DNA of 64,000 nt from positions 62,001 to 126,000 of the forward strand of contig NZ_JACHGT010000011.1 of assembly GCF_014202425.1 (NCBI RefSeq). Direction: 5' to 3'. Positions 1 through 64,000 of this stretch are shown in pieces. The DNA is from Phytomonospora endophytica (GTDB taxonomy: Bacteria; Actinomycetota; Actinomycetes; Mycobacteriales; Micromonosporaceae). The translations under genes and the position numbers were made by a program. Position 1 is the first letter of the stretch; each line of letters begins with the position of its first letter. Below the pieces are notes generated by a model. The model made no database searches and was not told where the DNA came from. It was given only the letters and a program-made list of their open reading frames with translations.

Positions 1-750
1 CACACGCTGCCCGGAGTCGTCGGGCAGGACCATGTTCTCGAAGTTCAGCTCCAGCTCGCCGACCAGCGGATGGTGCAGCAGCTTGACCCCGAAGGTGCAC
101 GTCCGCACCGGATGCCGCGCCCACAGCGAGGTGAACTCGCCGCTCTTCATCGACAGCTCGCCGATCAGTTCGGCCAGCGCGCGGTCCTCCGGGTTCTCCC
201 CGGCGACCATCCGCAGCGACGCGATCGCGACGCGCGCCTCCTCGTCCCAGCGTGGGTAGAGCTCGCGCGTGTGCGGGTCGAGGAACAGCAGCCGCGCGAG
301 GTTCGGGCGGTCGTCGAAGGCGAGGTGCCCGGCGAGCAGCGCGTGCCCGAAACGGTTCCAGGCCAGGACGTTCGTGCGCCGGTCGAGGACCGCCGCCGGG
401 ACGCCGTCGAGGGCCTCGATGAGCTGCCTCGTCGCCGTCCGCGCGGTCTCGGGGCGGGCCACCGGCGGCCGCCGCTTCTTCACCGGCCGCGCCAGATGCA
501 GCAGGTGCGCCCGCTCGTCGTCGTCGAGCCGCAGGGCCCGCGCGACGGCGTCGAGGACCGAGTCGGAGGCGTTGCGGCTCTGCCCCTGCTCCAGGCGCGT
601 GTAGTACGCCACGCTCACCCCCGCCAGCTGCGCCAGCTCCTCCCGGCGCAGCCCCGGCACGCGGCGGCGGGCGCCGTACGACGTCAGGCCCACCTCCTCG
701 GGGTTGAGGCGGGCGCGACGGGTGCGCAGGAAGTCGCCGAGTTCGCTCAT
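1..750 (-). CDS. XRE-family regulator with MmyB-like ligand domain (3' end outside window)
   Basis: The frame is open from the ATG at 750 to the left edge, giving 250 codons with no stop. The N-terminal third has an XRE helix-turn-helix (GLRREELAQLAGVSVAYYTR, about residues 34-53) and then EQGQSRNASDSVLDAVARAL, as in the family. The rest resembles the MmyB-like ligand-binding domain: NVLAWN, then LELNFENMVLPDDSGQR at the edge. Family members are usually 270-290 aa, so about 20-40 residues are missing. It is divergent from the MFS exporter gene at 896; such pairs usually consist of a repressor and the pump it controls. That role is inferred, and the ligand is unknown. Confidence 0.88.
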   Translation of the reverse strand, partial: MSELGDFLRTRRARLNPEEVGLTSYGARRRVPGLRREELAQLAGVSVAYYTRLEQGQSRNASDSVLDAVARALRLDDDERAHLLHLARPVKKRRPPVARPETARTATRQLIEALDGVPAAVLDRRTNVLAWNRFGHALLAGHLAFDDRPNLARLLFLDPHTRELYPRWDEEARVAIASLRMVAGENPEDRALAELIGELSMKSGEFTSLWARHPVRTCTFGVKLLHHPLVGELELNFENMVLPDDSGQRV

Positions 751-895
751 GTCCCCAGTATTCGCCGATGATCACCGACGCGGCCACCGCGAGCCTGACC
801 CTGCCGGTGGTAGGAAATCGGGGTGTCTGGCAGCCGTGCCGCCGCCGTCGCACGATCGTCATCGACTGATTCGCAAGCGGTGAAGGGCAAAGACG

Positions 896-2287
896 ATGAC
901 GACGACGCTGGAACGTCCGGTGACGACGCGCATGAGCGGCCGGAGCAAGGCCGTACTGGTGGTGCTGCTGGTGGCGCAGTTCATGCTCGCCGTCGACTTC
1001 TCCATCCTGAACGTGGCGCTGCCGGTGATCGGCGAGGGCCTGGGCTTCACCCTCGGCGGGCTGCAATGGATCGCGACCGGATTCGCGCTCGCCGCGGCCG
1101 GTTTCACCCTCCTCGCCGGACGGGTCGCCGACCTGTTCGGCAGGCGGCGGCTGTTCCTCGGCGGCATGGCGGTCCTCGCGATCGCCTCCCTGGCGGGCGG
1201 TCTGGCGCAGACGCCGGAGATCCTGCTGATCGCACGGGTCGTCCAAGGCCTCGCGACCGCCGTCGTGACGCCCGCCGGGCTGTCCCTGCTGACCACGTCC
1301 TTCCCGGAAGGACCCTTGCGGGACAAGGCACTGGGCCTCAACGGCGCCCTCATGTCGGCCGGTTTCACGGCCGGGGCCGTCCTCGGCGGACTGCTCACCG
1401 ACCTGCTCAGCTGGCGCTGGGCCTTCTTCATCAACGTGCCCGTCGCCGTCGCGGTCCTCGTCGTCGCGCCCATGCTGATCGCCGAAAGCCGTGTCCCGCA
1501 ACGGAAACTGGACGTGCCCGGCGCGGTGACCGTCACCGGTGGCCTGCTCGCCGTCGTCTACGGTCTCACCCGCGCCGGTGAGCACGGCTTCACCGAACCC
1601 CTCGCCCTGGCGGCGTTCGCGGTCGGCGCGGTCCTGCTGGTCGCCTTCTGGCTCGTCGAGCGCCGGGCCGGCGCGCCCCTCGTGCCGGTCGGGATCCTCA
1701 AGCGCCGCACGGTCATCTGGGGCAACCTCGCCGGGCTGATCGCCTTCGCGACCGAGACCTCCCTGGTGTTCCTGATGACCCTCTACCTCCAGCAGGTCCT
1801 CGGCTACTCGGCCTTCGCGACCGGTCTCGCCTTCGGCGTCCTCGGCGCCGGAACCGTGGTGGGCGGCGTGATCGGCGCCCGCGTCATCGCCCGCATCGGG
1901 ACCCGCGCGGCCCTCGTCGGCGGCCTCGCCGTGCAGGCCGTGGCGACGGCGTCCCTGGTGCTTCTGGGCGCCGACCGGGGCTGGCTCACGCTCCTGCTGG
2001 CCGCCACCGCCCTCGGCGGCGTCGGGAACATGGTCGCGATCGTCGGCTTCATGGTCACCGCGACCTCCGGGCTCCCCGACGGGGAGCAGGGCCTGGCGAC
2101 CGGCCTGGCCACGATGACGCAGCAGGTCGGGATCACGATGGGCATCCCGGTGATGAGCGCGGTCGTCGCCGCGGGCGTCGCCGGCGGCGGGAGCGTCCTC
2201 GACGGGGTCGGGACGGCGGTGCTGGTCAACGCCGGGCTGGTACTGGCGGCGGCGGTCCTGGTGGGGGTGGGGCTGCGTCGAAAGTAG
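896..2287 (+). CDS. MFS transporter, DHA2-like drug exporter
   Basis: A 463-aa polytopic membrane protein. The first helix ends in MLAVDFSILNVALPVIG, the D-x-(S/T)-I-x-N-V-A-L-P signature of DHA2-type exporters. The motif A region (GRVADLFGRRRLF) follows helix 2, and R-V-V-Q-G-L lies in helix 4. About 14 hydrophobic segments fit the DHA2 family, which exports drugs, dyes or secondary metabolites by proton antiport. The ATG at 896 is preceded by GAAGGGC. The gene is divergent from the XRE/MmyB-type regulator, the likely controller. The substrate cannot be told from sequence. Confidence 0.88.
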   Translation: MTTTLERPVTTRMSGRSKAVLVVLLVAQFMLAVDFSILNVALPVIGEGLGFTLGGLQWIATGFALAAAGFTLLAGRVADLFGRRRLFLGGMAVLAIASLAGGLAQTPEILLIARVVQGLATAVVTPAGLSLLTTSFPEGPLRDKALGLNGALMSAGFTAGAVLGGLLTDLLSWRWAFFINVPVAVAVLVVAPMLIAESRVPQRKLDVPGAVTVTGGLLAVVYGLTRAGEHGFTEPLALAAFAVGAVLLVAFWLVERRAGAPLVPVGILKRRTVIWGNLAGLIAFATETSLVFLMTLYLQQVLGYSAFATGLAFGVLGAGTVVGGVIGARVIARIGTRAALVGGLAVQAVATASLVLLGADRGWLTLLLAATALGGVGNMVAIVGFMVTATSGLPDGEQGLATGLATMTQQVGITMGIPVMSAVVAAGVAGGGSVLDGVGTAVLVNAGLVLAAAVLVGVGLRRK

Positions 2288-2297
2288 GCTCCCGCCC

Positions 2298-2804
2298 ATG
2301 GGCTACGACGTCCACGGACTTCTCGCCGACTGGCCGGCGACCGTCGAGGCCGCGCGAACATCGCGCGGCCTCGACTTCTTCTGGGCGCACGAGGACGTCC
2401 CGCCCTGCTTCACCGAGCGGGACTTCGCCGGCCGCTTCGCCTTCCAGGCCGCGCAGTTCGCCTACGAGCGGATGCGGCCGCTGCTCTCACGCCCGCTGCT
2501 GGCCCGCACCGACGCGGTGATCGGCGCCTTCTACGGCGACGACTCCGCCGCCGACGACCTCGCCGAGGACGCGGAACTGCCCCACTCGGGCGCCTTCTAC
2601 GCGCTGCGGCCCGCCCGGGTCGCGGTGATCGACACCATCGGGGTCGCCTGGGACGAGATCGAGGCCGCCATCGCGCCGGACTGCTTCACCGACGCACACG
2701 TCCCCGACCTCGAACGCTTCGCCTGGGTCGTCGGCCAGCAGCTCGCCTGGCTGCGGGAGGCCGCGCGCGAGGGCCTCGGCGTCGTGGCCGTCGTCGGTCA
2801 GTGA
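2298..2804 (+). CDS. Hypothetical protein, 168 aa
   Basis: I do not recognise the family. The protein is soluble and acidic, without signal peptide or membrane segment, and rich in Trp, Phe and Asp (for example GLDFFWAHEDVPPCF). It starts 10 nt after the MFS stop. A TAGGCT box at 2285-2290 overlaps that stop codon and lies 7 nt before the ATG, so it probably has its own leaderless transcript rather than depending on the transporter. Codon use is like that of its neighbours, which supports a real gene. Function unknown. Confidence 0.75.
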   Translation: MGYDVHGLLADWPATVEAARTSRGLDFFWAHEDVPPCFTERDFAGRFAFQAAQFAYERMRPLLSRPLLARTDAVIGAFYGDDSAADDLAEDAELPHSGAFYALRPARVAVIDTIGVAWDEIEAAIAPDCFTDAHVPDLERFAWVVGQQLAWLREAAREGLGVVAVVGQ

Positions 2805-2878
2805 GATAACCGCGCCCCCGACCAATCCGCTCCCGCCCCCGCCGCGAATCACCGGGGAGACCGACAACGGGAGTCACG

Positions 2879-3469
2879 GTGAGACGGGATTTCGAAGCTC
2901 ACGCCCACCCCGAGGGCGCGCCCATGTCCACCCCCGACGACCTCCTCCGCCTCGTCGCGAAAGGGGACGAAGGCGCCTTCGAGAGGCTCTACGACCAGGT
3001 CGCCCCACGCGTCTACGGCCTCGCCCGCCGCGTCCTGCGCGACCCCGCGCAGGCCGAGGAGGTCGCGCAGGAGGCCCTCGTCGACGTGTGGCGCCTCGCC
3101 GCCCGCTTCGACCCCGCCCGGGCCTCGGCCATCTCGTGGATCATGACGCTCACCCACCGGCGCGCCGTCGACCGCGTCCGCAGCTCCCAGTCGCGCACCG
3201 AACGGGAGAACCGCGTCGCCGCGGGTCAGGGCGAGATTCCCTTCGACGACGTCACCGAGGAGACCCTGGGCCGCCTCGAACGCCAGCAGCTCCGCCGGTG
3301 CCTGCGCACCTTGAGCGAACTCCAGCGCGAGTCGATCGCCCTCGCCTTCTACGGCGGTCTCACCTACCCACAGGTCGCCGCCACCCTCGACGTCGCGCTC
3401 GGCACCGTCAAGACCCGCATGCGCGACGGCCTCATCCGTCTCCGCGACTGCCTGGAGGTGAGGAGATGA
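2879..3469 (+). CDS. ECF RNA polymerase sigma factor, SigK-like
   Basis: A sigma-70 family ECF factor of 196 aa. Region 2 is around AQAEEVAQEALVDVWRLAAR (-10 recognition and core binding) and region 4 is the C-terminal HTH around LTYPQVAATLDVALGTVKTR (-35 recognition). The next gene overlaps by 4 bp and encodes an RskA-like membrane anti-sigma factor, the arrangement known for SigK/RskA. The GTG at 2879 follows CGGGAG; an ATG at 2924 (MSTPDD) is a credible shorter start because homology begins near there. The factor should direct transcription when its anti-sigma factor is proteolysed. Targets are unknown. Confidence 0.9.
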   Translation: MRRDFEAHAHPEGAPMSTPDDLLRLVAKGDEGAFERLYDQVAPRVYGLARRVLRDPAQAEEVAQEALVDVWRLAARFDPARASAISWIMTLTHRRAVDRVRSSQSRTERENRVAAGQGEIPFDDVTEETLGRLERQQLRRCLRTLSELQRESIALAFYGGLTYPQVAATLDVALGTVKTRMRDGLIRLRDCLEVRR

Positions 3470-4194
3470 GCGACGACGTCCACACCCTCGTCGGGGCCTA
3501 CGCCCTCGACGCGCTGGACGACCTCGACCGCGCCCGCGTCGAACGCCACCTCGGTCGCTGCCCGTCCTGCTCGCGCGAGGCCGCCGAACTGACCGCGACC
3601 GCCGCCCGGCTCGCCGACGCCTCGGCCGCCGTGCCGCCCGCGCGGCTGCGCGGTGAGGTCATGCGCGCGGTGTCCCGTACCCGCCAGTTGCCGCCGCGCA
3701 CCCGCGAGACGCCGATCGCGGAGGCGCCCGTCGTCCGCCGCTGGCGCACCCGCACGGCCGTGGCCGTCGCCGCCGGGATCCTCGCCTTCGGGACCGCCGC
3801 GGTCACCTACGCCGTCCAGGAACAGCGCGTCGCCGACGCGCAGGCCGAGGCCGACGCCGTGCAGGCGCGGACCGAGCGGATCGCGACGGTCCTCGCCGCG
3901 CCCGACGCGATCGCCGCGACCGTGCCCGCCACCGACGGCGGCGAGCTCCTCGTGGTGCGGTCGGCCGCGCTCGACGCCGCCGTCGTCACACGCGTGGGCA
4001 TGCCCGCGTTGCCGCCCGACCGGGCCTACCAGCTGTGGCTCGACGTCGACGGGCGCATGGTCAGCGCCGGGCTCATGCCCGACAGCACCGCCCTCGTCGA
4101 CATCGGCACCGCCACCCGCGTCGCCCTGTCGGCCGAACCCGCCGGCGGCTCGCCGACCCCGACGCACCCGGTCGGCATAGTCGATCTCGGGTGA
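3466..4194 (+). CDS. Membrane anti-sigma factor, RskA-like, zinc-binding N-terminus
   Basis: The ATG at 3466 overlaps the sigma factor stop (ATGA) and is preceded by GGAGGTGAGGAG, a very strong ribosome site, so the two are translationally coupled. The 242-aa product has an N-terminal anti-sigma domain with the H-x3-C-x2-C zinc motif (HLGRCPSC). One membrane helix lies near residue 105 (VAVAAGILAFGTAAVTYAV). The extracytoplasmic RskA-type C-terminal domain contains YQLWLDVDGRMVSAGLM. By family knowledge it holds the sigma factor inactive at the membrane until regulated proteolysis releases it. The signal sensed here is not known. Confidence 0.9.
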   Translation: MSDDVHTLVGAYALDALDDLDRARVERHLGRCPSCSREAAELTATAARLADASAAVPPARLRGEVMRAVSRTRQLPPRTRETPIAEAPVVRRWRTRTAVAVAAGILAFGTAAVTYAVQEQRVADAQAEADAVQARTERIATVLAAPDAIAATVPATDGGELLVVRSAALDAAVVTRVGMPALPPDRAYQLWLDVDGRMVSAGLMPDSTALVDIGTATRVALSAEPAGGSPTPTHPVGIVDLG

Positions 4195-4223
4195 TACCCA
4201 TCCGGTCCCCGTCCGGCCGCGAA

Positions 4224-4247
4224 CACCGGTGGAGATGTCCACCGGTG
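4224..4247 (+). terminator. Hairpin after the anti-sigma gene
   Basis: A perfect 10-bp inverted repeat, CACCGGTGGA-GATG-TCCACCGGTG, lies 30 nt after the anti-sigma factor stop. There is no T run, so it is either an actinobacterial-type terminator without a T tail or an mRNA 3' stabiliser. The rest of the 376-bp gap (4195-4570) shows no gene or other structure that I can support. Confidence 0.55.
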
Positions 4248-4570
4248 GCGCGGGAATGGAGGGAAGGCCGTGGGAGACGACCCGTTCCTTCTTGCCACGC
4301 GTCACCGCCGGTGGCCGGTGGCGACGTCCACACCGCGAAGGGGACGGTGTGGCCGCACGTGTGCCGATGTCGCCGGAGAAGCAGCCGACGCCGGGAGGGT
4401 CATCACGTCCCGGCGTCCCATGGCGTCCTGGATCGACGCCCTGCCGCCTTTCCCTGCGCGCTGGTGGGAAGCCGCGGCCCTCGTGGTGCTGCCGCGGTCG
4501 CGCGCCCGCGCCCGGCCGGACGTGGGCTCGTCCGGCCGGGCCCGGCGGAGACCCGTGCCGGCCGGGTCGG

Positions 4571-4978
4571 CTACGTGTAGAGGCAGAAGGGATGCCCGGC
4601 CGGGTCGAGGAGGACGCGGACGTCGTCCTGCGGCTGGTGTTCGGGGAGTTCGGCGCCGAGCTCGACGGCGCGGGCGGTCTCGGCTTCGAGGTCGGTGACC
4701 TGGAAGTCGAGGTGCAGCATCATCTGCTGCGCGCCTTCCGGCGCGGGCCAGACCGGGCGGACGTAGGCGGGATTGTGCTGGACGCCGAGATAGCCGGCGC
4801 CTTCGCCGAGGTCGAGGGCCGAGCCGGCGGTGTCCATCTTCCAGATCCGCCAGCCGCGCAGCCGGGAGTAGAAGAGCGTGAGGGTCTCGACGTCGTCGGT
4901 GTCGATGACGACGCCCCACCAGTCCTTGCGGTTCCAGCGTTCGGGGGAGATGCCGCGGCTCTCGTCGGTTTCGGTCAT
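4571..4978 (-). CDS. VOC-superfamily (glyoxalase-like) protein
   Basis: A 135-aa single-copy VOC domain with the typical beta-alpha-beta-beta-beta pattern: WWGVVIDTDDVETLTLFYSRL at the start, HLDFQVTDLEAE in the middle, and VRVLLDPAGHPFCLY at the end. VOC proteins include metal-dependent dioxygenases, glyoxalases and drug-binding resistance proteins. The sequence alone does not say which applies here. TAAGCT (4985-4990 on the minus strand) lies 6 nt before the ATG, so the gene is probably leaderless. It lies downstream of the ugp cluster on the same strand but has its own promoter. Confidence 0.82.
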   Translation of the reverse strand: MTETDESRGISPERWNRKDWWGVVIDTDDVETLTLFYSRLRGWRIWKMDTAGSALDLGEGAGYLGVQHNPAYVRPVWPAPEGAQQMMLHLDFQVTDLEAETARAVELGAELPEHQPQDDVRVLLDPAGHPFCLYT

Positions 4979-5041
4979 GGGGGGAGCTTAGGTGGGGGTG
5001 GCGGCGCCGAGGAGCGTTTCGGGTGCGCCCGGCACGCCGAA

Positions 5042-5065
5042 GGGACCGCCCCGAAGGACGGTCCC
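5042..5065 (-). terminator. Possible terminator after ugpE
   Basis: A 7-bp inverted repeat, GGGACCG-N10-CGGTCCC, lies 18 nt beyond the ugpE stop on the minus strand. The stem is short and there is no clear T tail, so this is weak. Confidence 0.35.
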
Positions 5066-5082
5066 CTGTGGACATCGGCGCG

Positions 5083-5943
5083 CTACTTGTCCCGTGTCAG
5101 CGCGAATCCCGTCATGAACGGCCGCTGCAGTGCCAGGAACACCAGCACCGGCGGCAGCGACGCCACCAGCGCGCCCATGAGCAGCGGCCCGTAGGACTGC
5201 CCCTCACCGGCGGCCTGGAGGCTGGCCAGCCCGACCTGCACGACCTGGTTCTCACTGCCCGACACCGACAGCAGCGGCCACAGGTACATGTTCCAGCCGT
5301 ACAGGAACTGGATCACGAACAGCGCCCCCGTGACGTTCCACGACATGGGGATCAGCACCCGCCACAGGAACTGCAGCGGGTTGGCGCCGTCGAGCTGCGC
5401 GGCCTCCGACAGGTTCGCCGGGAGGTTGGCGAAGTGCTGCCGGAACAGGAAGGCCGCCGTCGCCGAGGCCAGGAACGGGATCGTCAGCCCCGCGAGGGAG
5501 TCGGACATGCCGAGGTCGTCGACGATCCCGAACAGCGCGAGGATCGACACCTCCGTCGGCATCATCAGCGTGACCAGCACCAGCACGAAGACGATCGACC
5601 GGCCCGGGAAGCGGAAGTACACGAAGGCCAGTCCGGCCAGGATCCCGGTGATCGCCTTGCCGGTGGCGATGATCGCCGACATGACCGCCGAGTTGAGCAT
5701 GTACCGCCACAGGTCCCGGTCATTCCACACGACCGAGAGGTTCTCGCCGAAGAACTCGCCGGGGGACAGCCGGAAGTTCAGCAGCTGCGAGTTGTTCTGC
5801 GTCGATCCGAGCAGGGCGTAGACGACCGGCGCGCACAGCACCGCGCAGATCACGATCAGCGCGATGTGGATGTGCGCGGTCCGCCGCCGTGGTTTGTTGC
5901 GCCGTACGGCCTGCGCCGTCCCGGTCTTGGTGTCAGCCTCCAT
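5083..5943 (-). CDS. ugpE: ABC transporter permease, UgpE-like (glycerol-3-phosphate uptake)
   Basis: A 286-aa MalG/UgpE-type permease with about six membrane helices. The EAA loop that contacts the ATPase is present as NLSEAAQLDGANPLQFLWRV, with the conserved EAA-x3-G core. The N-terminal 25 residues are basic and cytoplasmic. The gene overlaps the upstream permease by 11 bp, so the two are translated together. With UgpB and UgpA it would form the membrane channel for glycerol-3-phosphate or glycerophosphodiesters. No ATPase gene lies in the cluster, so it may use a shared ATPase encoded elsewhere, as MsiK-dependent systems do. Confidence 0.82.
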   Translation of the reverse strand: MEADTKTGTAQAVRRNKPRRRTAHIHIALIVICAVLCAPVVYALLGSTQNNSQLLNFRLSPGEFFGENLSVVWNDRDLWRYMLNSAVMSAIIATGKAITGILAGLAFVYFRFPGRSIVFVLVLVTLMMPTEVSILALFGIVDDLGMSDSLAGLTIPFLASATAAFLFRQHFANLPANLSEAAQLDGANPLQFLWRVLIPMSWNVTGALFVIQFLYGWNMYLWPLLSVSGSENQVVQVGLASLQAAGEGQSYGPLLMGALVASLPPVLVFLALQRPFMTGFALTRDK

Positions 5944-7312
5944 AGTGGACTCGCCTTCCGGTGGCGCGGAACTGCCAGGCGGTCACCGCGAGGACCATCA
6001 CGAACAGCACCAGCGAGCGGGCCGCGCCGTCGCCGATCCATTCGGCCGACTGCCACACCGAGAACATCGCGTCGACGGTCGCGCCGGACGGGCCGCCCTC
6101 GGTGAGGTAGGAGATCGTGCCGAAGACCTCGAAGAACGCGTAGGTCACGTTGGTGACCACGAGGAAGAACGTGATCGGGGTCAGCGCCGGGACGATGAAG
6201 AAGCGCAGCCGCTGCCAGGCGTTGGCGCCGTCGAGGCGCGCGGCCTCCAGCATGTTCGTCGAGACGTTCTGCAGCCCGGCGATGTAGAAGAGGATGGTGA
6301 AACCGAGCGTCTTCCACACGCTGGCCAGGATCACCAGGCCACGGGCCAGGACCGGGTCGGTCCGGTAGTTCGGCATGTCCCACGGCGTCAGCGCCTCGTA
6401 GAGGTGCCCGACGATGCCGGTCAGCGGGTCGAACATGACGAAGAACAGGATGCCGGCGATCGGCGGGCTGACCGCGAAAGGCCAGATCAGCAGCGTCCGG
6501 TAGATCGCACGGCCCTTGATCGGCTGCGAGACCAGCAGGGCGATGCCGAGCCCGACGGCGAGTCCTATCAGGACGGTCGCGCTGGTCAGGATCATCGTGG
6601 TCACGAAGACCGAGCGGTACTCGGGCCCGAACAGCGAGGCCGCACCGGTGATGACGGTGAGGACGGTCAGCCAGCCGCGCAGGCGGCGCAGGTCCGGCGC
6701 GAGCCGCCCGGTGCCGAGGGCGTCGGCGCGGCGGGCCAGTTCGGCGCCGACGGCGACGAGCAGCAGCGCCGCCAGCGGCACCACGAACCACACCTCCACG
6801 CTCGGGCCGAGCAGTTCGGTGTAGTTGTCCACACAGGAGAAACGCTCGATCGGGTTGCCCCGGCGCGTCAGCTGCGTCGACAGCCGCAGCGTCTCGAACA
6901 GCGGCCAGTAGAGGAAGACGGCGAGGACGGCCAGCGTCGGCAGGAGCAGCGCCAGGGCGGCCGGGGCGCCGCCGCGGAAACTGCCCGACTCGGCGCGGTC
7001 GTCGAGGTTGGCCCAGCCGCCCGGCTTCGACAGCGCGCGGCCGATCCAGGCCGTCGCGCCGGTCAGGACCGCCGCACCGGCGGCGAAGGCGGCGATCCCG
7101 ACGCCCAGATCGAGTCCGGAGCGCTCGGGTTCGAAGGTGCACGACTGGAGCGGCACCATCGTCAGGAAGGGACCCAGGAACGCCGCCGGGGCGACGATGA
7201 GCGCGCCGCGCCGGCCGGACAGTCCGGCGTTACGCCAGACCGTCCAGCCGACGAACGCGCCGATGAGGGTGACCGCCGCGAACAGCGGCGGCATCAGCGG
7301 ATAGATCGGCAC
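5933..7312 (-). CDS. ugpA: ABC transporter permease, UgpA-like, with enlarged N-terminus
   Basis: The C-terminal half is a standard MalF/UgpA permease: the helices run from ATVLIGLAVGLGIALL onward and the EAA loop is NMLEAARLDGANAWQRLR. The protein has 459 aa against about 290-320 for the family. The excess is N-terminal: roughly three extra hydrophobic segments in residues 1-105 and a further loop and helix pair around residues 165-235. The start is GTG at 7312, 9 nt after the ugpB stop, and the frame overlaps ugpE by 11 bp. The core channel function is clear; the purpose of the extra segments is unknown. Confidence 0.82.
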   Translation of the reverse strand: MPIYPLMPPLFAAVTLIGAFVGWTVWRNAGLSGRRGALIVAPAAFLGPFLTMVPLQSCTFEPERSGLDLGVGIAAFAAGAAVLTGATAWIGRALSKPGGWANLDDRAESGSFRGGAPAALALLLPTLAVLAVFLYWPLFETLRLSTQLTRRGNPIERFSCVDNYTELLGPSVEVWFVVPLAALLLVAVGAELARRADALGTGRLAPDLRRLRGWLTVLTVITGAASLFGPEYRSVFVTTMILTSATVLIGLAVGLGIALLVSQPIKGRAIYRTLLIWPFAVSPPIAGILFFVMFDPLTGIVGHLYEALTPWDMPNYRTDPVLARGLVILASVWKTLGFTILFYIAGLQNVSTNMLEAARLDGANAWQRLRFFIVPALTPITFFLVVTNVTYAFFEVFGTISYLTEGGPSGATVDAMFSVWQSAEWIGDGAARSLVLFVMVLAVTAWQFRATGRRVHYGG

Positions 7313-7321
7313 GGCGGTCGA

Positions 7322-8695
7322 TCAGCCGCCGTACAAGGCGTTGTAGTCGGTGAGGAGCTTCTGCGCGTCCTCCTGTGCCTTGGCGAAACGGGTCGCCGGG
7401 TCGGCGCCCGAGACCAGCACGTCCTCGACGGCCTGCGTCAGCACCGCGCGGATGCTCACGAAGCTGCCGAGCAGCACGCCCGTGGCGGCCGGGGTGCCGT
7501 TGGCCAGCGCGAGCTGTTCGGTGGCGACCTTCTGGTACGGGTTCTCGGTGAACCAGCCCTCCTGCTCCAGGAGCGCGCCGGCGGCCTTGGTGATCGGGAT
7601 GTAGCCGGTGGTCTTGTGCCAGTCGGCGGCGTTCTTGGGGTTGTTGAGGAACTGCATGAACGCCAGCGACGCGTCCTGCTTGGCCTCGCCCTGCTTGTCG
7701 GTCAGCCACAGGGTGGCGCCGCCGATGAGGTTGCCGGCGTAGGGAACGTCGCCGTTGTAGGGCATCCGGCTGACGTCGACGCCGAAGCCGCCGTCCTTGC
7801 CGGCGCCGACGATGGCCGTCGCGTCACCGGCCGAGGTCATCAGGAACCCGACCTCCTTGGCGGCGAAGGCGTTCTGCGGGCCGTCCCAGTCGTTCTGCTT
7901 GCCGGAGTAGTAATAGGTGCCCGAGTCGTAGAGCTCCTTCTCCCACTTGACGAAGTTGAGCAGCTCCTCGGAGGTGTAGTCGATGTTCTGCGCCCGGCCC
8001 GCACGGCCGTTCTCGTTGTCGGCGATCAGGCCGCCCTGCTGCGCCACGGCCTGCTCGGGGAACCAGCCGTGGTTCGGCCAGGTGATGCAGTGCTTCGGGG
8101 CGTCGGACAGCTTCATGATCTTGGCGCAGGCGGCCTCGATCTCGTCCCAGGTCTCGGGGACCTTGCCGACCTTGGCCTTCTCCAGCATGTCCTTGTTGGA
8201 GTAGAACAGCGTGGTCGAGGTGTTCCACGGCATCGAGCTGAACTGGCCGTCGGTGGTGTAGTAGTTCCGGGCGGCGTCGACGACGTCGTCGAGCACGACC
8301 GGCTCGCCGAGGACGTCGGTGCGGCCGTTGATCGCCTGCTGCACCGAGATGAACAGCGGCTCGCCGTCCTTGTTCACGGCGTCGCGCGCGTCCTGTGTCG
8401 CGGCCTCGAAGTACTGCACGATCTCGGGCGGCGTGCCCTTCTGGATGGCGGCGCTGACGGCGTCGAAGAGCACCTCGTAGGAGTCGTACCCGGAGATGAC
8501 GACCGGGTGCTCGGGGTGCTTGGCGTTGAACTCGTCCGCACGCGCCTTCGCCCAGTCGAGGCGGTAGTCGGTGAAGGCGATCCAGACGTCGATCTGCTTG
8601 TCACCGGCCGCGTCGTCTTCTTTGGAGCAGGCGACGGTGCCGGCGATGAGGGCGAGGGCCGCCGAGGCGGCCAGGATGCTGCGCGAGAGGCGCAT
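7322..8695 (-). CDS. ugpB: Glycerol-3-phosphate-binding lipoprotein, UgpB-like
   Basis: A 457-aa periplasmic-type binding protein. The start at 8695 follows TTGGAGAG and gives a lipoprotein signal ending in GTVAC. Several stretches match UgpB closely: MPWNTSTTLFYSNKDMLEKA, then MPYNG, IGGATLWL and the C-terminal ADWHKTTGYIPITKAA. UgpB binds glycerol-3-phosphate or glycerophosphocholine and delivers it to UgpA/UgpE. It is first in a three-gene minus-strand operon. A possible PHO box upstream (8799-8831) fits uptake of a phosphorus source. The exact ligand is inferred from family resemblance. Confidence 0.86.
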   Translation of the reverse strand: MRLSRSILAASAALALIAGTVACSKEDDAAGDKQIDVWIAFTDYRLDWAKARADEFNAKHPEHPVVISGYDSYEVLFDAVSAAIQKGTPPEIVQYFEAATQDARDAVNKDGEPLFISVQQAINGRTDVLGEPVVLDDVVDAARNYYTTDGQFSSMPWNTSTTLFYSNKDMLEKAKVGKVPETWDEIEAACAKIMKLSDAPKHCITWPNHGWFPEQAVAQQGGLIADNENGRAGRAQNIDYTSEELLNFVKWEKELYDSGTYYYSGKQNDWDGPQNAFAAKEVGFLMTSAGDATAIVGAGKDGGFGVDVSRMPYNGDVPYAGNLIGGATLWLTDKQGEAKQDASLAFMQFLNNPKNAADWHKTTGYIPITKAAGALLEQEGWFTENPYQKVATEQLALANGTPAATGVLLGSFVSIRAVLTQAVEDVLVSGADPATRFAKAQEDAQKLLTDYNALYGG

Positions 8696-8798
8696 TGACT
8701 CTCCAAGGGTCGGGCGCTTACCGGGGGATGGCAAGACTTCGAGGGGGGTAACCGTGCAGGTTGGAGTATCAGCAATGTGTACGGACGGCGTGCGAAAG

Positions 8799-8831
8799 GC
8801 CATGTTAAGCGAATGTGACTCACAGGTAAAG
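8799..8831 (-). promoter_or_regulatory. Possible PHO box (three 11-bp direct repeats) before ugpB
   Basis: Read on the minus strand, three exactly adjoining 11-bp units, CTTTACCTGTG, AGTCACATTCG and CTTAACATGGC, each keep part of the GTTCACC core of actinobacterial PhoP sites (5, 4 and 4 of 7 positions). The site lies about 105 nt upstream of ugpB. The 11-bp spacing is what PhoP sites show, but the match is partial. Confidence 0.35.
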
Positions 8832-8928
8832 ATCGCCGCCGATCGGAAATGTCGGTGCGGTTGGGGCCTTCCCGTCCCATTCGCGACGGGCCGTCGGGGC
8901 CCGGTGAGCAGCGGCGTAACCTGCCCGT

Positions 8929-9867
8929 GTGAGCCCACGAACCGTTCGGATCGGCACCCGTTCATCGCCCATGGCCGTCGCGCAGGCCGAGGCCGTCGCC
9001 CGTGCCCTGCGGCACCTGCATCCCGAGGACCGCACGGAACTGGTGCGCGTCACCACGTCCGGCGACCGCTGGACGGGCAGCCTCGCCGCCCTCGGCGGCA
9101 AGGGCGCCTTCACCCGCGAGCTCGACGCGATGCAGGTCGAAGGCGACTTCGAGGTCGGCGTGCACTGCCTGAAGGACGTGCCCGGTGACGTCGATCTGCC
9201 CGAGGGGCTGATGATCGCGGCCTACCTGGAGCGCGAGGACGCGCGCGATGTGGTGATCTCCCTGAGCGGCCGCGGGCTCGACGACCTGACGCCGGGCACG
9301 ATCGTCGGGACGAGCTCGGTGCGCCGCCGCGCGCAGCTCGCCCGGCACTGGCCGGCGCTGAAGACCGCGCCGATCCGGGGCAACGCCAACAGCCGGTTGT
9401 CCAAACTGGACGGTGGTGGTCAGTTCGACGCCCTGATCCTGGCGCGCGCCGGACTCGCGCGGATCGGCCTGCCGCACCGCGAGACGGCCCTCGCCGACCC
9501 CGAGCGCATGATCCCCGCCATCGGCGCCGGCATCATCGTGGTCACGACGCGGACCACCGACGCGGCCACGCGTGAACTCGTCGAGCGCCTCGACCACGAG
9601 CCGACGCGGCAGGCCGCGACCGCCGAACGCGCGCTCCTGCGCGGTCTCGGCGGGAACTGCCACAGCCCCATCGCGGGCTGGGCCGTGCACGGCGAGCTCC
9701 TTTCGTTGCGCGGGGCCGTGTACAGCCCCGACGGCGCGGTGTTCCTGGAGGCCACGGCCAGCGGCAAGCCCGAGGAGGCCGCCGACATCGGCGCGGCCGT
9801 CGCGACCGAACTCCTCGCCGCCGGCGCGGCGGACGTGATCGCGGGGGCGGCGGAGGAGGCGGGGTAG
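8929..9867 (+). CDS. hemC: Porphobilinogen deaminase (hydroxymethylbilane synthase) homologue, divergent
   Basis: A 312-aa HemC-family protein, close to the usual length. It makes hydroxymethylbilane from four porphobilinogens in tetrapyrrole synthesis. Visible family marks are GTRSSPMAVAQA at the N-terminus, the catalytic Asp as D83 in HCLKDVP, GTSSVRRRAQL, and the dipyrromethane-binding Cys as C244 in GGNCHSPI. Two usually constant stretches differ: RGNANSRL instead of RGNVDTRL, and GNCHSPIAG instead of GGCQVPIG. No other hem gene is nearby. TAACCT at 8917-8922 lies 6 nt before the GTG, so it is probably leaderless. It could be a second HemC serving a special pathway. Confidence 0.85.
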   Translation: MSPRTVRIGTRSSPMAVAQAEAVARALRHLHPEDRTELVRVTTSGDRWTGSLAALGGKGAFTRELDAMQVEGDFEVGVHCLKDVPGDVDLPEGLMIAAYLEREDARDVVISLSGRGLDDLTPGTIVGTSSVRRRAQLARHWPALKTAPIRGNANSRLSKLDGGGQFDALILARAGLARIGLPHRETALADPERMIPAIGAGIIVVTTRTTDAATRELVERLDHEPTRQAATAERALLRGLGGNCHSPIAGWAVHGELLSLRGAVYSPDGAVFLEATASGKPEEAADIGAAVATELLAAGAADVIAGAAEEAG

Positions 9868-9894
9868 GGCTCGCCGTGCCGTGATCGCGGTTCC

Positions 9895-10266
9895 CGCACG
9901 CCACCCGCCGGGCGTCCGGCCTGCTCGGCCGACGGCGAGGCGGCGACGGACACGCGCGTGGCGCTCGTCGAAGGCGGCGGCAGGCGTCTCGTCGCCACCG
10001 GGCGGGCGCCGCTCGCGCGTGATCTCGTCCAGCGTTACGCCCAAGGCGAGAGCATCCGCGCCTGTGCCGCCGACACCGGCCGCACGCCACCCGCCGGGCG
10101 TCCGGCCTGCTCGGCCGACGGCGAGGCGGCGACGGACACGCGCGTGGCACTTGTCGAAGGCGGCGGCAGGCGTCTCGTCGCCACCGGGCGGGCGCCGCTC
10201 GCGCGTGATCTCGTCCAGCGTTACGCCCAAGGCGAGAGCGTCCGCGCCTTTGCCGCCGACACCGGC
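9895..10266 (+). repeat. Two tandem copies of a 186-bp direct repeat
   Basis: 9895-10080 and 10081-10266 are nearly identical and adjoin exactly. The period of 186 bp is 62 codons, so the reading frame of the HTH gene is kept through both copies. Only a few substitutions separate them, such as GCGCTC/GCACTT and CATCC/CGTCC, so the duplication is recent. Confidence 0.93.
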
Positions 10267-10353
10267 CGCTCGTACGTGTTCGTCCACCGGCTCCTCGTCG
10301 AGCCGGGGGTGCGGTTACGCGCACGCGGTGGAGGACGGAAAGCCGAGACCTGA
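9958..10353 (+). CDS. Small HTH DNA-binding protein enlarged by an in-frame tandem duplication
   Basis: The second half (from the GTG at 10144) is a whole member of a common actinobacterial small HTH family: RDLVQRYAQGESVRAFAADT, then GRSYVFVHRLL and a basic RARGGGRK tail, about 70 aa. A 186-bp duplication adds a first, incomplete copy in the same frame. It keeps the first helix (RDLVQRYAQGESIRACAADT) but loses the recognition helix and basic tail, which are replaced by a linker TPPAGRPACSADGEAATDTR. Either GTG (9958 or 10144) could be used, giving 131 or 69 aa. Neither has a strong ribosome site. Confidence 0.6.
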   Translation: MALVEGGGRRLVATGRAPLARDLVQRYAQGESIRACAADTGRTPPAGRPACSADGEAATDTRVALVEGGGRRLVATGRAPLARDLVQRYAQGESVRAFAADTGRSYVFVHRLLVEPGVRLRARGGGRKAET

Positions 10354-10369
10354 ACCCGTTGCGCCGCAA

Positions 10370-10417
10370 CTGCGGCTACGCGCACGCGGTGGCGGACGGC
10401 GTCGCGAGCAGGCGTGA
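10370..10417 (+). pseudogene. 3' remnant of a third copy of the small HTH gene
   Basis: Just after the HTH gene, an open frame ends LRLRARGGGRRREQA and stop, matching the tail VRLRARGGGRKAET of the intact copy. At the DNA level, 10311-10339 and 10372-10400 are an imperfect direct repeat 61 bp apart. Only the end of the gene remains, so this is a remnant of an earlier array. Confidence 0.55.
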
Positions 10418-10437
10418 CGGCGCATTACCCTCGACCC

Positions 10438-11802
10438 GTGCCCGACCTCCACCTCACCCTCGACGTCACGCGGCGGCGTGGCCTCGCGCGGGATCTCGCC
10501 GGGCAGTTGCGCGAGGCCGTGCGCGACGGGCGCCTCGCCGCCGGGGCGGCGCTGCCGCCGAGTCGCGTCCTGGCCGCCGACCTGGGCGTGTCGCGCGGGG
10601 TGGTCGTCGAGGCCTACGCGCAGCTGACGGCCGAGGGCTTCCTGAGCTCGGCGCAGGGGTCGGGGACGCGGGTCGCCGACGTGCCGCAGCGGCCCGTCGC
10701 GCCGGTCCCGCCCACCGCGGCGCCCGCGCCGGCGGGGCTCAACATGCGCGTCGGCACACCCGACCTGACGGCCTTTCCCCGGCGGCAGTGGCTCACCGCG
10801 ACCCGCCACGTCCTGGCGACCCTCCCGCACAGCGCCTTCGGCTACCCCGACCCCGGCGGCGTCGAACCGTTGCGCGAGGTTCTCGCCGGCTACCTGCGCC
10901 GGGTCCGCGCCGCCAGCGTCACCGCCGCCGACCTCACCGTCGTCGGCGGCGTCGCGCACGGCCTGAGCCTCCTCATGCGTGCCCTCGGCCCGCGCGACCT
11001 CGCCGTCGAGGACCCGACAAGTCCCCGCCAGCTTCCGCTGCTCACGTCCGCCGGCGCGCGGCTCCACCCCGTCCCCGTCGACGCCGAGGGCATGGACATC
11101 GCCGCGCTGTCGCGCGGTGCGGCCACCGCCGTCCTGCTCACCCCCGCGCACCAGTACCCGACCGGCGTCGTCCTGTCGGCGGCACGGCGGGCCGCGCTCG
11201 GGGAGTGGCTCGACCGTCCCGGTGCCGTCGCGGTCGAAGACGACTACGACGCCGAGTTCCGCTACGACCGCGACCCCGTCGGCTGCCTGCAGGGCCTTCG
11301 TCCAGATAGGACCGTCCTCATCGGATCGGTCTCGAAGGCCCTCGCGCCGGGTCTGCGGCTCGGCTGGATCGCCGCCCCACCGGCGATCACGGCGGCGATC
11401 CGGCGGATTCGCGCCGAGACCGACCTCGGCTCGCCGATGCTCGAACAGCACGTCCTCGCCCGCCTCATCGAGACCGGCGAATACGACCGTCACGTCCGCG
11501 CGATGCGCCAGCGTTACCGCTCCCGGCGTGACGCCCTCATCGCCGCGCTGGCCCGCCACATCCCCGGCTCCCGCGCGCACGGCGTCTCCGCCGGGCAGCA
11601 CCTCTACGTCGAGCTGCCGCCGGGCGCCGACGAGGCCGCCGTCGTCGCCCGCGCCCGCGAGCTCGGTCTCGACCTCCCCGGCGGGTCCGAGTACCGGCTG
11701 GCTTCGAGGGGTCCGGCCGCGCTCGTCATCGGTTTCGCGGGGCTCTCGGAGCGCGTGCTGGACGACGTTGTCGCACGCCTCGGCCAGGCAGTCACAACCT
11801 AG
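10438..11802 (+). CDS. MocR/PdxR-type transcriptional regulator (GntR HTH plus aminotransferase-like domain)
   Basis: The N-terminal 75 residues form a GntR winged helix (LPPSRVLAADLGVSRGVVVE, then AQGSGTRV). The remainder is a class I aminotransferase fold with EDDYDAEFRYDRDP and the PLP-lysine region IGSVSKALAPGLRLGW. MocR proteins bind PLP and often control vitamin B6, GABA or transport genes. TACCCT at 10426-10431 lies 6 nt before the GTG at 10438, so I chose this start; an in-frame GTG at 10414 would add 8 residues. Its stop codon lies inside the palindrome that controls the next gene. The target is unknown. Confidence 0.88.
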   Translation: MPDLHLTLDVTRRRGLARDLAGQLREAVRDGRLAAGAALPPSRVLAADLGVSRGVVVEAYAQLTAEGFLSSAQGSGTRVADVPQRPVAPVPPTAAPAPAGLNMRVGTPDLTAFPRRQWLTATRHVLATLPHSAFGYPDPGGVEPLREVLAGYLRRVRAASVTAADLTVVGGVAHGLSLLMRALGPRDLAVEDPTSPRQLPLLTSAGARLHPVPVDAEGMDIAALSRGAATAVLLTPAHQYPTGVVLSAARRAALGEWLDRPGAVAVEDDYDAEFRYDRDPVGCLQGLRPDRTVLIGSVSKALAPGLRLGWIAAPPAITAAIRRIRAETDLGSPMLEQHVLARLIETGEYDRHVRAMRQRYRSRRDALIAALARHIPGSRAHGVSAGQHLYVELPPGADEAAVVARARELGLDLPGGSEYRLASRGPAALVIGFAGLSERVLDDVVARLGQAVTT

Positions 11803-11819
11803 TTGTACAACTGGGTTGT
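11794..11819. promoter_or_regulatory. 26-bp palindromic operator over the promoter of the gene at 11838
   Basis: ACAACCTAGTTGT-ACAACTGGGTTGT is a palindrome with 12 of 13 pairs. It covers a -35 box TTGTAC (11803-11808), which is 17 bp from a -10 box TAGAGT (11826-11831); the ATG at 11838 is 6 nt further on. Protein bound here would block RNA polymerase directly. Confidence 0.75.
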
Positions 11820-11837
11820 TCGCGCTAGAGTCTAGTC

Positions 11838-12536
11838 ATGACCGACGGCATCGACTTCACACCCGAACAGATCGACGGCTACCTCACCCACTACACCCAC
11901 CAGGTCGAGGCCGGCCGCAAGGCCGAGAAGATGCGCTCCTTCATGGTCACCATCGCCCGCACCGCCTACCCCGACATCTACACCCAGGCCCGCCTCGCCG
12001 AACTCACCGGCGTCAGCCAGCAGGCCATCAGCAAGACCGTCGCCGGCGGCAAACGGCGCCACGACACCGGCCCCTACCTCCTCGGCCGCGTCCTCGCCCT
12101 CGCCCTCGCCAGCGGCGAGAGCGACATCGGCGCCGTCGAGTCGCTGTCGACCCTGGCCGCCATGCGCATCCACACCGACGGCGTCCTCACCGCCAAGGCG
12201 CTCGCCCGGCTCCTTTCCTTCCTGCGCAAGGACATCACCGCGATCGCCGACCGCGACACCGCGCTCGCCGAACGCTTCACCGGGAGCCTCGACCAGATCG
12301 CACGACTGTCCACAGGAGACGGTGAGGAGCTGGACGTCCTCCTCGCCGCCGCCTTCGCCGGTGGCGAGTCGGGCACCGAGGTGCCGATCGGCGACGAGAT
12401 GACCCGCGTGGCCATGACCGAGGGCTTCTACGCGCAACGCTTCGGCCTGCGCCACTCACCCGACGGCCTGCCCTTCGCGCCCGGCGGGAAGGTGCGCGGG
12501 GTCGCCGACATCGCCGCGGCCCTGCGCGAGGACTAG
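11838..12536 (+). CDS. Hypothetical protein with HTH-like segment, likely self-regulated
   Basis: A 232-aa soluble protein of a family I do not recognise. Residues about 47-67 (YTQARLAELTGVSQQAISKT) read as a helix-turn-helix, followed by a basic GGKRRHD stretch. The rest is helical and rich in Ala, Leu and Asp, possibly a dimer or ligand domain. It is transcribed from a textbook promoter (TTGTAC-17-TAGAGT) without a leader, and the promoter is covered by a 26-bp palindrome, as expected for a repressor acting on its own gene. Regulation by itself is inferred; the 5'-adjacent MocR protein is an alternative binder. Confidence 0.72.
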   Translation: MTDGIDFTPEQIDGYLTHYTHQVEAGRKAEKMRSFMVTIARTAYPDIYTQARLAELTGVSQQAISKTVAGGKRRHDTGPYLLGRVLALALASGESDIGAVESLSTLAAMRIHTDGVLTAKALARLLSFLRKDITAIADRDTALAERFTGSLDQIARLSTGDGEELDVLLAAAFAGGESGTEVPIGDEMTRVAMTEGFYAQRFGLRHSPDGLPFAPGGKVRGVADIAAALRED

Positions 12537-12615
12537 GGCTCACCGGCCGCGAGGACCGGCGGCGCCCCGCGAAAACCGATGGCGGGCGGGCGAACCGCTC
12601 GGCCAGAATTCCCTG

Positions 12616-13488
12616 ATGATCGACAAGCGCTCCATCGACGAGGACCTGGCGCGCGCCCTCGTCGCCGGGCAGTTCCCGGAATGGCGCGACCTGCCCGTCC
12701 GCACCGTCGAGCGGCAGGGCTGGGACAACCGCACCTTCCGGCTCGGCGACGAGCTGTCCGTTCGGCTGCCCAGTGCCGAGGGCTACGTCGCGGGAGTCGC
12801 GAAGGAGGACCGGTGGCTGCCGGTCCTCGCCGGGCATCTCGACATGCCGGTGCCCGCGCCCGTCGCGGTTGGGAAGCCCGCCGAGGGCTACCCGTTCCCG
12901 TGGTCGGTGCGGCGATGGCTGCCGGGCGCGACCGTCCTGGACGCCGCCCCCGAGCGCACCGCCCTGGCCCGCGACGTCGGCGCCTTCCTGGTGGCGCTGC
13001 GGGAGGTCCCCGCCGACGGCGGACCGGTCGCCGGACGCCATTCCTTCTTTCGCGGCAGCCACCCCAGCGCCTACGCCGACGAGGTGCAGAACGCCCTCGC
13101 CGTCCTCGACGTCGACAGCGGTGCCTGCCGCGAGATCTGGCACGCCGCCATGACCTCGGTGTGGACCGAGCGGCCCGTCTGGTTCCACGGAGACGTCGCC
13201 GTCGGGAACCTGCTGGCCACCGGCGGGCGCCTGTCGGCGGTCATCGACTTCGGCACCTGCGGTGTCGGCGACCCGGCCTGCGACCTCGTCATGGCCTGGA
13301 CCCACTTCGAGGGCGGAGAGCGCGCGGTCTTCCGCGAAGCCGCCGGACTCGACGACGACACCTGGCGTCGAGCCCGCGGCTGGGCGCTGTGGAAGTCCCT
13401 CGCCGTGATGGCCTTCGACGCCGACGCCGGGCTGCGAGCCGACCACACGCGCGTGCTCACCCAGGTGCTGGCCGATCCGGTCATCTGA
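12616..13488 (+). CDS. Aminoglycoside phosphotransferase-family (APH-like) kinase
   Basis: A 290-aa APH/choline-kinase fold protein. The catalytic loop is HGDVAVGNLL (usual form HGDxxxxN) and the metal-binding motif is IDFGTCGVGDPACDL. The N-terminal lobe has ERQGWDNRTFRLG and SVRLPS, where the ATP site sits. Such proteins phosphorylate aminoglycosides, macrolides or small metabolites such as hydroxylated cofactors. This one resembles the common uncharacterised actinobacterial group rather than a clinical resistance enzyme. There is no ribosome site; CAGAAT lies 6 nt before the ATG. The substrate is unknown. Confidence 0.85.
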   Translation: MIDKRSIDEDLARALVAGQFPEWRDLPVRTVERQGWDNRTFRLGDELSVRLPSAEGYVAGVAKEDRWLPVLAGHLDMPVPAPVAVGKPAEGYPFPWSVRRWLPGATVLDAAPERTALARDVGAFLVALREVPADGGPVAGRHSFFRGSHPSAYADEVQNALAVLDVDSGACREIWHAAMTSVWTERPVWFHGDVAVGNLLATGGRLSAVIDFGTCGVGDPACDLVMAWTHFEGGERAVFREAAGLDDDTWRRARGWALWKSLAVMAFDADAGLRADHTRVLTQVLADPVI

Positions 13489-13588
13489 ACCGGCCGATCG
13501 GTGCCGGGCTGTCGCATATCGGCCACTACCTGCGTCGATCATCCGATTTAGGGGCGCCGGGCCGTGCTCGCGGTGGCAGCATGGACTC

Positions 13589-13849
13589 ATGGCCAGGGAC
13601 ACGGGGCGGGTACTCCGCGTGATCGCCGAGATGCCCGCAGGACAGCAGGCCTCCGCCGCACTCGTGGCGGAGACCTACGAGATGGACGCGTCGTTCGTGA
13701 TCGCCGCGGTTCGCGAACTCGCGGCGACCGGATACATCCAGGCGACGGAGGCGGGTGACTGCCCGATCGTCCAGGGCATCACACCACTCGGCCGCCGGTG
13801 GGTGGCCTCGCACCACGCCGCCGTCGCGCACAGCTTCTGGGGGACGTAG
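13589..13849 (+). CDS. Small putative winged-helix protein
   Basis: An 86-aa protein with a pattern suggestive of a winged helix: a first helix GRVLRVIAEM, a turn and helix AALVAETYEMDASFVIAAVREL, then a wing YIQATEAGDCPIVQGITPLGRRWV. The family is not recognised. It lies 74 bp before the EamA transporter, whose promoter region carries ATTGGT/ACCAAT repeats, so it may regulate that gene. This is guesswork from position. No clear ribosome site. Confidence 0.6.
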   Translation: MARDTGRVLRVIAEMPAGQQASAALVAETYEMDASFVIAAVRELAATGYIQATEAGDCPIVQGITPLGRRWVASHHAAVAHSFWGT

Positions 13850-13855
13850 GCGAAG

Positions 13856-13903
13856 ATTGGTCCGCGTGATCGCGCCTTGATTGGTACGGACTCGCAGACC
13901 AAT
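13856..13903. promoter_or_regulatory. ATTGGT/ACCAAT repeats before the EamA transporter gene
   Basis: ATTGGT occurs at 13856-13861 and 13880-13885 (24-bp spacing), and the inverted form ACCAAT at 13898-13903, giving ATTGGT-N12-ACCAAT. A -10 box TAGCGT follows at 13910-13915, 8 nt before the ATG at 13924. The layout suits a dimeric regulator; which one is unknown. Confidence 0.45.
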
Positions 13904-13923
13904 TCCGCTTAGCGTTGCGAGGT

Positions 13924-14865
13924 ATGACCCCCTCGCAGAAACGCGGCGCCGTGCAGGCGACCGCCGGGATGCTGCTCGTCGGCACCCTCGTGGCCGTGTC
14001 CGCGCGCATCGGCGACTATCCCGTCTACGGCGGCCAGGCCCTCCGTTACGCCGTCGGCGCGGCGGCGCTGCTCGCCGTGCTGGCGATCCGCCGGCCACCG
14101 CCGGTCCGGCCGACGCCTCGGCAATGGGCGCTGCTGGCCGTGCTGTCGTCGACGGGGCTGGTCGTCTTCAACGTGTGCATCGTCGTCGGCAACTCCTACG
14201 CCAGTCCTGCCACGATCGGCACCATCGTCGGCTCCGGGCCGATCGTCATGGCCGTACTCGGGCCGCTGGTCGCGCGCTCGGGACGGCCCGCCGCGCGCGT
14301 CCTCGTCGCCGCCGGGATCGTGACGGCCGGGACCGCGATCGCGACCGGCCTCGGCGGTGCGAGTCTGCCCGGCGTGCTCCTCGCCCTCGGCGCCCTGGCG
14401 GGGGAGGTGTCGTTCTCGCTGCTGGCCGTGCCGTTGCTGCCGACGCTGGGGGCGCTGCGGGTGTCGGCGTATTCGGCGGCGATCGCCGTGCCGATGCTGC
14501 TCGGCATCGGACTCGCCGTCGACGGGACCGGCGTCCTGCGGGTGCCGACGCGCGACGAGCTCATCGCCTTCGTCTACCTCGGCGTGGTCGTGACCGCGGG
14601 CGCGTTCCTGCTCTGGTACGACGCCCTGCCGCGTCTGGGCGCCGACCGCGCCGGGCTCTTCGCGGGCGTGATGCCGGTCGGCGCCGTGCTGACGATGGTG
14701 GTGCTGGGCGTGGGGACGCCGTCGGTGCCGGAACTGGCCGGGGCGGGACTGGTCGTCGCGGGGATCGTCTACGGCGTGGGGATCACTGCGTCGAGGTCTG
14801 GACGGGGTGGGCGTAGTCGGACGGGCACACCCAGATCCACAGCGCGTAACCTCGTCCGATCGTGA
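13924..14865 (+). CDS. EamA/DMT-superfamily transporter
   Basis: A 313-aa membrane protein with ten hydrophobic segments in two five-helix EamA repeats (for example GGQALRYAVGAAALLAVLAI in the first half and ELIAFVYLGVVVTAGAFLLW in the second). The family exports amino acids or other metabolites. The last 25 residues are basic and unstructured. They come from DNA that also encodes the C-terminus of the convergent DUF1963-like gene, an 83-bp tail-to-tail overlap (14783-14865). The stop may have been extended by mutation. Substrate unknown. Confidence 0.85.
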   Translation: MTPSQKRGAVQATAGMLLVGTLVAVSARIGDYPVYGGQALRYAVGAAALLAVLAIRRPPPVRPTPRQWALLAVLSSTGLVVFNVCIVVGNSYASPATIGTIVGSGPIVMAVLGPLVARSGRPAARVLVAAGIVTAGTAIATGLGGASLPGVLLALGALAGEVSFSLLAVPLLPTLGALRVSAYSAAIAVPMLLGIGLAVDGTGVLRVPTRDELIAFVYLGVVVTAGAFLLWYDALPRLGADRAGLFAGVMPVGAVLTMVVLGVGTPSVPELAGAGLVVAGIVYGVGITASRSGRGGRSRTGTPRSTARNLVRS

Positions 14866-15652
14866 TGCGGGTGGGGTCCCCGTCGAAGGTGCCGGCGTCG
14901 TCGGGGACCCAGAGGTCGTCACCGTGCCATTCGCCGCCCTCGACCTTGAGGAAGAGGCGCAGGGGCTCGCCGCAGTCGCAGACCATGTCGGACGGGTCGG
15001 AGAGAGTCCAGGACGCGAAACCGCCGACCTTCCAGCCGGTCGTGATCGAGCGGCCCCAGGTGTAGGTGACCCGGCCGGCCTCCCACTCCTCGATGCGGGC
15101 GAGGAGGCCGGGCGGCAGGAGGTGGCCGTACTCGTACTCGGTGACCTGCTCGGGGGCGACGGTGCAGGGGGCGGGGACGTACCAGGACTGGAACACCGTG
15201 GGCGGGGGCGGTTCGGCGACTGTTCCGCCGACATCGGCGGCCGTGCGCCAGAAGACCGAGACGGCCGGGACGAAGGCCTCGTGGTCGAGCGGGCACCACA
15301 GCACCTGGGCGAGGTCGGTACCCGGCGGGCCGAAGAAGTCGGGGACGTCGCGCCGGAAGAGCTGCGCGACGGGGATCAGCGGGACGGGCGTGCCGTCGGT
15401 GAGGGCGCCGATCGGGTCGCCGCCGGGTGCTTCGACGGCGTCGAGGTCGCTGTACTCCAGGAGGTCCGTGTGCGCCTCGCGGCAGACGGGCCACGGCTCG
15501 CCGGCGGGCCAGAGGAGGGGACCACCGACGTTGGATTCGGTGGACGCGGGCGTCCCTTGGCGGGGATGGAGGCGGGTGGCGGTGCGGCGGTGGGCGGCGA
15601 GCTCGGGGAAGCGGGTCTCGATGCTGGCGAGGTGCTGGGGGGTGCTGGGCAT
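14783..15652 (-). CDS. DUF1963-like (YwqG-type) protein
   Basis: A 289-aa soluble protein resembling the DUF1963/YwqG group. It has an N-terminal NVGGPLLWPAGEPWPVC, a LIPVAQLFRRDVPDF segment, and later GWKVGGFASWTL, MVCDCGEPLRLFLKV and a C-terminal ALWIWVCPSDYAHPVQT. Function is not known for the family. The C-terminal 83 bp overlap the convergent EamA gene. Immediately upstream is a broken second copy of the same gene (15660-15831), so this locus arose by duplication. Confidence 0.75.
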   Translation of the reverse strand: MPSTPQHLASIETRFPELAAHRRTATRLHPRQGTPASTESNVGGPLLWPAGEPWPVCREAHTDLLEYSDLDAVEAPGGDPIGALTDGTPVPLIPVAQLFRRDVPDFFGPPGTDLAQVLWCPLDHEAFVPAVSVFWRTAADVGGTVAEPPPPTVFQSWYVPAPCTVAPEQVTEYEYGHLLPPGLLARIEEWEAGRVTYTWGRSITTGWKVGGFASWTLSDPSDMVCDCGEPLRLFLKVEGGEWHGDDLWVPDDAGTFDGDPTRITIGRGYALWIWVCPSDYAHPVQTSTQ

Positions 15653-15659
15653 GGGCGTC

Positions 15660-15831
15660 CTACTGCCTGGAGGTGTGGGCGGGGCGGGTGAGGTCGGCGG
15701 GGCGGACCCAGATCCCGCGGGTGTGGCCGCTCCCGATGGTGACGCTTGTGGGCCTCCCTCGGCCCGGCTCGCCTCGTCGCGACGGGAGCCGCGTCGTGGT
15801 CGTCCGGGAAACGGGTCTCGATGCCGGGCAC
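15660..15831 (-). pseudogene. Broken duplicate of the DUF1963-like gene
   Basis: The start (GTG at 15831, PGIETRFP) matches the neighbour's SIETRFP. The end (TSVTIGSGHTRGIWVRPADL, finishing HTSRQ) matches its TRITIGRGYALWIWVCPSDY, finishing QTSTQ. The two parts are now in different frames and about 230 central codons are missing. The DNA similarity to 14783-14880 is plain. This is a deletion remnant of a tandem copy. Confidence 0.75.
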
Positions 15832-15905
15832 CCCTGGATGCTAGGTCCCGCCCCCGACACCGGCCCCGGGCACACCCGTGCCCGGGGCGCGCGGCGGCGT
15901 CCGGC

Positions 15906-16382
15906 TCAGCCGAACTGTCCGGCGCGGTACGAGCCGCCCGGCATGCGGGCGATGACGCCCATCCGGTTGGCGGCGTTGATCAGGCTGATCACCATGACCA
16001 GCGCGGCGAGCTGCTCCTCGTCGTAGTGCTTCGCCGCGTTTTCCCACACGTGGTCGCCGACGCCGCCGGCGGCGTCGGCGATGCGGGTGCCCTCCTCGGT
16101 CAGCTCCAGGGCGGCGCGTTCGGCGTCGGTGTACACCGTCGACTCGCGCCAGGTCGCCACGAGGTTGACGCGGACGGCGTCCTCACCGGCGTGGGCGAGC
16201 TCCTTGGTGTGGGCGTCGGTGCAGTACCCGCAGCCGTTGATCTGGCTCGCGCGCAGGCTCACCATCTCGATCAGCGGCCGCGGCAGCCCCGAGCCCTTGA
16301 TGATTGCGCCGGACGCGGCCCCGAAGTGCTTCTGGGCCTTGACGACGGTCTCGCTCGCGGCGAGGTTCAGGCGAACGGTCAT
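15906..16382 (-). CDS. AhpD-like / carboxymuconolactone decarboxylase-family protein
   Basis: A 158-aa protein with the AhpD core motif NGCGYCTDAHTKE: two cysteines in CxxC with a nearby His, the redox centre of alkyl hydroperoxidase D-type proteins. It probably reduces peroxides or acts as a disulfide reductase. The start at 16382 follows GGGAG at 7 nt spacing. A longer frame exists upstream but has no homology. Being an isolated gene, its partner reductase is unknown. Confidence 0.87.
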   Translation of the reverse strand: MTVRLNLAASETVVKAQKHFGAASGAIIKGSGLPRPLIEMVSLRASQINGCGYCTDAHTKELAHAGEDAVRVNLVATWRESTVYTDAERAALELTEEGTRIADAAGGVGDHVWENAAKHYDEEQLAALVMVISLINAANRMGVIARMPGGSYRAGQFG

Positions 16383-16523
16383 GGTGGGGTCTCCCTGTCT
16401 TCGGTCCCGGTGCGTCTCACCGGCCGGACATGAGATGCCGCCGCTTCGAAGCCTGTGACAGTGACGCACGCCACGGCACCGCCTTGACGTGCATCCGTCA
16501 CCGCACGTCCAACGCAAGACAGC

Positions 16524-16536
16524 TTCTTGCAAAGAA
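16524..16536. promoter_or_regulatory. Possible LacI-type operator before the LacI gene
   Basis: TTCTTGCAAAGAA is a near-palindrome sharing the CTTGCA core with the operator before the sugar operon. It lies just upstream of the -10 box TACACT (16543-16548) of the LacI gene, so the regulator may control itself. Confidence 0.5.
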
Positions 16537-16555
16537 CCGTCCTACACTTTCGGTC

Positions 16556-17581
16556 ATGACACGTCGCATCAGTGAGGTCGCCAAGAAGGCCGGGGTCAGC
16601 GAGGCCACCGTCAGCCGCGTCCTCAACGGCCGCCAGGGCGTCGCCGAGACCACCCGGGCGGCCGTCCTGACCGCCCTCGACGTCCTCGGCTACGAACGTC
16701 CCACCAAGCTCCGCGGCGAACGCGCCCGCCTCGTCGGCCTGGTCCTCCCCGAACTCCAGAACCCGATCTTCCCGGCCTTCGCCGAGGTCGTCGCCGGCGC
16801 GCTCGCCCAGCGCGGCTTCACCCCCGCGCTCTGCGCGCGCACCATAGGCGGCGTCCAGGAGTCCGACTACGTCGACATGCTCCTCGACCACCAGGTCTCC
16901 GGCGTGATCTTCGCCGGCGGCCAGTACGCCCTGGCCAACGCCGACCACACCCACTACTCCCGCTTCACCGACCGCGGCCTGCCCGTCGTCCTCATCAACG
17001 CCGGTGTCGAGAACCTCGGCTTCTCCCGCATCTCCGCCGACGACGCCGTCGCCGTCGAGCAGGCCTTCGGCCACCTCGTCTCCCTCGGCCACGAACGCAT
17101 CGGGCTCGTCCTCGGTGCCGAGGACCACCTCCCGTCGCGGCGCAAGACCGAAGGACTGCGCGTCGCCGCCGCCCGGCTCGGCTCGCCGCTGGCCGACCCG
17201 GCGCGCGTCGAGGAGTGCATCGAGCGCTCGCCCTTCTCGATGGAGGGCGCGCGGGCCGCGGCGACGCGGCTCGTGCAGCGCGGTGTCACCGGCATCATCT
17301 GCGCCAGCGACGTCATGGCACTGGGGGCCGTGCGGGCCGTGCGGCGCATGGGCCTGCGGGTGCCCGAGGACGTGTCGGTCATCGGTTTCGACGACTCGGC
17401 GCTGATGACGTGCACCGACCCGCCGCTGACGACGGTCCGTCAGCCGATCGAGGCGATGGGCCAGGCCGCCGTCGACCTGCTCGCCAACCTCATCGACGGC
17501 GCCGCCATCACCCCCGACGAGCTGCTGTTCGAGCCCGAGCTGGTGGTCCGGGGCTCGACGGGGCCGGCGCCCAGGGACTGA
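16556..17581 (+). CDS. LacI-family transcriptional regulator of the alpha-glucan locus
   Basis: A 341-aa LacI/GalR protein. The N-terminal HTH is RISEVAKKAGVSEATVSRVL with the hinge helix beginning NGRQGV, and the periplasmic-binding-like sugar domain follows (GLVLPELQNPIFP, then GVTGIICASDVMALGAVRA, SVIGFDDSALM). TACACT lies 7 nt before the ATG at 16556, so it is probably leaderless. It precedes an alpha-glucan uptake and degradation operon whose promoter region has a CTTGCAG-type inverted repeat, the kind of operator used by actinobacterial maltose/maltodextrin repressors. It is closed by a strong terminator. Confidence 0.92.
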   Translation: MTRRISEVAKKAGVSEATVSRVLNGRQGVAETTRAAVLTALDVLGYERPTKLRGERARLVGLVLPELQNPIFPAFAEVVAGALAQRGFTPALCARTIGGVQESDYVDMLLDHQVSGVIFAGGQYALANADHTHYSRFTDRGLPVVLINAGVENLGFSRISADDAVAVEQAFGHLVSLGHERIGLVLGAEDHLPSRRKTEGLRVAAARLGSPLADPARVEECIERSPFSMEGARAAATRLVQRGVTGIICASDVMALGAVRAVRRMGLRVPEDVSVIGFDDSALMTCTDPPLTTVRQPIEAMGQAAVDLLANLIDGAAITPDELLFEPELVVRGSTGPAPRD

Positions 17582-17592
17582 CGGCACGCGAG

Positions 17593-17626
17593 AAAAGGGC
17601 GGGATCCGGACGGATCCCGCCCTTTT
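17593..17626 (+). terminator. Strong terminator after the LacI gene
   Basis: A perfect 15-bp stem, AAAAGGGCGGGATCC, with loop GGAC and its complement ending in TTTT, begins 12 nt after the LacI stop. It separates the regulator from the transport operon. Confidence 0.9.
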
Positions 17627-17666
17627 GCATGCCCGAAACCGGATGTTGATCTGTCTATAAGTTCCA

Positions 17667-17689
17667 TCTGCAAGTTGAAATCTTGCAGA
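17667..17689. promoter_or_regulatory. LacI-family operator before the sugar-binding protein gene
   Basis: TCTGCAAG-N7-CTTGCAGA is a perfect 8-bp inverted repeat. The CTTGCA halves resemble sites of actinobacterial MalR-type LacI repressors. A possible -10 box TATAAG (17656-17661) lies just before it, so binding would block transcription. The adjacent LacI protein is the likely binder. Confidence 0.7.
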
Positions 17690-17778
17690 AACAGATTCGG
17701 TTCTGTATGTTCAGCGGCAACCTTCATGACATGACCTACCTCACAAGACAGCCCGACACCCGGAAGGTCCCACCCCAA

Positions 17779-19137
17779 ATGAAGCGCTCCCTGTACGGCA
17801 GGGCGACCGCCCTGGTCGTCGCGGCCGGTCTGGCGTTCAGCCTCACCGCCTGCGGCGACGACGAAGAGCCCCAGCAGGACGGTCCGGTGACGCTCGTCGT
17901 CAACGGCCTGCCGCCGGAGACCGAGAAGGTCAACCGCGAGAAGTTCCTCGCCGACGTCGCCGAGTTCGAAGCCGCCAATCCCGACATCACCATCGACGCC
18001 CGCGAAGGCAAGATGGTCCCCGAGGAGTTCCAGGCCAAGCTCGCCGGCGGCCAGCTCGAAGACGTGTTCTACACGTACTTCACCGACCCCGCCGGGCTCA
18101 TCGCGCGGCACCAGGTCGCCGACATCACCGACTACGTCAAGGACTTCCCCGCCCTCGCCCAGATCCGGCCCGAACTGATGGCCGTCTACTCCGACGACAA
18201 GGGCCGCGTCTACGGCGTCCCGCAGGGCAACTACTCCACCGGGCTGGTCTACAACCGGGCGCTGTTCGAGAAGGCCGGGCTCGATCCCAACAGCCCGCCG
18301 AAGACCTGGGCCGACGTCCGCACCGCCGCGCAGAAGATCGCCGCGCTCGGCAAGGACTACGTCGGCTACGGCGAGTACAGCAAGAACAACACCGGCGGCT
18401 GGCACTTCACGACCGCGCTGTACTCCGTCGGCGGCGACCTCGCCGTCAACGAGGGCGGGACGTGGAAGGCGTCGTTCAACAACGACCTCGGCAAGCAGGT
18501 CCTGCAGAACCTCAAGGACATGCGCTGGACCGATGACAGCATGGGCACCCGTCAGGGCCTCGAATACGCCGACCTGCTGCGGCTGATGGGCTCGGGCAAG
18601 CTCGGCATGTACCTCGGCGACGCGAACATGCTGCCGACGATCGTGCAGGAGTACAAGGGCGAGTACAAGGACTACGGACTCGGCCCCATCCCGGGCGGCA
18701 CCGCGACCCTCGCCGGCGGCGACGGGTACATGTTCAACGCCAAGGCGAGCCCCGCGACGATCCGCGCGGGCCTGAAGTGGCTGACCTACGCCTTCGCCAA
18801 CCCCGACCCGGCGCGCATCGAGTTCAACACGAAGTGGTCGTCCGACACCGGGAGCCCCGTCGGGCTGCCCGAGCCGCAGATCTGGGCCGGTGACGCCGCC
18901 AAGGCCCTCACCGACGCGCGGGCGAAGTACGCCAACATGCCGGTCGAGAACTTCTCGCCCTTCGTCAACGCGATGAGCACGATCCCGCTGAAGCTGGAAC
19001 CGCCGAACGCGCAGGCCCTCTACGCGCTGCTGGACGTGCCGATGAACAAGGTGCTGACCGACGAGAACGCCGACATAGCCGCGTTGCTGGCCGACGCGGA
19101 GACGCAGGCGAACTCGATCCTCGCGGCCGTGAAGTGA
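17779..19137 (+). CDS. Carbohydrate ABC transporter substrate-binding lipoprotein
   Basis: A 452-aa extracellular sugar-binding protein. The start at 17779 follows GGAAGG and gives a lipoprotein signal (MKRSLYGRATALVVAAGLAF) with lipobox LTAC. Family segments visible are VYGVPQGNYSTGLVYNRALF, then PKTWADVRTAAQKIAAL. It is the first gene of the alpha-glucan operon, behind the CTTGCAG operator, and precedes two permeases. Given the GH13 and GH87 enzymes downstream, the likely ligands are alpha-glucan oligosaccharides (nigero- or malto-type). A large hairpin after the gene may keep its mRNA in excess over the permeases. Confidence 0.9.
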   Translation: MKRSLYGRATALVVAAGLAFSLTACGDDEEPQQDGPVTLVVNGLPPETEKVNREKFLADVAEFEAANPDITIDAREGKMVPEEFQAKLAGGQLEDVFYTYFTDPAGLIARHQVADITDYVKDFPALAQIRPELMAVYSDDKGRVYGVPQGNYSTGLVYNRALFEKAGLDPNSPPKTWADVRTAAQKIAALGKDYVGYGEYSKNNTGGWHFTTALYSVGGDLAVNEGGTWKASFNNDLGKQVLQNLKDMRWTDDSMGTRQGLEYADLLRLMGSGKLGMYLGDANMLPTIVQEYKGEYKDYGLGPIPGGTATLAGGDGYMFNAKASPATIRAGLKWLTYAFANPDPARIEFNTKWSSDTGSPVGLPEPQIWAGDAAKALTDARAKYANMPVENFSPFVNAMSTIPLKLEPPNAQALYALLDVPMNKVLTDENADIAALLADAETQANSILAAVK

Positions 19138-19204
19138 CGGGTTAGGGCTCCACGCCCGGCTCACCTCGCACGGCCCGGCGGGTTTCCCTTCGGCCGGCCG
19201 GGCA

Positions 19205-19241
19205 CGCGGGTGCCGAGCAGCCTCCGGGCTCGGCACCCGCG
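19205..19241 (+). terminator. Intercistronic hairpin after the binding-protein gene
   Basis: A perfect 14-bp stem, CGCGGGTGCCGAGC with its complement, around a 9-nt loop, 68 nt past the stop. There is no T tail. It is likely an mRNA stabiliser or partial terminator between the binding protein and permease genes, as is common in such operons. Confidence 0.65.
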
Positions 19242-19324
19242 GCCGCGGCGGGTTCGCCGCCGGGGAGGGACGTTCCGTGGGGCCGGGTTTCCGGCCCTGG
19301 GAGGTGCCGCCTCGCGAGGGGACT

Positions 19325-19362
19325 CGGCTCTCGGGTCGGGTGCCGGCTCTCGGGTCGGGTGC
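19325..19362 (+). repeat. Perfect 19-bp tandem duplication
   Basis: CGGCTCTCGGGTCGGGTGC occurs twice in a row (19325-19343 and 19344-19362) in the non-coding gap before the permease gene. Confidence 0.9.
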
Positions 19363-19394
19363 TCTACGGGCCGCCGCGTTCCGCTCGGGGTGGG

Positions 19395-19628
19395 TCTTCG
19401 CTCCGGGGTGGGTCGGTCCACCGGGTGGGTCGGTCCACCGGGTCGCGTCGTCCTGCCGGGGTGGCTCGATCCACTGGGTCGGCTCGGTCCACCGGGGTGG
19501 GTCGTCCCGCCTGGCTTGCGTCGTCCCGCCGGGTCGTCTCGATCCACCGGGTCGGCTCGTCCCACCAGGGCGTCTCGGTCCACCCGGTCGCGTCGTTCCC
19601 CAGAGTCGCGTCGCCGCCCGAGCGGCCC
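19395..19628 (+). repeat. Degenerate 18-bp tandem repeat, about 13 units
   Basis: Units of 18 bp (one of 17, one of 19) run in a row with rough consensus TCGgTCCaCCGGGTCGGc. Clear copies start at 19413, 19430, 19466, 19484, 19521, 19539 and 19575; the ends are more worn. The unit contains GGTGG and CCACC halves, so the transcript could form many small hairpins. No coding frame through it is convincing on either strand. The rest of the 781-bp gap (19138-19918) holds a hairpin, a 19-bp duplication, a GTCACC-rich stretch (19658-19725) and a small leader ORF. Confidence 0.8.
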
Positions 19629-19817
19629 GCGAACCCCACGCGGTCACTGCCGCCCGGCCCGTCACCCCGTCACCCCGCCGCCGTCACCGCATCCCCGTCA
19701 CCGCACCCCGTCACCCCCCGTCGCCCAGAACCCAAGCCAGGGGCCTCCCGGCCTCCTCCCTACATCTGACGGTAGATCGGCGCCACGCGCGGCCGTCGAA
19801 CATGAAAGGGCTTTCCT

Positions 19818-19922
19818 GTGGACAACAGGACCAATGTGGACAACCCACAGTGGACGGACCCGGCCGTGGCGCCGGGCCGCCGTCCCGCCCCTCCGGGGCC
19901 GTCGAGCGGCGGCCGGCCATGA
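19818..19922 (+). CDS. Possible 34-codon leader ORF coupled to the permease gene
   Basis: A GTG at 19818 follows GAAAGGG at 7 nt. The frame encodes 34 Pro-, Gly- and Asn-rich residues beginning MDNRTNVDNPQWTDPA and stops at 19920-19922, overlapping the permease ATG at 19919 (ATGA). It may be a leader peptide that carries ribosomes to the permease start. Alternatively it is the true permease N-terminus displaced by a frameshift, because permease N-termini here have similar composition. Coding is unproven. Confidence 0.35.
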   Translation: MDNRTNVDNPQWTDPAVAPGRRPAPPGPSSGGRP

Positions 19923-20956
19923 CCGGCCCCGCCACCACCGGCCCCACCACCGGCGCGGCCGTCCCGAAGGACCGGACGAACCCCGGCGGCCGCGAGAACT
20001 CCCCCCAGTGGTCGCGCCTCCCCGACGCGCCCGACCCCACCCCGCGCAGGCCCAACGGCCTGGCCGCCCGCATCCCCGTGCGCATCCGCCGCAAACTCGG
20101 CGACAACGCCCTCGCCTACCTCTTCCTCGCCGCCGGCCTCGCGTGCTTCGCGCTCTTCTCCTGGTATCCCCTCGTCCGCGGCGTGATCCTGTCCTTCCAG
20201 CAGGTCAACTTCGTCACCGACCCCTACTGGGTCGGCACCGAGAACTACGACTCCCTCTTCGCCGATCCGCTGTTCTGGACGGCCTGGAAGAACACCCTCG
20301 TCTTCACCGGCATCGCCCTCGTCCTCGGCTTCGCCGTCCCCTTCGTCCTCGCGGTGTTCCTCAACGAACTCCGCGCCCTCAAGGGCTTCTTCCGCATCGC
20401 GGTCTAACTCCCGCTGATGCTCCCGCCGATCGTCGTCGTCCTGCTGTGGCAGTACTTCTACGACCCCGGCAACGGCCTGTTCAACTCGATCCTCAGCGGC
20501 ATCGGCCTCCCGCCGTCGCAGTGGGTCCAGTCGCCCGACACCGCGATGGTCTCCCTCGTCCTCGTCGCGACCTGGGCGAACCTCGGCGGCACCACGATCA
20601 TCTACCTCGCCGCCCTCCAGAACATCCCCGGCGAGCTCTACGAGGCCGCCGAACTCGAAGGCGCGAGCGTCTGGCAGCGCGTCCGGCACGTGACGATCCC
20701 GCAGACGCGTTTCGTCCTGCTCGTCATGCTGCTGCTGCAGATCATCTCCACGATGCAGGTCTTCATCGAGCCCTACCAGCTGACCGGCACGACCAACCCG
20801 GACACGATCACCGTGATGGTCCTGGTCTACCGGTACGCGTTCACCGTCAACCACGACTTCGGGCTCGCCGCGGCGATGAGCGTCGTCCTGTTCGTCGTCC
20901 TCGCGCTGTTCTCCGCGATCTACCTGCGCGTCACCCGCGAAAGGGAGTCGGCATGA
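19919..20956 (+). pseudogene. Sugar ABC transporter permease (MalF-type) interrupted by an in-frame stop
   Basis: The frame from 19919 encodes a MalF-like permease: a Pro-rich cytoplasmic start, a first helix YLFLAAGLACFALFSWYPLV, and SFQQVNFVTDPYWVGTENY, up to GFFRIAV. A TAA at 20405-20407 then breaks it. The same frame continues at once with LPLMLPPIVVVLLWQYFYD and the EAA loop LYEAAELEGASVWQRVR to the stop at 20956. The TAA stands where a Tyr (TAC/TAT) would be natural, so one base change explains it. The second part could restart at ATG 20417 (179 aa) but has no ribosome site. Overlap with the next gene is ATGA. It may be a mutation or a sequencing error. Confidence 0.85.
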
Positions 20957-21831
20957 CCCGGACCCTCATCTCCGAGACCGTCCTGCGGCGCAGGCGCGGC
21001 CGGCTCCTGCACCTGACCGCCGTCGCGGTGACGGTCGTCGTGTTCGCGTTCGTCTTCCTCTTCCCCCTGTACTGGATGGTCACCGGCGCGGTGAAGGACC
21101 CCGACGAGCTCGCGCGGGCCACACCGACGCTGATCCCCGAGACGTGGAACCTCGACTCCTTCGCCACGGCCTGGACGCAGCTCCAGATCGGGAAGTACTT
21201 CCTCAACACCGCCTTCTACGCCGTGGGCGGCTGGTTCATCCAGATCGCCGTCGACGTGTGCGCCGCCTACGCCCTGTCGCGCCTGCGGCCGTGGGGCGGC
21301 CGGGTCGTCCTCGGCGCGATGCTGGCGAGCCTCATGCTCCCGGCGACGGCGCTGCTGATCCCGGCCTACATGACCGTCGCCGACGTCCCGCTGTTCGGCG
21401 TGAACCTGCTGAACACGCCCTGGGCGCTGTGGCTTCCGGCCGCCGCGAACGCCTTCAACATCTACCTGCTGAAGCGTTTCTTCGACCAGATCCCCGGTGA
21501 ACTCCTCGACGCCGCCAGCATCGACGGCGCCGGACGGCTGCGGATCCTGTGGAGTGTCGTGCTCCCACTGTCGCGGCCGGTGCTGTCGGTGGTGTCGATC
21601 TTCGCCGTCATCGGCATGTGGAAGGACTTCCTCTGGCCCTTCCTCGTCCTGCAGGACCCCGACACCCAGACCCTCAGCGTCGCGCTGAGCCGCCTGGCCA
21701 ACACCAGTTACATCACCGACAGCGAGATGTTCGCCGGTCTCGTCATCGCCAGCGTCCCCATGGTCGTGATCTTCCTCGCGCTGCAACGCCAGATCCTCGC
21801 CGGACTGTCCGCCGGCGGGGTCAAGGGCTGA
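20953..21831 (+). CDS. Sugar ABC transporter permease (MalG-type)
   Basis: A 292-aa permease with six helices. It has the MalG-type start FLFPLYWMVTGAVKDPDEL and the EAA loop LLDAASIDGAGRLRILW, in which the first E of EAA is D. The ATG at 20953 overlaps the preceding permease stop and follows AAGGGAG. It would pair with the interrupted MalF-type partner and the lipoprotein encoded at 17779. No ATPase is encoded in the locus, as in MsiK-type systems where one ATPase serves several importers. The gene itself looks intact. Confidence 0.9.
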   Translation: MTRTLISETVLRRRRGRLLHLTAVAVTVVVFAFVFLFPLYWMVTGAVKDPDELARATPTLIPETWNLDSFATAWTQLQIGKYFLNTAFYAVGGWFIQIAVDVCAAYALSRLRPWGGRVVLGAMLASLMLPATALLIPAYMTVADVPLFGVNLLNTPWALWLPAAANAFNIYLLKRFFDQIPGELLDAASIDGAGRLRILWSVVLPLSRPVLSVVSIFAVIGMWKDFLWPFLVLQDPDTQTLSVALSRLANTSYITDSEMFAGLVIASVPMVVIFLALQRQILAGLSAGGVKG

Positions 21832-21876
21832 ACCCGGCCCGCGATCCCCATCCCCGCAACGAAAGCAGGTCCGTCT

Positions 21877-23541
21877 GTGGCTACAACCAACGCCTGGTGG
21901 CAGGACGCGGTCATCTACCAGGTCTATCCCCGCAGCTTCGCCGACGGCAACGGCGACGGCGTCGGCGACCTCGCCGGGATCCGCGCGCGACTGCCCTACC
22001 TGGCCGAACTCGGGATCGACGCGATCTGGTTCAGTCCCTGGTATCCCTCACCGATGGCCGACGCCGGATACGACGTCATCGAGTACCGCGACATCGCGCC
22101 GGTCTTCGGGACCCTCGCCGAGGCCGAGGCGCTCATCGAGGAGGCGCACGGGCTGGGCGTGCGCATCATCGTCGACGTCGTCCCCAACCACGGCTCCGAC
22201 GCGATGCCGTGGTTCCAGCAGGCGCTCGCCGACGGCGAGGGAAGCGCGATGCGGCAACGCTTCTGGTTCCGGCCGGGCCGCGGCGAGCACGGCGCCGAGC
22301 CGCCGAACGACTGGCGTTCGATCTTCGGGGGACCGGCCTGGACCCGCACGAAGAACGCCGACGGCACGCCCGGGGAGTGGTACCTGCACCTGTTCGCACC
22401 CGAGCAGCCGGACCTGAACTGGGAGCACCCGGCGGTGCGCGAGGAGTTCCTCGACGTGCTGCGCTTCTGGCTCGACCGGGGCGTCGACGGCATCCGCGTC
22501 GACTCCGCGGCGCTGCTGGTCAAGGATCCGGCGCTGCCCGACGGCGGCGACGACGCCGACCCGTTGTTCACCGACCGCGACGAGGTCCACGACATCTACC
22601 GCTCCTGGCGGGCGCTGAGCGACACCTACGACGGCGACCGCATGCTCGTCGGCGAGGTGTGGCTGCCCGACCCGGTCCGCTTCGCCAACTACCTGCGGCC
22701 CGACGAGATGCACACCGCCTTCAACTTCGGCTTCCTCGGCTGTCCCTGGGACGCGGGCGAACTGCGGAAGGTCGTCGACGACACCATCCGTTACCACGAG
22801 CCCGTCGGGGCGCCGGCGACGTGGGTGCTGTCCAACCACGACGTCACCCGCCATGTCACCCGTTACGGCCGCGCCGACACGTCCTTCAGCTTCGCCGCCA
22901 AGAAGAACGGCGCCGGTGAGATCCCCGTCGACCTCGCCCTCGGCGAGCGCCGGGCGCGGGCGGCGTTGCTGCTGTGCCTGGCACTGCCCGGATCCACCTA
23001 CGTCTACCAGGGCGAGGAGCTGGGGTTGTGGGAGGTCGAGGACATTCCCGAGGAGCTGCGCGACGATCCGATGTGGCATCGCTCGAACCACGCCGATCCC
23101 GGTCGTGACGGCTGCCGTGTCCCGATCCCCTGGTCGGGGCAGGAACCGCCGTTCGGCTTCGGTCCACAGGGGACGACGCCGTGGCTGCCGCAGCCCGCCG
23201 CCTGGCGCGACCGAACCGCCGAGGCCGAGGACGGCGACCCGGCCTCCATGCTGAACCTGTACCGGAGGGCGCTTCGCGCGCGCCGCGGCGAACCCGCCCT
23301 CGGTCACGGCCCGATGGCCTGGGTCGACGCGCCGGAGGGCGTGCTGGCCTTCACCCGTGAGGACCAGGTGACCTGCGTGGTCAACCTGTCGCCGGATCCC
23401 GTCGCGTTGCCCGAGGGCGCCGAGGTGCTGCTGGCCAGCGCCGAACTCGACGGCGGTTCGCTTCCCACCGACTCCGCGGTCTGGCTGCGCGGCCACACCG
23501 CCCTGCCCGAGAACCCCGAGATGGAGAGGAAAGTGCGATGA
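21877..23541 (+). CDS. GH13 alpha-glucosidase / alpha-amylase-family enzyme
   Basis: A 554-aa intracellular GH13 enzyme with no signal peptide. The (beta/alpha)8 barrel opens WWQDAVIYQVYPRSFAD. The conserved regions are DVVPNH, GIRVDSA (nucleophile D209), VGEVW (acid/base E260) and LSNHDVTRH (third Asp D322). The layout is that of oligo-alpha-glucosidases, which cut glucose from the non-reducing end of short alpha-glucans. The GTG start at 21877 lies 45 nt after the permease stop, behind AAAGCAGG. It overlaps the GH87 gene by 4 bp, so it probably finishes off oligosaccharides released outside by GH87 and imported by the ABC system. Confidence 0.92.
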   Translation: MATTNAWWQDAVIYQVYPRSFADGNGDGVGDLAGIRARLPYLAELGIDAIWFSPWYPSPMADAGYDVIEYRDIAPVFGTLAEAEALIEEAHGLGVRIIVDVVPNHGSDAMPWFQQALADGEGSAMRQRFWFRPGRGEHGAEPPNDWRSIFGGPAWTRTKNADGTPGEWYLHLFAPEQPDLNWEHPAVREEFLDVLRFWLDRGVDGIRVDSAALLVKDPALPDGGDDADPLFTDRDEVHDIYRSWRALSDTYDGDRMLVGEVWLPDPVRFANYLRPDEMHTAFNFGFLGCPWDAGELRKVVDDTIRYHEPVGAPATWVLSNHDVTRHVTRYGRADTSFSFAAKKNGAGEIPVDLALGERRARAALLLCLALPGSTYVYQGEELGLWEVEDIPEELRDDPMWHRSNHADPGRDGCRVPIPWSGQEPPFGFGPQGTTPWLPQPAAWRDRTAEAEDGDPASMLNLYRRALRARRGEPALGHGPMAWVDAPEGVLAFTREDQVTCVVNLSPDPVALPEGAEVLLASAELDGGSLPTDSAVWLRGHTALPENPEMERKVR

Positions 23542-26138
23542 CCATGTTACGAAGGAGGGCCTGGCCGGTGCTCGCGACGACGGCGGTGCTGGCCGCCGGT
23601 GTCCTGTCGGCCGGCCCGGTGACCGCCGGGAAGCCTTTAGGAGACAACGTTGCCGCCGCCCCGGCGCCGGAGGTCTCGGCCTTCGACGTCGCCGGCGGTG
23701 CGACCGTCCCGTTCATCGAGCAGGAGGCTGAGAACGTCGCCCACAACGGGACCGTGATCGGCCCGAACCGGCTGTACACGACGCTTCCGTCGGAGGCTTC
23801 GGGCCGCCGGGCGGTGACCCTCGACGCGGTCGGCGAGTACGTCGAGTTCACCCTCACGGCGCCGGCCAACGCGATGACGGTCCGCTACAGCCTGCCCGAC
23901 AATGCCGCCGGGACCGGCATTACGGCACCGATCGACCTGCGGGTGAACGGCTCGAAGGTCAGGGACCTGCCGCTGACCTCGAAGTACGGTTGGTTCTACG
24001 GCAGTTACCCGTTCACCAACCAGCCCGGCGACAAGCCGCACCACTTCTACGACGAGACGCGCACCATGTTCGGCTCGACTCTCGGTGCGGGCACGAAGGT
24101 CCGGCTTCAGGTCGCGTCGATGGGCGCGTCGTCGTTCACCATCGACCTCGCCGACTTCGAGAACGTCGCCGCGCCGATCGGGCGCCCGGCGGGCGCACTG
24201 TCCGTTGTGGACTATGGCGCCAACCCCAACGGCGGCGGTGACTCCACGGCCGCGTTCCAGGCCGCGGTCGACGCCGGGCGGACTCAGGGCAAGGTCGTCT
24301 ACATCCCGCAGGGCACCTACTTCCTGTACGACCACGTGATCGTCGACCAGGTGACGCTGGCCGGCGCCGGGCAGTGGTACAGCGTGCTGACCGGCCGGCA
24401 CCCGACGCAGCGGCAGAAGGCCGTCGGGATCTACGGCAAGTACGTCGGCGAGGGCGGGCCTTCGCAGAACGTGACGCTGAAGGACTTCGCGATCATCGGT
24501 GACATCGCCGAGCGCGTCGACGGCGACCAGGTCAACGCCATCGGCGGAGCCATGTCGAACTCCACCGTGGACGCGGTGTGGATGCAGCACACCAAGGTCG
24601 GCGCCTGGATGGACGGGCCGATGGACCGCTTCCGGATCGTCAACAGCCGCATCCTGGACCAGACCGCCGACGGCGTGAACTTCCACATCGGCGTGACCAA
24701 CTCCTCGGTGGAGAACACCTTCGTGCGCAACACCGGCGACGACGGCCTGGCGATGTGGGCGGAGAACCGCGGCGGAGTCACGAACGCCGGCAACTCCTTC
24801 GTCCGCAACACCGTCGTGCTGCCGATCCTGGCCAACAACATCGTCGTCTACGGCGGGCGGGACATGAACGTCTCCGACAACGTCGTCGCCGACACCGTCA
24901 GCAACGGCGGCGGCCTGCACGTCGGCAACAGGTACGACGGCGTCAACGGCCCGACGGGCGTGCTGGGGACCTTCACCCTGGCGCGGAACACCCTGATCCG
25001 GGCCGGTAACGGCGACTACAACTGGCCGTTCCCGATCGGCGCGATCTGGTTCGACGCGCGCAACGAGCCGATGGTGAACGCGACCATCAACGTCACCGAC
25101 ACCGACATCATCGACAGCTCCTACGCGGCCATCCACTTCGTGTCCGGCACGACCAGGGGCGTCAACTTCAACAATGTCCGGATCAACCGGACCGGCACCT
25201 TCGCCATCCAGCTCAACGACCCGGGTGCGGCGAGTTTCACGAACGTCACCGCGACCGGGATCGGCTTCACCGAACCGATCTACAGCTGCCTGGGCTCCGG
25301 CTTCACCATCACCCAGGGCGGCGGCAACTCGGGCTGGAACACGAAACTGCCGAACACCTACTGCGGACCGTTCCCGCCCCCGAACTACGGCGGAACGACA
25401 CCGACCGGGCCCCGGATCGCCGTGAGCCCAGGGGCCCTGGCCTTCGGCGACCAGCAGGTCGGCACCACCGGCGCGGCCAGGGCCGTGACGATCAGCAACC
25501 CCGGTGACGCCACCGCGAACATCTCCTCGGTGTCGGTCTCCGGCGACTACGCCCGCACCACCAACTGCGGCGCCACGCTCGCACCGGGCGCGAGCTGCAC
25601 GGCGAACGTGACCTTCACGCCGACGGCGGCGGGCTCGCGGACGGGCGCGCTGTCGGTGTCGTCGAACGCGACGGGGAGCCCGCACACGGTTTCCCTGTCC
25701 GGCAACGGAACCACGGCCAACGCCAACCTGGCGCTGAACCGGCCGGTGTCGGCGAGCAGCTACACGCAGGTGTACGGGCCGGGCAACGCCGTCGACGGCA
25801 ACGCCTCCAGCTACTGGGAGAGCGCGAACAACGCCTTCCCGCAGACGCTGACGGTGGACCTGGGTTCGGCGCGGAACGTGGGCCGGATCGTGCTGAAACT
25901 CCCGCCGTCCTCGGCGTGGGGGACGCGTTCGCAGACCGTGGCGGTCGCGAAGTCGGCCGACGGCGGGGGCTACTCCACCGTCGTCGGTGCCACGTCGTAC
26001 ACCTTCGATCCCGCGACGGGCAACACCGCGACGATCACCTTCGCGGCCACGTCGGCGCGCTTCCTGCGCCTGACGTTCACCGCGAACAGCGGCTGGCCGG
26101 CGGGTCAGTGCTCGGAGTTCGAGGTCTACGCGAGCTGA
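23538..26138 (+). CDS. Secreted GH87 alpha-1,3-glucanase / mycodextranase-type enzyme, multidomain
   Basis: An 866-aa secreted protein: signal peptide (residues 1-30), CBM6-like domain (about 50-210), right-handed beta-helix (about 215-620), a choice-of-anchor-D-type domain (about 630-725) and a C-terminal F5/8 type C (CBM32-like) domain. The helix has QTADGVNFH and RNTGDDGLAMW, placing Asp at 378, 401 and 402; as I remember it, the GH87 catalytic Asp triad has this spacing. GH87 enzymes cut alpha-1,3-glucan or nigeran, polymers of fungal walls. The start overlaps the GH13 stop (ATGA). TTA codons occur at residues 4 and 34, which in Streptomyces would make translation depend on bldA tRNA. Confidence 0.85.
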   Translation: MTMLRRRAWPVLATTAVLAAGVLSAGPVTAGKPLGDNVAAAPAPEVSAFDVAGGATVPFIEQEAENVAHNGTVIGPNRLYTTLPSEASGRRAVTLDAVGEYVEFTLTAPANAMTVRYSLPDNAAGTGITAPIDLRVNGSKVRDLPLTSKYGWFYGSYPFTNQPGDKPHHFYDETRTMFGSTLGAGTKVRLQVASMGASSFTIDLADFENVAAPIGRPAGALSVVDYGANPNGGGDSTAAFQAAVDAGRTQGKVVYIPQGTYFLYDHVIVDQVTLAGAGQWYSVLTGRHPTQRQKAVGIYGKYVGEGGPSQNVTLKDFAIIGDIAERVDGDQVNAIGGAMSNSTVDAVWMQHTKVGAWMDGPMDRFRIVNSRILDQTADGVNFHIGVTNSSVENTFVRNTGDDGLAMWAENRGGVTNAGNSFVRNTVVLPILANNIVVYGGRDMNVSDNVVADTVSNGGGLHVGNRYDGVNGPTGVLGTFTLARNTLIRAGNGDYNWPFPIGAIWFDARNEPMVNATINVTDTDIIDSSYAAIHFVSGTTRGVNFNNVRINRTGTFAIQLNDPGAASFTNVTATGIGFTEPIYSCLGSGFTITQGGGNSGWNTKLPNTYCGPFPPPNYGGTTPTGPRIAVSPGALAFGDQQVGTTGAARAVTISNPGDATANISSVSVSGDYARTTNCGATLAPGASCTANVTFTPTAAGSRTGALSVSSNATGSPHTVSLSGNGTTANANLALNRPVSASSYTQVYGPGNAVDGNASSYWESANNAFPQTLTVDLGSARNVGRIVLKLPPSSAWGTRSQTVAVAKSADGGGYSTVVGATSYTFDPATGNTATITFAATSARFLRLTFTANSGWPAGQCSEFEVYAS

Positions 26139-26146
26139 CCGGGCGA

Positions 26147-26177
26147 CGGTCCGCCGCGCCGGGGGCGCGGCGGACCG
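26147..26177. terminator. Bidirectional terminator between convergent genes
   Basis: A perfect 14-bp stem, CGGTCCGCCGCGCC with its complement, around a GGG loop, lies between the convergent stops of the GH87 gene (26138) and the oxidoreductase gene (26185). It can serve both strands. Confidence 0.8.
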
Positions 26178-26184
26178 GGCCGGG

Positions 26185-26826
26185 TCAGCCCGCGATGAGT
26201 CCGATGTGGACTCCGCGGTGGCCGGGGTCCTCGACGAGGTCGAGGATCCCGGTGGCGAAGTCGGCGTAGGTGATCCGGCCGACGCCGCCGTAGGCCTCGG
26301 CGAAGTTCGTCACGCCGAGGTCGGCGAGCGTCGCGGCCTTCGCCGAGCCCGTGGGCGCCGACTCGCGGTCGAAGTCGGTGGTGGGGGATACGGCCGTCCA
26401 GTCCAATGAGGACGACGCGAGTCGCGCGGACCCGGCGGCGTGGCCGAGGCTGAACGGCCTGAACTCGGCGGGGAAGTCGGGCGCGTCGACCAGGCGCTCT
26501 CCGGGTGAGAGCTCCAGCAGCGACGACAGCGAGACGTGGATCAGCCGCGGCGGCGCGGCGGCGATCAGCGCGTCGGCGGCGGCCGGGAAGAACACGGCGG
26601 GATCGACGTCGAGCGTGGCCGTCGCGTTGACGGCGACGTCGTGCCCCCGGATCGCCTCGGCGACGGCGGAGGCGTCGGTGACGTCGCCCTGGACGACGCG
26701 GGTGGCCGCGGGCGCCTTGGCGGCGTCGCGGACGAACGCGGTGACCTCGTGGCCGCGCGCGAGCGCGGCGGCGACGACGGCACGACCGCCCTGACCTGCG
26801 GCGCCGAGGACGATGAGGTGGGACAT
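26185..26826 (-). CDS. NAD(P)-binding oxidoreductase (atypical SDR, YwnB-like)
   Basis: A 213-aa Rossmann protein. The dinucleotide motif is VLGAAGQGGRAV, then TAFVRDAAKA, VVQGDVTDASAVAEAI and the downstream LIHVSLSSLLEL. It lacks the classical YxxxK pair of short-chain dehydrogenases, as in the NmrA/YwnB group, and may be a sensor or reductase. The ATG at 26826 follows AAGGAGAG. It is divergent from an HxlR regulator with a GGTATC-N5-GATACC palindrome between them, the usual pair in which HxlR represses the oxidoreductase in response to quinones, aldehydes or similar stress. Confidence 0.87.
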   Translation of the reverse strand: MSHLIVLGAAGQGGRAVVAAALARGHEVTAFVRDAAKAPAATRVVQGDVTDASAVAEAIRGHDVAVNATATLDVDPAVFFPAAADALIAAAPPRLIHVSLSSLLELSPGERLVDAPDFPAEFRPFSLGHAAGSARLASSSLDWTAVSPTTDFDRESAPTGSAKAATLADLGVTNFAEAYGGVGRITYADFATGILDLVEDPGHRGVHIGLIAG

Positions 26827-26857
26827 GCGGGCTCTCCTTGGTGTCGGGAAGGCCGAA

Positions 26858-26874
26858 GGTATCTTTTGGATACC
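26858..26874. promoter_or_regulatory. HxlR-type operator between divergent genes
   Basis: GGTATC-N5-GATACC, a perfect 6-bp inverted repeat between the oxidoreductase and HxlR starts. GTATCC-type halves are typical of HxlR-family binding sites. The position fits control of both genes. Confidence 0.65.
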
Positions 26875-26909
26875 GGTTACTTCAACGGAACCAATGGCGG
26901 GAGCGACCT

Positions 26910-27275
26910 GTGACGCGGCCCATACCCGACGAGGACTTCTTCGACCCGGCGTGCCCGTCGAGCGCCATGCCCATCCGCGTGGGCGAGAAGTGGGGCGGGA
27001 TGGTGGTCGTGCTCCTGGAGAACGGGCCGCTGCGCTTCACCGAGCTCAAGCGCCCGATGCGCGCGGTCACGTCGAAGGTGCTGACGGAGACACTGCGATC
27101 GCTGGAACGCGACGGGATGGTGACGCGGACGGCGTACGCGGAGGTCCCGCCGAGGGTGGAGTACGAGCTGACGGACCTCGGGCGGACGCTGCTCGCGCCG
27201 ATCCAGGCGTGCCGGGACTGGGCCGCGGCGAACCTGCCGGCGTTGCTGGAGGCGCGGGCGGGGTGGGATGGCTGA
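26910..27275 (+). CDS. HxlR-family transcriptional regulator
   Basis: A 121-aa winged-helix protein of the MarR-like HxlR family. It opens with an acidic stretch DEDFFDPACPSSAMPIRVGEKW, whose Cys is a likely sensing residue. The core is RFTELKRPMRAVTSKVLTET, then LRSLERDGMVTRTAY, EVPPRVEYELTDLGRTL. The GTG at 26910 follows GGGAG. A longer frame exists upstream but would run through the operator. It probably represses the divergent oxidoreductase. Its last 8 bp overlap the methyltransferase gene. Confidence 0.88.
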   Translation: MTRPIPDEDFFDPACPSSAMPIRVGEKWGGMVVVLLENGPLRFTELKRPMRAVTSKVLTETLRSLERDGMVTRTAYAEVPPRVEYELTDLGRTLLAPIQACRDWAAANLPALLEARAGWDG

Positions 27276-27918
27276 CCTCATCGGAGACGAGGATCTGGCC
27301 TGGTCGCCGATCGTCGCCAACACGATCATGAACCGGGGGCGCGGCATCGCCTCCTACGGAAGGGAACTGGGCCTCGACATCGCCGAGGTCCTCGCCGCGA
27401 GAGGTCCCGGCGCCCGCTGGCTCGACCTCTGCTGCGGGGAAGGCCGCGCGGCCACCGAAGCCGCCGCCGCACTCCCCGGGACCGAGATCGTGGCCGTCGA
27501 CCTCGTCGGCCACTTCGCGCACGAGGACCCGTGCGTGCGCTGGATCGTCGCCGGTGTCGGCGAACTCGCCGCGCTCGACCTTGGCGAGTTCGACCTGGTG
27601 ACGTGCGTGCACGGGCTGCACTACGTGGGCGACAAGCTCGGGGCGCTGCGGTACTGCGCGGCCGTCCTGCGCGAAGGCGGGGTCTTCGCGGCGAACTTCG
27701 ACGTGGAGTCCTTGCGCGGGGAGGACGGCGGCGCGCTCGGGCGGCGGGCCGTGGCCGCGTTGCGGGCGGCGGGATTCGGCTACGACACGCGGCGGCGGCT
27801 GGTCACCCGCATCGGCGGCACGGCCGACGTGGTCTGGCCGTGGCGGTACCTCGGCGCCGACGACCGGGTGGGGCCGAACTACACCGGCGCGGAGACGGTG
27901 GCGGGATGGTACGGGTGA
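27268..27918 (+). CDS. Class I SAM-dependent methyltransferase
   Basis: A 216-aa protein. SAM-binding motif I is WLDLCCGEGRAATEAAA, the acidic motif II end is IVAVDLVGH, and motif III is FDLVTCVHGLHYVGD. The target (small molecule, protein or RNA) cannot be told. It overlaps the HxlR gene by 8 bp, so the two are co-expressed. A link to HxlR-controlled stress is possible but not shown. Confidence 0.85.
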   Translation: MADLIGDEDLAWSPIVANTIMNRGRGIASYGRELGLDIAEVLAARGPGARWLDLCCGEGRAATEAAAALPGTEIVAVDLVGHFAHEDPCVRWIVAGVGELAALDLGEFDLVTCVHGLHYVGDKLGALRYCAAVLREGGVFAANFDVESLRGEDGGALGRRAVAALRAAGFGYDTRRRLVTRIGGTADVVWPWRYLGADDRVGPNYTGAETVAGWYG

Positions 27919-28068
27919 GCGCGAGCTTCCGGATGGTCGGCGCGTAACACCCCGATCCGTTCCCACCACACCGATCCGTCGTATCCCACCGCCCTCTTCA
28001 CGCAACCGCCGTCCCGTTCCCCGCGTGATGTCGGTTAACAGAACATGGCCACAACTCGGGGAGCAAGA

Positions 28069-29496
28069 ATGCGTGGTTCCAGATCGCTCGCGCTGGCGGG
28101 CCTTTTCGTCGCCGCCCTCGCGGCCCCCATCGGTCTCTCCGCCCCGGCCGGCGCGGCCCCGCCGGTCCTCGCCGAGCGGGATCCCGTCGCTTCCGGCGCC
28201 GACTTCAACGGTGACGGCTTCGCCGACGTCGTCACCGGCTACCCCGAGGAGACCGTCGACGGCAACGCCGCGGCGGGCGCCGTCCGCGTCATCTTCGGCG
28301 GCGGGGCCGGTTCGGTCCTCATCACCCAGAACGCCGTCGGCATCCCCGGCGCGGCCGAGGCCGGCGACCGCTTCGGCCACGCCGTGGCGGCGTGGAACTC
28401 GCCCTATGACGAGTACCCCGCGCTCGTCATCAGCGCCCCCCTCGAAGGCGCGGGCTCGGCCACCGAGTCCGGTGAGATCTGGGTGATCCCCGGGTCGGCG
28501 ACCGGCCTGGAGTTCGGCAGCACCTACACCTACCGCCAGGGCAAGGGCGGCGTGCCCGGGACCCTCGAAGCGGGCGACCGCTTCGGCTGGTCCCTGTCGG
28601 CCGGGCGCGAGCTCGCGATCGGTTCACCCGGCGAGGACGTCGGCGATGTCGCCGACGCCGGATCGGTCACCGTCATCGGCAACGAGCGGATCGTCTCCTT
28701 CCACCAGGACAGCGCGAACATCGCCGGCACGAACGAGACCGGCGACCGCTACGGCTGGTCGGTCTCGATCGACGGCTACCTCCTCGCCGTCGGCACGCCT
28801 CACGAGGGCGTCGGCTCGGTCCCCGGGGCCGGTGCCGTCCAGCTCGTCACGATCAGGCCCGACGGGACCCCCAACAACGCGTGGCCCGCCCCCGCGACCC
28901 TCAACTCCATCGACCAGGGCCGGCCCGGCGTGACGGGCACCCCCGAGACGGGCGACCACTTCGGCTGGTCGGTGTCGCTGGTCCCGTCCGGCGATGACGG
29001 GCGGCACAGCCTGGCCGTCGGTGTGCCCGACGAGGCCATCGGCGACCACGCGCGGGCGGGCGGCCTGCACGCCTTCCACATCGACGACCTCGTCGGCGGC
29101 TACGGCGAGTACCTCGCCGTCGACCAGGGCTCGGCCGGTGTGCCGGGGACCGTCGACACCGGCGACCGCTTCGCGTCGACGGTCGTCCAGGTCCTCACCG
29201 ACGGCGGGCCCGCGATCGTGACGCACACGGGCACGGAGACCGGGGACGGCGAAGGCCGCGACATGCCCGCGCTGCACGTCTTCCACCCCGCCCTCGGCAC
29301 CTCGGCGATCTGGCTGGAGGCCGGCGGCAGCGGGATTCCCGACGGGATGCTCCTGGCCCCCGACCACATCGGCGGGACCCGGGACCGGCTGCTCGTGTCG
29401 ACGACCCCCGTCGGCGTCCCCTACCGGGTCATCGGCGTGCCGTGGAGCGACATCCTCGCCGGAGGCACCGACCCGATCGTCGAGTACCTCTTCTAA
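28069..29496 (+). CDS. Secreted FG-GAP repeat protein
   Basis: A 475-aa exported protein with a clear signal peptide (MRGSRSLALAGLFVAALAAP). The first repeat has the calcium-binding DFNGDGFADVV. At least four further FG-GAP-type blades show GDRFGHAV, GDRFGWSL, GDRYGWSV and GDHFGWSV at regular spacing, as in integrin alpha-like beta-propellers common in actinobacterial exoproteins. It could bind carbohydrates or surfaces. The ATG at 28069 follows CGGGGAG; an ATG at 28045 is in frame but has no ribosome site. Role unknown. Confidence 0.86.
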   Translation: MRGSRSLALAGLFVAALAAPIGLSAPAGAAPPVLAERDPVASGADFNGDGFADVVTGYPEETVDGNAAAGAVRVIFGGGAGSVLITQNAVGIPGAAEAGDRFGHAVAAWNSPYDEYPALVISAPLEGAGSATESGEIWVIPGSATGLEFGSTYTYRQGKGGVPGTLEAGDRFGWSLSAGRELAIGSPGEDVGDVADAGSVTVIGNERIVSFHQDSANIAGTNETGDRYGWSVSIDGYLLAVGTPHEGVGSVPGAGAVQLVTIRPDGTPNNAWPAPATLNSIDQGRPGVTGTPETGDHFGWSVSLVPSGDDGRHSLAVGVPDEAIGDHARAGGLHAFHIDDLVGGYGEYLAVDQGSAGVPGTVDTGDRFASTVVQVLTDGGPAIVTHTGTETGDGEGRDMPALHVFHPALGTSAIWLEAGGSGIPDGMLLAPDHIGGTRDRLLVSTTPVGVPYRVIGVPWSDILAGGTDPIVEYLF

Positions 29497-29502
29497 GGCG
29501 CA

Positions 29503-29535
29503 CGGCGGCGGTCCGCGCAAGTCGGGCCGCCGCCG
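29503..29535 (+). terminator. Hairpin after the FG-GAP gene
   Basis: CGGCGGCGG-N15-CCGCCGCCG, 9 bp, begins 7 nt after the stop of the FG-GAP gene. No T tail. Confidence 0.55.
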
Positions 29536-29564
29536 CCCAAGCGGGCTCCCTCTAGGCTGGGACC

Positions 29565-30251
29565 ATGCACGTCAACGCGGAAAACCCCGACTGGACCCCC
29601 GCCGAGGCCGGATTCTTCGGACTGGCCGAACCGTCCATTGTGGAGAAGCTCCGTGCCGTGCACGCCTTCGTCCACGACGACGCCCACGACGAGGACGACC
29701 CCTACATCGCGCAGCTCGCCGCCGCGCTGCACTTCCTCGACGAGGCGGCCGTCCTGCCCGACGGCGCCGAGAAGTTCGAGGCCTGGACCGAGGTGTACCC
29801 CTACCTCGCCGCCCCGGCCGTCGACACCGTCGAACTCGCCGACGCCCTCGCGGCGGCCGCGCACCGCGGCCAGCGCGACAAGAGCGGAGCCGAGTACATC
29901 GGGCACCCGCGGGCCGTGTCGGCGATCGTGAAACGTGACGGCGGAAGCCTCGAACAGCAGATGGCGGCCCTGCTGCACGACGTCGTCGAGGACACCTCGG
30001 CGACACTGCCGCACCTGGCCGACCTCGGCGTCCCCGACGGCGTGCGCGAACTGGTCAACGCGCTGTCGAAGAGGCCGGGCGAGCCGCTGCCGCACTACCT
30101 GGAGCGCGTGAAGGCCACACCCGGCGCGGTCCTGGTGAAGCGGGCCGACGTCGCGCACAACTCCAGCCCCGCCCGCCTCGCCCAGCTCGACGAGACGACG
30201 CGAACGCGCCTGTCGGCGAAGTACGCGGCCACGCTCGCCGGGTTGGAGTAG
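29565..30251 (+). CDS. HD-domain protein related to (p)ppGpp hydrolases
   Basis: A 228-aa protein. The C-terminal half carries an HD-type metal site with the order H-x-HD-x-D: AAHRGQRDKSGAEYIGHP, then MAALLHDVVEDTSATL and VKRADVAHN. These are the signatures of the RelA/SpoT hydrolase domain in short form. The N-terminal 80 residues are helical and unassigned. It may hydrolyse (p)ppGpp or another nucleotide. TAGGCT at 29553-29558 lies 6 nt before the ATG, so it is probably leaderless. Confidence 0.83.
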   Translation: MHVNAENPDWTPAEAGFFGLAEPSIVEKLRAVHAFVHDDAHDEDDPYIAQLAAALHFLDEAAVLPDGAEKFEAWTEVYPYLAAPAVDTVELADALAAAAHRGQRDKSGAEYIGHPRAVSAIVKRDGGSLEQQMAALLHDVVEDTSATLPHLADLGVPDGVRELVNALSKRPGEPLPHYLERVKATPGAVLVKRADVAHNSSPARLAQLDETTRTRLSAKYAATLAGLE

Positions 30252-30286
30252 CGCCCCACCCGCGACACCGCCGCGCGCGGGGCGCT
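30250..30286. terminator. Bidirectional terminator between convergent genes
   Basis: AGCGCCCC pairs with GGGGCGCT across a structured 21-nt loop containing CGCG/CGCG. It lies between the convergent HD-domain and VOC genes and overlaps the stop codon of the former. Confidence 0.5.
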
Positions 30287-30293
30287 CCACGTG

Positions 30294-31073
30294 TCAGCTC
30301 GGCATCTCCGGCGTCAGGGTCGCGAAGACCGCGCCCTGGGGGTCGATGATGACCGACATGCGGCCGACGCCTTCCATCGTCATCGGCGACAGCATGAGCG
30401 TGCCGCCCAGGTCGCTCGCCTTGGCGGCGACGGCGTCGGTGTCGGCGGTCGCGAAGTAGACGTACCACAGCGGGGGCGCGCCCGCCGGGTGCTCGGGGTT
30501 GGCCATGGCGCCGCCGAAGCCCATCTGCTCGCCGCCCTCGGCGATCTGCACGAGGTACTCCATGTCGGGTGCCTGCGGGGCCTGCTGGCTGCGCCAGCCG
30601 AAGACGCGGTGGTAGAAGTCGAGCGCCTGCTTGATCTCCGCGCCGGAGTACTCGACCCAGCAGACGGCGTTGTCGTCGGCCCAGGATTCGGCGCCCTTGT
30701 GCAGTTTGGGCTGGGTCACGGCGAACTGGCCACCGGCGGGGTCGGTGAACCCGGCGATCGCGTTCTGCCCCATGACGTCCATGGGCGGGAAGCGGACGGT
30801 GCCGCCGGCGTCGGCGACCCTGGCCGCGGTGTCCTCGGCGTCGGCGACCTGGAAGTAGGTGGTCCAGGCGGGCTCGGCGCCCTCCTCCATGATCGGCCCG
30901 AGGCCGCCCACCTGCTTACCGTCGCTCATGATGAAGTGGTAGTGCCCTGCCTCCGCCCCCAGGTCCTGGAAGTCCCAGCCGAACAGCGGCCCGTAGAAAT
31001 CCTTCGACTGCGAAAGATCGGTGCTTCCGAGGTCTACCCAGGAGGGTTCTCCGTTGGCGAACTCTTTGGACAT
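30294..31073 (-). CDS. Two-domain VOC-superfamily protein
   Basis: A 259-aa protein with two VOC domains. The first has SWVDLGSTDLSQSKDFYGPL and IAGFTDPAGGQFAV, and the second has CWVEYSGAEIKQALDFYHRV and SVIIDPQGAVFATLTP. It resembles hydroxylase-like VOC proteins of actinomycetes. The reaction is unknown; both domains may bind a small hydrophobic compound. The ATG at 31073 follows AAGGAG. A longer frame upstream lacks a ribosome site. Confidence 0.87.
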   Translation of the reverse strand: MSKEFANGEPSWVDLGSTDLSQSKDFYGPLFGWDFQDLGAEAGHYHFIMSDGKQVGGLGPIMEEGAEPAWTTYFQVADAEDTAARVADAGGTVRFPPMDVMGQNAIAGFTDPAGGQFAVTQPKLHKGAESWADDNAVCWVEYSGAEIKQALDFYHRVFGWRSQQAPQAPDMEYLVQIAEGGEQMGFGGAMANPEHPAGAPPLWYVYFATADTDAVAAKASDLGGTLMLSPMTMEGVGRMSVIIDPQGAVFATLTPEMPS

Positions 31074-31183
31074 GACTGCTCCTTCTACGTGGAGAGAGCT
31101 ACACCGCCGATCCTGTCCGATCGGGCGGATCCTCATGTACAGGTCTGACAAAACAGTCGCATCGCCGCGCCTAATCTGACCCC

Positions 31184-32134
31184 ATGCGTCGCATACTCCT
31201 CTCCTGCACCGCCACCGCGCTAGCCCTCAGCGCGTGCGGTTCGAACCCACCGCCCGCGGCGGGCGAACCCTCGGCACCGGCCCCGGTCACGGTGAGCCCG
31301 CCGATGGCCGGGCCGCCGGTCGTGCGCGACTGGGTCTACCAGCTCAGCGGCTACGCCGACAACGCCGGCAGCGGGCTTGACGCCATCGCCGCCGCGCCCG
31401 GGCAGGCCGCGGTCTTCGACCTCGCGCGCGACGGGAGCGACGGCTACTGGACGGCCGCCGAGGTCGGCACGGTTCGCGGCAGCGGGAAACTCGCACTGTC
31501 CTACTACACGATCGGCTCGATCGAGAACTACCGTCCCGAGGCCGGCGCGGTCGGCGACGCCGGGCTCCTGCTCAACCAGTGGGGCGACTGGCCCGACGAG
31601 CACTTCGTGAAGTACTGGACCGAGGACTGGTGGACCCTGGCGATGAAACCCCGCGTCGACCAGGCCCTCGCCGCCGGTTTCGACGGCGCCTACCTCGACG
31701 TCCCCAACGCCTACGAGGAGATCGACCTCGCGCTCGTCCCCGGCGAGACCCGCGAGACCCTCGCGCGGGAGATGGTCGACCTGATCGTCCGCGTCAGCGA
31801 GTACGCGAAGTCGGTCCGGCCGGGCTTCCTCATCCTCCCGCAGAACTCACCGGAGCTTCAGGAACTGCCCGGGTACACCGACGCCGTCGACGGGCTCGGC
31901 GTCGAAGAGCTCTACTACCTCGCCACCGACGAACCCTGCGCCGAGGGCTTCTGCGCCGAGAACCTCGCCGCCGTCCGGCGCCTCCACGACGCCGGGAAGC
32001 TCATCCTGGCCGTCGACTACGCCGACGACCCCGCCAAGATCGCCGACGCGTGCGGCGGCTACCGCGAGGAGGGCTTCGCCGGGTACGTCGGCGGCGTCGA
32101 CCTCGACGACATCCGCGCGGCCTGCCCCGCCTAG
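31184..32134 (+). CDS. GH114-like (endo-alpha-1,4-polygalactosaminidase-type) lipoprotein
   Basis: A 316-aa lipoprotein with signal MRRILLSCTATALALSAC (lipobox LSAC) followed by a Pro-rich spacer. The barrel resembles GH114/TM1410: WVYQLSGYADNAG, then KLALSYYTIGSIENYRP, GFDGAYLDVPNAYEEID, LPQNSPEL, VEELYYLATDEPC and ILAVDYADDPAKI. GH114 enzymes cut galactosaminogalactan-type polymers, again found in fungal walls. The assignment is from fold pattern, and the substrate is uncertain. TAATCT (31172-31177) lies 6 nt before the ATG, so it is probably leaderless. It overlaps the convergent gene by 4 bp. Confidence 0.8.
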   Translation: MRRILLSCTATALALSACGSNPPPAAGEPSAPAPVTVSPPMAGPPVVRDWVYQLSGYADNAGSGLDAIAAAPGQAAVFDLARDGSDGYWTAAEVGTVRGSGKLALSYYTIGSIENYRPEAGAVGDAGLLLNQWGDWPDEHFVKYWTEDWWTLAMKPRVDQALAAGFDGAYLDVPNAYEEIDLALVPGETRETLAREMVDLIVRVSEYAKSVRPGFLILPQNSPELQELPGYTDAVDGLGVEELYYLATDEPCAEGFCAENLAAVRRLHDAGKLILAVDYADDPAKIADACGGYREEGFAGYVGGVDLDDIRAACPA

Positions 32135-32613
32135 GTGACGATCAGATCCGCCCGGCCGTCGTCGCCCCCGTGATAGGACAACCGGACCGTGCGGTCCCCG
32201 ACGGCGAACTCCAGCTCGCACACCTCGGCGGCGGCCAGGCAGGACGCGACCGCCGCGGAGTCGTACTCGGCTCCGCGCGCGGTCAGCCACGACTCGAAGG
32301 CCAGCGCGTCGGCCGGGCCCGTGATCGTCGCGTACGCCGCCCACGGCCAGGCACTGTCCTCACTCGTCGACCAGCCCGCCGGAGCGCCCAGCTCGACACG
32401 GGCGTCGTCGAGATTGCGCATCCGCATGAGCCCGAAGGACCCGCCGACCACACAGCTCCCCAGGCAGCACAACAAGGCCAGGAAACCGCAGGTCAAGGCC
32501 ATGAACGCCTTCGGTCCGCCCTTGCGGAACGCCACGGCGGGGGAGGATCCCTCGTCGGGCTCGTCCCCGGACTCGTCGGGCGGGAGGGCCTCTTCCCCGG
32601 CGCTTTCGGTCAC
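32131..32613 (-). CDS. Hypothetical single-pass membrane protein
   Basis: A 160-aa protein of no family I recognise. It has an acidic N-terminus, one Cys-rich membrane helix near residues 38-58 (MALTCGFLALLCCLGSCVVG) and an outside domain with two cysteines (ASCLAAAEVCELEF). The GTG at 32613 lies 6 nt after TAGACT (32620-32625 on the minus strand), so it is probably leaderless. It is convergent with the GH114-like gene, with overlapping stops, and divergent from mqnC. Confidence 0.72.
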   Translation of the reverse strand: MTESAGEEALPPDESGDEPDEGSSPAVAFRKGGPKAFMALTCGFLALLCCLGSCVVGGSFGLMRMRNLDDARVELGAPAGWSTSEDSAWPWAAYATITGPADALAFESWLTARGAEYDSAAVASCLAAAEVCELEFAVGDRTVRLSYHGGDDGRADLIVT

Positions 32614-32704
32614 GGGAGGAGTCTACGGACGGACCGCCCCAACGGGGCCCGGCTCACACACCCGACCCGGCCGCGCGGCCCGCCCGGCGCGTACCCTCAA
32701 GGCC

Positions 32705-33892
32705 ATGAGCCGGGAGATCGACGAGGTTTTGCAGCGCGCGGCCGACGGCGGGCGGATCAGCCCCGAGGAGGCGCTCGCCCTGTACGAGCAGGCACCCTTC
32801 CACGCGCTCGGCGAGGCCGCCGACGTCGTGCGCCGCCGCCGCTACCCCGACGGCATCGTCACGTACCTGATCGACCGCAACATCAACTACACGAACGTGT
32901 GCGTCACGGCCTGCAAGTTCTGCGCCTTCTACCGCGCCCCCAAGCACAAGGAGGGCTGGAGCCACGACATGGCCGAGATCCTCCGCCGGTGCGCGGAGGC
33001 CGTCGACCTGGGCGCCACGCAGGTCATGCTCCAGGGTGGGCACCACCCCGACTTCGGCGTGGAGTACTACGAGGAGCTGTTCGGCACCGTCAAGGCCGAA
33101 TACCCCGGCCTGGTCATCCACTCCATCGGCCCGAGCGAGATCGGGCACATGGCGAAGGTGTCGGGCGTGTCGATCGAGGACGCGATCACCCGTATCAAGA
33201 CCGCCGGGCTCGACTCCATCGCCGGCGCCGGCGCCGAGATGCTGCCCGAGCGCCCCCGCAGGGCCCTCGCCCCGCTGAAGGAGTCGGGCGAGCGCTGGCT
33301 GGAGATCATGGAGGTCGCGCACCGGCACGGCCTTGAGTCGACGGCGACGATGATGATGGGCACCGGCGAGACCAACGCCGAACGCATCGAGCACCTGCGG
33401 ATGATCCGTGACGTGCAGGACCGCACGGGCGGTTTCCGGGCGTTCATCCCGTGGACCTACCAGCCGGAGAACAACCACCTCAAGGGCCGCACGCAGGCGA
33501 CGACCCTGGAGTACCTGCGGCTGATCGCGGTCGCGCGGCTGTTCTTCGACGAGGTCGCGCACCTGCAGTCGTCGTGGCTGACGACGGGCAAGCCGGCCGG
33601 TCAGCTGTCGCTGCACATGGGCGTCGACGACCTCGGGTCGATCATGCTGGAGGAGAACGTGATCTCCTCGGCGGGCGCCAAGCACCGTTCGCGGCTGACC
33701 GAGCTGGTCGAGCTGATCCGCACCGCCGGGCGTATCCCGGCGCAGCGGAACACCCTCTACGAGCACCTGTCGGTGCACTGGACTCCGGCCGACGACCCGA
33801 CGGACGACCGGGTGCGCTCGCACGTATCCTCGATCGCGCTGCCGATCTTGGAGCGTGACCGGCCCGTGGAAGATCAGCTCGCGAAGAACTAG
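32705..33892 (+). CDS. mqnC: Cyclic dehypoxanthinyl futalosine synthase
   Basis: A 395-aa radical SAM enzyme of the futalosine menaquinone pathway; it cyclises dehypoxanthinyl futalosine. The 4Fe-4S motif CVTACKFC has cysteines at 66, 70 and 73. Family segments include MLQGGHHPDFGVEYYEELF, then MMMGTGETNAERIEHL and FIPWTYQPENNHL. TACCCT (32692-32697) lies 7 nt before the ATG, so it is probably leaderless. It is followed by an amidohydrolase that probably acts in the same pathway, and further on by menG and nuo, giving a menaquinone-respiration neighbourhood. Confidence 0.95.
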   Translation: MSREIDEVLQRAADGGRISPEEALALYEQAPFHALGEAADVVRRRRYPDGIVTYLIDRNINYTNVCVTACKFCAFYRAPKHKEGWSHDMAEILRRCAEAVDLGATQVMLQGGHHPDFGVEYYEELFGTVKAEYPGLVIHSIGPSEIGHMAKVSGVSIEDAITRIKTAGLDSIAGAGAEMLPERPRRALAPLKESGERWLEIMEVAHRHGLESTATMMMGTGETNAERIEHLRMIRDVQDRTGGFRAFIPWTYQPENNHLKGRTQATTLEYLRLIAVARLFFDEVAHLQSSWLTTGKPAGQLSLHMGVDDLGSIMLEENVISSAGAKHRSRLTELVELIRTAGRIPAQRNTLYEHLSVHWTPADDPTDDRVRSHVSSIALPILERDRPVEDQLAKN

Positions 33893-33919
33893 CCCGCGCG
33901 TATAAGAGGTATCGAGAAC

Positions 33920-35197
33920 ATGACGGAGCCCCTCTCCGGGACGAGCGCCCACCGGGCGCGCGTGGTCGTGCCCGTCGACGGCGAGCCGATCGCCGACGGC
34001 GCGGTGATCGTCCGCGACGGTCTGGTCCTCGCGGTGGGCCCGGCCGACGAGCTGCTGCCCGCGCATCCCGGCGCGCGCGTGCGCGAATGGGACGGGACGC
34101 TCACGCCCGGTCTGGTCAACGCTCACACGCATCTGTGCTTCTCGGCCTACGCCGACTTCTACGGCAATGGACTGGCCTTCCCGGAGTGGATCCAGGGCTT
34201 CGCCCGGCAGAACCCGTCGATGACGCCCGAGGACTGGCGGGCCTCGACGGCCGACGGGGTCGCGCGGTCGATCGCGGCCGGTGTCACGGCCGTGTCCGAT
34301 GTGGTCACTCCGGCGGCGTCCTTCGAGGTCCTCCTCTCCTCGGACTTGCGTGGGACCGCCTTCTACGAGGTGGTCGGGGCGGACGACTCCATCTGGGCGG
34401 TGGAGGGCCCGGTGTGGACCGCCGCGCTGGAGGCGGCGATCGGTCAGGTCGGCGGTGGGATGACCGTGGGTGTCAGTCCCCACACCCTGTTCACGCTCAG
34501 CACCTCGGTGCAGGTTGCACTGCTGGCGCTGGCGCGCGAACGGAAACTGCGCCTGCACCCGCACGTCGCCGAGAGCCCCGCCGAGAGCCTGTACGTCCAC
34601 AGTGGATCCGGGCCGTTCGCCGAGATGGTCGCCCGGATCGGCTGGCAGTTCGAGATCCTCGCCAGCGGCGGCACCGGGCACAGCCCGACGCTGCAGAACG
34701 AGGTCCTCGGCGCCCTCGGCGAGGACTGCCACGTCGCCCACGGCGTGCACACCGACGCCGCCGACCGTGCCGCGCTCCGCCGGTACAACACCGCCGTGGC
34801 CCTGTGCGCGCGCTCCAACGCGCGCCTCGAATGCGGGCGGGCGCCCGTCGCCGACTACCGCGCCGAAGGCAACCTCATCGCCGTCGGCACCGACTCCCTC
34901 GCCTCGGCGCCCGACCTCGACATCCTCGGCGAACTGCCCGTCCTGCGGGAGATGGCGCTGTCGCAGGGATCGGGCGAGGAGGACCTCGACCGCTGGCTGT
35001 TCACCGCCGCCACCGCCGGCGGCGCCCGCGCCCTCGGCGGCTTCGCCGAGTACGGCACGATCACGCCCGGAAAACGCGCCGACTTCGCCGTCTTCGCCGC
35101 CGCCGACGCCCGCGCGCCCTACGCCGCGCTCGTCAACGAGGGCGCCGGAACCTGTGTCGCCACGGCCGTCGGCGGCCGTATCGTCCACGGTGGATGA
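33920..35197 (+). CDS. Amidohydrolase, probable aminodeoxyfutalosine deaminase
   Basis: A 425-aa metal-dependent amidohydrolase of the cytosine/adenosine deaminase-like group. The metal site begins VNAHTHLCFSAY. The other ligands lie in LHPHVAESPAES, CHVAHGVHTD and AVGTDSLASAPDLDI. The gene is 27 nt after mqnC. In bacteria using MqnE, 6-amino-6-deoxyfutalosine must be deaminated before MqnB acts, and an amidohydrolase can do this. Neighbourhood and fold favour that role, but sequence alone cannot exclude another nucleoside or s-triazine-like substrate. A -10-like TATAAG (33901-33906) may give it extra transcription. Confidence 0.8.
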   Translation: MTEPLSGTSAHRARVVVPVDGEPIADGAVIVRDGLVLAVGPADELLPAHPGARVREWDGTLTPGLVNAHTHLCFSAYADFYGNGLAFPEWIQGFARQNPSMTPEDWRASTADGVARSIAAGVTAVSDVVTPAASFEVLLSSDLRGTAFYEVVGADDSIWAVEGPVWTAALEAAIGQVGGGMTVGVSPHTLFTLSTSVQVALLALARERKLRLHPHVAESPAESLYVHSGSGPFAEMVARIGWQFEILASGGTGHSPTLQNEVLGALGEDCHVAHGVHTDAADRAALRRYNTAVALCARSNARLECGRAPVADYRAEGNLIAVGTDSLASAPDLDILGELPVLREMALSQGSGEEDLDRWLFTAATAGGARALGGFAEYGTITPGKRADFAVFAAADARAPYAALVNEGAGTCVATAVGGRIVHGG

Positions 35198-35327
35198 TCG
35201 AACACGGTCGGTAACCGACGCTATCAACGGGTTTGGGATAGACCCGCCCTAAGCTGGACGTCCTCTGTGGACGGGGCTATGTTTCCGCCGCGTCAGCATC
35301 TCTTCAAAAGAGGACGGGGGACCCCCT

Positions 35328-37268
35328 ATGAGGTCACCACGATCAGGGGGTGCGCGCGCGGCGGCGGCCGCTTGCGCAGCGGCGACCATGACGGCGCTGT
35401 TCGCCCTCAGCGCGCCCGCCTACGCCGATCCCGACCCGAGCACCGAACCCGCGGCCTCGGGGGAGCCCACGGTCGCGCCCGCGCCCGCCGATCCCGACGT
35501 CAAGCCCATGGCGACCGGCGCCGACCTGTCGGTCAAGGTCCGGTCGAGCGAGTCGACGCCCGGTGGCGCCGCGAACGTCCGCAAGATGATCACCGTCGAG
35601 GTCAAGAACAAGGGCCCGGAGCCCGCCAAGAACCCCGTGGTCACCTTCGCGATCAAGGACTACGACCCTTCCGACGGCTACGAGCTCACCGGCGCCGGCG
35701 ACTTCTGCGACACGGCCCCCACGCCCGCCACCGGTGACGTCGTGTTCACCTGCGACCTCAGCGACAAGCCCGACTACGCCCTCGCCCCGGGCGCGGTCAG
35801 CAACCTCGCGTTCCTCCAGCTGGAGCACGGCATCGGCGCCGAGGGCGACGTCGTCGAAGGCGTCGCGTCGGTCGAGTCGGAGACTCCCGACGACGACGAG
35901 AAGAACAACTCCGCGCCCTTCACGATCACCGTCGTGGACGCCGGCGTCGACGTGTCCGCCTACATCGGCACCGACATGACGATCGACCCCGGCAAGACCG
36001 CCTCCTTCGCCGGGGACGGCTTCGTGCAGGTCTACAACGAGGGCAACACCCCCATCGACGGGATCTCCCTGTCGCTGACGCTGCCCGCGTACGCGTCCTT
36101 CGAGAAGGACTACGGCAACTGCGAGTACAGCGCCGACGGCCGCAAGGCCAACTGCTCCTACGACCACCAGCTCGCCGAGAACCAGGACGGTTTCGCGATC
36201 GCCGACGAGACCCCCTTCCGGATCACCGTGGCGAAGAACGCGCCCGGCCCGCTGAGCATCGGTGACGCCACGGCCACCGCCGCCGCGCTCGGCGTGCTCG
36301 AACCGCAGGAGATGCGCGGGGCCGGCTCCGGGCAGATGCTCACCAAGGCCGACGAGCAGGACGACCAGGCCCCCGGCGACAACGTCGTGAGCTGGGCCGT
36401 GTTCACCACCGCCAACCCCGCCGACGTGAAGGTCACCTCCACCGAGGCCGAGGGCAAGGTCGGCGCGACGGTCTCCGTCGTCGTCGCGGTCGGCAACAAC
36501 GGGCCCGCCGACTCGCCCGGCGGCGCCGAGGTCACCTTCACCGCGCCCAAGGGCACGTCGGTGGTGTCGGCACCCGACGACTGCAAGGAGCAGTCGAAGG
36601 GCGTGTGGGTCTGCACGACCGACGCGACCATCCCCGTCGGCAAGGAGAACAAGGGGACCTTCAAGCTCAAGATCGACGGCGGGACCGTCGAGGACGGCAA
36701 GGCCGAGGTCGTCGCCAGGTTCGCCGACACCGACGAGAAGAACAACGCCGCCGCGGTCGTCGTCAACGTCCTCAGCGGTGGCGGCGGGGGACTGCCCGTG
36801 ACCGGGCAGAACCTGACGATCGCCGGCATCGCCGCGGCCGTGCTGCTCGCCGTCGGTGGCGCACTGGTGCTGCTCGGCCGCAAGCGCCGCGCCGCCGTGG
36901 CGGAAGGCCCCGACGGGTCCGGAGTCGCGGGGGCCGGTCCTGACGCCGGTGCCGGTGGCGGGACCGCCGACGCCGAAGAGGCCGCGGAAGAGGCCGCCGA
37001 AGCGGAGGCCGCGACCGTCGAAGCCGCCGAGGCCGCCGCCGAGAAGGCGGTCGAAGCCGACGAGGCCGCGGCCGCCGGCAGCGCCGACGCCGACGAAGCG
37101 GCCGCGGCCGCCGAAGAGGCCGAGGCCGAGGTGGACGAGGCCGCCGCCGTGGCCGACGAGAAGGTCGCCAAGGCGGAGGCCGAAGAGCCCGCCGCCGCCG
37201 CCGAGGCGGACGCCGACGAGGCGCCGGAAGGCGACGCCGGAACCGGCGACGGCAAGAAGAAGAAGTAA
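35328..37268 (+). CDS. LPVTG surface protein with CARDB/DUF11-like domains and a long Ala/Glu-rich tail
   Basis: A 646-aa exported protein. The signal peptide ends near AYA (residue 35). Several Ig-like CARDB/DUF11-type domains follow, including ADLSVKVRSSESTPGGAANV, VEVKNKGPEPAKNPVVTF and VVAVGNNGPADSPGGAEVTF. At residues 489-493 is LPVTG, then one membrane helix and RKRR, a complete sortase signal. The chain does not end there as usual; it continues for about 125 residues rich in Ala and Glu with coiled-coil character and ends KKKK. The ATG at 35328 follows GGACGGGGGA. Function unknown; position in the menaquinone-nuo block suggests envelope upkeep at most. Confidence 0.85.
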   Translation: MRSPRSGGARAAAAACAAATMTALFALSAPAYADPDPSTEPAASGEPTVAPAPADPDVKPMATGADLSVKVRSSESTPGGAANVRKMITVEVKNKGPEPAKNPVVTFAIKDYDPSDGYELTGAGDFCDTAPTPATGDVVFTCDLSDKPDYALAPGAVSNLAFLQLEHGIGAEGDVVEGVASVESETPDDDEKNNSAPFTITVVDAGVDVSAYIGTDMTIDPGKTASFAGDGFVQVYNEGNTPIDGISLSLTLPAYASFEKDYGNCEYSADGRKANCSYDHQLAENQDGFAIADETPFRITVAKNAPGPLSIGDATATAAALGVLEPQEMRGAGSGQMLTKADEQDDQAPGDNVVSWAVFTTANPADVKVTSTEAEGKVGATVSVVVAVGNNGPADSPGGAEVTFTAPKGTSVVSAPDDCKEQSKGVWVCTTDATIPVGKENKGTFKLKIDGGTVEDGKAEVVARFADTDEKNNAAAVVVNVLSGGGGGLPVTGQNLTIAGIAAAVLLAVGGALVLLGRKRRAAVAEGPDGSGVAGAGPDAGAGGGTADAEEAAEEAAEAEAATVEAAEAAAEKAVEADEAAAAGSADADEAAAAAEEAEAEVDEAAAVADEKVAKAEAEEPAAAAEADADEAPEGDAGTGDGKKKK

Positions 37269-37286
37269 CGGCGCACAGCCGTGACC

Positions 37287-37318
37287 ACGGCGCCCCCACC
37301 GCGAGGTGGGGGCGCCGT
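37287..37318 (+). terminator. Terminator after the surface protein gene
   Basis: A perfect 14-bp stem, ACGGCGCCCCCACC with its complement, around a GCGA loop, begins 18 nt after the stop. There is no long T run. Confidence 0.8.
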
Positions 37319-37389
37319 TCGCGTCGCGGCGTGGACCCCCCAAAACCCCGCCCCCGGCCGATCCGGCCGCGAGTGGCACAGTGGCACCC

Positions 37390-38100
37390 ATGAGCCGAGC
37401 AACCCTCGCCAAGGATCCGCACGAGGTCGCCGAGATGTTCGACGGCGTGGCCAAGCGCTACGACCTGACCAACACCGTCATCTCGCTCGGCCAGGACCGC
37501 CTCTGGCGCAGGGCCACGCGCAAGGCGCTCGCCCTTCGGGCCGGCGACCGCGTCCTCGACCTCGGCGCCGGTACAGGCGTCTCCACTGTGGAGTACACCG
37601 CCGAGGGCGCCTACGCGATCGGCACCGACATCTCTCTCGGGATGCTTCGGGCGGGGCGCCACCGCGGCGTCCCCCTCGTCGCGGGGAACGCGCTCGAACT
37701 TCCCTATCGTGACGGCGTCTTCGACGCCGTCACGATCTCCTTCGCGCTGCGCAACGTGCCCAACACCGAGCGTGCGCTTGCCGAGCTCCTGCGGGTCACG
37801 CGCCCCGGTGGCCGGATTGTTATCTGTGAGTTCAGCCGCGCTTCGTGGGCGCCGTTCCGCTTCGCCTACGAGAACGTCGCGCTGAAGGCCATCCCGCTCG
37901 CGGCCCGCGTCGTCTCCTCCAACCCGGAGGCCTACCAGTACCTCCAGGAGTCGATCCGTGCGTGGCCCGACCAGGCGAAGCTCGCCGGGCTGCTGGGTGC
38001 CGCGGGCTGGTCACGGGCGGCCTGGCGTAACCTCACCGGCGGAGTCGTGGCGCTACACCGCGCCACGAAGCCCGGCGGGAGTTCCCGCAGTACTGACTAA
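37390..38100 (+). CDS. menG: Demethylmenaquinone methyltransferase
   Basis: A 236-aa UbiE/MenG-family methyltransferase; it makes menaquinone from demethylmenaquinone with SAM. Family marks are [16 protein letters not shown] at the N-terminus, SAM motif [34 protein letters not shown], and [25 protein letters not shown] lies 7 nt before the ATG at 37390, so it may be leaderless. It precedes the ggr-nuo operon and completes the late steps of menaquinone synthesis begun by mqnC. Confidence 0.93.
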
Positions 38101-38137
38101 GGCAAACCTAAGTACATGTCCGCTCCGGTAAGGGTTC

Positions 38138-38143
38138 TAGACT
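38138..38143 (+). promoter_or_regulatory. -10 box of the ggr-nuo operon
   Basis: TAGACT fits the TAnnnT consensus. The implied start of transcription is near 38150, just before the Rex-type operator. No good -35 box is visible. Confidence 0.5.
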
Positions 38144-38154
38144 CGCGCCGGAAG

Positions 38155-38174
38155 CTTGTGAACGCATTCACAAG
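38155..38174. promoter_or_regulatory. Rex (redox) operator at the head of the ggr-nuo operon
   Basis: CTTGTGAA-CGCA-TTCACAAG is a perfect 8-bp inverted repeat containing TTGTGAA-N4-TTCACAA, the known Rex site form. Rex binds DNA when NADH/NAD+ is low and leaves it when NADH is high. The site lies just after the -10 box TAGACT, so bound Rex would block early elongation. The operon downstream encodes NADH dehydrogenase I, a known kind of Rex target. Confidence 0.88.
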
Positions 38175-38202
38175 AAGACGATCACCCTTAGTAGAGGACC
38201 CA

Positions 38203-38295
38203 GTGTGTAAGCCCGCGAGCGAGCCCCCGGCAGACTTCGCCGCACCACTGACCCACCTCGGCGGCCCGGCCGCCGGAAAGGCCGCCGCGTCATGA
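38203..38295 (+). CDS. Possible 30-codon leader ORF coupled to ggr
   Basis: A GTG at 38203 follows AGAGG at 5 nt. The frame encodes 30 residues starting MCKPASEPPADFAAP and stops at 38293-38295, overlapping the ggr ATG (ATGA). Start, ribosome site and overlap are all correct for translational coupling, but open frames this short are common in GC-rich DNA. Confidence 0.35.
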   Translation: MCKPASEPPADFAAPLTHLGGPAAGKAAAS

Positions 38296-39575
38296 GCGAC
38301 AACGCCGTGACCGACACCGCAGACGTCATCGTCGTAGGCGCCGGCCCCGCCGGGTCCGCCTCGGCGTACTACCTCGCCAAACAGGGCCTCGACGTCCTGC
38401 TCCTGGAGAAGACCGAGTTCCCCCGCGAGAAGGTCTGCGGCGACGGACTGACCCCCCGGTCGGTGCGTCAGCTGCTGCGCATGGGAGTCGACACCTCCGA
38501 GAGCGCCGGCTGGGTCCGCAACCGCGGTCTGCGCGTTGTCACGAACAAGACCACCCTCGAAATGGACTGGCCGACCCTGGCGGCCTACCCCAGCTACGGC
38601 CTGACCCGTACGCGCCTCGACTTCGACGACGTCCTCGCCCAGCGGGCGGTGTCCGCGGGGGCCAGACTCGTCACGGCCACCAACGTCCTCGAACCCGTCC
38701 TGGATCGCGCCGGACGGGTCGTCGGCGTTTCGGGGACGCACGGCAAGGACAAGAAGCCCGTCACCTATCGGGCGCCGCTGGTCCTCAGCTGCGACGGGGT
38801 GTCGGGCCGGCTGGCGCTCGCGCTCGGGATCGCCAAGCGCGACGACCGGCCCATCGGCGTCGCCGTCCGCCGGTACTACTACTGCGCCGAGAAGCAGCGG
38901 GACGACTACCTGGAGTCCTGGCTCGAACTGCGCAGCGCCGACAACCCCCAGGTCGCACTGCCCGGCTACGGCTGGATCTTCGGCCTCGGCGACGGGCGCG
39001 TCAACGTCGGCCTCGGTGTACTCAACTCCTCCAGTGGCTTCGGCAAGACCGACTACCGGGCCATGCTCAAGGACTGGCTGAACGCCACTCCCGAGGAGTG
39101 GGGCCTGCGCGGGGAGACCAACGCCGACGGCCCGATCCGCGGCGCGGCCCTCCCGATGGGGTTCAACCGGACGCCCCACTACACTCGCGGGCTGATGCTC
39201 GTCGGCGACTCCGGCGGCATGGTCAATCCCTTCAACGGCGAAGGGATCGCGTACGCGATGGAGAGTGGCGAGGTCGCCGCCGAGATCGCCGCCGACGCTC
39301 TGGCACGTAAGGCCGGACCGCGACGCGAGGAAGCCCTTCGCCGGTATCCGAAGGAACTTCAGCGGCGCTTCGGCGGCTACTACCGGATGGGCGGGATCTT
39401 CGTCGAGCTCATCGGCAACCCGAAGATCATGCGCCTGTGCACCGAGCACGGCCTGAACCACCCGACGCTGATGAAGTTCGTGCTCAAGTTGCTGGCCAAC
39501 CTGACCGAGACTCGCGGCGGCGATCTTCACGACCGTGTGATCAACACCCTCAGCAAGGCGGTACCGTCAGCATGA
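38292..39575 (+). CDS. Geranylgeranyl reductase-family FAD protein (menaquinone side-chain reductase, MenJ-like)
   Basis: A 427-aa flavoprotein. The FAD motif is VIVVGAGPAGSASAYYLA, then the family stretch FPREKVCGDGLTPRSV, the GD motif LMLVGDSGGMVNPFNGEGIA, and the isoprenoid reductase C-terminal half. Family members reduce double bonds of polyprenyl chains; in mycobacteria MenJ saturates one unit of menaquinone. It lies 22 nt before nuoA without a terminator, so it belongs to the nuo operon and shares its Rex control. Electron source unknown. Confidence 0.9.
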   Translation: MSDNAVTDTADVIVVGAGPAGSASAYYLAKQGLDVLLLEKTEFPREKVCGDGLTPRSVRQLLRMGVDTSESAGWVRNRGLRVVTNKTTLEMDWPTLAAYPSYGLTRTRLDFDDVLAQRAVSAGARLVTATNVLEPVLDRAGRVVGVSGTHGKDKKPVTYRAPLVLSCDGVSGRLALALGIAKRDDRPIGVAVRRYYYCAEKQRDDYLESWLELRSADNPQVALPGYGWIFGLGDGRVNVGLGVLNSSSGFGKTDYRAMLKDWLNATPEEWGLRGETNADGPIRGAALPMGFNRTPHYTRGLMLVGDSGGMVNPFNGEGIAYAMESGEVAAEIAADALARKAGPRREEALRRYPKELQRRFGGYYRMGGIFVELIGNPKIMRLCTEHGLNHPTLMKFVLKLLANLTETRGGDLHDRVINTLSKAVPSA

Positions 39576-39597
39576 TGTGGACAAAGGGGACATAGGG

Positions 39598-39963
39598 ATG
39601 TCGCTTTCGCAGTGGGTACCGCTGGTCGTGCTCTTCACGCTGGCCACGCTGTTCGCGCTCTTCTCGGTGACGATCGCGCCTTACATCGGCCCTCGCCGGT
39701 ACAACAAGGCGAAGCTGGAAGCCTATGAGTGCGGTATCGAACCGACGCCGACCCCTCCGGGCGGCTCGCGTTTCCCGGTGAAGTTCTACCTCACCGCGAT
39801 GCTGTTCATCATCTTCGACATCGAGATCGTCTTCCTCTACCCGTGGGCCGTCGCCTTCGACTCGCTCGGCATGTTCGGGTTCGTGGAGATGCTTCTGTTC
39901 ATCGTCACCGTCTTCGTCGCCTACACCTATGTGTGGCGGCGCGGCGGCCTGGACTGGGATTAG
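39598..39963 (+). CDS. nuoA: NADH-quinone oxidoreductase subunit A
   Basis: A 121-aa membrane subunit with three helices. The conserved loop [15 protein letters not shown] carries the family Glu/Cys pair, and [20 protein letters not shown] is the second helix with the DIE motif. I chose ATG 39598 because it follows AAAGGGG and AGGG; an upstream GTG at 39577 would add 7 residues. It is the first nuo subunit gene. Confidence 0.96.
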
Positions 39964-39968
39964 GGACC

Positions 39969-40634
39969 ATGGGCGTAGAGGAAAAGCTCCCCGCCGGCAT
40001 CCTGCTGACAACCGTCGAAGGTGTCGTCAACTGGAGCCGCAAGGCGTCGTTCTGGCCGGCCACCTTCGGCCTGGCCTGTTGTGCCATCGAGATGATGGCG
40101 TCCGGCAGCGCGCGTTACGACCTGGGCCGTTTCGGCATGGAGGTCTTCCGCGCGACTCCCCGGCAGGCCGACCTGATGATCGTCGCCGGGCGGGTGAGCC
40201 AGAAGATGGCCCCCGTCCTCCGCCAGATCTACGACCAGATGCCCGAACCGAAGTGGGTGCTGTCGATGGGCGTCTGCGCCTCGTCGGGCGGCATGTTCAA
40301 CAACTACGCGATCGTCCAGGGCGTCGACCACATCGTCCCCGTCGACATGTACCTGCCCGGCTGCCCGCCGCGGCCGGAGATGCTGATGGACGCGCTGCTC
40401 AAGCTGCACGAGAAGGTCCAGGCCGAGCCCCTCGGGGACAAGCGCCGGGTGATCGTCGCCGAGGAGGACGCACCCGCGGTGCCCCTCGGTTCGATGCCGT
40501 CGAGCTACCGCTTCAACAAGGCCAAGGCCGCCAAGTGGCGCGAGGCCGTCGAAGAGGGCAGCGAGGAGCAGCTGCGCATCACCGAATGGATGGCCGACCG
40601 TGAGGCGATCCGTTCCGGGAAGGGGAAGCGGTGA
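39969..40634 (+). CDS. nuoB: NADH-quinone oxidoreductase subunit B (cluster N2)
   Basis: A 221-aa peripheral-arm subunit that holds the last cluster, N2, next to quinone. Ligands are visible as the double Cys in [12 protein letters not shown] in [14 protein letters not shown] and C in [10 protein letters not shown]. The C-terminal 40 residues are a charged extension usual in actinobacteria. The gene starts 5 nt after nuoA and overlaps nuoC by GTGA. Confidence 0.97.
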
Positions 40635-41353
40635 CCGACAAGAGCCAGCCCAACGAGAGCCGTCCGCCGGGCGAACCGGCCGAGCTCTCCGAGCGGGTCC
40701 AGCCGCAGGAGTCCTCGCAGAAGGGCCTGTTCGGCGTCTCCGGCACCGGTGACACCTCCGGCTTCGGCGGACTCGTCCGGCACACGACCGCCGCGTCGGC
40801 GCTGGTGTCGACGCCCCGCCCGTTCGGCGAGTACTTCGACGAGGTCGTCGACATCCTCAACGAGCACGACGAGATCTCCGAGGAGACGATCAAGGCCGTC
40901 GTCGTCGACCGCGGGGAGCTGACGATCCACGTCGCGCCCGACGCGATCCGCGACATCTGCCGGGTCATGCGCGACGACGAGTCGCTGCGCTTCGAGCTGT
41001 GCAACTCGGTGTCCGGGGTGGACTATCCCGACCGCGACACCCGCCTGCACGTCGTCTACCACCTGACGTCGATGACCTACCGGCGCCGCGTGCGCCTGGA
41101 GGTCGCCGTCACTGCCGAGGACCCGCACGTCGACAGCGTCACCAGCGTCTACCCGACCGCCGACTGGCAGGAGCGGGAGACCTACGACATGTTCGGCGTC
41201 GTCTTCGACGGGCACCCGAACCTGACCCGCATCCTCATGCCCGATGACTGGTCGGGTCACCCGCAGCGCAAGGACTACCCCCTGGGCGGCATCCCGGTCG
41301 AGTACAAGGGCGCCGAGATTCCGCCGCCGAATGAGCGGAGGGCGTACAAGTGA
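40631..41353 (+). CDS. nuoC: NADH-quinone oxidoreductase subunit C
   Basis: A 240-aa 30-kDa subunit. The first 75 residues are a low-complexity actinobacterial extension. The conserved part has [20 protein letters not shown], and the family signature is [20 protein letters not shown] followed by [11 protein letters not shown]. The GTG start overlaps nuoB and the end overlaps nuoD, both by 4 bp. Confidence 0.96.
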
Positions 41354-42684
41354 GCGCCGAAACCCAAGACCAGTACGCCGACTCGCGCGACACCACCGAG
41401 GGACGCGTCTTCACCGTCACCGGCGGTGACTGGGAGAGCGTCACCGAGGCGATCGACCCGCTCAGCCAGGAGCGGCTCGTCGTCAACATGGGCCCCCAGC
41501 ACCCGTCAACGCACGGCGTGCTCCGCCTCGTCCTCGAACTGGAGGGCGAGACGGTCACCGAGGCCCGTGTCGTCGTCGGCTACCTCCACACCGGCATCGA
41601 GAAGAACCTCGAATACCGCACGTGGACGCAGGGCACGACCTTCGTGACCCGCTGCGACTACCTCGCGCCGATCTTCAACGAGACGGGCTACTGCCTCGGT
41701 GTCGAGAAGCTCCTCGGCATCACCGAGCAGATCCCCGAGCGCGCCAACACCATCCGCGTGATGATGATGGAGCTCAACCGGATCTCCTCGCACCTCATCT
41801 GGCTGGCCACGACGGGCATGGAGCTCGGCGCGCTGACCATGATGATCTTCGGTTTCCGCGAGCGCGAGAAGATCCTCGACATCTTCGAGTCCGCCTCCGG
41901 TCTGCGCATGAACATGGCCTACATCCGTCCCGGCGGACTGTCCCAGGACCTCCCCGCGGAGGGCCTGGCGAAGATCAAGCAGTTCCTGAAGGACATGCCC
42001 GGCCACCTCCGCGAGTACGAGGACCTGCTGTCGGGGTCGGCGATCTGGCAGGAGCGCACGCAGGGCGTCGCCTACCTCGACGTCTCCGGCTGCCTCGCCC
42101 TCGGCGTGACCGGCCCGGTGCTGCGGTCGGCCGGACTGGCCTGGGACCTGCGCAAGACCATGCCGTACTGCGGGTACGAGACCTACGACTTCGACGTCGC
42201 CACGCACAACGGCGCCGACGTGTGGGGTCGCTACATGGTCCGCATGGAGGAGATCCGGCAGTCGCTGCGGATCGTCGAGCAGTGCGTCGAGCGTCTTGAG
42301 CCCGGCCCGGTCATGGTCGCCGACAAGAAGATCGCGTGGCCCGCGCAGCTCGCGCTGGGCACCGACGGTCTCGGCAACTCGCTCAACCACGTCAAGCACA
42401 TCATGGGCCAGTCCATGGAGTCGCTGATCCACCACTTCAAGCTCGTCACCGAGGGCTTCCGGGTACCGCCCGGCCAGGTCTACACCGCCATCGAGGCGGC
42501 CCGCGGCGAGCTCGGCGTGCACGCCGTCTCCGAGGGTGGGACCCGGCCGCACCGGGTGCACCTGCGGGAACCGAGTTTCATCAATCTCCAGGCCATCCCG
42601 GCCATGGCCGAAGGCGCGCTCATCGCTGACGTTATTGCGGGTGGCGCCTCGCTCGACCCGGTGATGGGTGGGTGCGACCGATGA
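41350..42684 (+). CDS. nuoD: NADH-quinone oxidoreductase subunit D (quinone site)
   Basis: A 444-aa 49-kDa subunit, which lines the quinone pocket with NuoB. Marks include [15 protein letters not shown] (the quinone-contact His), [16 protein letters not shown] and the C-terminal DPVMGGCDR. The family usually ends in a form like DPVMGxxDR; the Cys here is less common. The GTG start overlaps nuoC. The last 24 codons are echoed by the small ORF that begins in its stop codon. Confidence 0.97.
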
Positions 42685-42806
42685 GTGCAGAAGTTTTCGG
42701 TTTGGAAGGTTCCCACTGGGTTGAGCTCGTCGGCGGGCGAATCGCCGACGTGCTGTGCCCGATGGGTGCCTCGCTGGACCCCGTCATGGGTGGGTGTGAT
42801 CGCTGA
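42681..42806 (+). CDS. 41-codon small ORF repeating the NuoD C-terminus
   Basis: An ATG at 42681 overlaps the nuoD stop (ATGA), and the stop at 42804-42806 overlaps the nuoE start (TGATG), so it fits exactly between them. It begins [16 protein letters not shown] and ends [13 protein letters not shown], identical to the last 13 residues of NuoD. In these 13 codons, 7 differ from nuoD and all 7 are synonymous. Before that, [11 protein letters not shown] is like [10 protein letters not shown] of NuoD. The first 15 codons are unlike nuoD and have lower GC. Conservation by silent change argues that the peptide is translated and kept. Function unknown. Confidence 0.65.
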
Positions 42807-43501
42807 TGCTGCTGGACAACGAGGAACTGAAGGCCCAGGCCCGCGAGATCATCGCGCGCTATCCGCAGGGCAAGTCCCGCTCGGCGTTGCTGCCGATGCT
42901 GCACCTGGTGCAGGCGGAGGACGGCTACGTCAGCGGTGACGGCATCGGCTTCTGCGCCGAGATGCTCGGCCTGACCAAGGCCGAGGTCGCGGCCGTGTCG
43001 ACCTTTTACACCATGTACAAGCGCAAGCCGACCGGTGACTTCCTGGTCAGCGTCTGCACGAACACCATGTGCGACGTGATGGGCGGCCAGACGGTCTACA
43101 ACGTCTTGAGCGAGTACCTGGAGGTCGGGCACGACGAGACGACCGCCGACGGCAAGATCACCCTTGAGCACGCCGAGTGCCTCGCCGCCTGCGACTTCGC
43201 GCCGGTGATGACGGTCAACTACGAGTTCTACGACAAGGTCGACCCCGAGCAGGCGCTGGCGACCGTCCGTGAGCTCCAGGACGGCAAGCTCCCGCAGCCG
43301 TCGCGCGGTGCCCGCCTGTGCACGCTCAAGCAGCTGTCCAGGCAGCTCGCGGGCTGGTCGGAGGACCGCAAGGACGCCCTCGCCGACACCGGTATCGGCG
43401 AGGCGACCCTCGCCGGGCTCCGGCTGGCCGAGAAGCACGGTGTCGCCGCCCCCGTCGGCGACGTCGAACTCAACACACCGATCCGTGTGGAGAAGAAATG
43501 A
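42806..43501 (+). CDS. nuoE: NADH-quinone oxidoreductase subunit E (cluster N1a)
   Basis: A 231-aa 24-kDa subunit. The thioredoxin-like domain binds the 2Fe-2S cluster N1a through the Cys pair in VSVCTNTMCDVMGG and the pair in AECLAACDFAPVM. The usual N-terminal helix bundle is present (ALLPMLHLVQAEDGYVS, AAVSTFYTMYKRKP). The C-terminal 60 residues are an actinobacterial extension. The ATG overlaps the stop of the 41-codon ORF, and the end overlaps nuoF. Confidence 0.96.
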   Translation: MLLDNEELKAQAREIIARYPQGKSRSALLPMLHLVQAEDGYVSGDGIGFCAEMLGLTKAEVAAVSTFYTMYKRKPTGDFLVSVCTNTMCDVMGGQTVYNVLSEYLEVGHDETTADGKITLEHAECLAACDFAPVMTVNYEFYDKVDPEQALATVRELQDGKLPQPSRGARLCTLKQLSRQLAGWSEDRKDALADTGIGEATLAGLRLAEKHGVAAPVGDVELNTPIRVEKK

Positions 43502-44814
43502 CGAGCCCACGGCCAGAGTTGCTGGCGAAGCTCACGCCGGTCCTGACCAAGCGGTGGCTGTCGCCCGACGCGTGGCGCATCGACACCTACGAGCAGCTCG
43601 ACGGGTACCAGGCGCTGCGCAAGGCGCTGAAGTCCGACCCGGACGACCTGATCGCGTTCATGAAGGACTCCGGTCACCGCGGTCGCGGCGGCGCGGGCTT
43701 CCCCGTCGGCATGAAGTGGGCCTTCATCCCGCAGAACGACGGCAAGCCCCACTACCTCGTGGTCAACGCCGACGAGGGCGAGCCGGGGACCTGCAAGGAC
43801 CTCCCGCTGATGATGAACGACCCGCACGCCCTGATCGAGGGCATGATCATCGCGACCTGGGCGATCCGCTCGAACAAGGCCTTCGTCTACATCCGCGGGG
43901 AGGCGATCCACGCCGCGCGGCGGCTGCGCAACGCCGTCGAGGAGGCCTACGCCAAGGGCTACCTGGGCAAGAACATCCTCGGTTCGGGACACGACCTCGA
44001 CATCGTGATCCACTCCGGTGCCGGCGCCTACATCTGCGGTGAGGAGACGGCTCTCCTCGACTCGCTGGAGGGCTACCGGGGCCAGCCGCGCCTGCGGCCG
44101 CCGTTCCCGGCGACGCACGGGGTGTACGGCTGCCCGACGGTCATCAACAACGTCGGTTCGATCGCCTCGGTCCCGCACATCGTCCTCAACGGCGGTGCCT
44201 GGTGGAAATCGCTCGGTTCGGAGAACTCGGCCGGGACGATGATCTACTCGCTGTCGGGCCGTGTGCAGAACCCCGGCCAGTACGAGTGTGGCATGGGCAT
44301 CACCCTGCGCGAGCTGATCGAGCTGGCCGGCGGGATGCTCCCCGGGCACAACCTGAAGTTCTGGACGCCCGGCGGTTCCTCGACGCCGATGCTCACCGCC
44401 GACCACCTCGACGTCCCGCTGGACTTCGACGGGGTCGCCAAGGCGGGCTCGATCCTCGGCACGACCGCGACGATGATCTTCTCCGACCGCGACTGCCCGG
44501 TGTACGCCACCTACCGCTGGCTCATGTTCTACACGCACGAGTCCTGCGGCAAGTGCACGCCGTGCCGCGAGGGGAACTACTGGATGACGCGGACCTACCG
44601 CCGCATCCTGTCGGGCAAGGGCACGCACGCCGACCTCGACACCCTTCTGGACACCTGTGACAACCTGCTCGGCCGGTCCTTCTGCGGTCTCGGCGACGGT
44701 GCCACGTCTTCGGTGACGTCCTCGCTCCAGTACTTCAAGCAGGACTACCTCGACTACATCGAGGGTCACCGCCGTCCCCTGCTCAACGAAGCCGACCTGG
44801 TTGGGGCGCACTAA
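43498..44814 (+). CDS. nuoF: NADH-quinone oxidoreductase subunit F (NADH/FMN, N3)
   Basis: A 438-aa subunit that oxidises NADH with FMN. It has GRGGAGFPVGMKW for NADH, NADEGEPGTCKD and AGAYICGEETALLDSLEGYR for FMN, and the N3 cluster ligands in ESCGKCTPCREG plus C in GRSFCGLGDG. I chose ATG 43498, in the ATGA overlap with nuoE; the open frame further upstream has no homology. It abuts nuoG. Confidence 0.97.
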   Translation: MTSPRPELLAKLTPVLTKRWLSPDAWRIDTYEQLDGYQALRKALKSDPDDLIAFMKDSGHRGRGGAGFPVGMKWAFIPQNDGKPHYLVVNADEGEPGTCKDLPLMMNDPHALIEGMIIATWAIRSNKAFVYIRGEAIHAARRLRNAVEEAYAKGYLGKNILGSGHDLDIVIHSGAGAYICGEETALLDSLEGYRGQPRLRPPFPATHGVYGCPTVINNVGSIASVPHIVLNGGAWWKSLGSENSAGTMIYSLSGRVQNPGQYECGMGITLRELIELAGGMLPGHNLKFWTPGGSSTPMLTADHLDVPLDFDGVAKAGSILGTTATMIFSDRDCPVYATYRWLMFYTHESCGKCTPCREGNYWMTRTYRRILSGKGTHADLDTLLDTCDNLLGRSFCGLGDGATSSVTSSLQYFKQDYLDYIEGHRRPLLNEADLVGAH

Positions 44815-47223
44815 ATGACCGTCACTCCTGAAAAGACCGACACGGTAACGCTCACCATCGACGGCATCGAGGTGACCGTCCCCAAGGGGACCCTGGTCAT
44901 CCGCGCCGCCGAGCAGGTGGGCGTCGAGATCCCGCGCTTCTGCGACCACCCGCTGCTCGAACCGGTCGGCGCCTGCCGCCAGTGCCTGGTCGACATCGAG
45001 GGCCAGCGGAAGCCCGCGGCCTCCTGCACCGTCACCGTCGCCGACGGCATGGTGGTCAAGACGCAGAACACCTCCCCGGTCGCCGAGAAGGCGCAAAAGG
45101 GGATCATGGAGTTCCTGCTGATCAACCACCCGCTCGACTGCCCGGTCTGCGACAAGGGCGGCGAGTGCCCCCTGCAGAACCAGGCCATGTCGACCGGCCG
45201 CACGGAGACGCGCTTCGAGGAGCAGAAGCGGACCTACAAGAAGGCCCTGCCGATCTCCTCGCAGGTCCTCCTCGACCGCGAGCGCTGCGTGCTCTGCGCG
45301 CGCTGCACCCGCTTCTCCAAGCAGGTCGCCGGCGATCCCTTCATCGAGCTGATGGAGCGTTCGGCGCTGGAGCAGGTCGGCATCTACGAGGACGAGCCCT
45401 TCGAGTCCTACTTCTCGGGCAACACCGTGCAGATCTGCCCGGTGGGCGCGCTGACCGGCGCGCAGTACCGCTTCCAGGCCCGGCCCTTCGACCTGGTGTC
45501 CTCGCCGAGCATGTGCGAGCACTGCGCGGCGGGCTGCGAGCAGCGCTCCGACCACCGTCGCGGGAAGGTCACCCGCCGCCTGGCCGGTGACGACCCGCAG
45601 GTCAACGAGGAGTGGAACTGCGACAAGGGCCGCTGGGCCTTCCAGTACGTCCGCGCCAACGACCGTTTGATGCAGCCGATGATCCGTGACGCGAAGTCCG
45701 GTGAACTGCGCGAGGCGAGCTGGCCCGAGGCGCTGCGCAAGGCCGCCGAGGGTCTCGCCGCCGCGAAGGCGTCGAAGGGCGTCGGTGTCCTGACCGGCGG
45801 TCGCCTGACCGTCGAGGACGCCTACGCGTACGCGAAGTTCGCGCGCGTCGCCCTCGGCACCAACGACGTGGACTTCCGGGCCCGGCCGCTGTCGGCCGAG
45901 GAGACCGAGTTCCTCGCGCACGCGGTCGTCGGCGTCAACCCCGGCAACGGCGGTGTCACCTACGAGCAGATCGAGACGGCCCCGACCGTCCTCCTCCTCG
46001 GCCTCGAAGCCGAAGAGGAGTGCCCGATCCTGTTCCTGCGCCTGCGCAAGGCGAACCAGAACAACGGGCTGTCGGCCTACGTCGTGGCGCCCTACGCCAC
46101 GCGCGGCACCGAGAAGATCGGCGGGACGCTCCTGCCGACCGTCCCGGGCGGCGAGGCCGAACTGATCGAGTCCCTCCTCGGGCCGAGCGAGGTCGGCGAC
46201 GCGCTGCGCACTCCGGGCGCGGTCGTCCTCGTCGGCGAGCGCCTGGCCTCGGTGCCGGGCGCGTTGAGCGCGGCGGCGAAGCTGGCGCGGACGACCGGCG
46301 CGAAGCTCGCGTGGGTTCCGCGCCGGGCGGGTGACCGCGGCTCGGTTGAGGCCGGTGTCCTCCCGAACCTGCTCCCCGGTGGCGGCCTCGCGGCCAGCGC
46401 CGAGGACCGAGCGCACCTCGCGGCCTACTGGGACGTCGAGAACCTGCCCGAGCGCGAGGGCCGCGACACCGACGGCATCATCGCCGCGGTGTCGGGCGGC
46501 GAGCTGTCGGGCCTGGTCGTCGCGGGCGTCGAGACTCGTGACCTGGCCGACCCGAAGGCCGCCGAGGCCGCGCTGATCGCCGCCGACTTCGTCGTGTCGA
46601 TCGAGTTGCGCCCGAGCGCGGTGACACAGCGGGCCGACGTGGTGTTCCCGATCGCCCCGGCGGTCGAGAAGGCCGGTGCCTACCTCAACTGGGAAGGCCG
46701 CCTGCGCGTCTTCGACGCGGTGCTCGATTCGAGCGCGATGGCCGACGGCCGGGTCCTCGACTCGATCGCCGCGCTGATGGGCGCCAAGATCGACACCGGT
46801 GACGTGCGGACCGTGCGCGGTCAGCTCGCGGGCCTGCCGAAGGCCGGGACGCGCGCGGCGCGCCCGTCGGTCGCGGCCGGTTCGGCGACGCTTCCCGGGC
46901 ACGGCGAGGCGGTTCTGGCGACCTGGCACCACCTGCTCGACGCGGGCAGCCTGCAGGAAGGCGACGAGAACCTGGCCGGGACGGCCCGCACCCCCGTGGT
47001 GCGGCTGTCGGCGGCCACCGCCGCCTCCGTCGGCGCGGCCGACGGTCAGGGCGTGACGGTCGGTTCCGACGCGGGCGCGATCACGCTGCCGCTGAAGGTC
47101 ACGAAGATGCCCGACGGTGTCGTGTGGCTGCCGACGAACTCCCCGGGCTCCGGCGTGAATCGCACGCTCGGGGTCACCGCGGGTTCTGTTGTTTCGATCG
47201 CCTCGGTTGGAGGGACGGCGTGA
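44815..47223 (+). CDS. nuoG: NADH-quinone oxidoreductase subunit G
   Basis: An 802-aa 75-kDa subunit carrying several Fe-S clusters: 2Fe-2S ligands around [15 protein letters not shown], the [17 protein letters not shown] region, [11 protein letters not shown] for N4/N5, and a further [10 protein letters not shown]. The rest is a molybdopterin-oxidoreductase-like fold without active cofactor residues. The ATG follows the nuoF stop at once. The gene ends in TGATG, which opens a 26-codon ORF before nuoH. Confidence 0.96.
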
Positions 47224-47303
47224 TGAGGGAAGAGCGGTACGGAGCTCGCCCCCTGACCACAGCTGGTCCGGGCGACCGAATTGCGCAAGAAGGTGGAGCC
47301 TGA
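47223..47303 (+). CDS. Possible 26-codon ORF bridging nuoG and nuoH
   Basis: The ATG at 47223 overlaps the nuoG stop (TGATG), and the stop at 47301-47303 overlaps the nuoH start (TGATG). The frame encodes [20 protein letters not shown] and six more residues. Its last codons carry GGTGGAG, the ribosome site for nuoH. It may merely couple translation from nuoG to nuoH; there is no homology to support a functional peptide. Confidence 0.3.
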
Positions 47304-48643
47304 TGGGCCTCGACGCGTTCGGCCATGACCCGTTCTGGCTGGTCATCATCAAGATCCTCGCGGTCTTCGTCTTCCTGATCGTCTCGACGATCCTCATGAT
47401 CTGGTTCGAGCGCCGGGTCGTCGGCCGGATGCAGCACCGTCCCGGTCCCAACCGGTACGGCCCCTTCGGGTTGCTGCAGAGTGTCGCCGACGCGCTGAAA
47501 CTGGCGCTCAAGGAAGACATCATGCCGACCTTGGCCGACAAGGCGGTGTACTTCATCGCGCCGATCATCTCGATCATGTGCGCGTTCACGGCCTGGGCGG
47601 TGATCCCGTTCGGTCCCGAGGTGAGCATCTTCGGCGTCCGGTCGCCGCTGCAGATCACCGACGTGCCCGTCGCGGTCCTGGTCGTCCTGGCCTGCTCGGG
47701 CCTCGGCGTCTACGGCATCGTGCTCGGCGGCTGGGCATCCGGCTCGACCTACCCGCTGCTGGGCGCGCTGCGCTCGGCCGCGCAGGTCATCTCCTACGAG
47801 GTCGCGCTCGGCCTGTCGATCGTCGCGGTGTTCATGCTGTCGGGGTCGATGTCGACGAGCGAGATCGTCATGTCGCAGGGCGAGAACCCGCCGATCCAGC
47901 TGTCTCTCCTAGGCATGGAGCTCAACTTCAACGTGCCCGGCTGGTACGCGATCCTGCTGCTGCCGAGCTTCATCATCTTCATGATCTCGATGGTCGGTGA
48001 GACCAACCGCGCGCCCTTCGACCTCCCCGAGGCCGAGTCGGAGCTCGTCGGTGGTTTCCACACCGAGTACTCCTCGCTGAAGTTCGCGATGTTCTTCCTC
48101 GCCGAGTACATCAACATGTTCACCGTCTCGGCGATGTGCGTGACCCTGTTCCTCGGCGGCTGGCGTGCCCCGTGGCCGATCTCCATCTGGGGCGAGGCCA
48201 ACACCGGCTGGTGGCCGATCCTGTGGTTCCTGGGCAAGGTCTGGGTCTTCATGTTCGTGTTCGTGTGGCTGCGCGGCACCATGCCCCGCCTGCGCTACGA
48301 CCAGTTCATGCGCCTCGGCTGGAAGGTCCTGATCCCGCTGAACCTGGTGTGGATCCTCGTCGTCGCCGGCGTCCGGGTCAGCACTCAGCAGGAGAACGGC
48401 ACCACCAAGACCCTCGTCATCGGCGGTGTGGTCCTGCTGGCCGGCGCGGTGATCCTGTTCTACCCACGGCGCAAGCAGTACGTCGAACCGGCCACGGCCG
48501 ACCTGGGCCTCGGCGGGTTCCCCGTACCGCCGCTGGACCTGAAGGTCCCGCCGTCGCCGCGCACCAAGAAGATCGAAGCCACCCGCGAGAAGGCCTCCGT
48601 GGGTACCGACTCGAAGACCGACACCACCGGAGAGGAGGGCTAG
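47303..48643 (+). CDS. nuoH: NADH-quinone oxidoreductase subunit H
   Basis: A 446-aa membrane subunit forming part of the quinone entry. It has eight or nine helices, with [19 protein letters not shown], then the acidic loop [12 protein letters not shown] and [15 protein letters not shown]. The last 70 residues are a charged cytoplasmic tail common in actinobacteria. I chose ATG 47303 because it follows GGTGGAG and family homology starts there; the open frame further upstream is not homologous. Confidence 0.96.
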
Positions 48644-48646
48644 GAG

Positions 48647-49237
48647 ATGAGCATTCTCCCCAAGTCCGCCGCGGGCTTCGGCGTCACCTTCTCGCACATG
48701 TTCAAGAAGGTCGTCACCGAGGAGTACCCCGAGAAGCCCCCGGCCGTCGCGCCCCGCTATCACGGCCGGCACATCCTCAACCGTCACCCCGACGGCCTGG
48801 AGAAGTGCATCGGCTGCGAGCTGTGCGCCTGGGCCTGCCCCGCCGACGCGATCTTCGTGGAGGGCGCCGACAACTCCGACGAGAACCGCTTCTCGCCGGG
48901 TGAGCGCTACGCCGGGGACTACCAGATCAACTACGCGCGCTGCATCTTCTGCGGACTGTGCATCGAGGCCTGCCCGACCCGTTCGCTGACCATGAGCAAC
49001 GAGTACGAGCTGGCCCGCGACGACCGCCGGGACCTGATCTTCACCAAGGAGCAGCTGCTCGCGCCGCTGCTGCCCGGTATGGAGCAGCCCCCGCACGCGA
49101 TGCGTCTCGGGAACTCCGAGAAGGACTACTACATCAGCGGCCCCGAGAACCCGGGCATGTCGAAGGGCGCCGAGGGGCGTCCCGTCGACGACGCTCCGGG
49201 CGCGGGCAGCGAGCGTCGTACGGGAGAACACCGATGA
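48647..49237 (+). CDS. nuoI: NADH-quinone oxidoreductase subunit I (N6a/N6b)
   Basis: A 196-aa ferredoxin-like subunit with two 4Fe-4S motifs: [12 protein letters not shown] and [12 protein letters not shown]. The ATG at 48647 follows GAGGAGGG and AGGAG, a very strong site. The C-terminal 40 residues are a poorly conserved extension. The gene overlaps nuoJ by ATGA. Confidence 0.97.
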
Positions 49238-50037
49238 GCCTCCTCGCGCAGGGCGCCCTGCTGGCCGCGGACAACACCGTCCCGACCGGTGAGGCAGTCA
49301 CCTTCTGGATCCTCGCGCCGATCGCGCTGGGCGGGGCCATCGGCATGGTCCTGGCCCGCAACGCCGTGCACTCGGCGCTGCTGCTGGTGTGCACGATGCT
49401 GTCGCTGGGCGTCTTCTACGTCCTGCAGGCCGGGCCGTTCATCGGCATGGTCCAGATCATCGTCTACACCGGCGCGATCATGATGCTGTTCCTCTTCGTG
49501 ATCATGCTCGTCGGCCGCCACACCCGCGACTCCCTCATCGAGGTCCTGCGCGGGCAGCGGCTGGCCGCGGTCATCCTCGGCGTCGGTTTCGCGATGCTGC
49601 TGGGTACCGGACTGGCCCGCGGGGTCGGTTCGGTGACGGCGAAGGGTCTCGACGAGGCCAACGCCAACGGCAACGTCGAGGGCATCGCCAAGCTGCTGTT
49701 CACCAAGTACATCTTCGCCTTCGAGGTCACCTCGGCGCTGCTGATCACCGCGGCGATCGGCGCGATGCTGCTGGCGCACATCGAGAAGAAGCCCGGCGAG
49801 AAGCTCGACCAGAAGGTCCTGTCGCGCAACCGCTTCACCAAGGGCAACTACCCCGGCCCGAAGAGCGGCCCCGGCGTGTTCGCGACCTCCGACTCGGTGG
49901 CGACCCCGGCGATCCTGCCCGACGGCACCTTCACCGAGCGCAGCGTCAGCAAGGTCGTCCCGGCCCGCGAGCTGACCCTCACCGAGGCCCGGCCCAAGGC
50001 CACCAACGGGAACAAACAGGACGGAGAGATCCGGTGA
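49234..50037 (+). CDS. nuoJ: NADH-quinone oxidoreductase subunit J
   Basis: A 267-aa membrane subunit with five helices in the first 170 residues (for example [20 protein letters not shown]) and a longer hydrophilic C-terminus than in E. coli. I chose ATG 49234 in the ATGA overlap with nuoI. It overlaps nuoK by GTGA. Confidence 0.95.
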
Positions 50038-50333
50038 CTCCCGACTACTACCTGATCCTCGCCGCGGTGCTGTTCACCATCGGCGCGGTCGGCGTGCTCG
50101 TCCGCCGCAACGCGATCGTGGTTTTCATGTGCGTCGAGCTCATGCTCAACGCGGCGAACCTGACGCTGGTCACCTTCGCCCGGATCAACGGGAGCCTCGA
50201 CGGGCAGATCATGGCGTTCTTCGTCATGGTCGTCGCCGCGGCCGAGGTCGTGATCGGGCTGGCGATCATCATGTCCATCTTCCGCTCCCGCCGGTCGGCC
50301 TCGGTCGATGACGCGAACCTGTTGAAGTACTAA
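50034..50333 (+). CDS. nuoK: NADH-quinone oxidoreductase subunit K
   Basis: A 99-aa subunit with three helices. The two conserved membrane Glu are visible in [13 protein letters not shown] and [14 protein letters not shown], part of the proton path. The GTG at 50034 overlaps the nuoJ stop. Confidence 0.96.
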
Positions 50334-50342
50334 GAGGACACA

Positions 50343-52376
50343 GTGGATTCGATCACCTACGCCCCGGCAACGGGCGCACTGTCGTCGATGTGGCTGCTGG
50401 TGGCCATCCCGGCCCTGAGCGCGACGGTGCTGCTGCTGCTCGGGCGCCGTGCCGACAAGTGGGGACACTGGCTGGGCGTGGCCTCGGTCCTGGCCAGTTT
50501 CGTCCTGGGCGTCACATACTTCCTCCAGCTGCGAGGGATTGATGGCACAGGGAATAAGTCACTGTCTGTTGATTTGTTCGAGTTCATCCACATCGGCGAC
50601 CTCAACGTCAGCGTCGGGCTGCTCTTCGACCCGCTGACGGCCGTGTTCGTGCTGCTGATCACCGGTGTCGGGTTCCTGATTCACCTGTACGCCGTCGGCT
50701 ACATGTCCCACGACCCCGGCCGCCGCCGCTTCTTCGCGTACTTCAACCTCTTCGTCGCGGCGATGCTGCTGCTCGTCCTCGGCGACAACTACGTGATGCT
50801 CTACGCCGGCTGGGAGGGTGTCGGCCTGGCCTCGTACCTGCTGATCTCCTTCTGGTCCGACCGCCCGGCCGCCGCGACCGCCGGCAAGAAGGCCTTCCTG
50901 ATCAACCGGGTCGGCGACGTCGGCTTCGCCCTCGCGATCTTCCTGATGTTCGCGACCTTCGGGACCACGAACTACGCCGACGTCTTCAACGGCGTCCTCG
51001 CGTCCGAGGCCGGTCAGACGGTGTCGGCGGGCGTGCTGCTGGCGATGGGCCTGCTGCTCCTGCTCGGAGCCTGCGGTAAGTCCGGCCAGTTCCCGCTGCA
51101 GACCTGGCTTCCCGACGCGATGGAGGGCCCGACCCCGGTGTCGGCCCTCATCCACGCCGCGACGATGGTCACCGCCGGCGTCTACATGATCGCCCGCTCG
51201 CAGGTCATCTTCAACGCCAACGAGACCGCCCAGACCGTGGTCGTCTCGATCGGCGCGCTGACGCTGCTGATCGGGTGCGTCATCGGTTGCGCCAAGGACG
51301 GCATCAAGCGCGTCCTGGCCTACTCGACCGTGTCGCAGATCGGGTACATGTTCCTCGCCGTCGGCCTCGGCGGCGGCGCCTACGCGCTGGGCATCATCCA
51401 CCTGCTCGCGCACGGGTTCTTCAAGGCCGGGTTGTTCCTCGGCGCCGGTTCGGTCATGCACGGCATGAAGGACCAGGAGGACATCCGGCGCTTCGGCGGA
51501 CTGTGGAAGTACATGCGGATCACCTGGGCCACCTTCGGGCTGGGCTACCTGGCGATCATCGGCATCCCGCCGCTGTCGGGCTTCTTCACCAAGGACCCGA
51601 TCATCCTCGCGGCGTTCAACCGCGAAGGCTGGACGGGCTGGCTGTTCGGTTCGGCCGCACTCCTCGGCGCCGGGCTGACCGCCTTCTACATGACGCGGTT
51701 GTTCGTGCTGACGTTCCACGGACGCCCCCGCTGGCAGAAGGAGGGCGAGGGCGGCGCCCACGCCGCGTCGGCCACCGACGCGCACGGCGCCCACGCCGAC
51801 GCGCACGGCGCCGCGATCGCGCGGACCGAGGACGGGCGCGACATCCAGCACCCGCACGAGTCCCCGTGGATCATGACGGTTCCGCTGATGCTCCTGGCCG
51901 TCGGTTCGGTCGCGGCCGGCTGGCTGATGTCGACCTCGGTCGTGGACTGGCTGACCCCGGTCTTCGGCGAGCACGAGGAGGGCCACGCCCACCTCACGCA
52001 CACGCAGGTCACGATCGCCACCGTCGCGGTCACCGTGCTCGGTGTGGCGCTCGGGTACCTCCTCTTCCGCGGCGGCACCTCGCTGGTCGAGCAGCCCGCC
52101 CGCACGCACCTGGTCCGGGCGGCGCGCAACAACCTGTACGCCGACCGCTTCAACGAGCTGGTCTTCGAACTGCCCGGGCGCCTGCTCACCCGGGCGCTGG
52201 TGTGGGTCGACAACCGGGGCGTCGACGGGATCGTCAACGGTCTCGCCGCGGCCTTCGGCGGCGGGTCGGGCAGGCTCCGCCGGCTCCAGACCGGTTACGT
52301 GCGGACCTACGCCCTGTCCATTCTTTCCGGTGCGTTCCTGATCGTGGCCGCACTGCTGGCGGTGAGGCTCGGATGA
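50343..52376 (+). CDS. nuoL: NADH-quinone oxidoreductase subunit L (antiporter-like)
   Basis: A 677-aa proton-pumping subunit with about 16 helices. It has YAGWEGVGLASYLLI with the key Glu, LQTWLPDAMEGPTPVSALIH, and IGCAKDGIKRVLAYSTVSQ with the conserved Lys. A His-rich insert at 51756-51817 (HAASATDAHGAHADAHG) is low complexity. A stretch at 50534-50582 uses A/T-ending codons unlike the rest of the gene. The GTG start lies 9 nt after nuoK. Confidence 0.96.
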   Translation: MDSITYAPATGALSSMWLLVAIPALSATVLLLLGRRADKWGHWLGVASVLASFVLGVTYFLQLRGIDGTGNKSLSVDLFEFIHIGDLNVSVGLLFDPLTAVFVLLITGVGFLIHLYAVGYMSHDPGRRRFFAYFNLFVAAMLLLVLGDNYVMLYAGWEGVGLASYLLISFWSDRPAAATAGKKAFLINRVGDVGFALAIFLMFATFGTTNYADVFNGVLASEAGQTVSAGVLLAMGLLLLLGACGKSGQFPLQTWLPDAMEGPTPVSALIHAATMVTAGVYMIARSQVIFNANETAQTVVVSIGALTLLIGCVIGCAKDGIKRVLAYSTVSQIGYMFLAVGLGGGAYALGIIHLLAHGFFKAGLFLGAGSVMHGMKDQEDIRRFGGLWKYMRITWATFGLGYLAIIGIPPLSGFFTKDPIILAAFNREGWTGWLFGSAALLGAGLTAFYMTRLFVLTFHGRPRWQKEGEGGAHAASATDAHGAHADAHGAAIARTEDGRDIQHPHESPWIMTVPLMLLAVGSVAAGWLMSTSVVDWLTPVFGEHEEGHAHLTHTQVTIATVAVTVLGVALGYLLFRGGTSLVEQPARTHLVRAARNNLYADRFNELVFELPGRLLTRALVWVDNRGVDGIVNGLAAAFGGGSGRLRRLQTGYVRTYALSILSGAFLIVAALLAVRLG

Positions 52377-53929
52377 AGTATCTGTCGCTCATGGTCGTCA
52401 TCCCCCTCCTCGGGGCTCTGGTGACGGCGTTCGTTCCGAAGCACAAACCGAAGACGGCGAAGATCGTCGCGCTGGTCGTCTCGGTGATCGTTCTCGGCTT
52501 CACCATCGCCGCGGCCTTCGCCTTCGAGGCCGGCGGCGACCGGCTCCAGCTGTCGGAGTCCTACCCGTGGATCCCGCAGTGGGGCCTGCGCTTCAGCTTC
52601 GCCGTCGACGGCATCGCCCTGGTCCTCATCGGCCTGTCGGCCGTGCTGGTGCCGCTGGTGATCCTGGCGTCGTGGAAGGACGCCGACGACGACGGGACCG
52701 GCGGCCGCCGCAACGTCCCGACCTTCTTCGCGCTGATCCTCGCCCTCGAAGCGACCATGATCGGTGTGTTCGCGGCCTCCGACGTGCTGCTGTTCTACAT
52801 CTTCTTCGAGGTCATGCTGGTCCCGATGTACTTCCTCATCGGGTCCTACGGCGGCCCGCGCAGGCAGTACGCCGCGGTCAAGTTCTTCCTGTACTCGCTG
52901 GTCGGCGGCATGCTCATGCTCGCCGCGGTCATCGGCCTGTGGGTGACGGCGAAGGACGGCCTCGGCCACGCGACCTTCGACTGGAACGAGATCGTGGCCC
53001 TCGCGCAGGGCGGCGGGATCCCCGGCGACCTGCAGAAGTGGCTGTTCCTCGGCTTCTTCGCGGCCTTCGCGATCAAGGCGCCGTTCTTCCCGTTCCACAC
53101 CTGGCTGCCCGACGCCGGCGGCGCCGCCCCGGCGGGTGCCGCGGCCCTGCTGGTCGGCGTCCTCGACAAGGTCGGCACCTTCGGGATCCTGCGGTACTGC
53201 CTGCCGATGTTCCCCGAGGCGTCGAAGTACTTCGCGCCCCTGGCCATCGCGCTGTCGCTGATCGGTGTCCTGTACGGCGCGCTGCTGGCCGTCGGGCAGA
53301 CCGACCTCAAGCGCCTGGTCGCCTACACGTCGATCTCGCACTTCGGTTTCATCGGCATCGGGATCTTCGCGTTCAGCTCGCAGGCCGCGACCGGTTCGGT
53401 GCTGTACATGGTCAACCACGGGCTGGCCACCGGCCTGCTGTTCATCGTGGTCGGCTTCCTGGTGCAGCGCCGCGGTTCGCAGAGCATCGCCGACTTCGGC
53501 GGCGCGGGCAAGGCCCTGCCGCTGCTGTCGGGCGTCTTCTTCATCGCCGGCATGGCGTCGCTGGCGCTGCCGGGCACCTCGCCGTTCGTCTCGGAGTTCC
53601 TGGTGCTGATCGGGACCTTCTCGGTGAACAAGACCGTCGCGATCCTCGCCGCGCTGGGCATGGTCCTCGCCGCCGCCTACATCCTGTGGATGTACCAGCG
53701 GACGATGCAGGGCAGGCTGAACCCGAAGCTGGCCGAGCTCGCGCCCATGAAGAAGGACCTGAGCCTGCGGGAGAAGGTCGTCGTCGCGCCGCTGGTCGTG
53801 CTGATCATCGCGCTCGGCGTCTACCCGAAGCCGCTGCTCGACGTGATCGAGCCCGCCGTCTCGTCGACCATGACGGACATCGGGGTTTCCGACCCGGCAC
53901 CTACGGCCGCAACCGGAGCTGAGAAGTGA
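52373..53929 (+). CDS. nuoM: NADH-quinone oxidoreductase subunit M (antiporter-like)
   Basis: A 518-aa proton-pumping subunit. The conserved Glu is in FYIFFEVMLVPMYFLIG, with the Lys in FAIKAPFFPFHTWLPDA and the Lys in QTDLKRLVAYTSISH. The region after HTWLPDA reads GGAAPAGAAALL, poorer than the usual EAPTAGSV but consistent with actinobacterial forms. The ATG overlaps nuoL and the end overlaps nuoN. Confidence 0.96.
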   Translation: MKYLSLMVVIPLLGALVTAFVPKHKPKTAKIVALVVSVIVLGFTIAAAFAFEAGGDRLQLSESYPWIPQWGLRFSFAVDGIALVLIGLSAVLVPLVILASWKDADDDGTGGRRNVPTFFALILALEATMIGVFAASDVLLFYIFFEVMLVPMYFLIGSYGGPRRQYAAVKFFLYSLVGGMLMLAAVIGLWVTAKDGLGHATFDWNEIVALAQGGGIPGDLQKWLFLGFFAAFAIKAPFFPFHTWLPDAGGAAPAGAAALLVGVLDKVGTFGILRYCLPMFPEASKYFAPLAIALSLIGVLYGALLAVGQTDLKRLVAYTSISHFGFIGIGIFAFSSQAATGSVLYMVNHGLATGLLFIVVGFLVQRRGSQSIADFGGAGKALPLLSGVFFIAGMASLALPGTSPFVSEFLVLIGTFSVNKTVAILAALGMVLAAAYILWMYQRTMQGRLNPKLAELAPMKKDLSLREKVVVAPLVVLIIALGVYPKPLLDVIEPAVSSTMTDIGVSDPAPTAATGAEK

Positions 53930-55455
53930 ACGACATCCAACTGCCCGCGATCGACTACGCGGCCCTCCTCCCGATGCTGATCGTGTTCGGGGCGGCGTGC
54001 GTCGGCATCCTCGTCGAGGCCTTCGCTCCCCGCGGCTGGCGCTTCGTGATCCAGGTGTCGCTGACCATCGGCGGCCTCGTCGCCGGTCTCGTGGCGATCA
54101 TCGTCAACCGCGACCTGGAGATCACCACGATCGGTGGCGCGGTCACCGTCGACGGCCCCGGGCTGTTCCTGCAGGGCGCGATCATCATCCTCGGGATCGT
54201 CTCGCTCGGGCTGATCGCCGAGCGCCGGCTGGAGCGCGGCGGGCCCTTCGTCGCCGAGGCGGCCCACGCGGCCAACTCCGACGGCGACAAGCGCCAGGAG
54301 CGCGAGCCGGGCGCGACCGAGGTCTTCCCGCTGACGCTGTTCGCGATCGCCGGGATGATGCTCTTCTGTGTCTCGGGCGACCTGCTGACGATGTTCGTGG
54401 CCCTTGAGGTCTTCTCGCTGCCGCTGTACCTGCTCTGCGGCCTGGCGCGCCGCCGCCGCCTCATCTCGCAGGAGGCCGCGCTCAAGTACTTCCTGCTCGG
54501 CGCCTTCGCCTCGGCGTTCTTCCTGTACGGCGTCGCCCTCCTCTACGGCTACGCCGGGACGGTGTCGCTGACCGGTATCCGCGAGGGCGTGCTCCAGTCG
54601 GAGCAGAGCGGCATCCTGCTCGCCGCGGGCCTGGCGCTGCTGGCGATCGGCCTGCTGTTCAAGGCCGCCGCCGTCCCGTTCCACGTGTGGACGCCCGACG
54701 TCTACCAGGGCGCGCCGACGCCGGTGACCGCGCTGATGGCGGCCTGCACGAAGGCCGCGGCCTTCGGCGGGCTCCTGCGCGTGTTCAACGTGGCCTTCGA
54801 GACGACCGCGTGGGACTGGCAGCCGGTGCTGGCGACGGTGGCGATCCTGACCATGGTGGTGGGTTCGATCCTGGCCGTCGCGCAGACCGACATCAAGCGC
54901 CTGCTGGCCTACTCGTCGGTCGCGAACGCCGGTTACCTGCTGGTCGGCGTGGTGTCCCTCAACGGGGCCGTCGGGTCGAGCCTGTTCTACCTGATCGCCT
55001 ACGGCTTCTCGGTTCTGGGCGCCTTCGCGATGGTGACGCTGGTCCGTGACTCCGAGGGCGAGGCGACGCACCTGTCGCGCTGGGCCGGGCTGGGGAAGGG
55101 CTCGCCGCTGTTCTCGGCGCTGTTCACCTTCCTGATGCTCGGCTTCGCCGGTATCCCGCTGACCTCCGGTTTCACGTCGAAGTTCGCGCTGTTCTCCTCG
55201 GCGTGGGACTCCGACCAGAGCGTGCTGGTCATCGTGGGCGTGCTGTCGAGCGTCGTGCTGGCCTTCCCGTACCTGAAGGTCGTCGTCCTGCTGTGGCTCA
55301 ACCCGCCCGGTGAGGAGACGCCGACGGTGTCCGTGCCGAGCATGCTGACCCGCGCGGTGATCTTCGCGGGCGTGGCGGTGACGTTCGTGCTGGGCGTGGC
55401 GCCGAGCTTCCTGCTGGACATCGTGGCCGACGCCGGGCCGTTCCTGGCGAAGTAG
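53926..55455 (+). CDS. nuoN: NADH-quinone oxidoreductase subunit N (antiporter-like)
   Basis: A 509-aa proton-pumping subunit and last gene of the operon. It has MFVALEVFSLPLYLLCGLAR with the key Glu, KAAAVPFHVWTPDVYQGAPT, and QTDIKRLLAYSSVANAGYLL. The GTG overlaps nuoM. A T-tailed terminator begins 12 nt after the stop. Confidence 0.96.
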   Translation: MNDIQLPAIDYAALLPMLIVFGAACVGILVEAFAPRGWRFVIQVSLTIGGLVAGLVAIIVNRDLEITTIGGAVTVDGPGLFLQGAIIILGIVSLGLIAERRLERGGPFVAEAAHAANSDGDKRQEREPGATEVFPLTLFAIAGMMLFCVSGDLLTMFVALEVFSLPLYLLCGLARRRRLISQEAALKYFLLGAFASAFFLYGVALLYGYAGTVSLTGIREGVLQSEQSGILLAAGLALLAIGLLFKAAAVPFHVWTPDVYQGAPTPVTALMAACTKAAAFGGLLRVFNVAFETTAWDWQPVLATVAILTMVVGSILAVAQTDIKRLLAYSSVANAGYLLVGVVSLNGAVGSSLFYLIAYGFSVLGAFAMVTLVRDSEGEATHLSRWAGLGKGSPLFSALFTFLMLGFAGIPLTSGFTSKFALFSSAWDSDQSVLVIVGVLSSVVLAFPYLKVVVLLWLNPPGEETPTVSVPSMLTRAVIFAGVAVTFVLGVAPSFLLDIVADAGPFLAK

Positions 55456-55466
55456 AGGGTTCTTCG

Positions 55467-55503
55467 AAACCGCCCGGTCCCGTTGGGGGCCGGGCGGTTT
55501 TTT
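55467..55503 (+). terminator. Rho-independent terminator of the nuo operon
   Basis: AAACCGCCCGG pairs perfectly (11 bp) with CCGGGCGGTTT across a 12-nt loop, followed by a run of T. It begins 12 nt after the nuoN stop. Confidence 0.93.
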
Positions 55504-55567
55504 GTGCGCCACTTCACTGTCGCACTGAGGACAGTCACCCTGGTATGTCATGCTCGTTGGTATGGGC

Positions 55568-55822
55568 ATGACGACGATAAAGATCGACACGGCACTCCGC
55601 GACCGGATCGCGAAGGTCGCTCGGGAAGATTACGAAGGCGCGACACTGGCCGTCACCCTCGAACGCCTCATCGACGAGCACCTTGAGAAGCAGGTGATGG
55701 ATCAGTACGCCAAGCTGCAGGAGGACCCGGAGGCGTGGGCGGACTACCTGGCCGAGACGCGCGAGTGGGAACGTGCGGCGGCCGCCGACGCGGCTCGTCA
55801 CCTGTCGGAGGTGGAGCGTTGA
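55568..55822 (+). CDS. Antitoxin of a MazF-type toxin-antitoxin pair
   Basis: An 84-aa protein. The N-terminus TTIKIDTALRDRIAKVA is typical of ribbon-helix-helix or MazE-like antitoxins, followed by the helix AVTLERLIDEHLEK and an acidic C-terminus that would wrap the toxin. In-frame ATGs at 55550 and 55562 are alternative starts. It ends in GGAGGTGGAG, the ribosome site of the toxin, and overlaps it by 4 bp. It probably neutralises the toxin and represses the operon. Confidence 0.82.
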   Translation: MTTIKIDTALRDRIAKVAREDYEGATLAVTLERLIDEHLEKQVMDQYAKLQEDPEAWADYLAETREWERAAAADAARHLSEVER

Positions 55823-56166
55823 GCCGGATCCGGCCCTGGGAGGTCTGGTACGTCGATCTCGGGGAACCCGTCGGCCACGAACAGGGCGGATCTCGGCCGG
55901 GGGTCGTGGTCGGCAGCGCCCTGCACTGCCGGTTCCCGATTCAGATGGCCATATTCGTTCCGCTGACCACGACGGACCGCGGCCTCACCCACCACGTGCC
56001 CGTCTTCTCCCCGGACAGCGGCCTGGCGAAACCGAGCTTCGCCATGACCGAGCAGCCGAGGACACTGTCGACCGACCGCCTCGAAGATGATCTTCCGCTG
56101 GGGATGCTCGTCGAGGCCGAGCGGCGCGAGATCACCTTCTGGCTGAAGAAGATGGTCGCCGCGTAG
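55819..56166 (+). CDS. MazF/PemK-family endoribonuclease toxin
   Basis: A 115-aa toxin. The family start is RPWEVWYVDLGEPVGHEQGG, with SRPGVVVGSALHCRF next and VPLTTTDRG after it; MazF toxins cut mRNA at short motifs. The only reasonable start is TTG at 55819, overlapping the antitoxin stop (TTGA) behind GGAGGTGGAG. A weak start codon with a strong ribosome site would keep toxin below antitoxin. Confidence 0.85.
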   Translation: MSRIRPWEVWYVDLGEPVGHEQGGSRPGVVVGSALHCRFPIQMAIFVPLTTTDRGLTHHVPVFSPDSGLAKPSFAMTEQPRTLSTDRLEDDLPLGMLVEAERREITFWLKKMVAA

Positions 56167-56230
56167 ACCGTTCCGTGTCCAATCCGCGACACCCAGTCAC
56201 GCCACCCCCGCCTCGCTCGTTGGACCACGC

Positions 56231-56419
56231 ATGGAGACCTTCGCGATCGACATCCCCGCCGACCTCTATCAGCGCATCGCCGCGCTCGCCGTGTCCAACG
56301 ACGGCGAGAGCCTCACGGCCGTCGTGGAGCGCCTGGTCGCGGAGTGCGAGGAGGCCACCGCGCCGACGCCCGTCCTCGCCTTTCCCGCCCGTCACGGCCA
56401 CGTGAACGAGGCCGCCTGA
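56231..56419 (+). CDS. Small antitoxin-like protein (orphan)
   Basis: A 62-aa protein. Its N-terminus FAIDIPADLYQRIAALAV and helix ESLTAVVERLVAECEE have the same pattern as the antitoxin just upstream (TIKIDTALRDRIAKVA, VTLERLIDEHLEK). No toxin gene follows. It may be an orphan antitoxin or a leftover of a second pair. No clear ribosome site. Confidence 0.6.
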   Translation: METFAIDIPADLYQRIAALAVSNDGESLTAVVERLVAECEEATAPTPVLAFPARHGHVNEAA

Positions 56420-56596
56420 CGGGCTTCCAACCGGGTTCGGCCCACCGCCGGGGCTGTCGGCTCCACACGGGAACGACCCCTCCACCCACCCGCCCCGAAG
56501 CCGTGATCTTGACTGGCGCGCACCCCGTAGGCTGTCCACACCACGTCCGGGAGGGGCCAAGGGGAGGATGCGCGATATGTATGGCAGGGTGAGGCC

Positions 56597-57607
56597 GTGG
56601 TCAGCTTGACTCAGACGCCTTCCAGCGCCCCCGTCGACATCAACTTCGACGACCCGGCGCTGACGGCCGCCGTGCAACAGGGCCTCGACGAGGTCGAGGC
56701 GCGCCTGCGCGAGGCGGTCGACAACGCCGACCCGCTCATCGCCGAGGCCGCCGCGCACCTGATCCTGGCCGGCGGCAAGCGCTTCCGCCCGATGCTGGTC
56801 CTGCTCGCCTCGCACTTCGGCGATCCCGCGGCGCCCGGCATCACCGACGCCGCCGCCGTCATGGAGCTGACGCACCTCGCGACGCTCTACCACGACGACG
56901 TCATGGACGAGGCGCCCGTCCGCCGGGGCGCGCCGAGCGCGAACTCGCGCTGGGGCAACACCTTTGCGATCCTGACCGGCGACTACCTCTTCGCCCGCGC
57001 CTCCGACATCACCGCGTCGCTGGGTGCCGAGGCGGTCCGCAAGCAGGCGGGCACCTTCGCGCGCCTCGTCGCCGGGCAGATCGCCGAGACGGCGGGTCCC
57101 CGCGGTGCCGACCCGGTCGAGTTCTACCTGCACGTGCTGGCCGAGAAGACCGGTTCGCTCATCGCGACCTCCGCGCACTTCGGCGCCACCTTCGCCGGGG
57201 CGTCGCCCGACGTCGTCGAGGCCCTCTCCGACTTCGGCGAGGTCATCGGGGTGGCCTTTCAGCTCTCCGACGACCTGCTCGACATCGCCTCGGAGTCGAA
57301 CACCTCGGGCAAGACGCTCGGGACCGATCTGCTCGAAGGCGTGCCGACGCTGCCCGTGCTGTACGCGCTGGCCTCCGACGATCCGGCCGAGACGCGCCTG
57401 CGTGAACTCGTCGCCGGCCCCGTCGCCGAGGCCGACCTGCCCGAGGCCCTGGCGCTGCTCCGCGCGTCGAAGGCCATGGCCCAGGCCCGCGCGACGCTGG
57501 ATTCCTACGGCGCCAAGGCCCGCGCCATCGTCGACAGCCTCCCCGACGTCCCCGCCCGCCGCGCACTCGACGCGGTCTGCGCGTACATGGTGTCGCGCAC
57601 CGCGTGA
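56597..57607 (+). CDS. Polyprenyl diphosphate synthase (long-chain trans type)
   Basis: A 336-aa all-alpha prenyl synthase. The first Asp-rich motif is DDVMD (residues 100-104) within LYHDDVMDEAPVRRG, and the second is DDLLD (225-229) in FQLSDDLLDIASES. The residue pair before the first motif is small (Ala/Thr), as in enzymes making long chains. It probably makes the menaquinone side chain, in keeping with mqnC, menG and ggr in this block. The GTG at 56597 follows GGGTGAGG. It overlaps the next gene. Confidence 0.92.
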   Translation: MVSLTQTPSSAPVDINFDDPALTAAVQQGLDEVEARLREAVDNADPLIAEAAAHLILAGGKRFRPMLVLLASHFGDPAAPGITDAAAVMELTHLATLYHDDVMDEAPVRRGAPSANSRWGNTFAILTGDYLFARASDITASLGAEAVRKQAGTFARLVAGQIAETAGPRGADPVEFYLHVLAEKTGSLIATSAHFGATFAGASPDVVEALSDFGEVIGVAFQLSDDLLDIASESNTSGKTLGTDLLEGVPTLPVLYALASDDPAETRLRELVAGPVAEADLPEALALLRASKAMAQARATLDSYGAKARAIVDSLPDVPARRALDAVCAYMVSRTA

Positions 57608-58083
57608 TGGCCCGCGTACTGCTCACGGGCATGTCGGGAGTGGGGAAGTCGACGGTCCTGGCCGCGCTGGCGGCGCGCGGCCACCGCACCGTCGACGCCG
57701 ACGGCGACGACTGGTCCCACTGGGGCACCGGACCCGACGGCGAGCCCGATTGGATGTGGCGCGAAGACCGCATGGCCGCGCTGCTGGAGGGGACGCCGGA
57801 CGTCTTCGTCGCGGGGACGTCGGTGAACCAGGGTGGGTTCTACGACAGGTTCGAGCGGGTGATCCTCCTCAGCGCGCCCGCCGACGTGATGCTGGAGCGC
57901 ATCGCCGCCCGCACGAACAACCCGTATGGGAAGACGCCCGAGCAGCGCGCCGACATCCTGCGGAACCTCGCCGAGGTCGAACCACTCCTGCGCGGTGGTG
58001 CCGACGTCGAGATCGACACGACGCCGCCGGTGGAGGACGTGGTCGCGGCGGTACTGGCGGCGGTGGGGTCTCAGCCGCGCTAG
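57607..58083 (+). CDS. P-loop kinase-like nucleotide-binding protein
   Basis: A 158-aa protein with a Walker A motif LLTGMSGVGKSTVL at the N-terminus and an adenylate-kinase-like layout (GHRTVDADGDDW, then FERVILLSAPADVMLERI and RTNNPYGK). It may phosphorylate a small molecule such as a nucleoside or shikimate-like compound. The ATG at 57607 overlaps the polyprenyl synthase stop (TGATG); a GTG at 57604 is in frame too. The link to isoprenoid synthesis is only by position. Confidence 0.8.
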   Translation: MARVLLTGMSGVGKSTVLAALAARGHRTVDADGDDWSHWGTGPDGEPDWMWREDRMAALLEGTPDVFVAGTSVNQGGFYDRFERVILLSAPADVMLERIAARTNNPYGKTPEQRADILRNLAEVEPLLRGGADVEIDTTPPVEDVVAAVLAAVGSQPR

Positions 58084-58107
58084 GACGGCTCCCACCGGAA
58101 CGGTCGC

Positions 58108-59298
58108 TCAGCCCCCTCGAACCGGCGCCTCGACCCTCCCCGCGACCGCCGCGCGCAGCAGCCGCCGTCCCAGCAGCATCAGCATCGCCGCGGCCAGCAT
58201 CACGCCCGCCGACATCAGCCACGCCGGGGCGTAGCCGTGCCCGTCGGCGACCCAGCCGAAGGTCAGCGGCCCCAGCATCCCGCCCAGGTATACGCCCGTT
58301 TGGGTGACTCCCGTTGCCGCGGCGGGGGCCTGGGGGTGAGTGTGGGAAACGGCGAAGTTGAGGATCCCCGGCCATGCCCAGCCGAGTCCGAAACCGGCCA
58401 CCGCGCCGAGCGGCAAAGTCCACAGTGAAGTCGCGGAGAGCAGTGCGAGTCCACCGGCCCCGACAACCAGCATGGTCGCGATCAGCGCCATGCCGTCCCC
58501 ACCTCGTCGATCGGTGAGCCATCCGAAACCGACCCGTGCGCACAGTCCCGCTCCGCTGCCCAACGTGAGGGTGAGTCCGGCGGCGGCGGGCGAGAGGCCG
58601 TGCGAGACGGCGGTGTCGGCCAGGAACGGACTCAAGTTGCTCGCCGCGCTCGCCGCGCACGCCGCCGCGAGGCCGATGACGAGCAGGGCCGGGGTGGGCC
58701 GGCCCTGCTCCTCCCTCCTCCGCGACCTGGGGACCTCGGCGGTTCCCAGGTCGCGCAAGGGAAGCAGCGCCAGCAGGGCCAGTGTCCCGGCCAGCGCGAA
58801 GGCCCAGCGCCAGCCGACGGTCAGCGCGATGAGTGGCACCGACACGCCCGCGAAGAGCGTGCTCGCCGGGATCGCGGCCTGCTTGAGCCCGAACAGCAGT
58901 CCCTGCCGCCGCCGGGGGATGTGCCGCGACAGCAGCAGGTTCGACGACAGCTGTCCCGCCGAGTTGGCGGTGGCGCCGACGGCGAGCAGCGCCACCAGAC
59001 TCCAGTAGTTCCAGGCGATCGCGGCGATCCCGAGCATCGCGCCGGCCGACAGCAGCACGGCGACGCGGCTGACCACGGCGGCGCCGTAGCGCTCCACGAG
59101 CCGCCCGGAGGGCGTGCTGACCAGCGCCGACACGGCGAAGTTCGCCGCGACGGCCGCGCCGAGTCCGGTGGCGGTGAAGCCGAGGTCGTCGCTGATCTGC
59201 ACCGAGAGGCCGCCGACCAGGAACACGGGAATGACCGAGGCGATGGTGACCGTCGTCGCGGCCACTCCCGCCCTGGTGGGGGTGACGGAGGGGGACAC
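58108..59298 (-). CDS. MFS transporter
   Basis: A 396-aa MFS protein with about 12 helices. Motif A is seen in STPSGRLVERYGAAVVSRV, and the second-half equivalent is GFGWLTDRRGG. RRQGLLFGLKQAAIPAST lies in helix 5. Substrate unknown; it resembles the cyanate/sugar-efflux type rather than DHA2. TACGTT (59305-59310 on the minus strand) lies 6 nt before the GTG, so it is probably leaderless. Confidence 0.85.
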   Translation of the reverse strand: MSPSVTPTRAGVAATTVTIASVIPVFLVGGLSVQISDDLGFTATGLGAAVAANFAVSALVSTPSGRLVERYGAAVVSRVAVLLSAGAMLGIAAIAWNYWSLVALLAVGATANSAGQLSSNLLLSRHIPRRRQGLLFGLKQAAIPASTLFAGVSVPLIALTVGWRWAFALAGTLALLALLPLRDLGTAEVPRSRRREEQGRPTPALLVIGLAAACAASAASNLSPFLADTAVSHGLSPAAAGLTLTLGSGAGLCARVGFGWLTDRRGGDGMALIATMLVVGAGGLALLSATSLWTLPLGAVAGFGLGWAWPGILNFAVSHTHPQAPAAATGVTQTGVYLGGMLGPLTFGWVADGHGYAPAWLMSAGVMLAAAMLMLLGRRLLRAAVAGRVEAPVRGG

Positions 59299-59568
59299 GG
59301 GGCGAACGTAGTCCCGCCAACCGGGGCGTAGCGGGCGCTGTGGGCCATCTCATGCGCGGCACCGAACGGTCGGAACCACTCCGTTACGTGCCCGGCCGCC
59401 CGCTGAGAGCGCGCCAGGGCGCACGGAGAGACGCGAACGCCTCTCGGGTCCGTGGCGGGCCTCGGCACGCCCCTGCGGCCCTTGTGGCCGGTGGCGATCA
59501 TCCAATTACCCCGAAAAGCCGTCAAGAGCAGTCAATACGGCGTAGAACGGAACCGAAAGGAGCTCGCG

Positions 59569-60153
59569 ATGACCAGTAGCACTAGTACGAGCCGCGCATG
59601 GGCCCTCGGGGGCGCCACGTTCGCCGGCTGCATGATGATCATGGTCGGTGTGTGGCAGGTGCTCCTCGGCATCGCCGCGATCGCCAAGGGCGAGTACTTC
59701 GTCGTCGACGACGGGTACCTCTACCGCTTCGACACCACCGCCTGGGGCTGGATCCACCTCGTCATCGGCGCGCTCGCGCTGATCGCCGGGTTCTTCGTCT
59801 TCACCGGTGCGACGTGGGCCCGCGCGGTCGGCATCGTCCTGGCGGTCCTGTCGGCGACCGTCCAGTTCCTGTGGCTGCCCTACCAGCCACTGTGGGCGAT
59901 GCTCCTCATCGCCGTCGACGTCTTCGTCATCTGGGCCCTGGCCTCGATGGGAAGCGCGATGCGCCATGAGGCCGGACCGCCCCCGGCCGCCGGCCGCCAC
60001 CGCGAATGGAGCAACGACCAGCAGGCGTCCTTCGGCTCGATGAACACCCCGGCGCCCGGCGGCGCCGACGAGATGAAGGAGCACATGCGCGAGACCGGCC
60101 CGGTCGGCCAGGACCTCCCGCCGACGAGCGGTGGAACCGGCCCGATCCGTTAG
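59569..60153 (+). CDS. Four-helix membrane protein, DUF7144-like
   Basis: A 194-aa protein with four membrane helices in residues 10-130 (for example WIHLVIGALALIAGFFVFTG and QPLWAMLLIAVDVFVIWALA) and a soluble, Pro/Gly-rich C-terminus. It resembles the widespread actinobacterial group of small membrane proteins annotated as DUF7144, of unknown role. The ATG at 59569 follows GAAAGGAG. A perfect hairpin follows the stop. Confidence 0.78.
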   Translation: MTSSTSTSRAWALGGATFAGCMMIMVGVWQVLLGIAAIAKGEYFVVDDGYLYRFDTTAWGWIHLVIGALALIAGFFVFTGATWARAVGIVLAVLSATVQFLWLPYQPLWAMLLIAVDVFVIWALASMGSAMRHEAGPPPAAGRHREWSNDQQASFGSMNTPAPGGADEMKEHMRETGPVGQDLPPTSGGTGPIR

Positions 60154-60165
60154 GGCACAAGCGAA

Positions 60166-60200
60166 ACGGCGGGGCCGGGGGAGATCACCGGCCCCGCCGT
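60166..60200 (+). terminator. Terminator after the DUF7144-like gene
   Basis: A 13-bp stem, ACGGCGGGGCCGG with its complement, around a 9-nt loop, begins 13 nt after the stop. The rest of the 347-bp gap (60154-60500) holds an inverted repeat GAAACT-N13-AGTTTC at 60419-60443, possibly an IclR operator, and otherwise nothing I can support. Confidence 0.7.
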
Positions 60201-60418
60201 CCTGTGCGCAAGGCCGCGGCGGCGGACCCTTGGTGGGGTGGGCCGCGCCGCCGCGGCGGCTGTGGCGACCGCCGGTGGGGTGCGGTACGCCACGTTGTCG
60301 CCTCCCCGGCACCGTCACTCGGTGGAGGCGCGGTTGGACGGTTACGGGGTGGGGGACGCAACCGGCCAGGCATCCGCCGTATTGACTATTGCTTCCGGAC
60401 ACTACGACGGATACCTTC

Positions 60419-60443
60419 GAAACTGCCTGCAACCGGTAGTTTC
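60419..60443. promoter_or_regulatory. Possible operator before the IclR gene
   Basis: GAAACT-N13-AGTTTC, a 6-bp inverted repeat about 60 nt before the IclR start. It could be an autoregulatory site, but short repeats of this kind also occur by chance. Confidence 0.35.
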
Positions 60444-60500
60444 CGCAAGGCGTGATTCTTCATATGGTGAAGAGACCACGGAAGTCATGAGGTGGGTGAC

Positions 60501-61316
60501 GTGACTGGGGGGCTCAAGGCTCGAAACGAGGGGAAACCCTCCGACTTCATTCAGAGTGTCTCGCGAGCGCTGCGGATCCTGGAAGTCGTCGGCTCCTCTC
60601 GGGGCGGTCTCACGATCAAACAGATCGCCAGACGCGTGCAACTCGCACCGACCACGACGTACCACCTGGTGCGAACACTGACCTACGAGAACTACCTGAT
60701 CCGTGGCGAGCACGGACTGTTCACCGTGGGTCTGGCCGTCTCCGACCGCTTCCGCGACATGTCGGCGACGATGCGCGGACCGTCCACAGTGCTCGAAGCC
60801 CTCCGCCGCCAGGTCGCCGACTCCGGTTACAGCCACTACCTCGCGCGCTTCGTCGACGGCCGCGTCGCCATCACCGAGGTGTCCGAAGGACAGCTGTCCC
60901 CGCACACCGAGGATCTCATCATCGGCTTCGACGACGGCGCCCACGCGACCGCGCTCGGCAAGGCCCTCCTCGCGACGCTCACGCCCACAGAACGTCGCGG
61001 CTACCTACGCGAATCGGGGATGCGCCGCTACACCTCGCGCACCCTGACGACCCTCGCCGACTTCGAGATTGACCTCAGCCGCCTGTCGACTCAGGGCGTG
61101 TTCACCGAGACCGGCCAGTACCGCGAGGGCATCGCCTGCGCCGCCACCCTCGTCAACCGCGAGGCCCCGCTCACCGAGCGCCTCACCGTCGCCTGCGCCA
61201 TCCCGATGGACGACCTGCCCAAGGCCGCACCCGACCTCCGCGCCCGCCTTCGGGTCACCGCCCGCGAGGTCGGCGCCGCGCTCGCCGCGGCCGAAGACGG
61301 CAAGGAACGGCCCTGA
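60501..61316 (+). CDS. IclR-family transcriptional regulator
   Basis: A 271-aa regulator. The N-terminal winged helix is SVSRALRILEVVGSSRGGLT, then IKQIARRVQLAPTTTYHLVR. The C-terminal ligand domain has AHATALGKALLATLTP, then GQYREGIACAATLV. IclR proteins control aromatic, acid or sugar catabolism in response to a small ligand. I prefer GTG 60501, behind GAGGTGGG; a GTG at 60492 is in frame. It is convergent with the epoxide hydrolase gene. Targets unknown. Confidence 0.88.
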   Translation: MTGGLKARNEGKPSDFIQSVSRALRILEVVGSSRGGLTIKQIARRVQLAPTTTYHLVRTLTYENYLIRGEHGLFTVGLAVSDRFRDMSATMRGPSTVLEALRRQVADSGYSHYLARFVDGRVAITEVSEGQLSPHTEDLIIGFDDGAHATALGKALLATLTPTERRGYLRESGMRRYTSRTLTTLADFEIDLSRLSTQGVFTETGQYREGIACAATLVNREAPLTERLTVACAIPMDDLPKAAPDLRARLRVTAREVGAALAAAEDGKERP

Positions 61317-61320
61317 CGGC

Positions 61321-62469
61321 TCAGCCCTCCCGCAGCACCCGGAAGAAGGAGCGCACGTCGGCGACCAGCTCCGTCGGCGCCTGAAGCGCCCCGAAATGCC
61401 CGCCGGCGTCGATGTCCGCCCAGCGCGTGATCCGGTGCGACAGCTCCGCCAGGCCCCGCAGCGCCCGGTCACCGCGGAAGTTCGCCACGCCCGTCGGCAC
61501 CCCCGACGAGGGCCTGCGCTCGCCCCAGACCTCGCCGGCGGCCTCGCGGTAGAGGCGCGCGGCCGAGCCGGCCGTCCCGGTGAGCCAGAAGGCGGTGACG
61601 TCGGTGAGGATCGCGTCGCGCGCGACGGGCGTCTGCCAGGAGGAGCCCGGATCCCAGTCGGCGAACCATTCCAGGTTCCACGCCAGCTGCCCGACCGGTG
61701 AGTCGTTGAGCGCGTAGGCGAGCGTCTGCGGACGGGTGCTCATCTGCACGGCGTAGCCGGAGTGGCCGCGCCACCAGGCGGCGTTGTCCTCGGCCTGCTC
61801 GCGTTCGTCGGCGGTGAGTTTCTCCAGTTCCGCGGCGTCGAAGGGGGCGGAGGAGTCGGCGAGGGCGTTGACGTGCACGCCGACGACGTCGCCCGGCGCG
61901 TGCCTGCCGAGCTCGGCGGAGACGGCGCTGCCGAAGTCGCCGCCCTGCGCGCCGTAACGCCGGTAACCCAGGCCCGCCATCAGTTCCGCCCACGCCCGTG
62001 CCGTGCGCACCGAACCCCAGCCGGGCTCGCCCGTCGGTCCGGAGAACGCGAAACCGGGCAGGGAGGGCGCGACGACGTGGAAGGCGTCGGCGGGGTCGCC
62101 GCCGTGGCCGCGCGGGTCGGTCAGCGGGCCGATGATCGCCAGGAAGTCGAAGACGGTGCTCGGCCAGCCGTGCGTGATGACCAGCGGCAGCGCGTCGGGC
62201 TCGGGGGACTCGACGTGCAGGTAGTGCAGGTGCTGGCCGTCGATGACGGTCGTGAACTGCGGATGCGCGTTGAGCCGCGCCTCCTGCGCGCGCCAGTCGA
62301 AGCCGTCGGCCCAGTACGCGGCGAGTTCGGCGAGGTGGCCCTCCTCGACGCCCTGGGACCAGCCCGCGCCCGGCATCTGCCCGGGCCAGCGGGTCGCCGC
62401 GACGCGTTCGCGGAGGAACGCGAGCTCGGCTTCGGGGACGTCGACGCGGAAGGGGCGTGGTGTGTCCAT
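61321..62469 (-). CDS. Epoxide hydrolase, alpha/beta-hydrolase fold
   Basis: A 382-aa member of the microsomal-type epoxide hydrolases. It has the N-terminal domain (PFRVDVPEAELAFLRERVAA, WRAQEARLNAHPQFTTVIDG), the oxyanion motif ITHGWPSTVFDF and the nucleophile Asp in AQGGDFGSAV. The last acid/His part is ADIDAGGHFGALQAP. It turns epoxides into diols; the substrate is not known. TATATC lies 6 nt before the ATG, so it may be leaderless. It is convergent with the IclR gene. Confidence 0.88.
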   Translation of the reverse strand: MDTPRPFRVDVPEAELAFLRERVAATRWPGQMPGAGWSQGVEEGHLAELAAYWADGFDWRAQEARLNAHPQFTTVIDGQHLHYLHVESPEPDALPLVITHGWPSTVFDFLAIIGPLTDPRGHGGDPADAFHVVAPSLPGFAFSGPTGEPGWGSVRTARAWAELMAGLGYRRYGAQGGDFGSAVSAELGRHAPGDVVGVHVNALADSSAPFDAAELEKLTADEREQAEDNAAWWRGHSGYAVQMSTRPQTLAYALNDSPVGQLAWNLEWFADWDPGSSWQTPVARDAILTDVTAFWLTGTAGSAARLYREAAGEVWGERRPSSGVPTGVANFRGDRALRGLAELSHRITRWADIDAGGHFGALQAPTELVADVRSFFRVLREG

Positions 62470-62516
62470 GACAGGGATATACCCATCCGGGCCGCGAGCA
62501 CGCGAAGCGCGGTCGC

Positions 62517-62535
62517 GTAGGTTAGCCTCGCCTAT
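62517..62535. promoter_or_regulatory. Possible iron box (IdeR/DmdR type)
   Basis: TAGGTTAG-CCTCG-CCTA within 62517-62535 matches 14 of 19 positions of TTAGGTTAGGCTAACCTAA, the IdeR/DmdR consensus as I know it. It lies between the divergent epoxide hydrolase and PhoX genes and overlaps a TATATT box. The match is imperfect. Confidence 0.4.
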
Positions 62536-62600
62536 ATTGAGGGTTCGCGACCCGTTCTACCTGGGCGTCTTGCCGGAAAGCTCGAAAGGCCTCCACGCTC

Positions 62601-62622
62601 GTTAACCTCCCGGACACCTTCG
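62601..62622 (+). promoter_or_regulatory. Possible PHO box before the PhoX-type gene
   Basis: Two adjoining 11-bp units, GTTAACCTCCC and GGACACCTTCG, match the GTTCACC core at 6 and 5 of 7 positions. The site lies about 70 nt before the GTG of a phosphatase gene, where PhoP binding is expected. Confidence 0.4.
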
Positions 62623-62692
62623 GTCCCCCGCAGCTTCGGCCCCGGCCCTTAACGTCGCGGCCATCACGACCACCCTCTGCGAGGAGCCAGCT

Positions 62693-64000
62693 GTGACCGT
62701 CCCTCAACGTCGTCGTCTGCTTCCCTTGTTCACCAAGGACGTCAGGCACGCCAACCGTAGTTCGATGACGTGCCGGTTCCGTTGCGGTAACGCCTGTGAC
62801 CACCCGGTGCCCAACGAGTCGGACAACGAGTACTTCGGTGACATCGTCAACGAGGCGGTCGCCTCCCGCCGCGGTGTGCTGCGCGCGGGCGCGGTCGGCG
62901 CGATCGCCATCGGCGCGGGCGTGGCCGGTGTGGCCGGAGCGACGCCCGCCATGGCCGCCGAGGGTGCCGAGGGCTTCGAGCCGCTGCTCGCGCAGGGTGC
63001 CTCCTACGGCAAGCACGATGGGGTCCTCGCGTTCCGTGCGATCCCGCCGAACACCCTCGACAAGGTCATCGTGCCCAACGGTTACGACTCGGCCGTCGTC
63101 ATCGAGTGGGGCGACAAGGTCACCGCCGACGCGCCCGAGTTCGACATCGACGACCAGAGCGCCTGGGCCCAGCGACGCCAGTTCGGTTACAACAACGACT
63201 TCGTCGGCGTCCTGCCCTACGGGCGCGACCGCGACCGCGCGATCCTGGTCGCCAATCACGAGTACACCAACGAAATCCTGATGTTCCGCTCCTACCTCGG
63301 CGGCGACGCCGCACCGCTGGAGCAGATCGAGATCGCGATGGCCGCGCACGGCCTGTCCGTGGTCGCCCTCCGCCGGATCGACGAGACCGGCCAGTGGCGT
63401 GCCGACAGCCGCAACCGCCGCGGCAACCGCCGCATCCACGTCGGCACCAAGTTCGAGTTCACCGGTCCCGCCGTCGGCAGCGCCCTGCTCAAGACGGCCG
63501 CCGACTCGCGCGGCAGGAACCCCTACGGCACGCTCAACAACTGCGCCGGCGGCGTCACGCCGTGGGGCACCGTGCTGTCGGGCGAGGAGAACTTCAACCA
63601 GTACTTCACCGGCGGTGACGGCGTTCCGGCCGCCGACAAGCCCGCCCTGGCGCGCTACGGCATCGACACCACCAAGCACCACGCCGCCGACAACCGGCGC
63701 TTCGACCGCGTCGAGGCGCGCTTCGACCTCACCAAGCACCCGCACGAGGCCAACCGCTTCGGCTGGATCGTCGAGGTCGACCCCTACGACCCGCACTCGA
63801 CGCCGAAGAAGCACACCGCGCTGGGCCGCTTCAAGCACGAGGGCGCCAACGCGATCCTCGCCGACGACGGCCGTGCCGTGGTCTACATGGGCGACGACGA
63901 GCGTTTCGACTACATGTACAAGTTCGTCTCCGACCGCAGGTTCAAGCCCGGTGACAGCCGCAAGGCGCGCGAGAACAACCTGCGCCTGCTGGAGAGCGGG
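62693..64000 (+). CDS. PhoX-type (DUF839) phosphatase, Tat-exported (3' end outside window)
   Basis: The frame is open from GTG 62693 to the right edge, 436 codons. The start follows GAGGAG. A twin-arginine signal lies unusually far in (about residue 58: ASRRGVLRAGAVGAIAIGAG, cut near AMA). PhoX marks are GYDSAVVIEWGDKV, FGYNNDFVGVLPYG, RAILVANHEYTNEILMF, NNCAGGVTPWGTVLSGEENF and FGWIVEVDPYDP. PhoX is a calcium/iron-dependent alkaline phosphatase that frees phosphate outside the cell. The 58-residue stretch before RR, with two Cys, is usual for the actinobacterial form. A possible PHO box lies upstream. Confidence 0.9.
   Translation, partial: MTVPQRRRLLPLFTKDVRHANRSSMTCRFRCGNACDHPVPNESDNEYFGDIVNEAVASRRGVLRAGAVGAIAIGAGVAGVAGATPAMAAEGAEGFEPLLAQGASYGKHDGVLAFRAIPPNTLDKVIVPNGYDSAVVIEWGDKVTADAPEFDIDDQSAWAQRRQFGYNNDFVGVLPYGRDRDRAILVANHEYTNEILMFRSYLGGDAAPLEQIEIAMAAHGLSVVALRRIDETGQWRADSRNRRGNRRIHVGTKFEFTGPAVGSALLKTAADSRGRNPYGTLNNCAGGVTPWGTVLSGEENFNQYFTGGDGVPAADKPALARYGIDTTKHHAADNRRFDRVEARFDLTKHPHEANRFGWIVEVDPYDPHSTPKKHTALGRFKHEGANAILADDGRAVVYMGDDERFDYMYKFVSDRRFKPGDSRKARENNLRLLESG

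Follow-up and report, generated by a model that had tools for sequence, protein, structure and literature searches.

An in-frame stop codon, probably a recent nonsense mutation, in the MalF-type permease gene of an alpha-glucan operon of Phytomonospora endophytica

INTRODUCTION

In Phytomonospora endophytica, a soil-type actinomycete, the gene for the first membrane subunit of a predicted alpha-glucan importer contains an in-frame TAA codon. Has the strain lost the importer, is the interrupted gene still translated into a working permease, or is the stop an artifact of sequencing? We addressed this question in a window of 64,000 nucleotides (positions 62,001 to 126,000 of contig NZ_JACHGT010000011.1), to which all positions refer unless a contig is named. 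The original prediction left four readings: a recent loss of uptake, a split permease, read-through of the stop, or a sequence error. The recent loss, which we favor, and the error remain, whereas the comparisons described below gave no support to restart or read-through.

RESULTS

A conserved operon with an interrupted permease gene. The gene order LacI-type regulator, binding protein, MalF, MalG, GH13, and alpha-1,3-glucanase-type enzyme (Table 1) is common to many Micromonosporaceae and to other taxa. Operons of the same order occur in Couchioplanes, Asanoa, Catellatospora, Actinoplanes, and others, and the MalF proteins of the nearer group are 64 to 81% identical to the one described here. 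In most relatives, the regulator gene stands at the same place, and the inverted repeat at 17668-17688 is probably the operator of this regulator. The operon studied here differs from those of its relatives in the stop within malF and in a repeat-rich block that enlarges the spacer between the binding-protein gene and malF. No known RNA structures were found in 17500-26500, and literature searches on this operon, on nonsense cases in permeases, and on dispersed DnaA-box repeats returned nothing directly relevant.

TABLE 1 Positions of the operon genes and associated features in the window
Feature	Position	Strand	Basis or remark
LacI-type regulator gene	16556..17581	+	Pfam LacI, Peripla_BP_3; start taken at MTRRISEV
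Inverted repeat CTGCAAG-N7-CTTGCAG (CTGCAAGTTGAAATCTTGCAG)	17668..17688		Pattern found; 5' of binding-protein gene
Sugar-binding lipoprotein gene, intact	17779..19137	+	Pfam SBP_bac_1; full-length alignment to relatives
Strong hairpin (CGCGGGTGCCGAG...CTCGGCACCCGCG)	19205..19241	+	Fold; 3' of binding-protein gene
GC-rich tandem repeats	19325..19726		Periods 18/36/73, then 8/14; fill enlarged spacer
Dispersed ~120-bp non-coding element, one copy	~19726..19845	+	Two TGTGGACAAC motifs at end: 19817-19826, 19835-19844
Short 34-codon ORF, GTG start	19818..19922	+	TGA overlaps malF ATG
malF-type permease gene, TAA-interrupted	19919..20956	+	Pfam BPD_transp_1 across stop if TAA is read as a residue
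In-frame TAA	20405..20407	+	Codon 163; five residues into predicted helix 3
ORF of malF 3' half	20417..20956	+	179 codons from ATG 20417
malG-type permease gene, intact	20953..21831	+	Pfam BPD_transp_1; full-length match to relatives
GH13 alpha-glucosidase-type gene, intact	21877..23541	+	Pfam Alpha-amylase 9e-99
Alpha-1,3-glucanase-type gene (CatAgl D1/D2), intact	23538..26138	+	Pfam CatAgl_D1 1.4e-46

The protein encoded by malF matches BPD_transp_1 over residues 142 to 338 (3.1e-16) only if an amino acid is put in for the TAA; of the two halves taken singly, the 3' one also matches this domain and the 5' one gives no match. With the TAA read in this way, the product has the helices across the BPD_transp_1 core that characterize MalF-type (CUT1) permeases, and its MalG-type and binding-protein partners are encoded in the same operon; an uninterrupted frame for a single polypeptide is missing. 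Residues 55 to 338 match SugA, the mycobacterial trehalose permease (PDB 8ja7 and 7cad), at 7e-30, and residues 119 to 341 match Escherichia coli MalF (2r6g) at 5.8e-19; both of these proteins are unbroken, in contrast to the permease described here.

The stop replaces a conserved tyrosine in a well-kept gene. The TAA stands in the reading frame opened at ATG 19919, as had been predicted, and the coding character of this frame is retained on either side. Codon log-odds average 1.32 over the 40 codons 5' of the stop and 1.15 over the 40 codons 3' of it; the coding average for the genome is 0.84, and wrong frames average -1.36. Such a break within a well-coding frame is far beyond chance. The prediction that both halves were well kept in one frame was likewise borne out: tblastn joined them in a single alignment to relatives across the TAA, and 87 of the 88 near-invariant residues after the stop are unchanged. 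One near-invariant site is thus changed after the stop and 1 of 36 before it, compared with a mean departure of 0.8 to 0.9% in other taxa. MalG, the binding protein, and the GH13 enzyme resemble MalF in this respect, with no excess change at conserved sites. Because malF has not decayed, the stop, if real, is young.

The codon aligned to the TAA encodes tyrosine, as TAC or TAT only, in all 70 distinct relatives of at least 60% identity, in agreement with the proposal that one base change from a Tyr codon produced the stop; the position is thus sense in every relative, the pattern of a nonsense pseudogene. Across about 110 loci of relatives the codon was again TAC or TAT, with Leu or Phe found only in distant paralogues from the same genome. 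Since TAC is used far more often than TAT in the training genes of this genome (1,681 versus 90), TAC rather than TAT most likely gave rise to the TAA.

We also screened about 790 kb of this genome (positions 1-400000 of C2, C11 in full, and parts of C14 and C6) for junctions at which coding sequence continues in one frame beyond a stop. Among the 13 junctions found, one-by-one inspection left malF as the sole true in-frame break. In one other junction the frame is probably non-coding, and the rest are places where one gene ends and the next starts (nuoF/nuoG, nuoH/nuoI-like, and other adjacent pairs). A single true break in this span argues against an assembly with many false stops.

Nothing else in the genome comes closer to this single-copy locus than 67% identity in DNA and 45% in protein, and the locus is therefore no collapsed repeat. 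We considered rescue by a close paralogue and rejected it, given that the 45% identical MalF belongs to another sugar operon whose binding protein is 37% identical; the genome thus holds one close binding-protein and permease set of this kind. Reversible switching was also rejected, as slippage lacks a tract at GCGGTCTAACTCCC and recombination lacks a second copy above 67% DNA identity.

A repeat-rich insertion separates the binding-protein gene from malF. The flanking genes had been described as intact with normal overlaps. This description fits the 3' side, where malG overlaps the malF stop through ATGA at 20953, but on the 5' side the spacer to the binding-protein gene is 781 bases long and consists mostly of GC-rich tandem repeats and one copy of a dispersed element. 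Measured from the stop of the binding-protein gene, a fixed point in malF (residue 58) lies 953 bases away; in 109 loci of relatives, some of them entered twice, the corresponding distance has a median of 125 bases and reaches 396 at most. These lengths indicate an insertion of roughly 0.6 to 0.8 kb, found only here among the loci compared, and the operon cannot be called "otherwise intact."

The 5' end of malF differs from that of all relatives. Its N terminus (MTGPATTG...) is unlike their MAV... start, and the ribosome site at 19919 is weak (-5.0 kcal/mol). The 34-codon ORF that ends on the malF start is preceded by AAAGGG 5' of its GTG and is possibly a leader to which malF translation is coupled. 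The hairpin at 19205-19241, where some relatives show similar GC-rich inverted repeats, is a putative attenuator.

In a related reading, the operon is being lost as a unit: the inserted repeats would have come first and reduced malF expression, and the stop would have come later, under weak selection. The restriction of the insertion to this locus and the altered 5' end of malF, with no clear ribosome site, speak for this order of events, but the lack of excess change in the four operon proteins named above speaks against it, and we regard it as a tentative possibility. It is a variant of the nonsense mutation favored here, and its probability is part of the probability of that explanation.

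Of 239 conserved sites in the glucanase-type gene, 10 differ from those of relatives (4.2%, versus a mean of 1.5% in others), a rate above that of the other operon genes. It may belong to another subfamily or be under weaker selection.

A dispersed element with DnaA-box-like motifs. The ~120-bp element in the spacer, with core CCAGGGGCCTCCCGGCCTCCKCCCTA and two terminal TGTGGAYAAC motifs, is present in about 20 copies in this genome, and the copies have no coding score. A reversed-pattern control gave no matches, and the element was not found in 100 other genomes of the family with two mismatches allowed. We take the doubled motif to match the actinomycete DnaA box (TTGTCCACA) on the other strand. 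At three mismatches, the doubled motif TGTGGAYAACCNNNCGGTTGTGGAYAAC occurs 33 times in this genome; at two mismatches, it occurs 30 times here, 11 times in one relative (G004), 5 times in another (G007), and 0 to 2 times in the remaining sampled relatives.

Contig C6 has more than its share of the copies of the element (L183-L202), with 7 of about 20; dnaA lies on C16. On the 5' side of several copies (L173, L177, L172, and the one described here, at 19138-19730) stand locally unique GC-rich tandem repeats, with a different unit at each copy. Two diverged copies, L201 and L202 (G000:C6:280081 and 280687), lie 606 bp apart within a Pro/Thr/Ser-rich stretch that is free of stops in one frame and may be coding. 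The element is a separate lead, and perhaps a more interesting one than the stop itself.

DISCUSSION

A sequence error as the alternative. We consider the TAA to be probably an ordinary recent nonsense mutation that has made malF a pseudogene. The main competing explanation is a wrong base call in a strain whose malF is intact, which we hold to be unlikely. The assembly is a draft of 35 contigs, and the contig with malF contains four runs of about 98 N. A single-base consensus error would yield an identical sequence, and the undamaged halves of malF, free of further decay, are equally expected from an error. However, the window itself has no N and is separated from the N runs by over 3 kb, and the site is single-copy and outside repeats and homopolymers. 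The absence of any other true in-frame stop in the screened sequence further indicates that such errors are rare here. Real pseudogenes number in the tens in bacterial genomes, and consensus substitution errors that create stops are fewer. As a prior rather than a test, this difference favors a real mutation.

Restart and read-through. Ribosomes might instead restart at ATG 20417 and produce two fragments that assemble into a split permease, a reading that we judge very improbable. This ATG lies 9 nt past the stop, near enough for coupled restart, and the loss of two helices would leave the orientation of the remaining ones unchanged. Against this, the Met at 20417 is conserved in all 70 relatives, which lack the stop, and so has not arisen for restart. 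The ribosome-site energy there is -3.9 kcal/mol, compared with -6.2 to -8.6 kcal/mol at the clear starts of the operon (malG, -8.1; glucanase gene, -8.6; binding protein, -6.9; GH13, -6.2). Translation from this ATG would start within predicted helix 3 (residues 158 to 176 by hydropathy) and leave out the first third of that helix, and no split malF gene was seen among relatives. The restart proposed at this ATG is therefore unsupported, and it is still harder to credit that it yields a working split MalF, with the importer functioning as a natural three-piece permease.

Read-through yielding some full-length MalF would agree with the conserved frame and residues past the stop but is most improbable, since ARAGORN, run on each of the 48 tRNA loci in the genome, called ordinary anticodons only, with no suppressor anticodon able to read TAA, and a stop at codon 163 is conserved in no relative, as a recoded stop would be. 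In this genome, TAA also closes genes in the usual way (25 of 192 long coding frames), and it is generally the least leaky stop.

Consequences of a probably broken importer. In the explanation that we favor, a spontaneous mutation of the conserved Tyr codon, most likely from TAC to TAA, would have inactivated the gene for the first membrane subunit of the ABC sugar importer that serves the alpha-glucan operon. Translation would halt five residues into predicted helix 3, and the 5' product would be expected to comprise two helices plus a stub. The complete permease would not be made, and the MalF/MalG dimer would then be unable to form. The stop may also reduce the expression of malG and the downstream genes through uncoupling and polarity. 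The importer would already have been unusual beforehand, with the tandem repeats and the dispersed element parting the binding-protein gene from malF and altering the 5' end of malF.

This malF resembles the nonsense pseudogenes of bacterial isolates, in which a single point change likewise interrupts an otherwise conserved gene. The only difference is the neighboring insertion; the stop is known from one assembly, and the genus is represented by one genome in our comparison set.

If the stop is not real, the locus is a caution for annotation. If it is real, uptake through this importer should be lost, and sugars released outside the cell would not be taken up by this route. Nigero-oligosaccharides, named in the original prediction, are a plausible substrate in view of the neighboring enzymes. 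The strain would then have kept its four alpha-1,3-glucanase-type genes and the cognate glucosidase while the sole close-match importer is broken, and it would be a natural mutant for testing the cargo of this importer.
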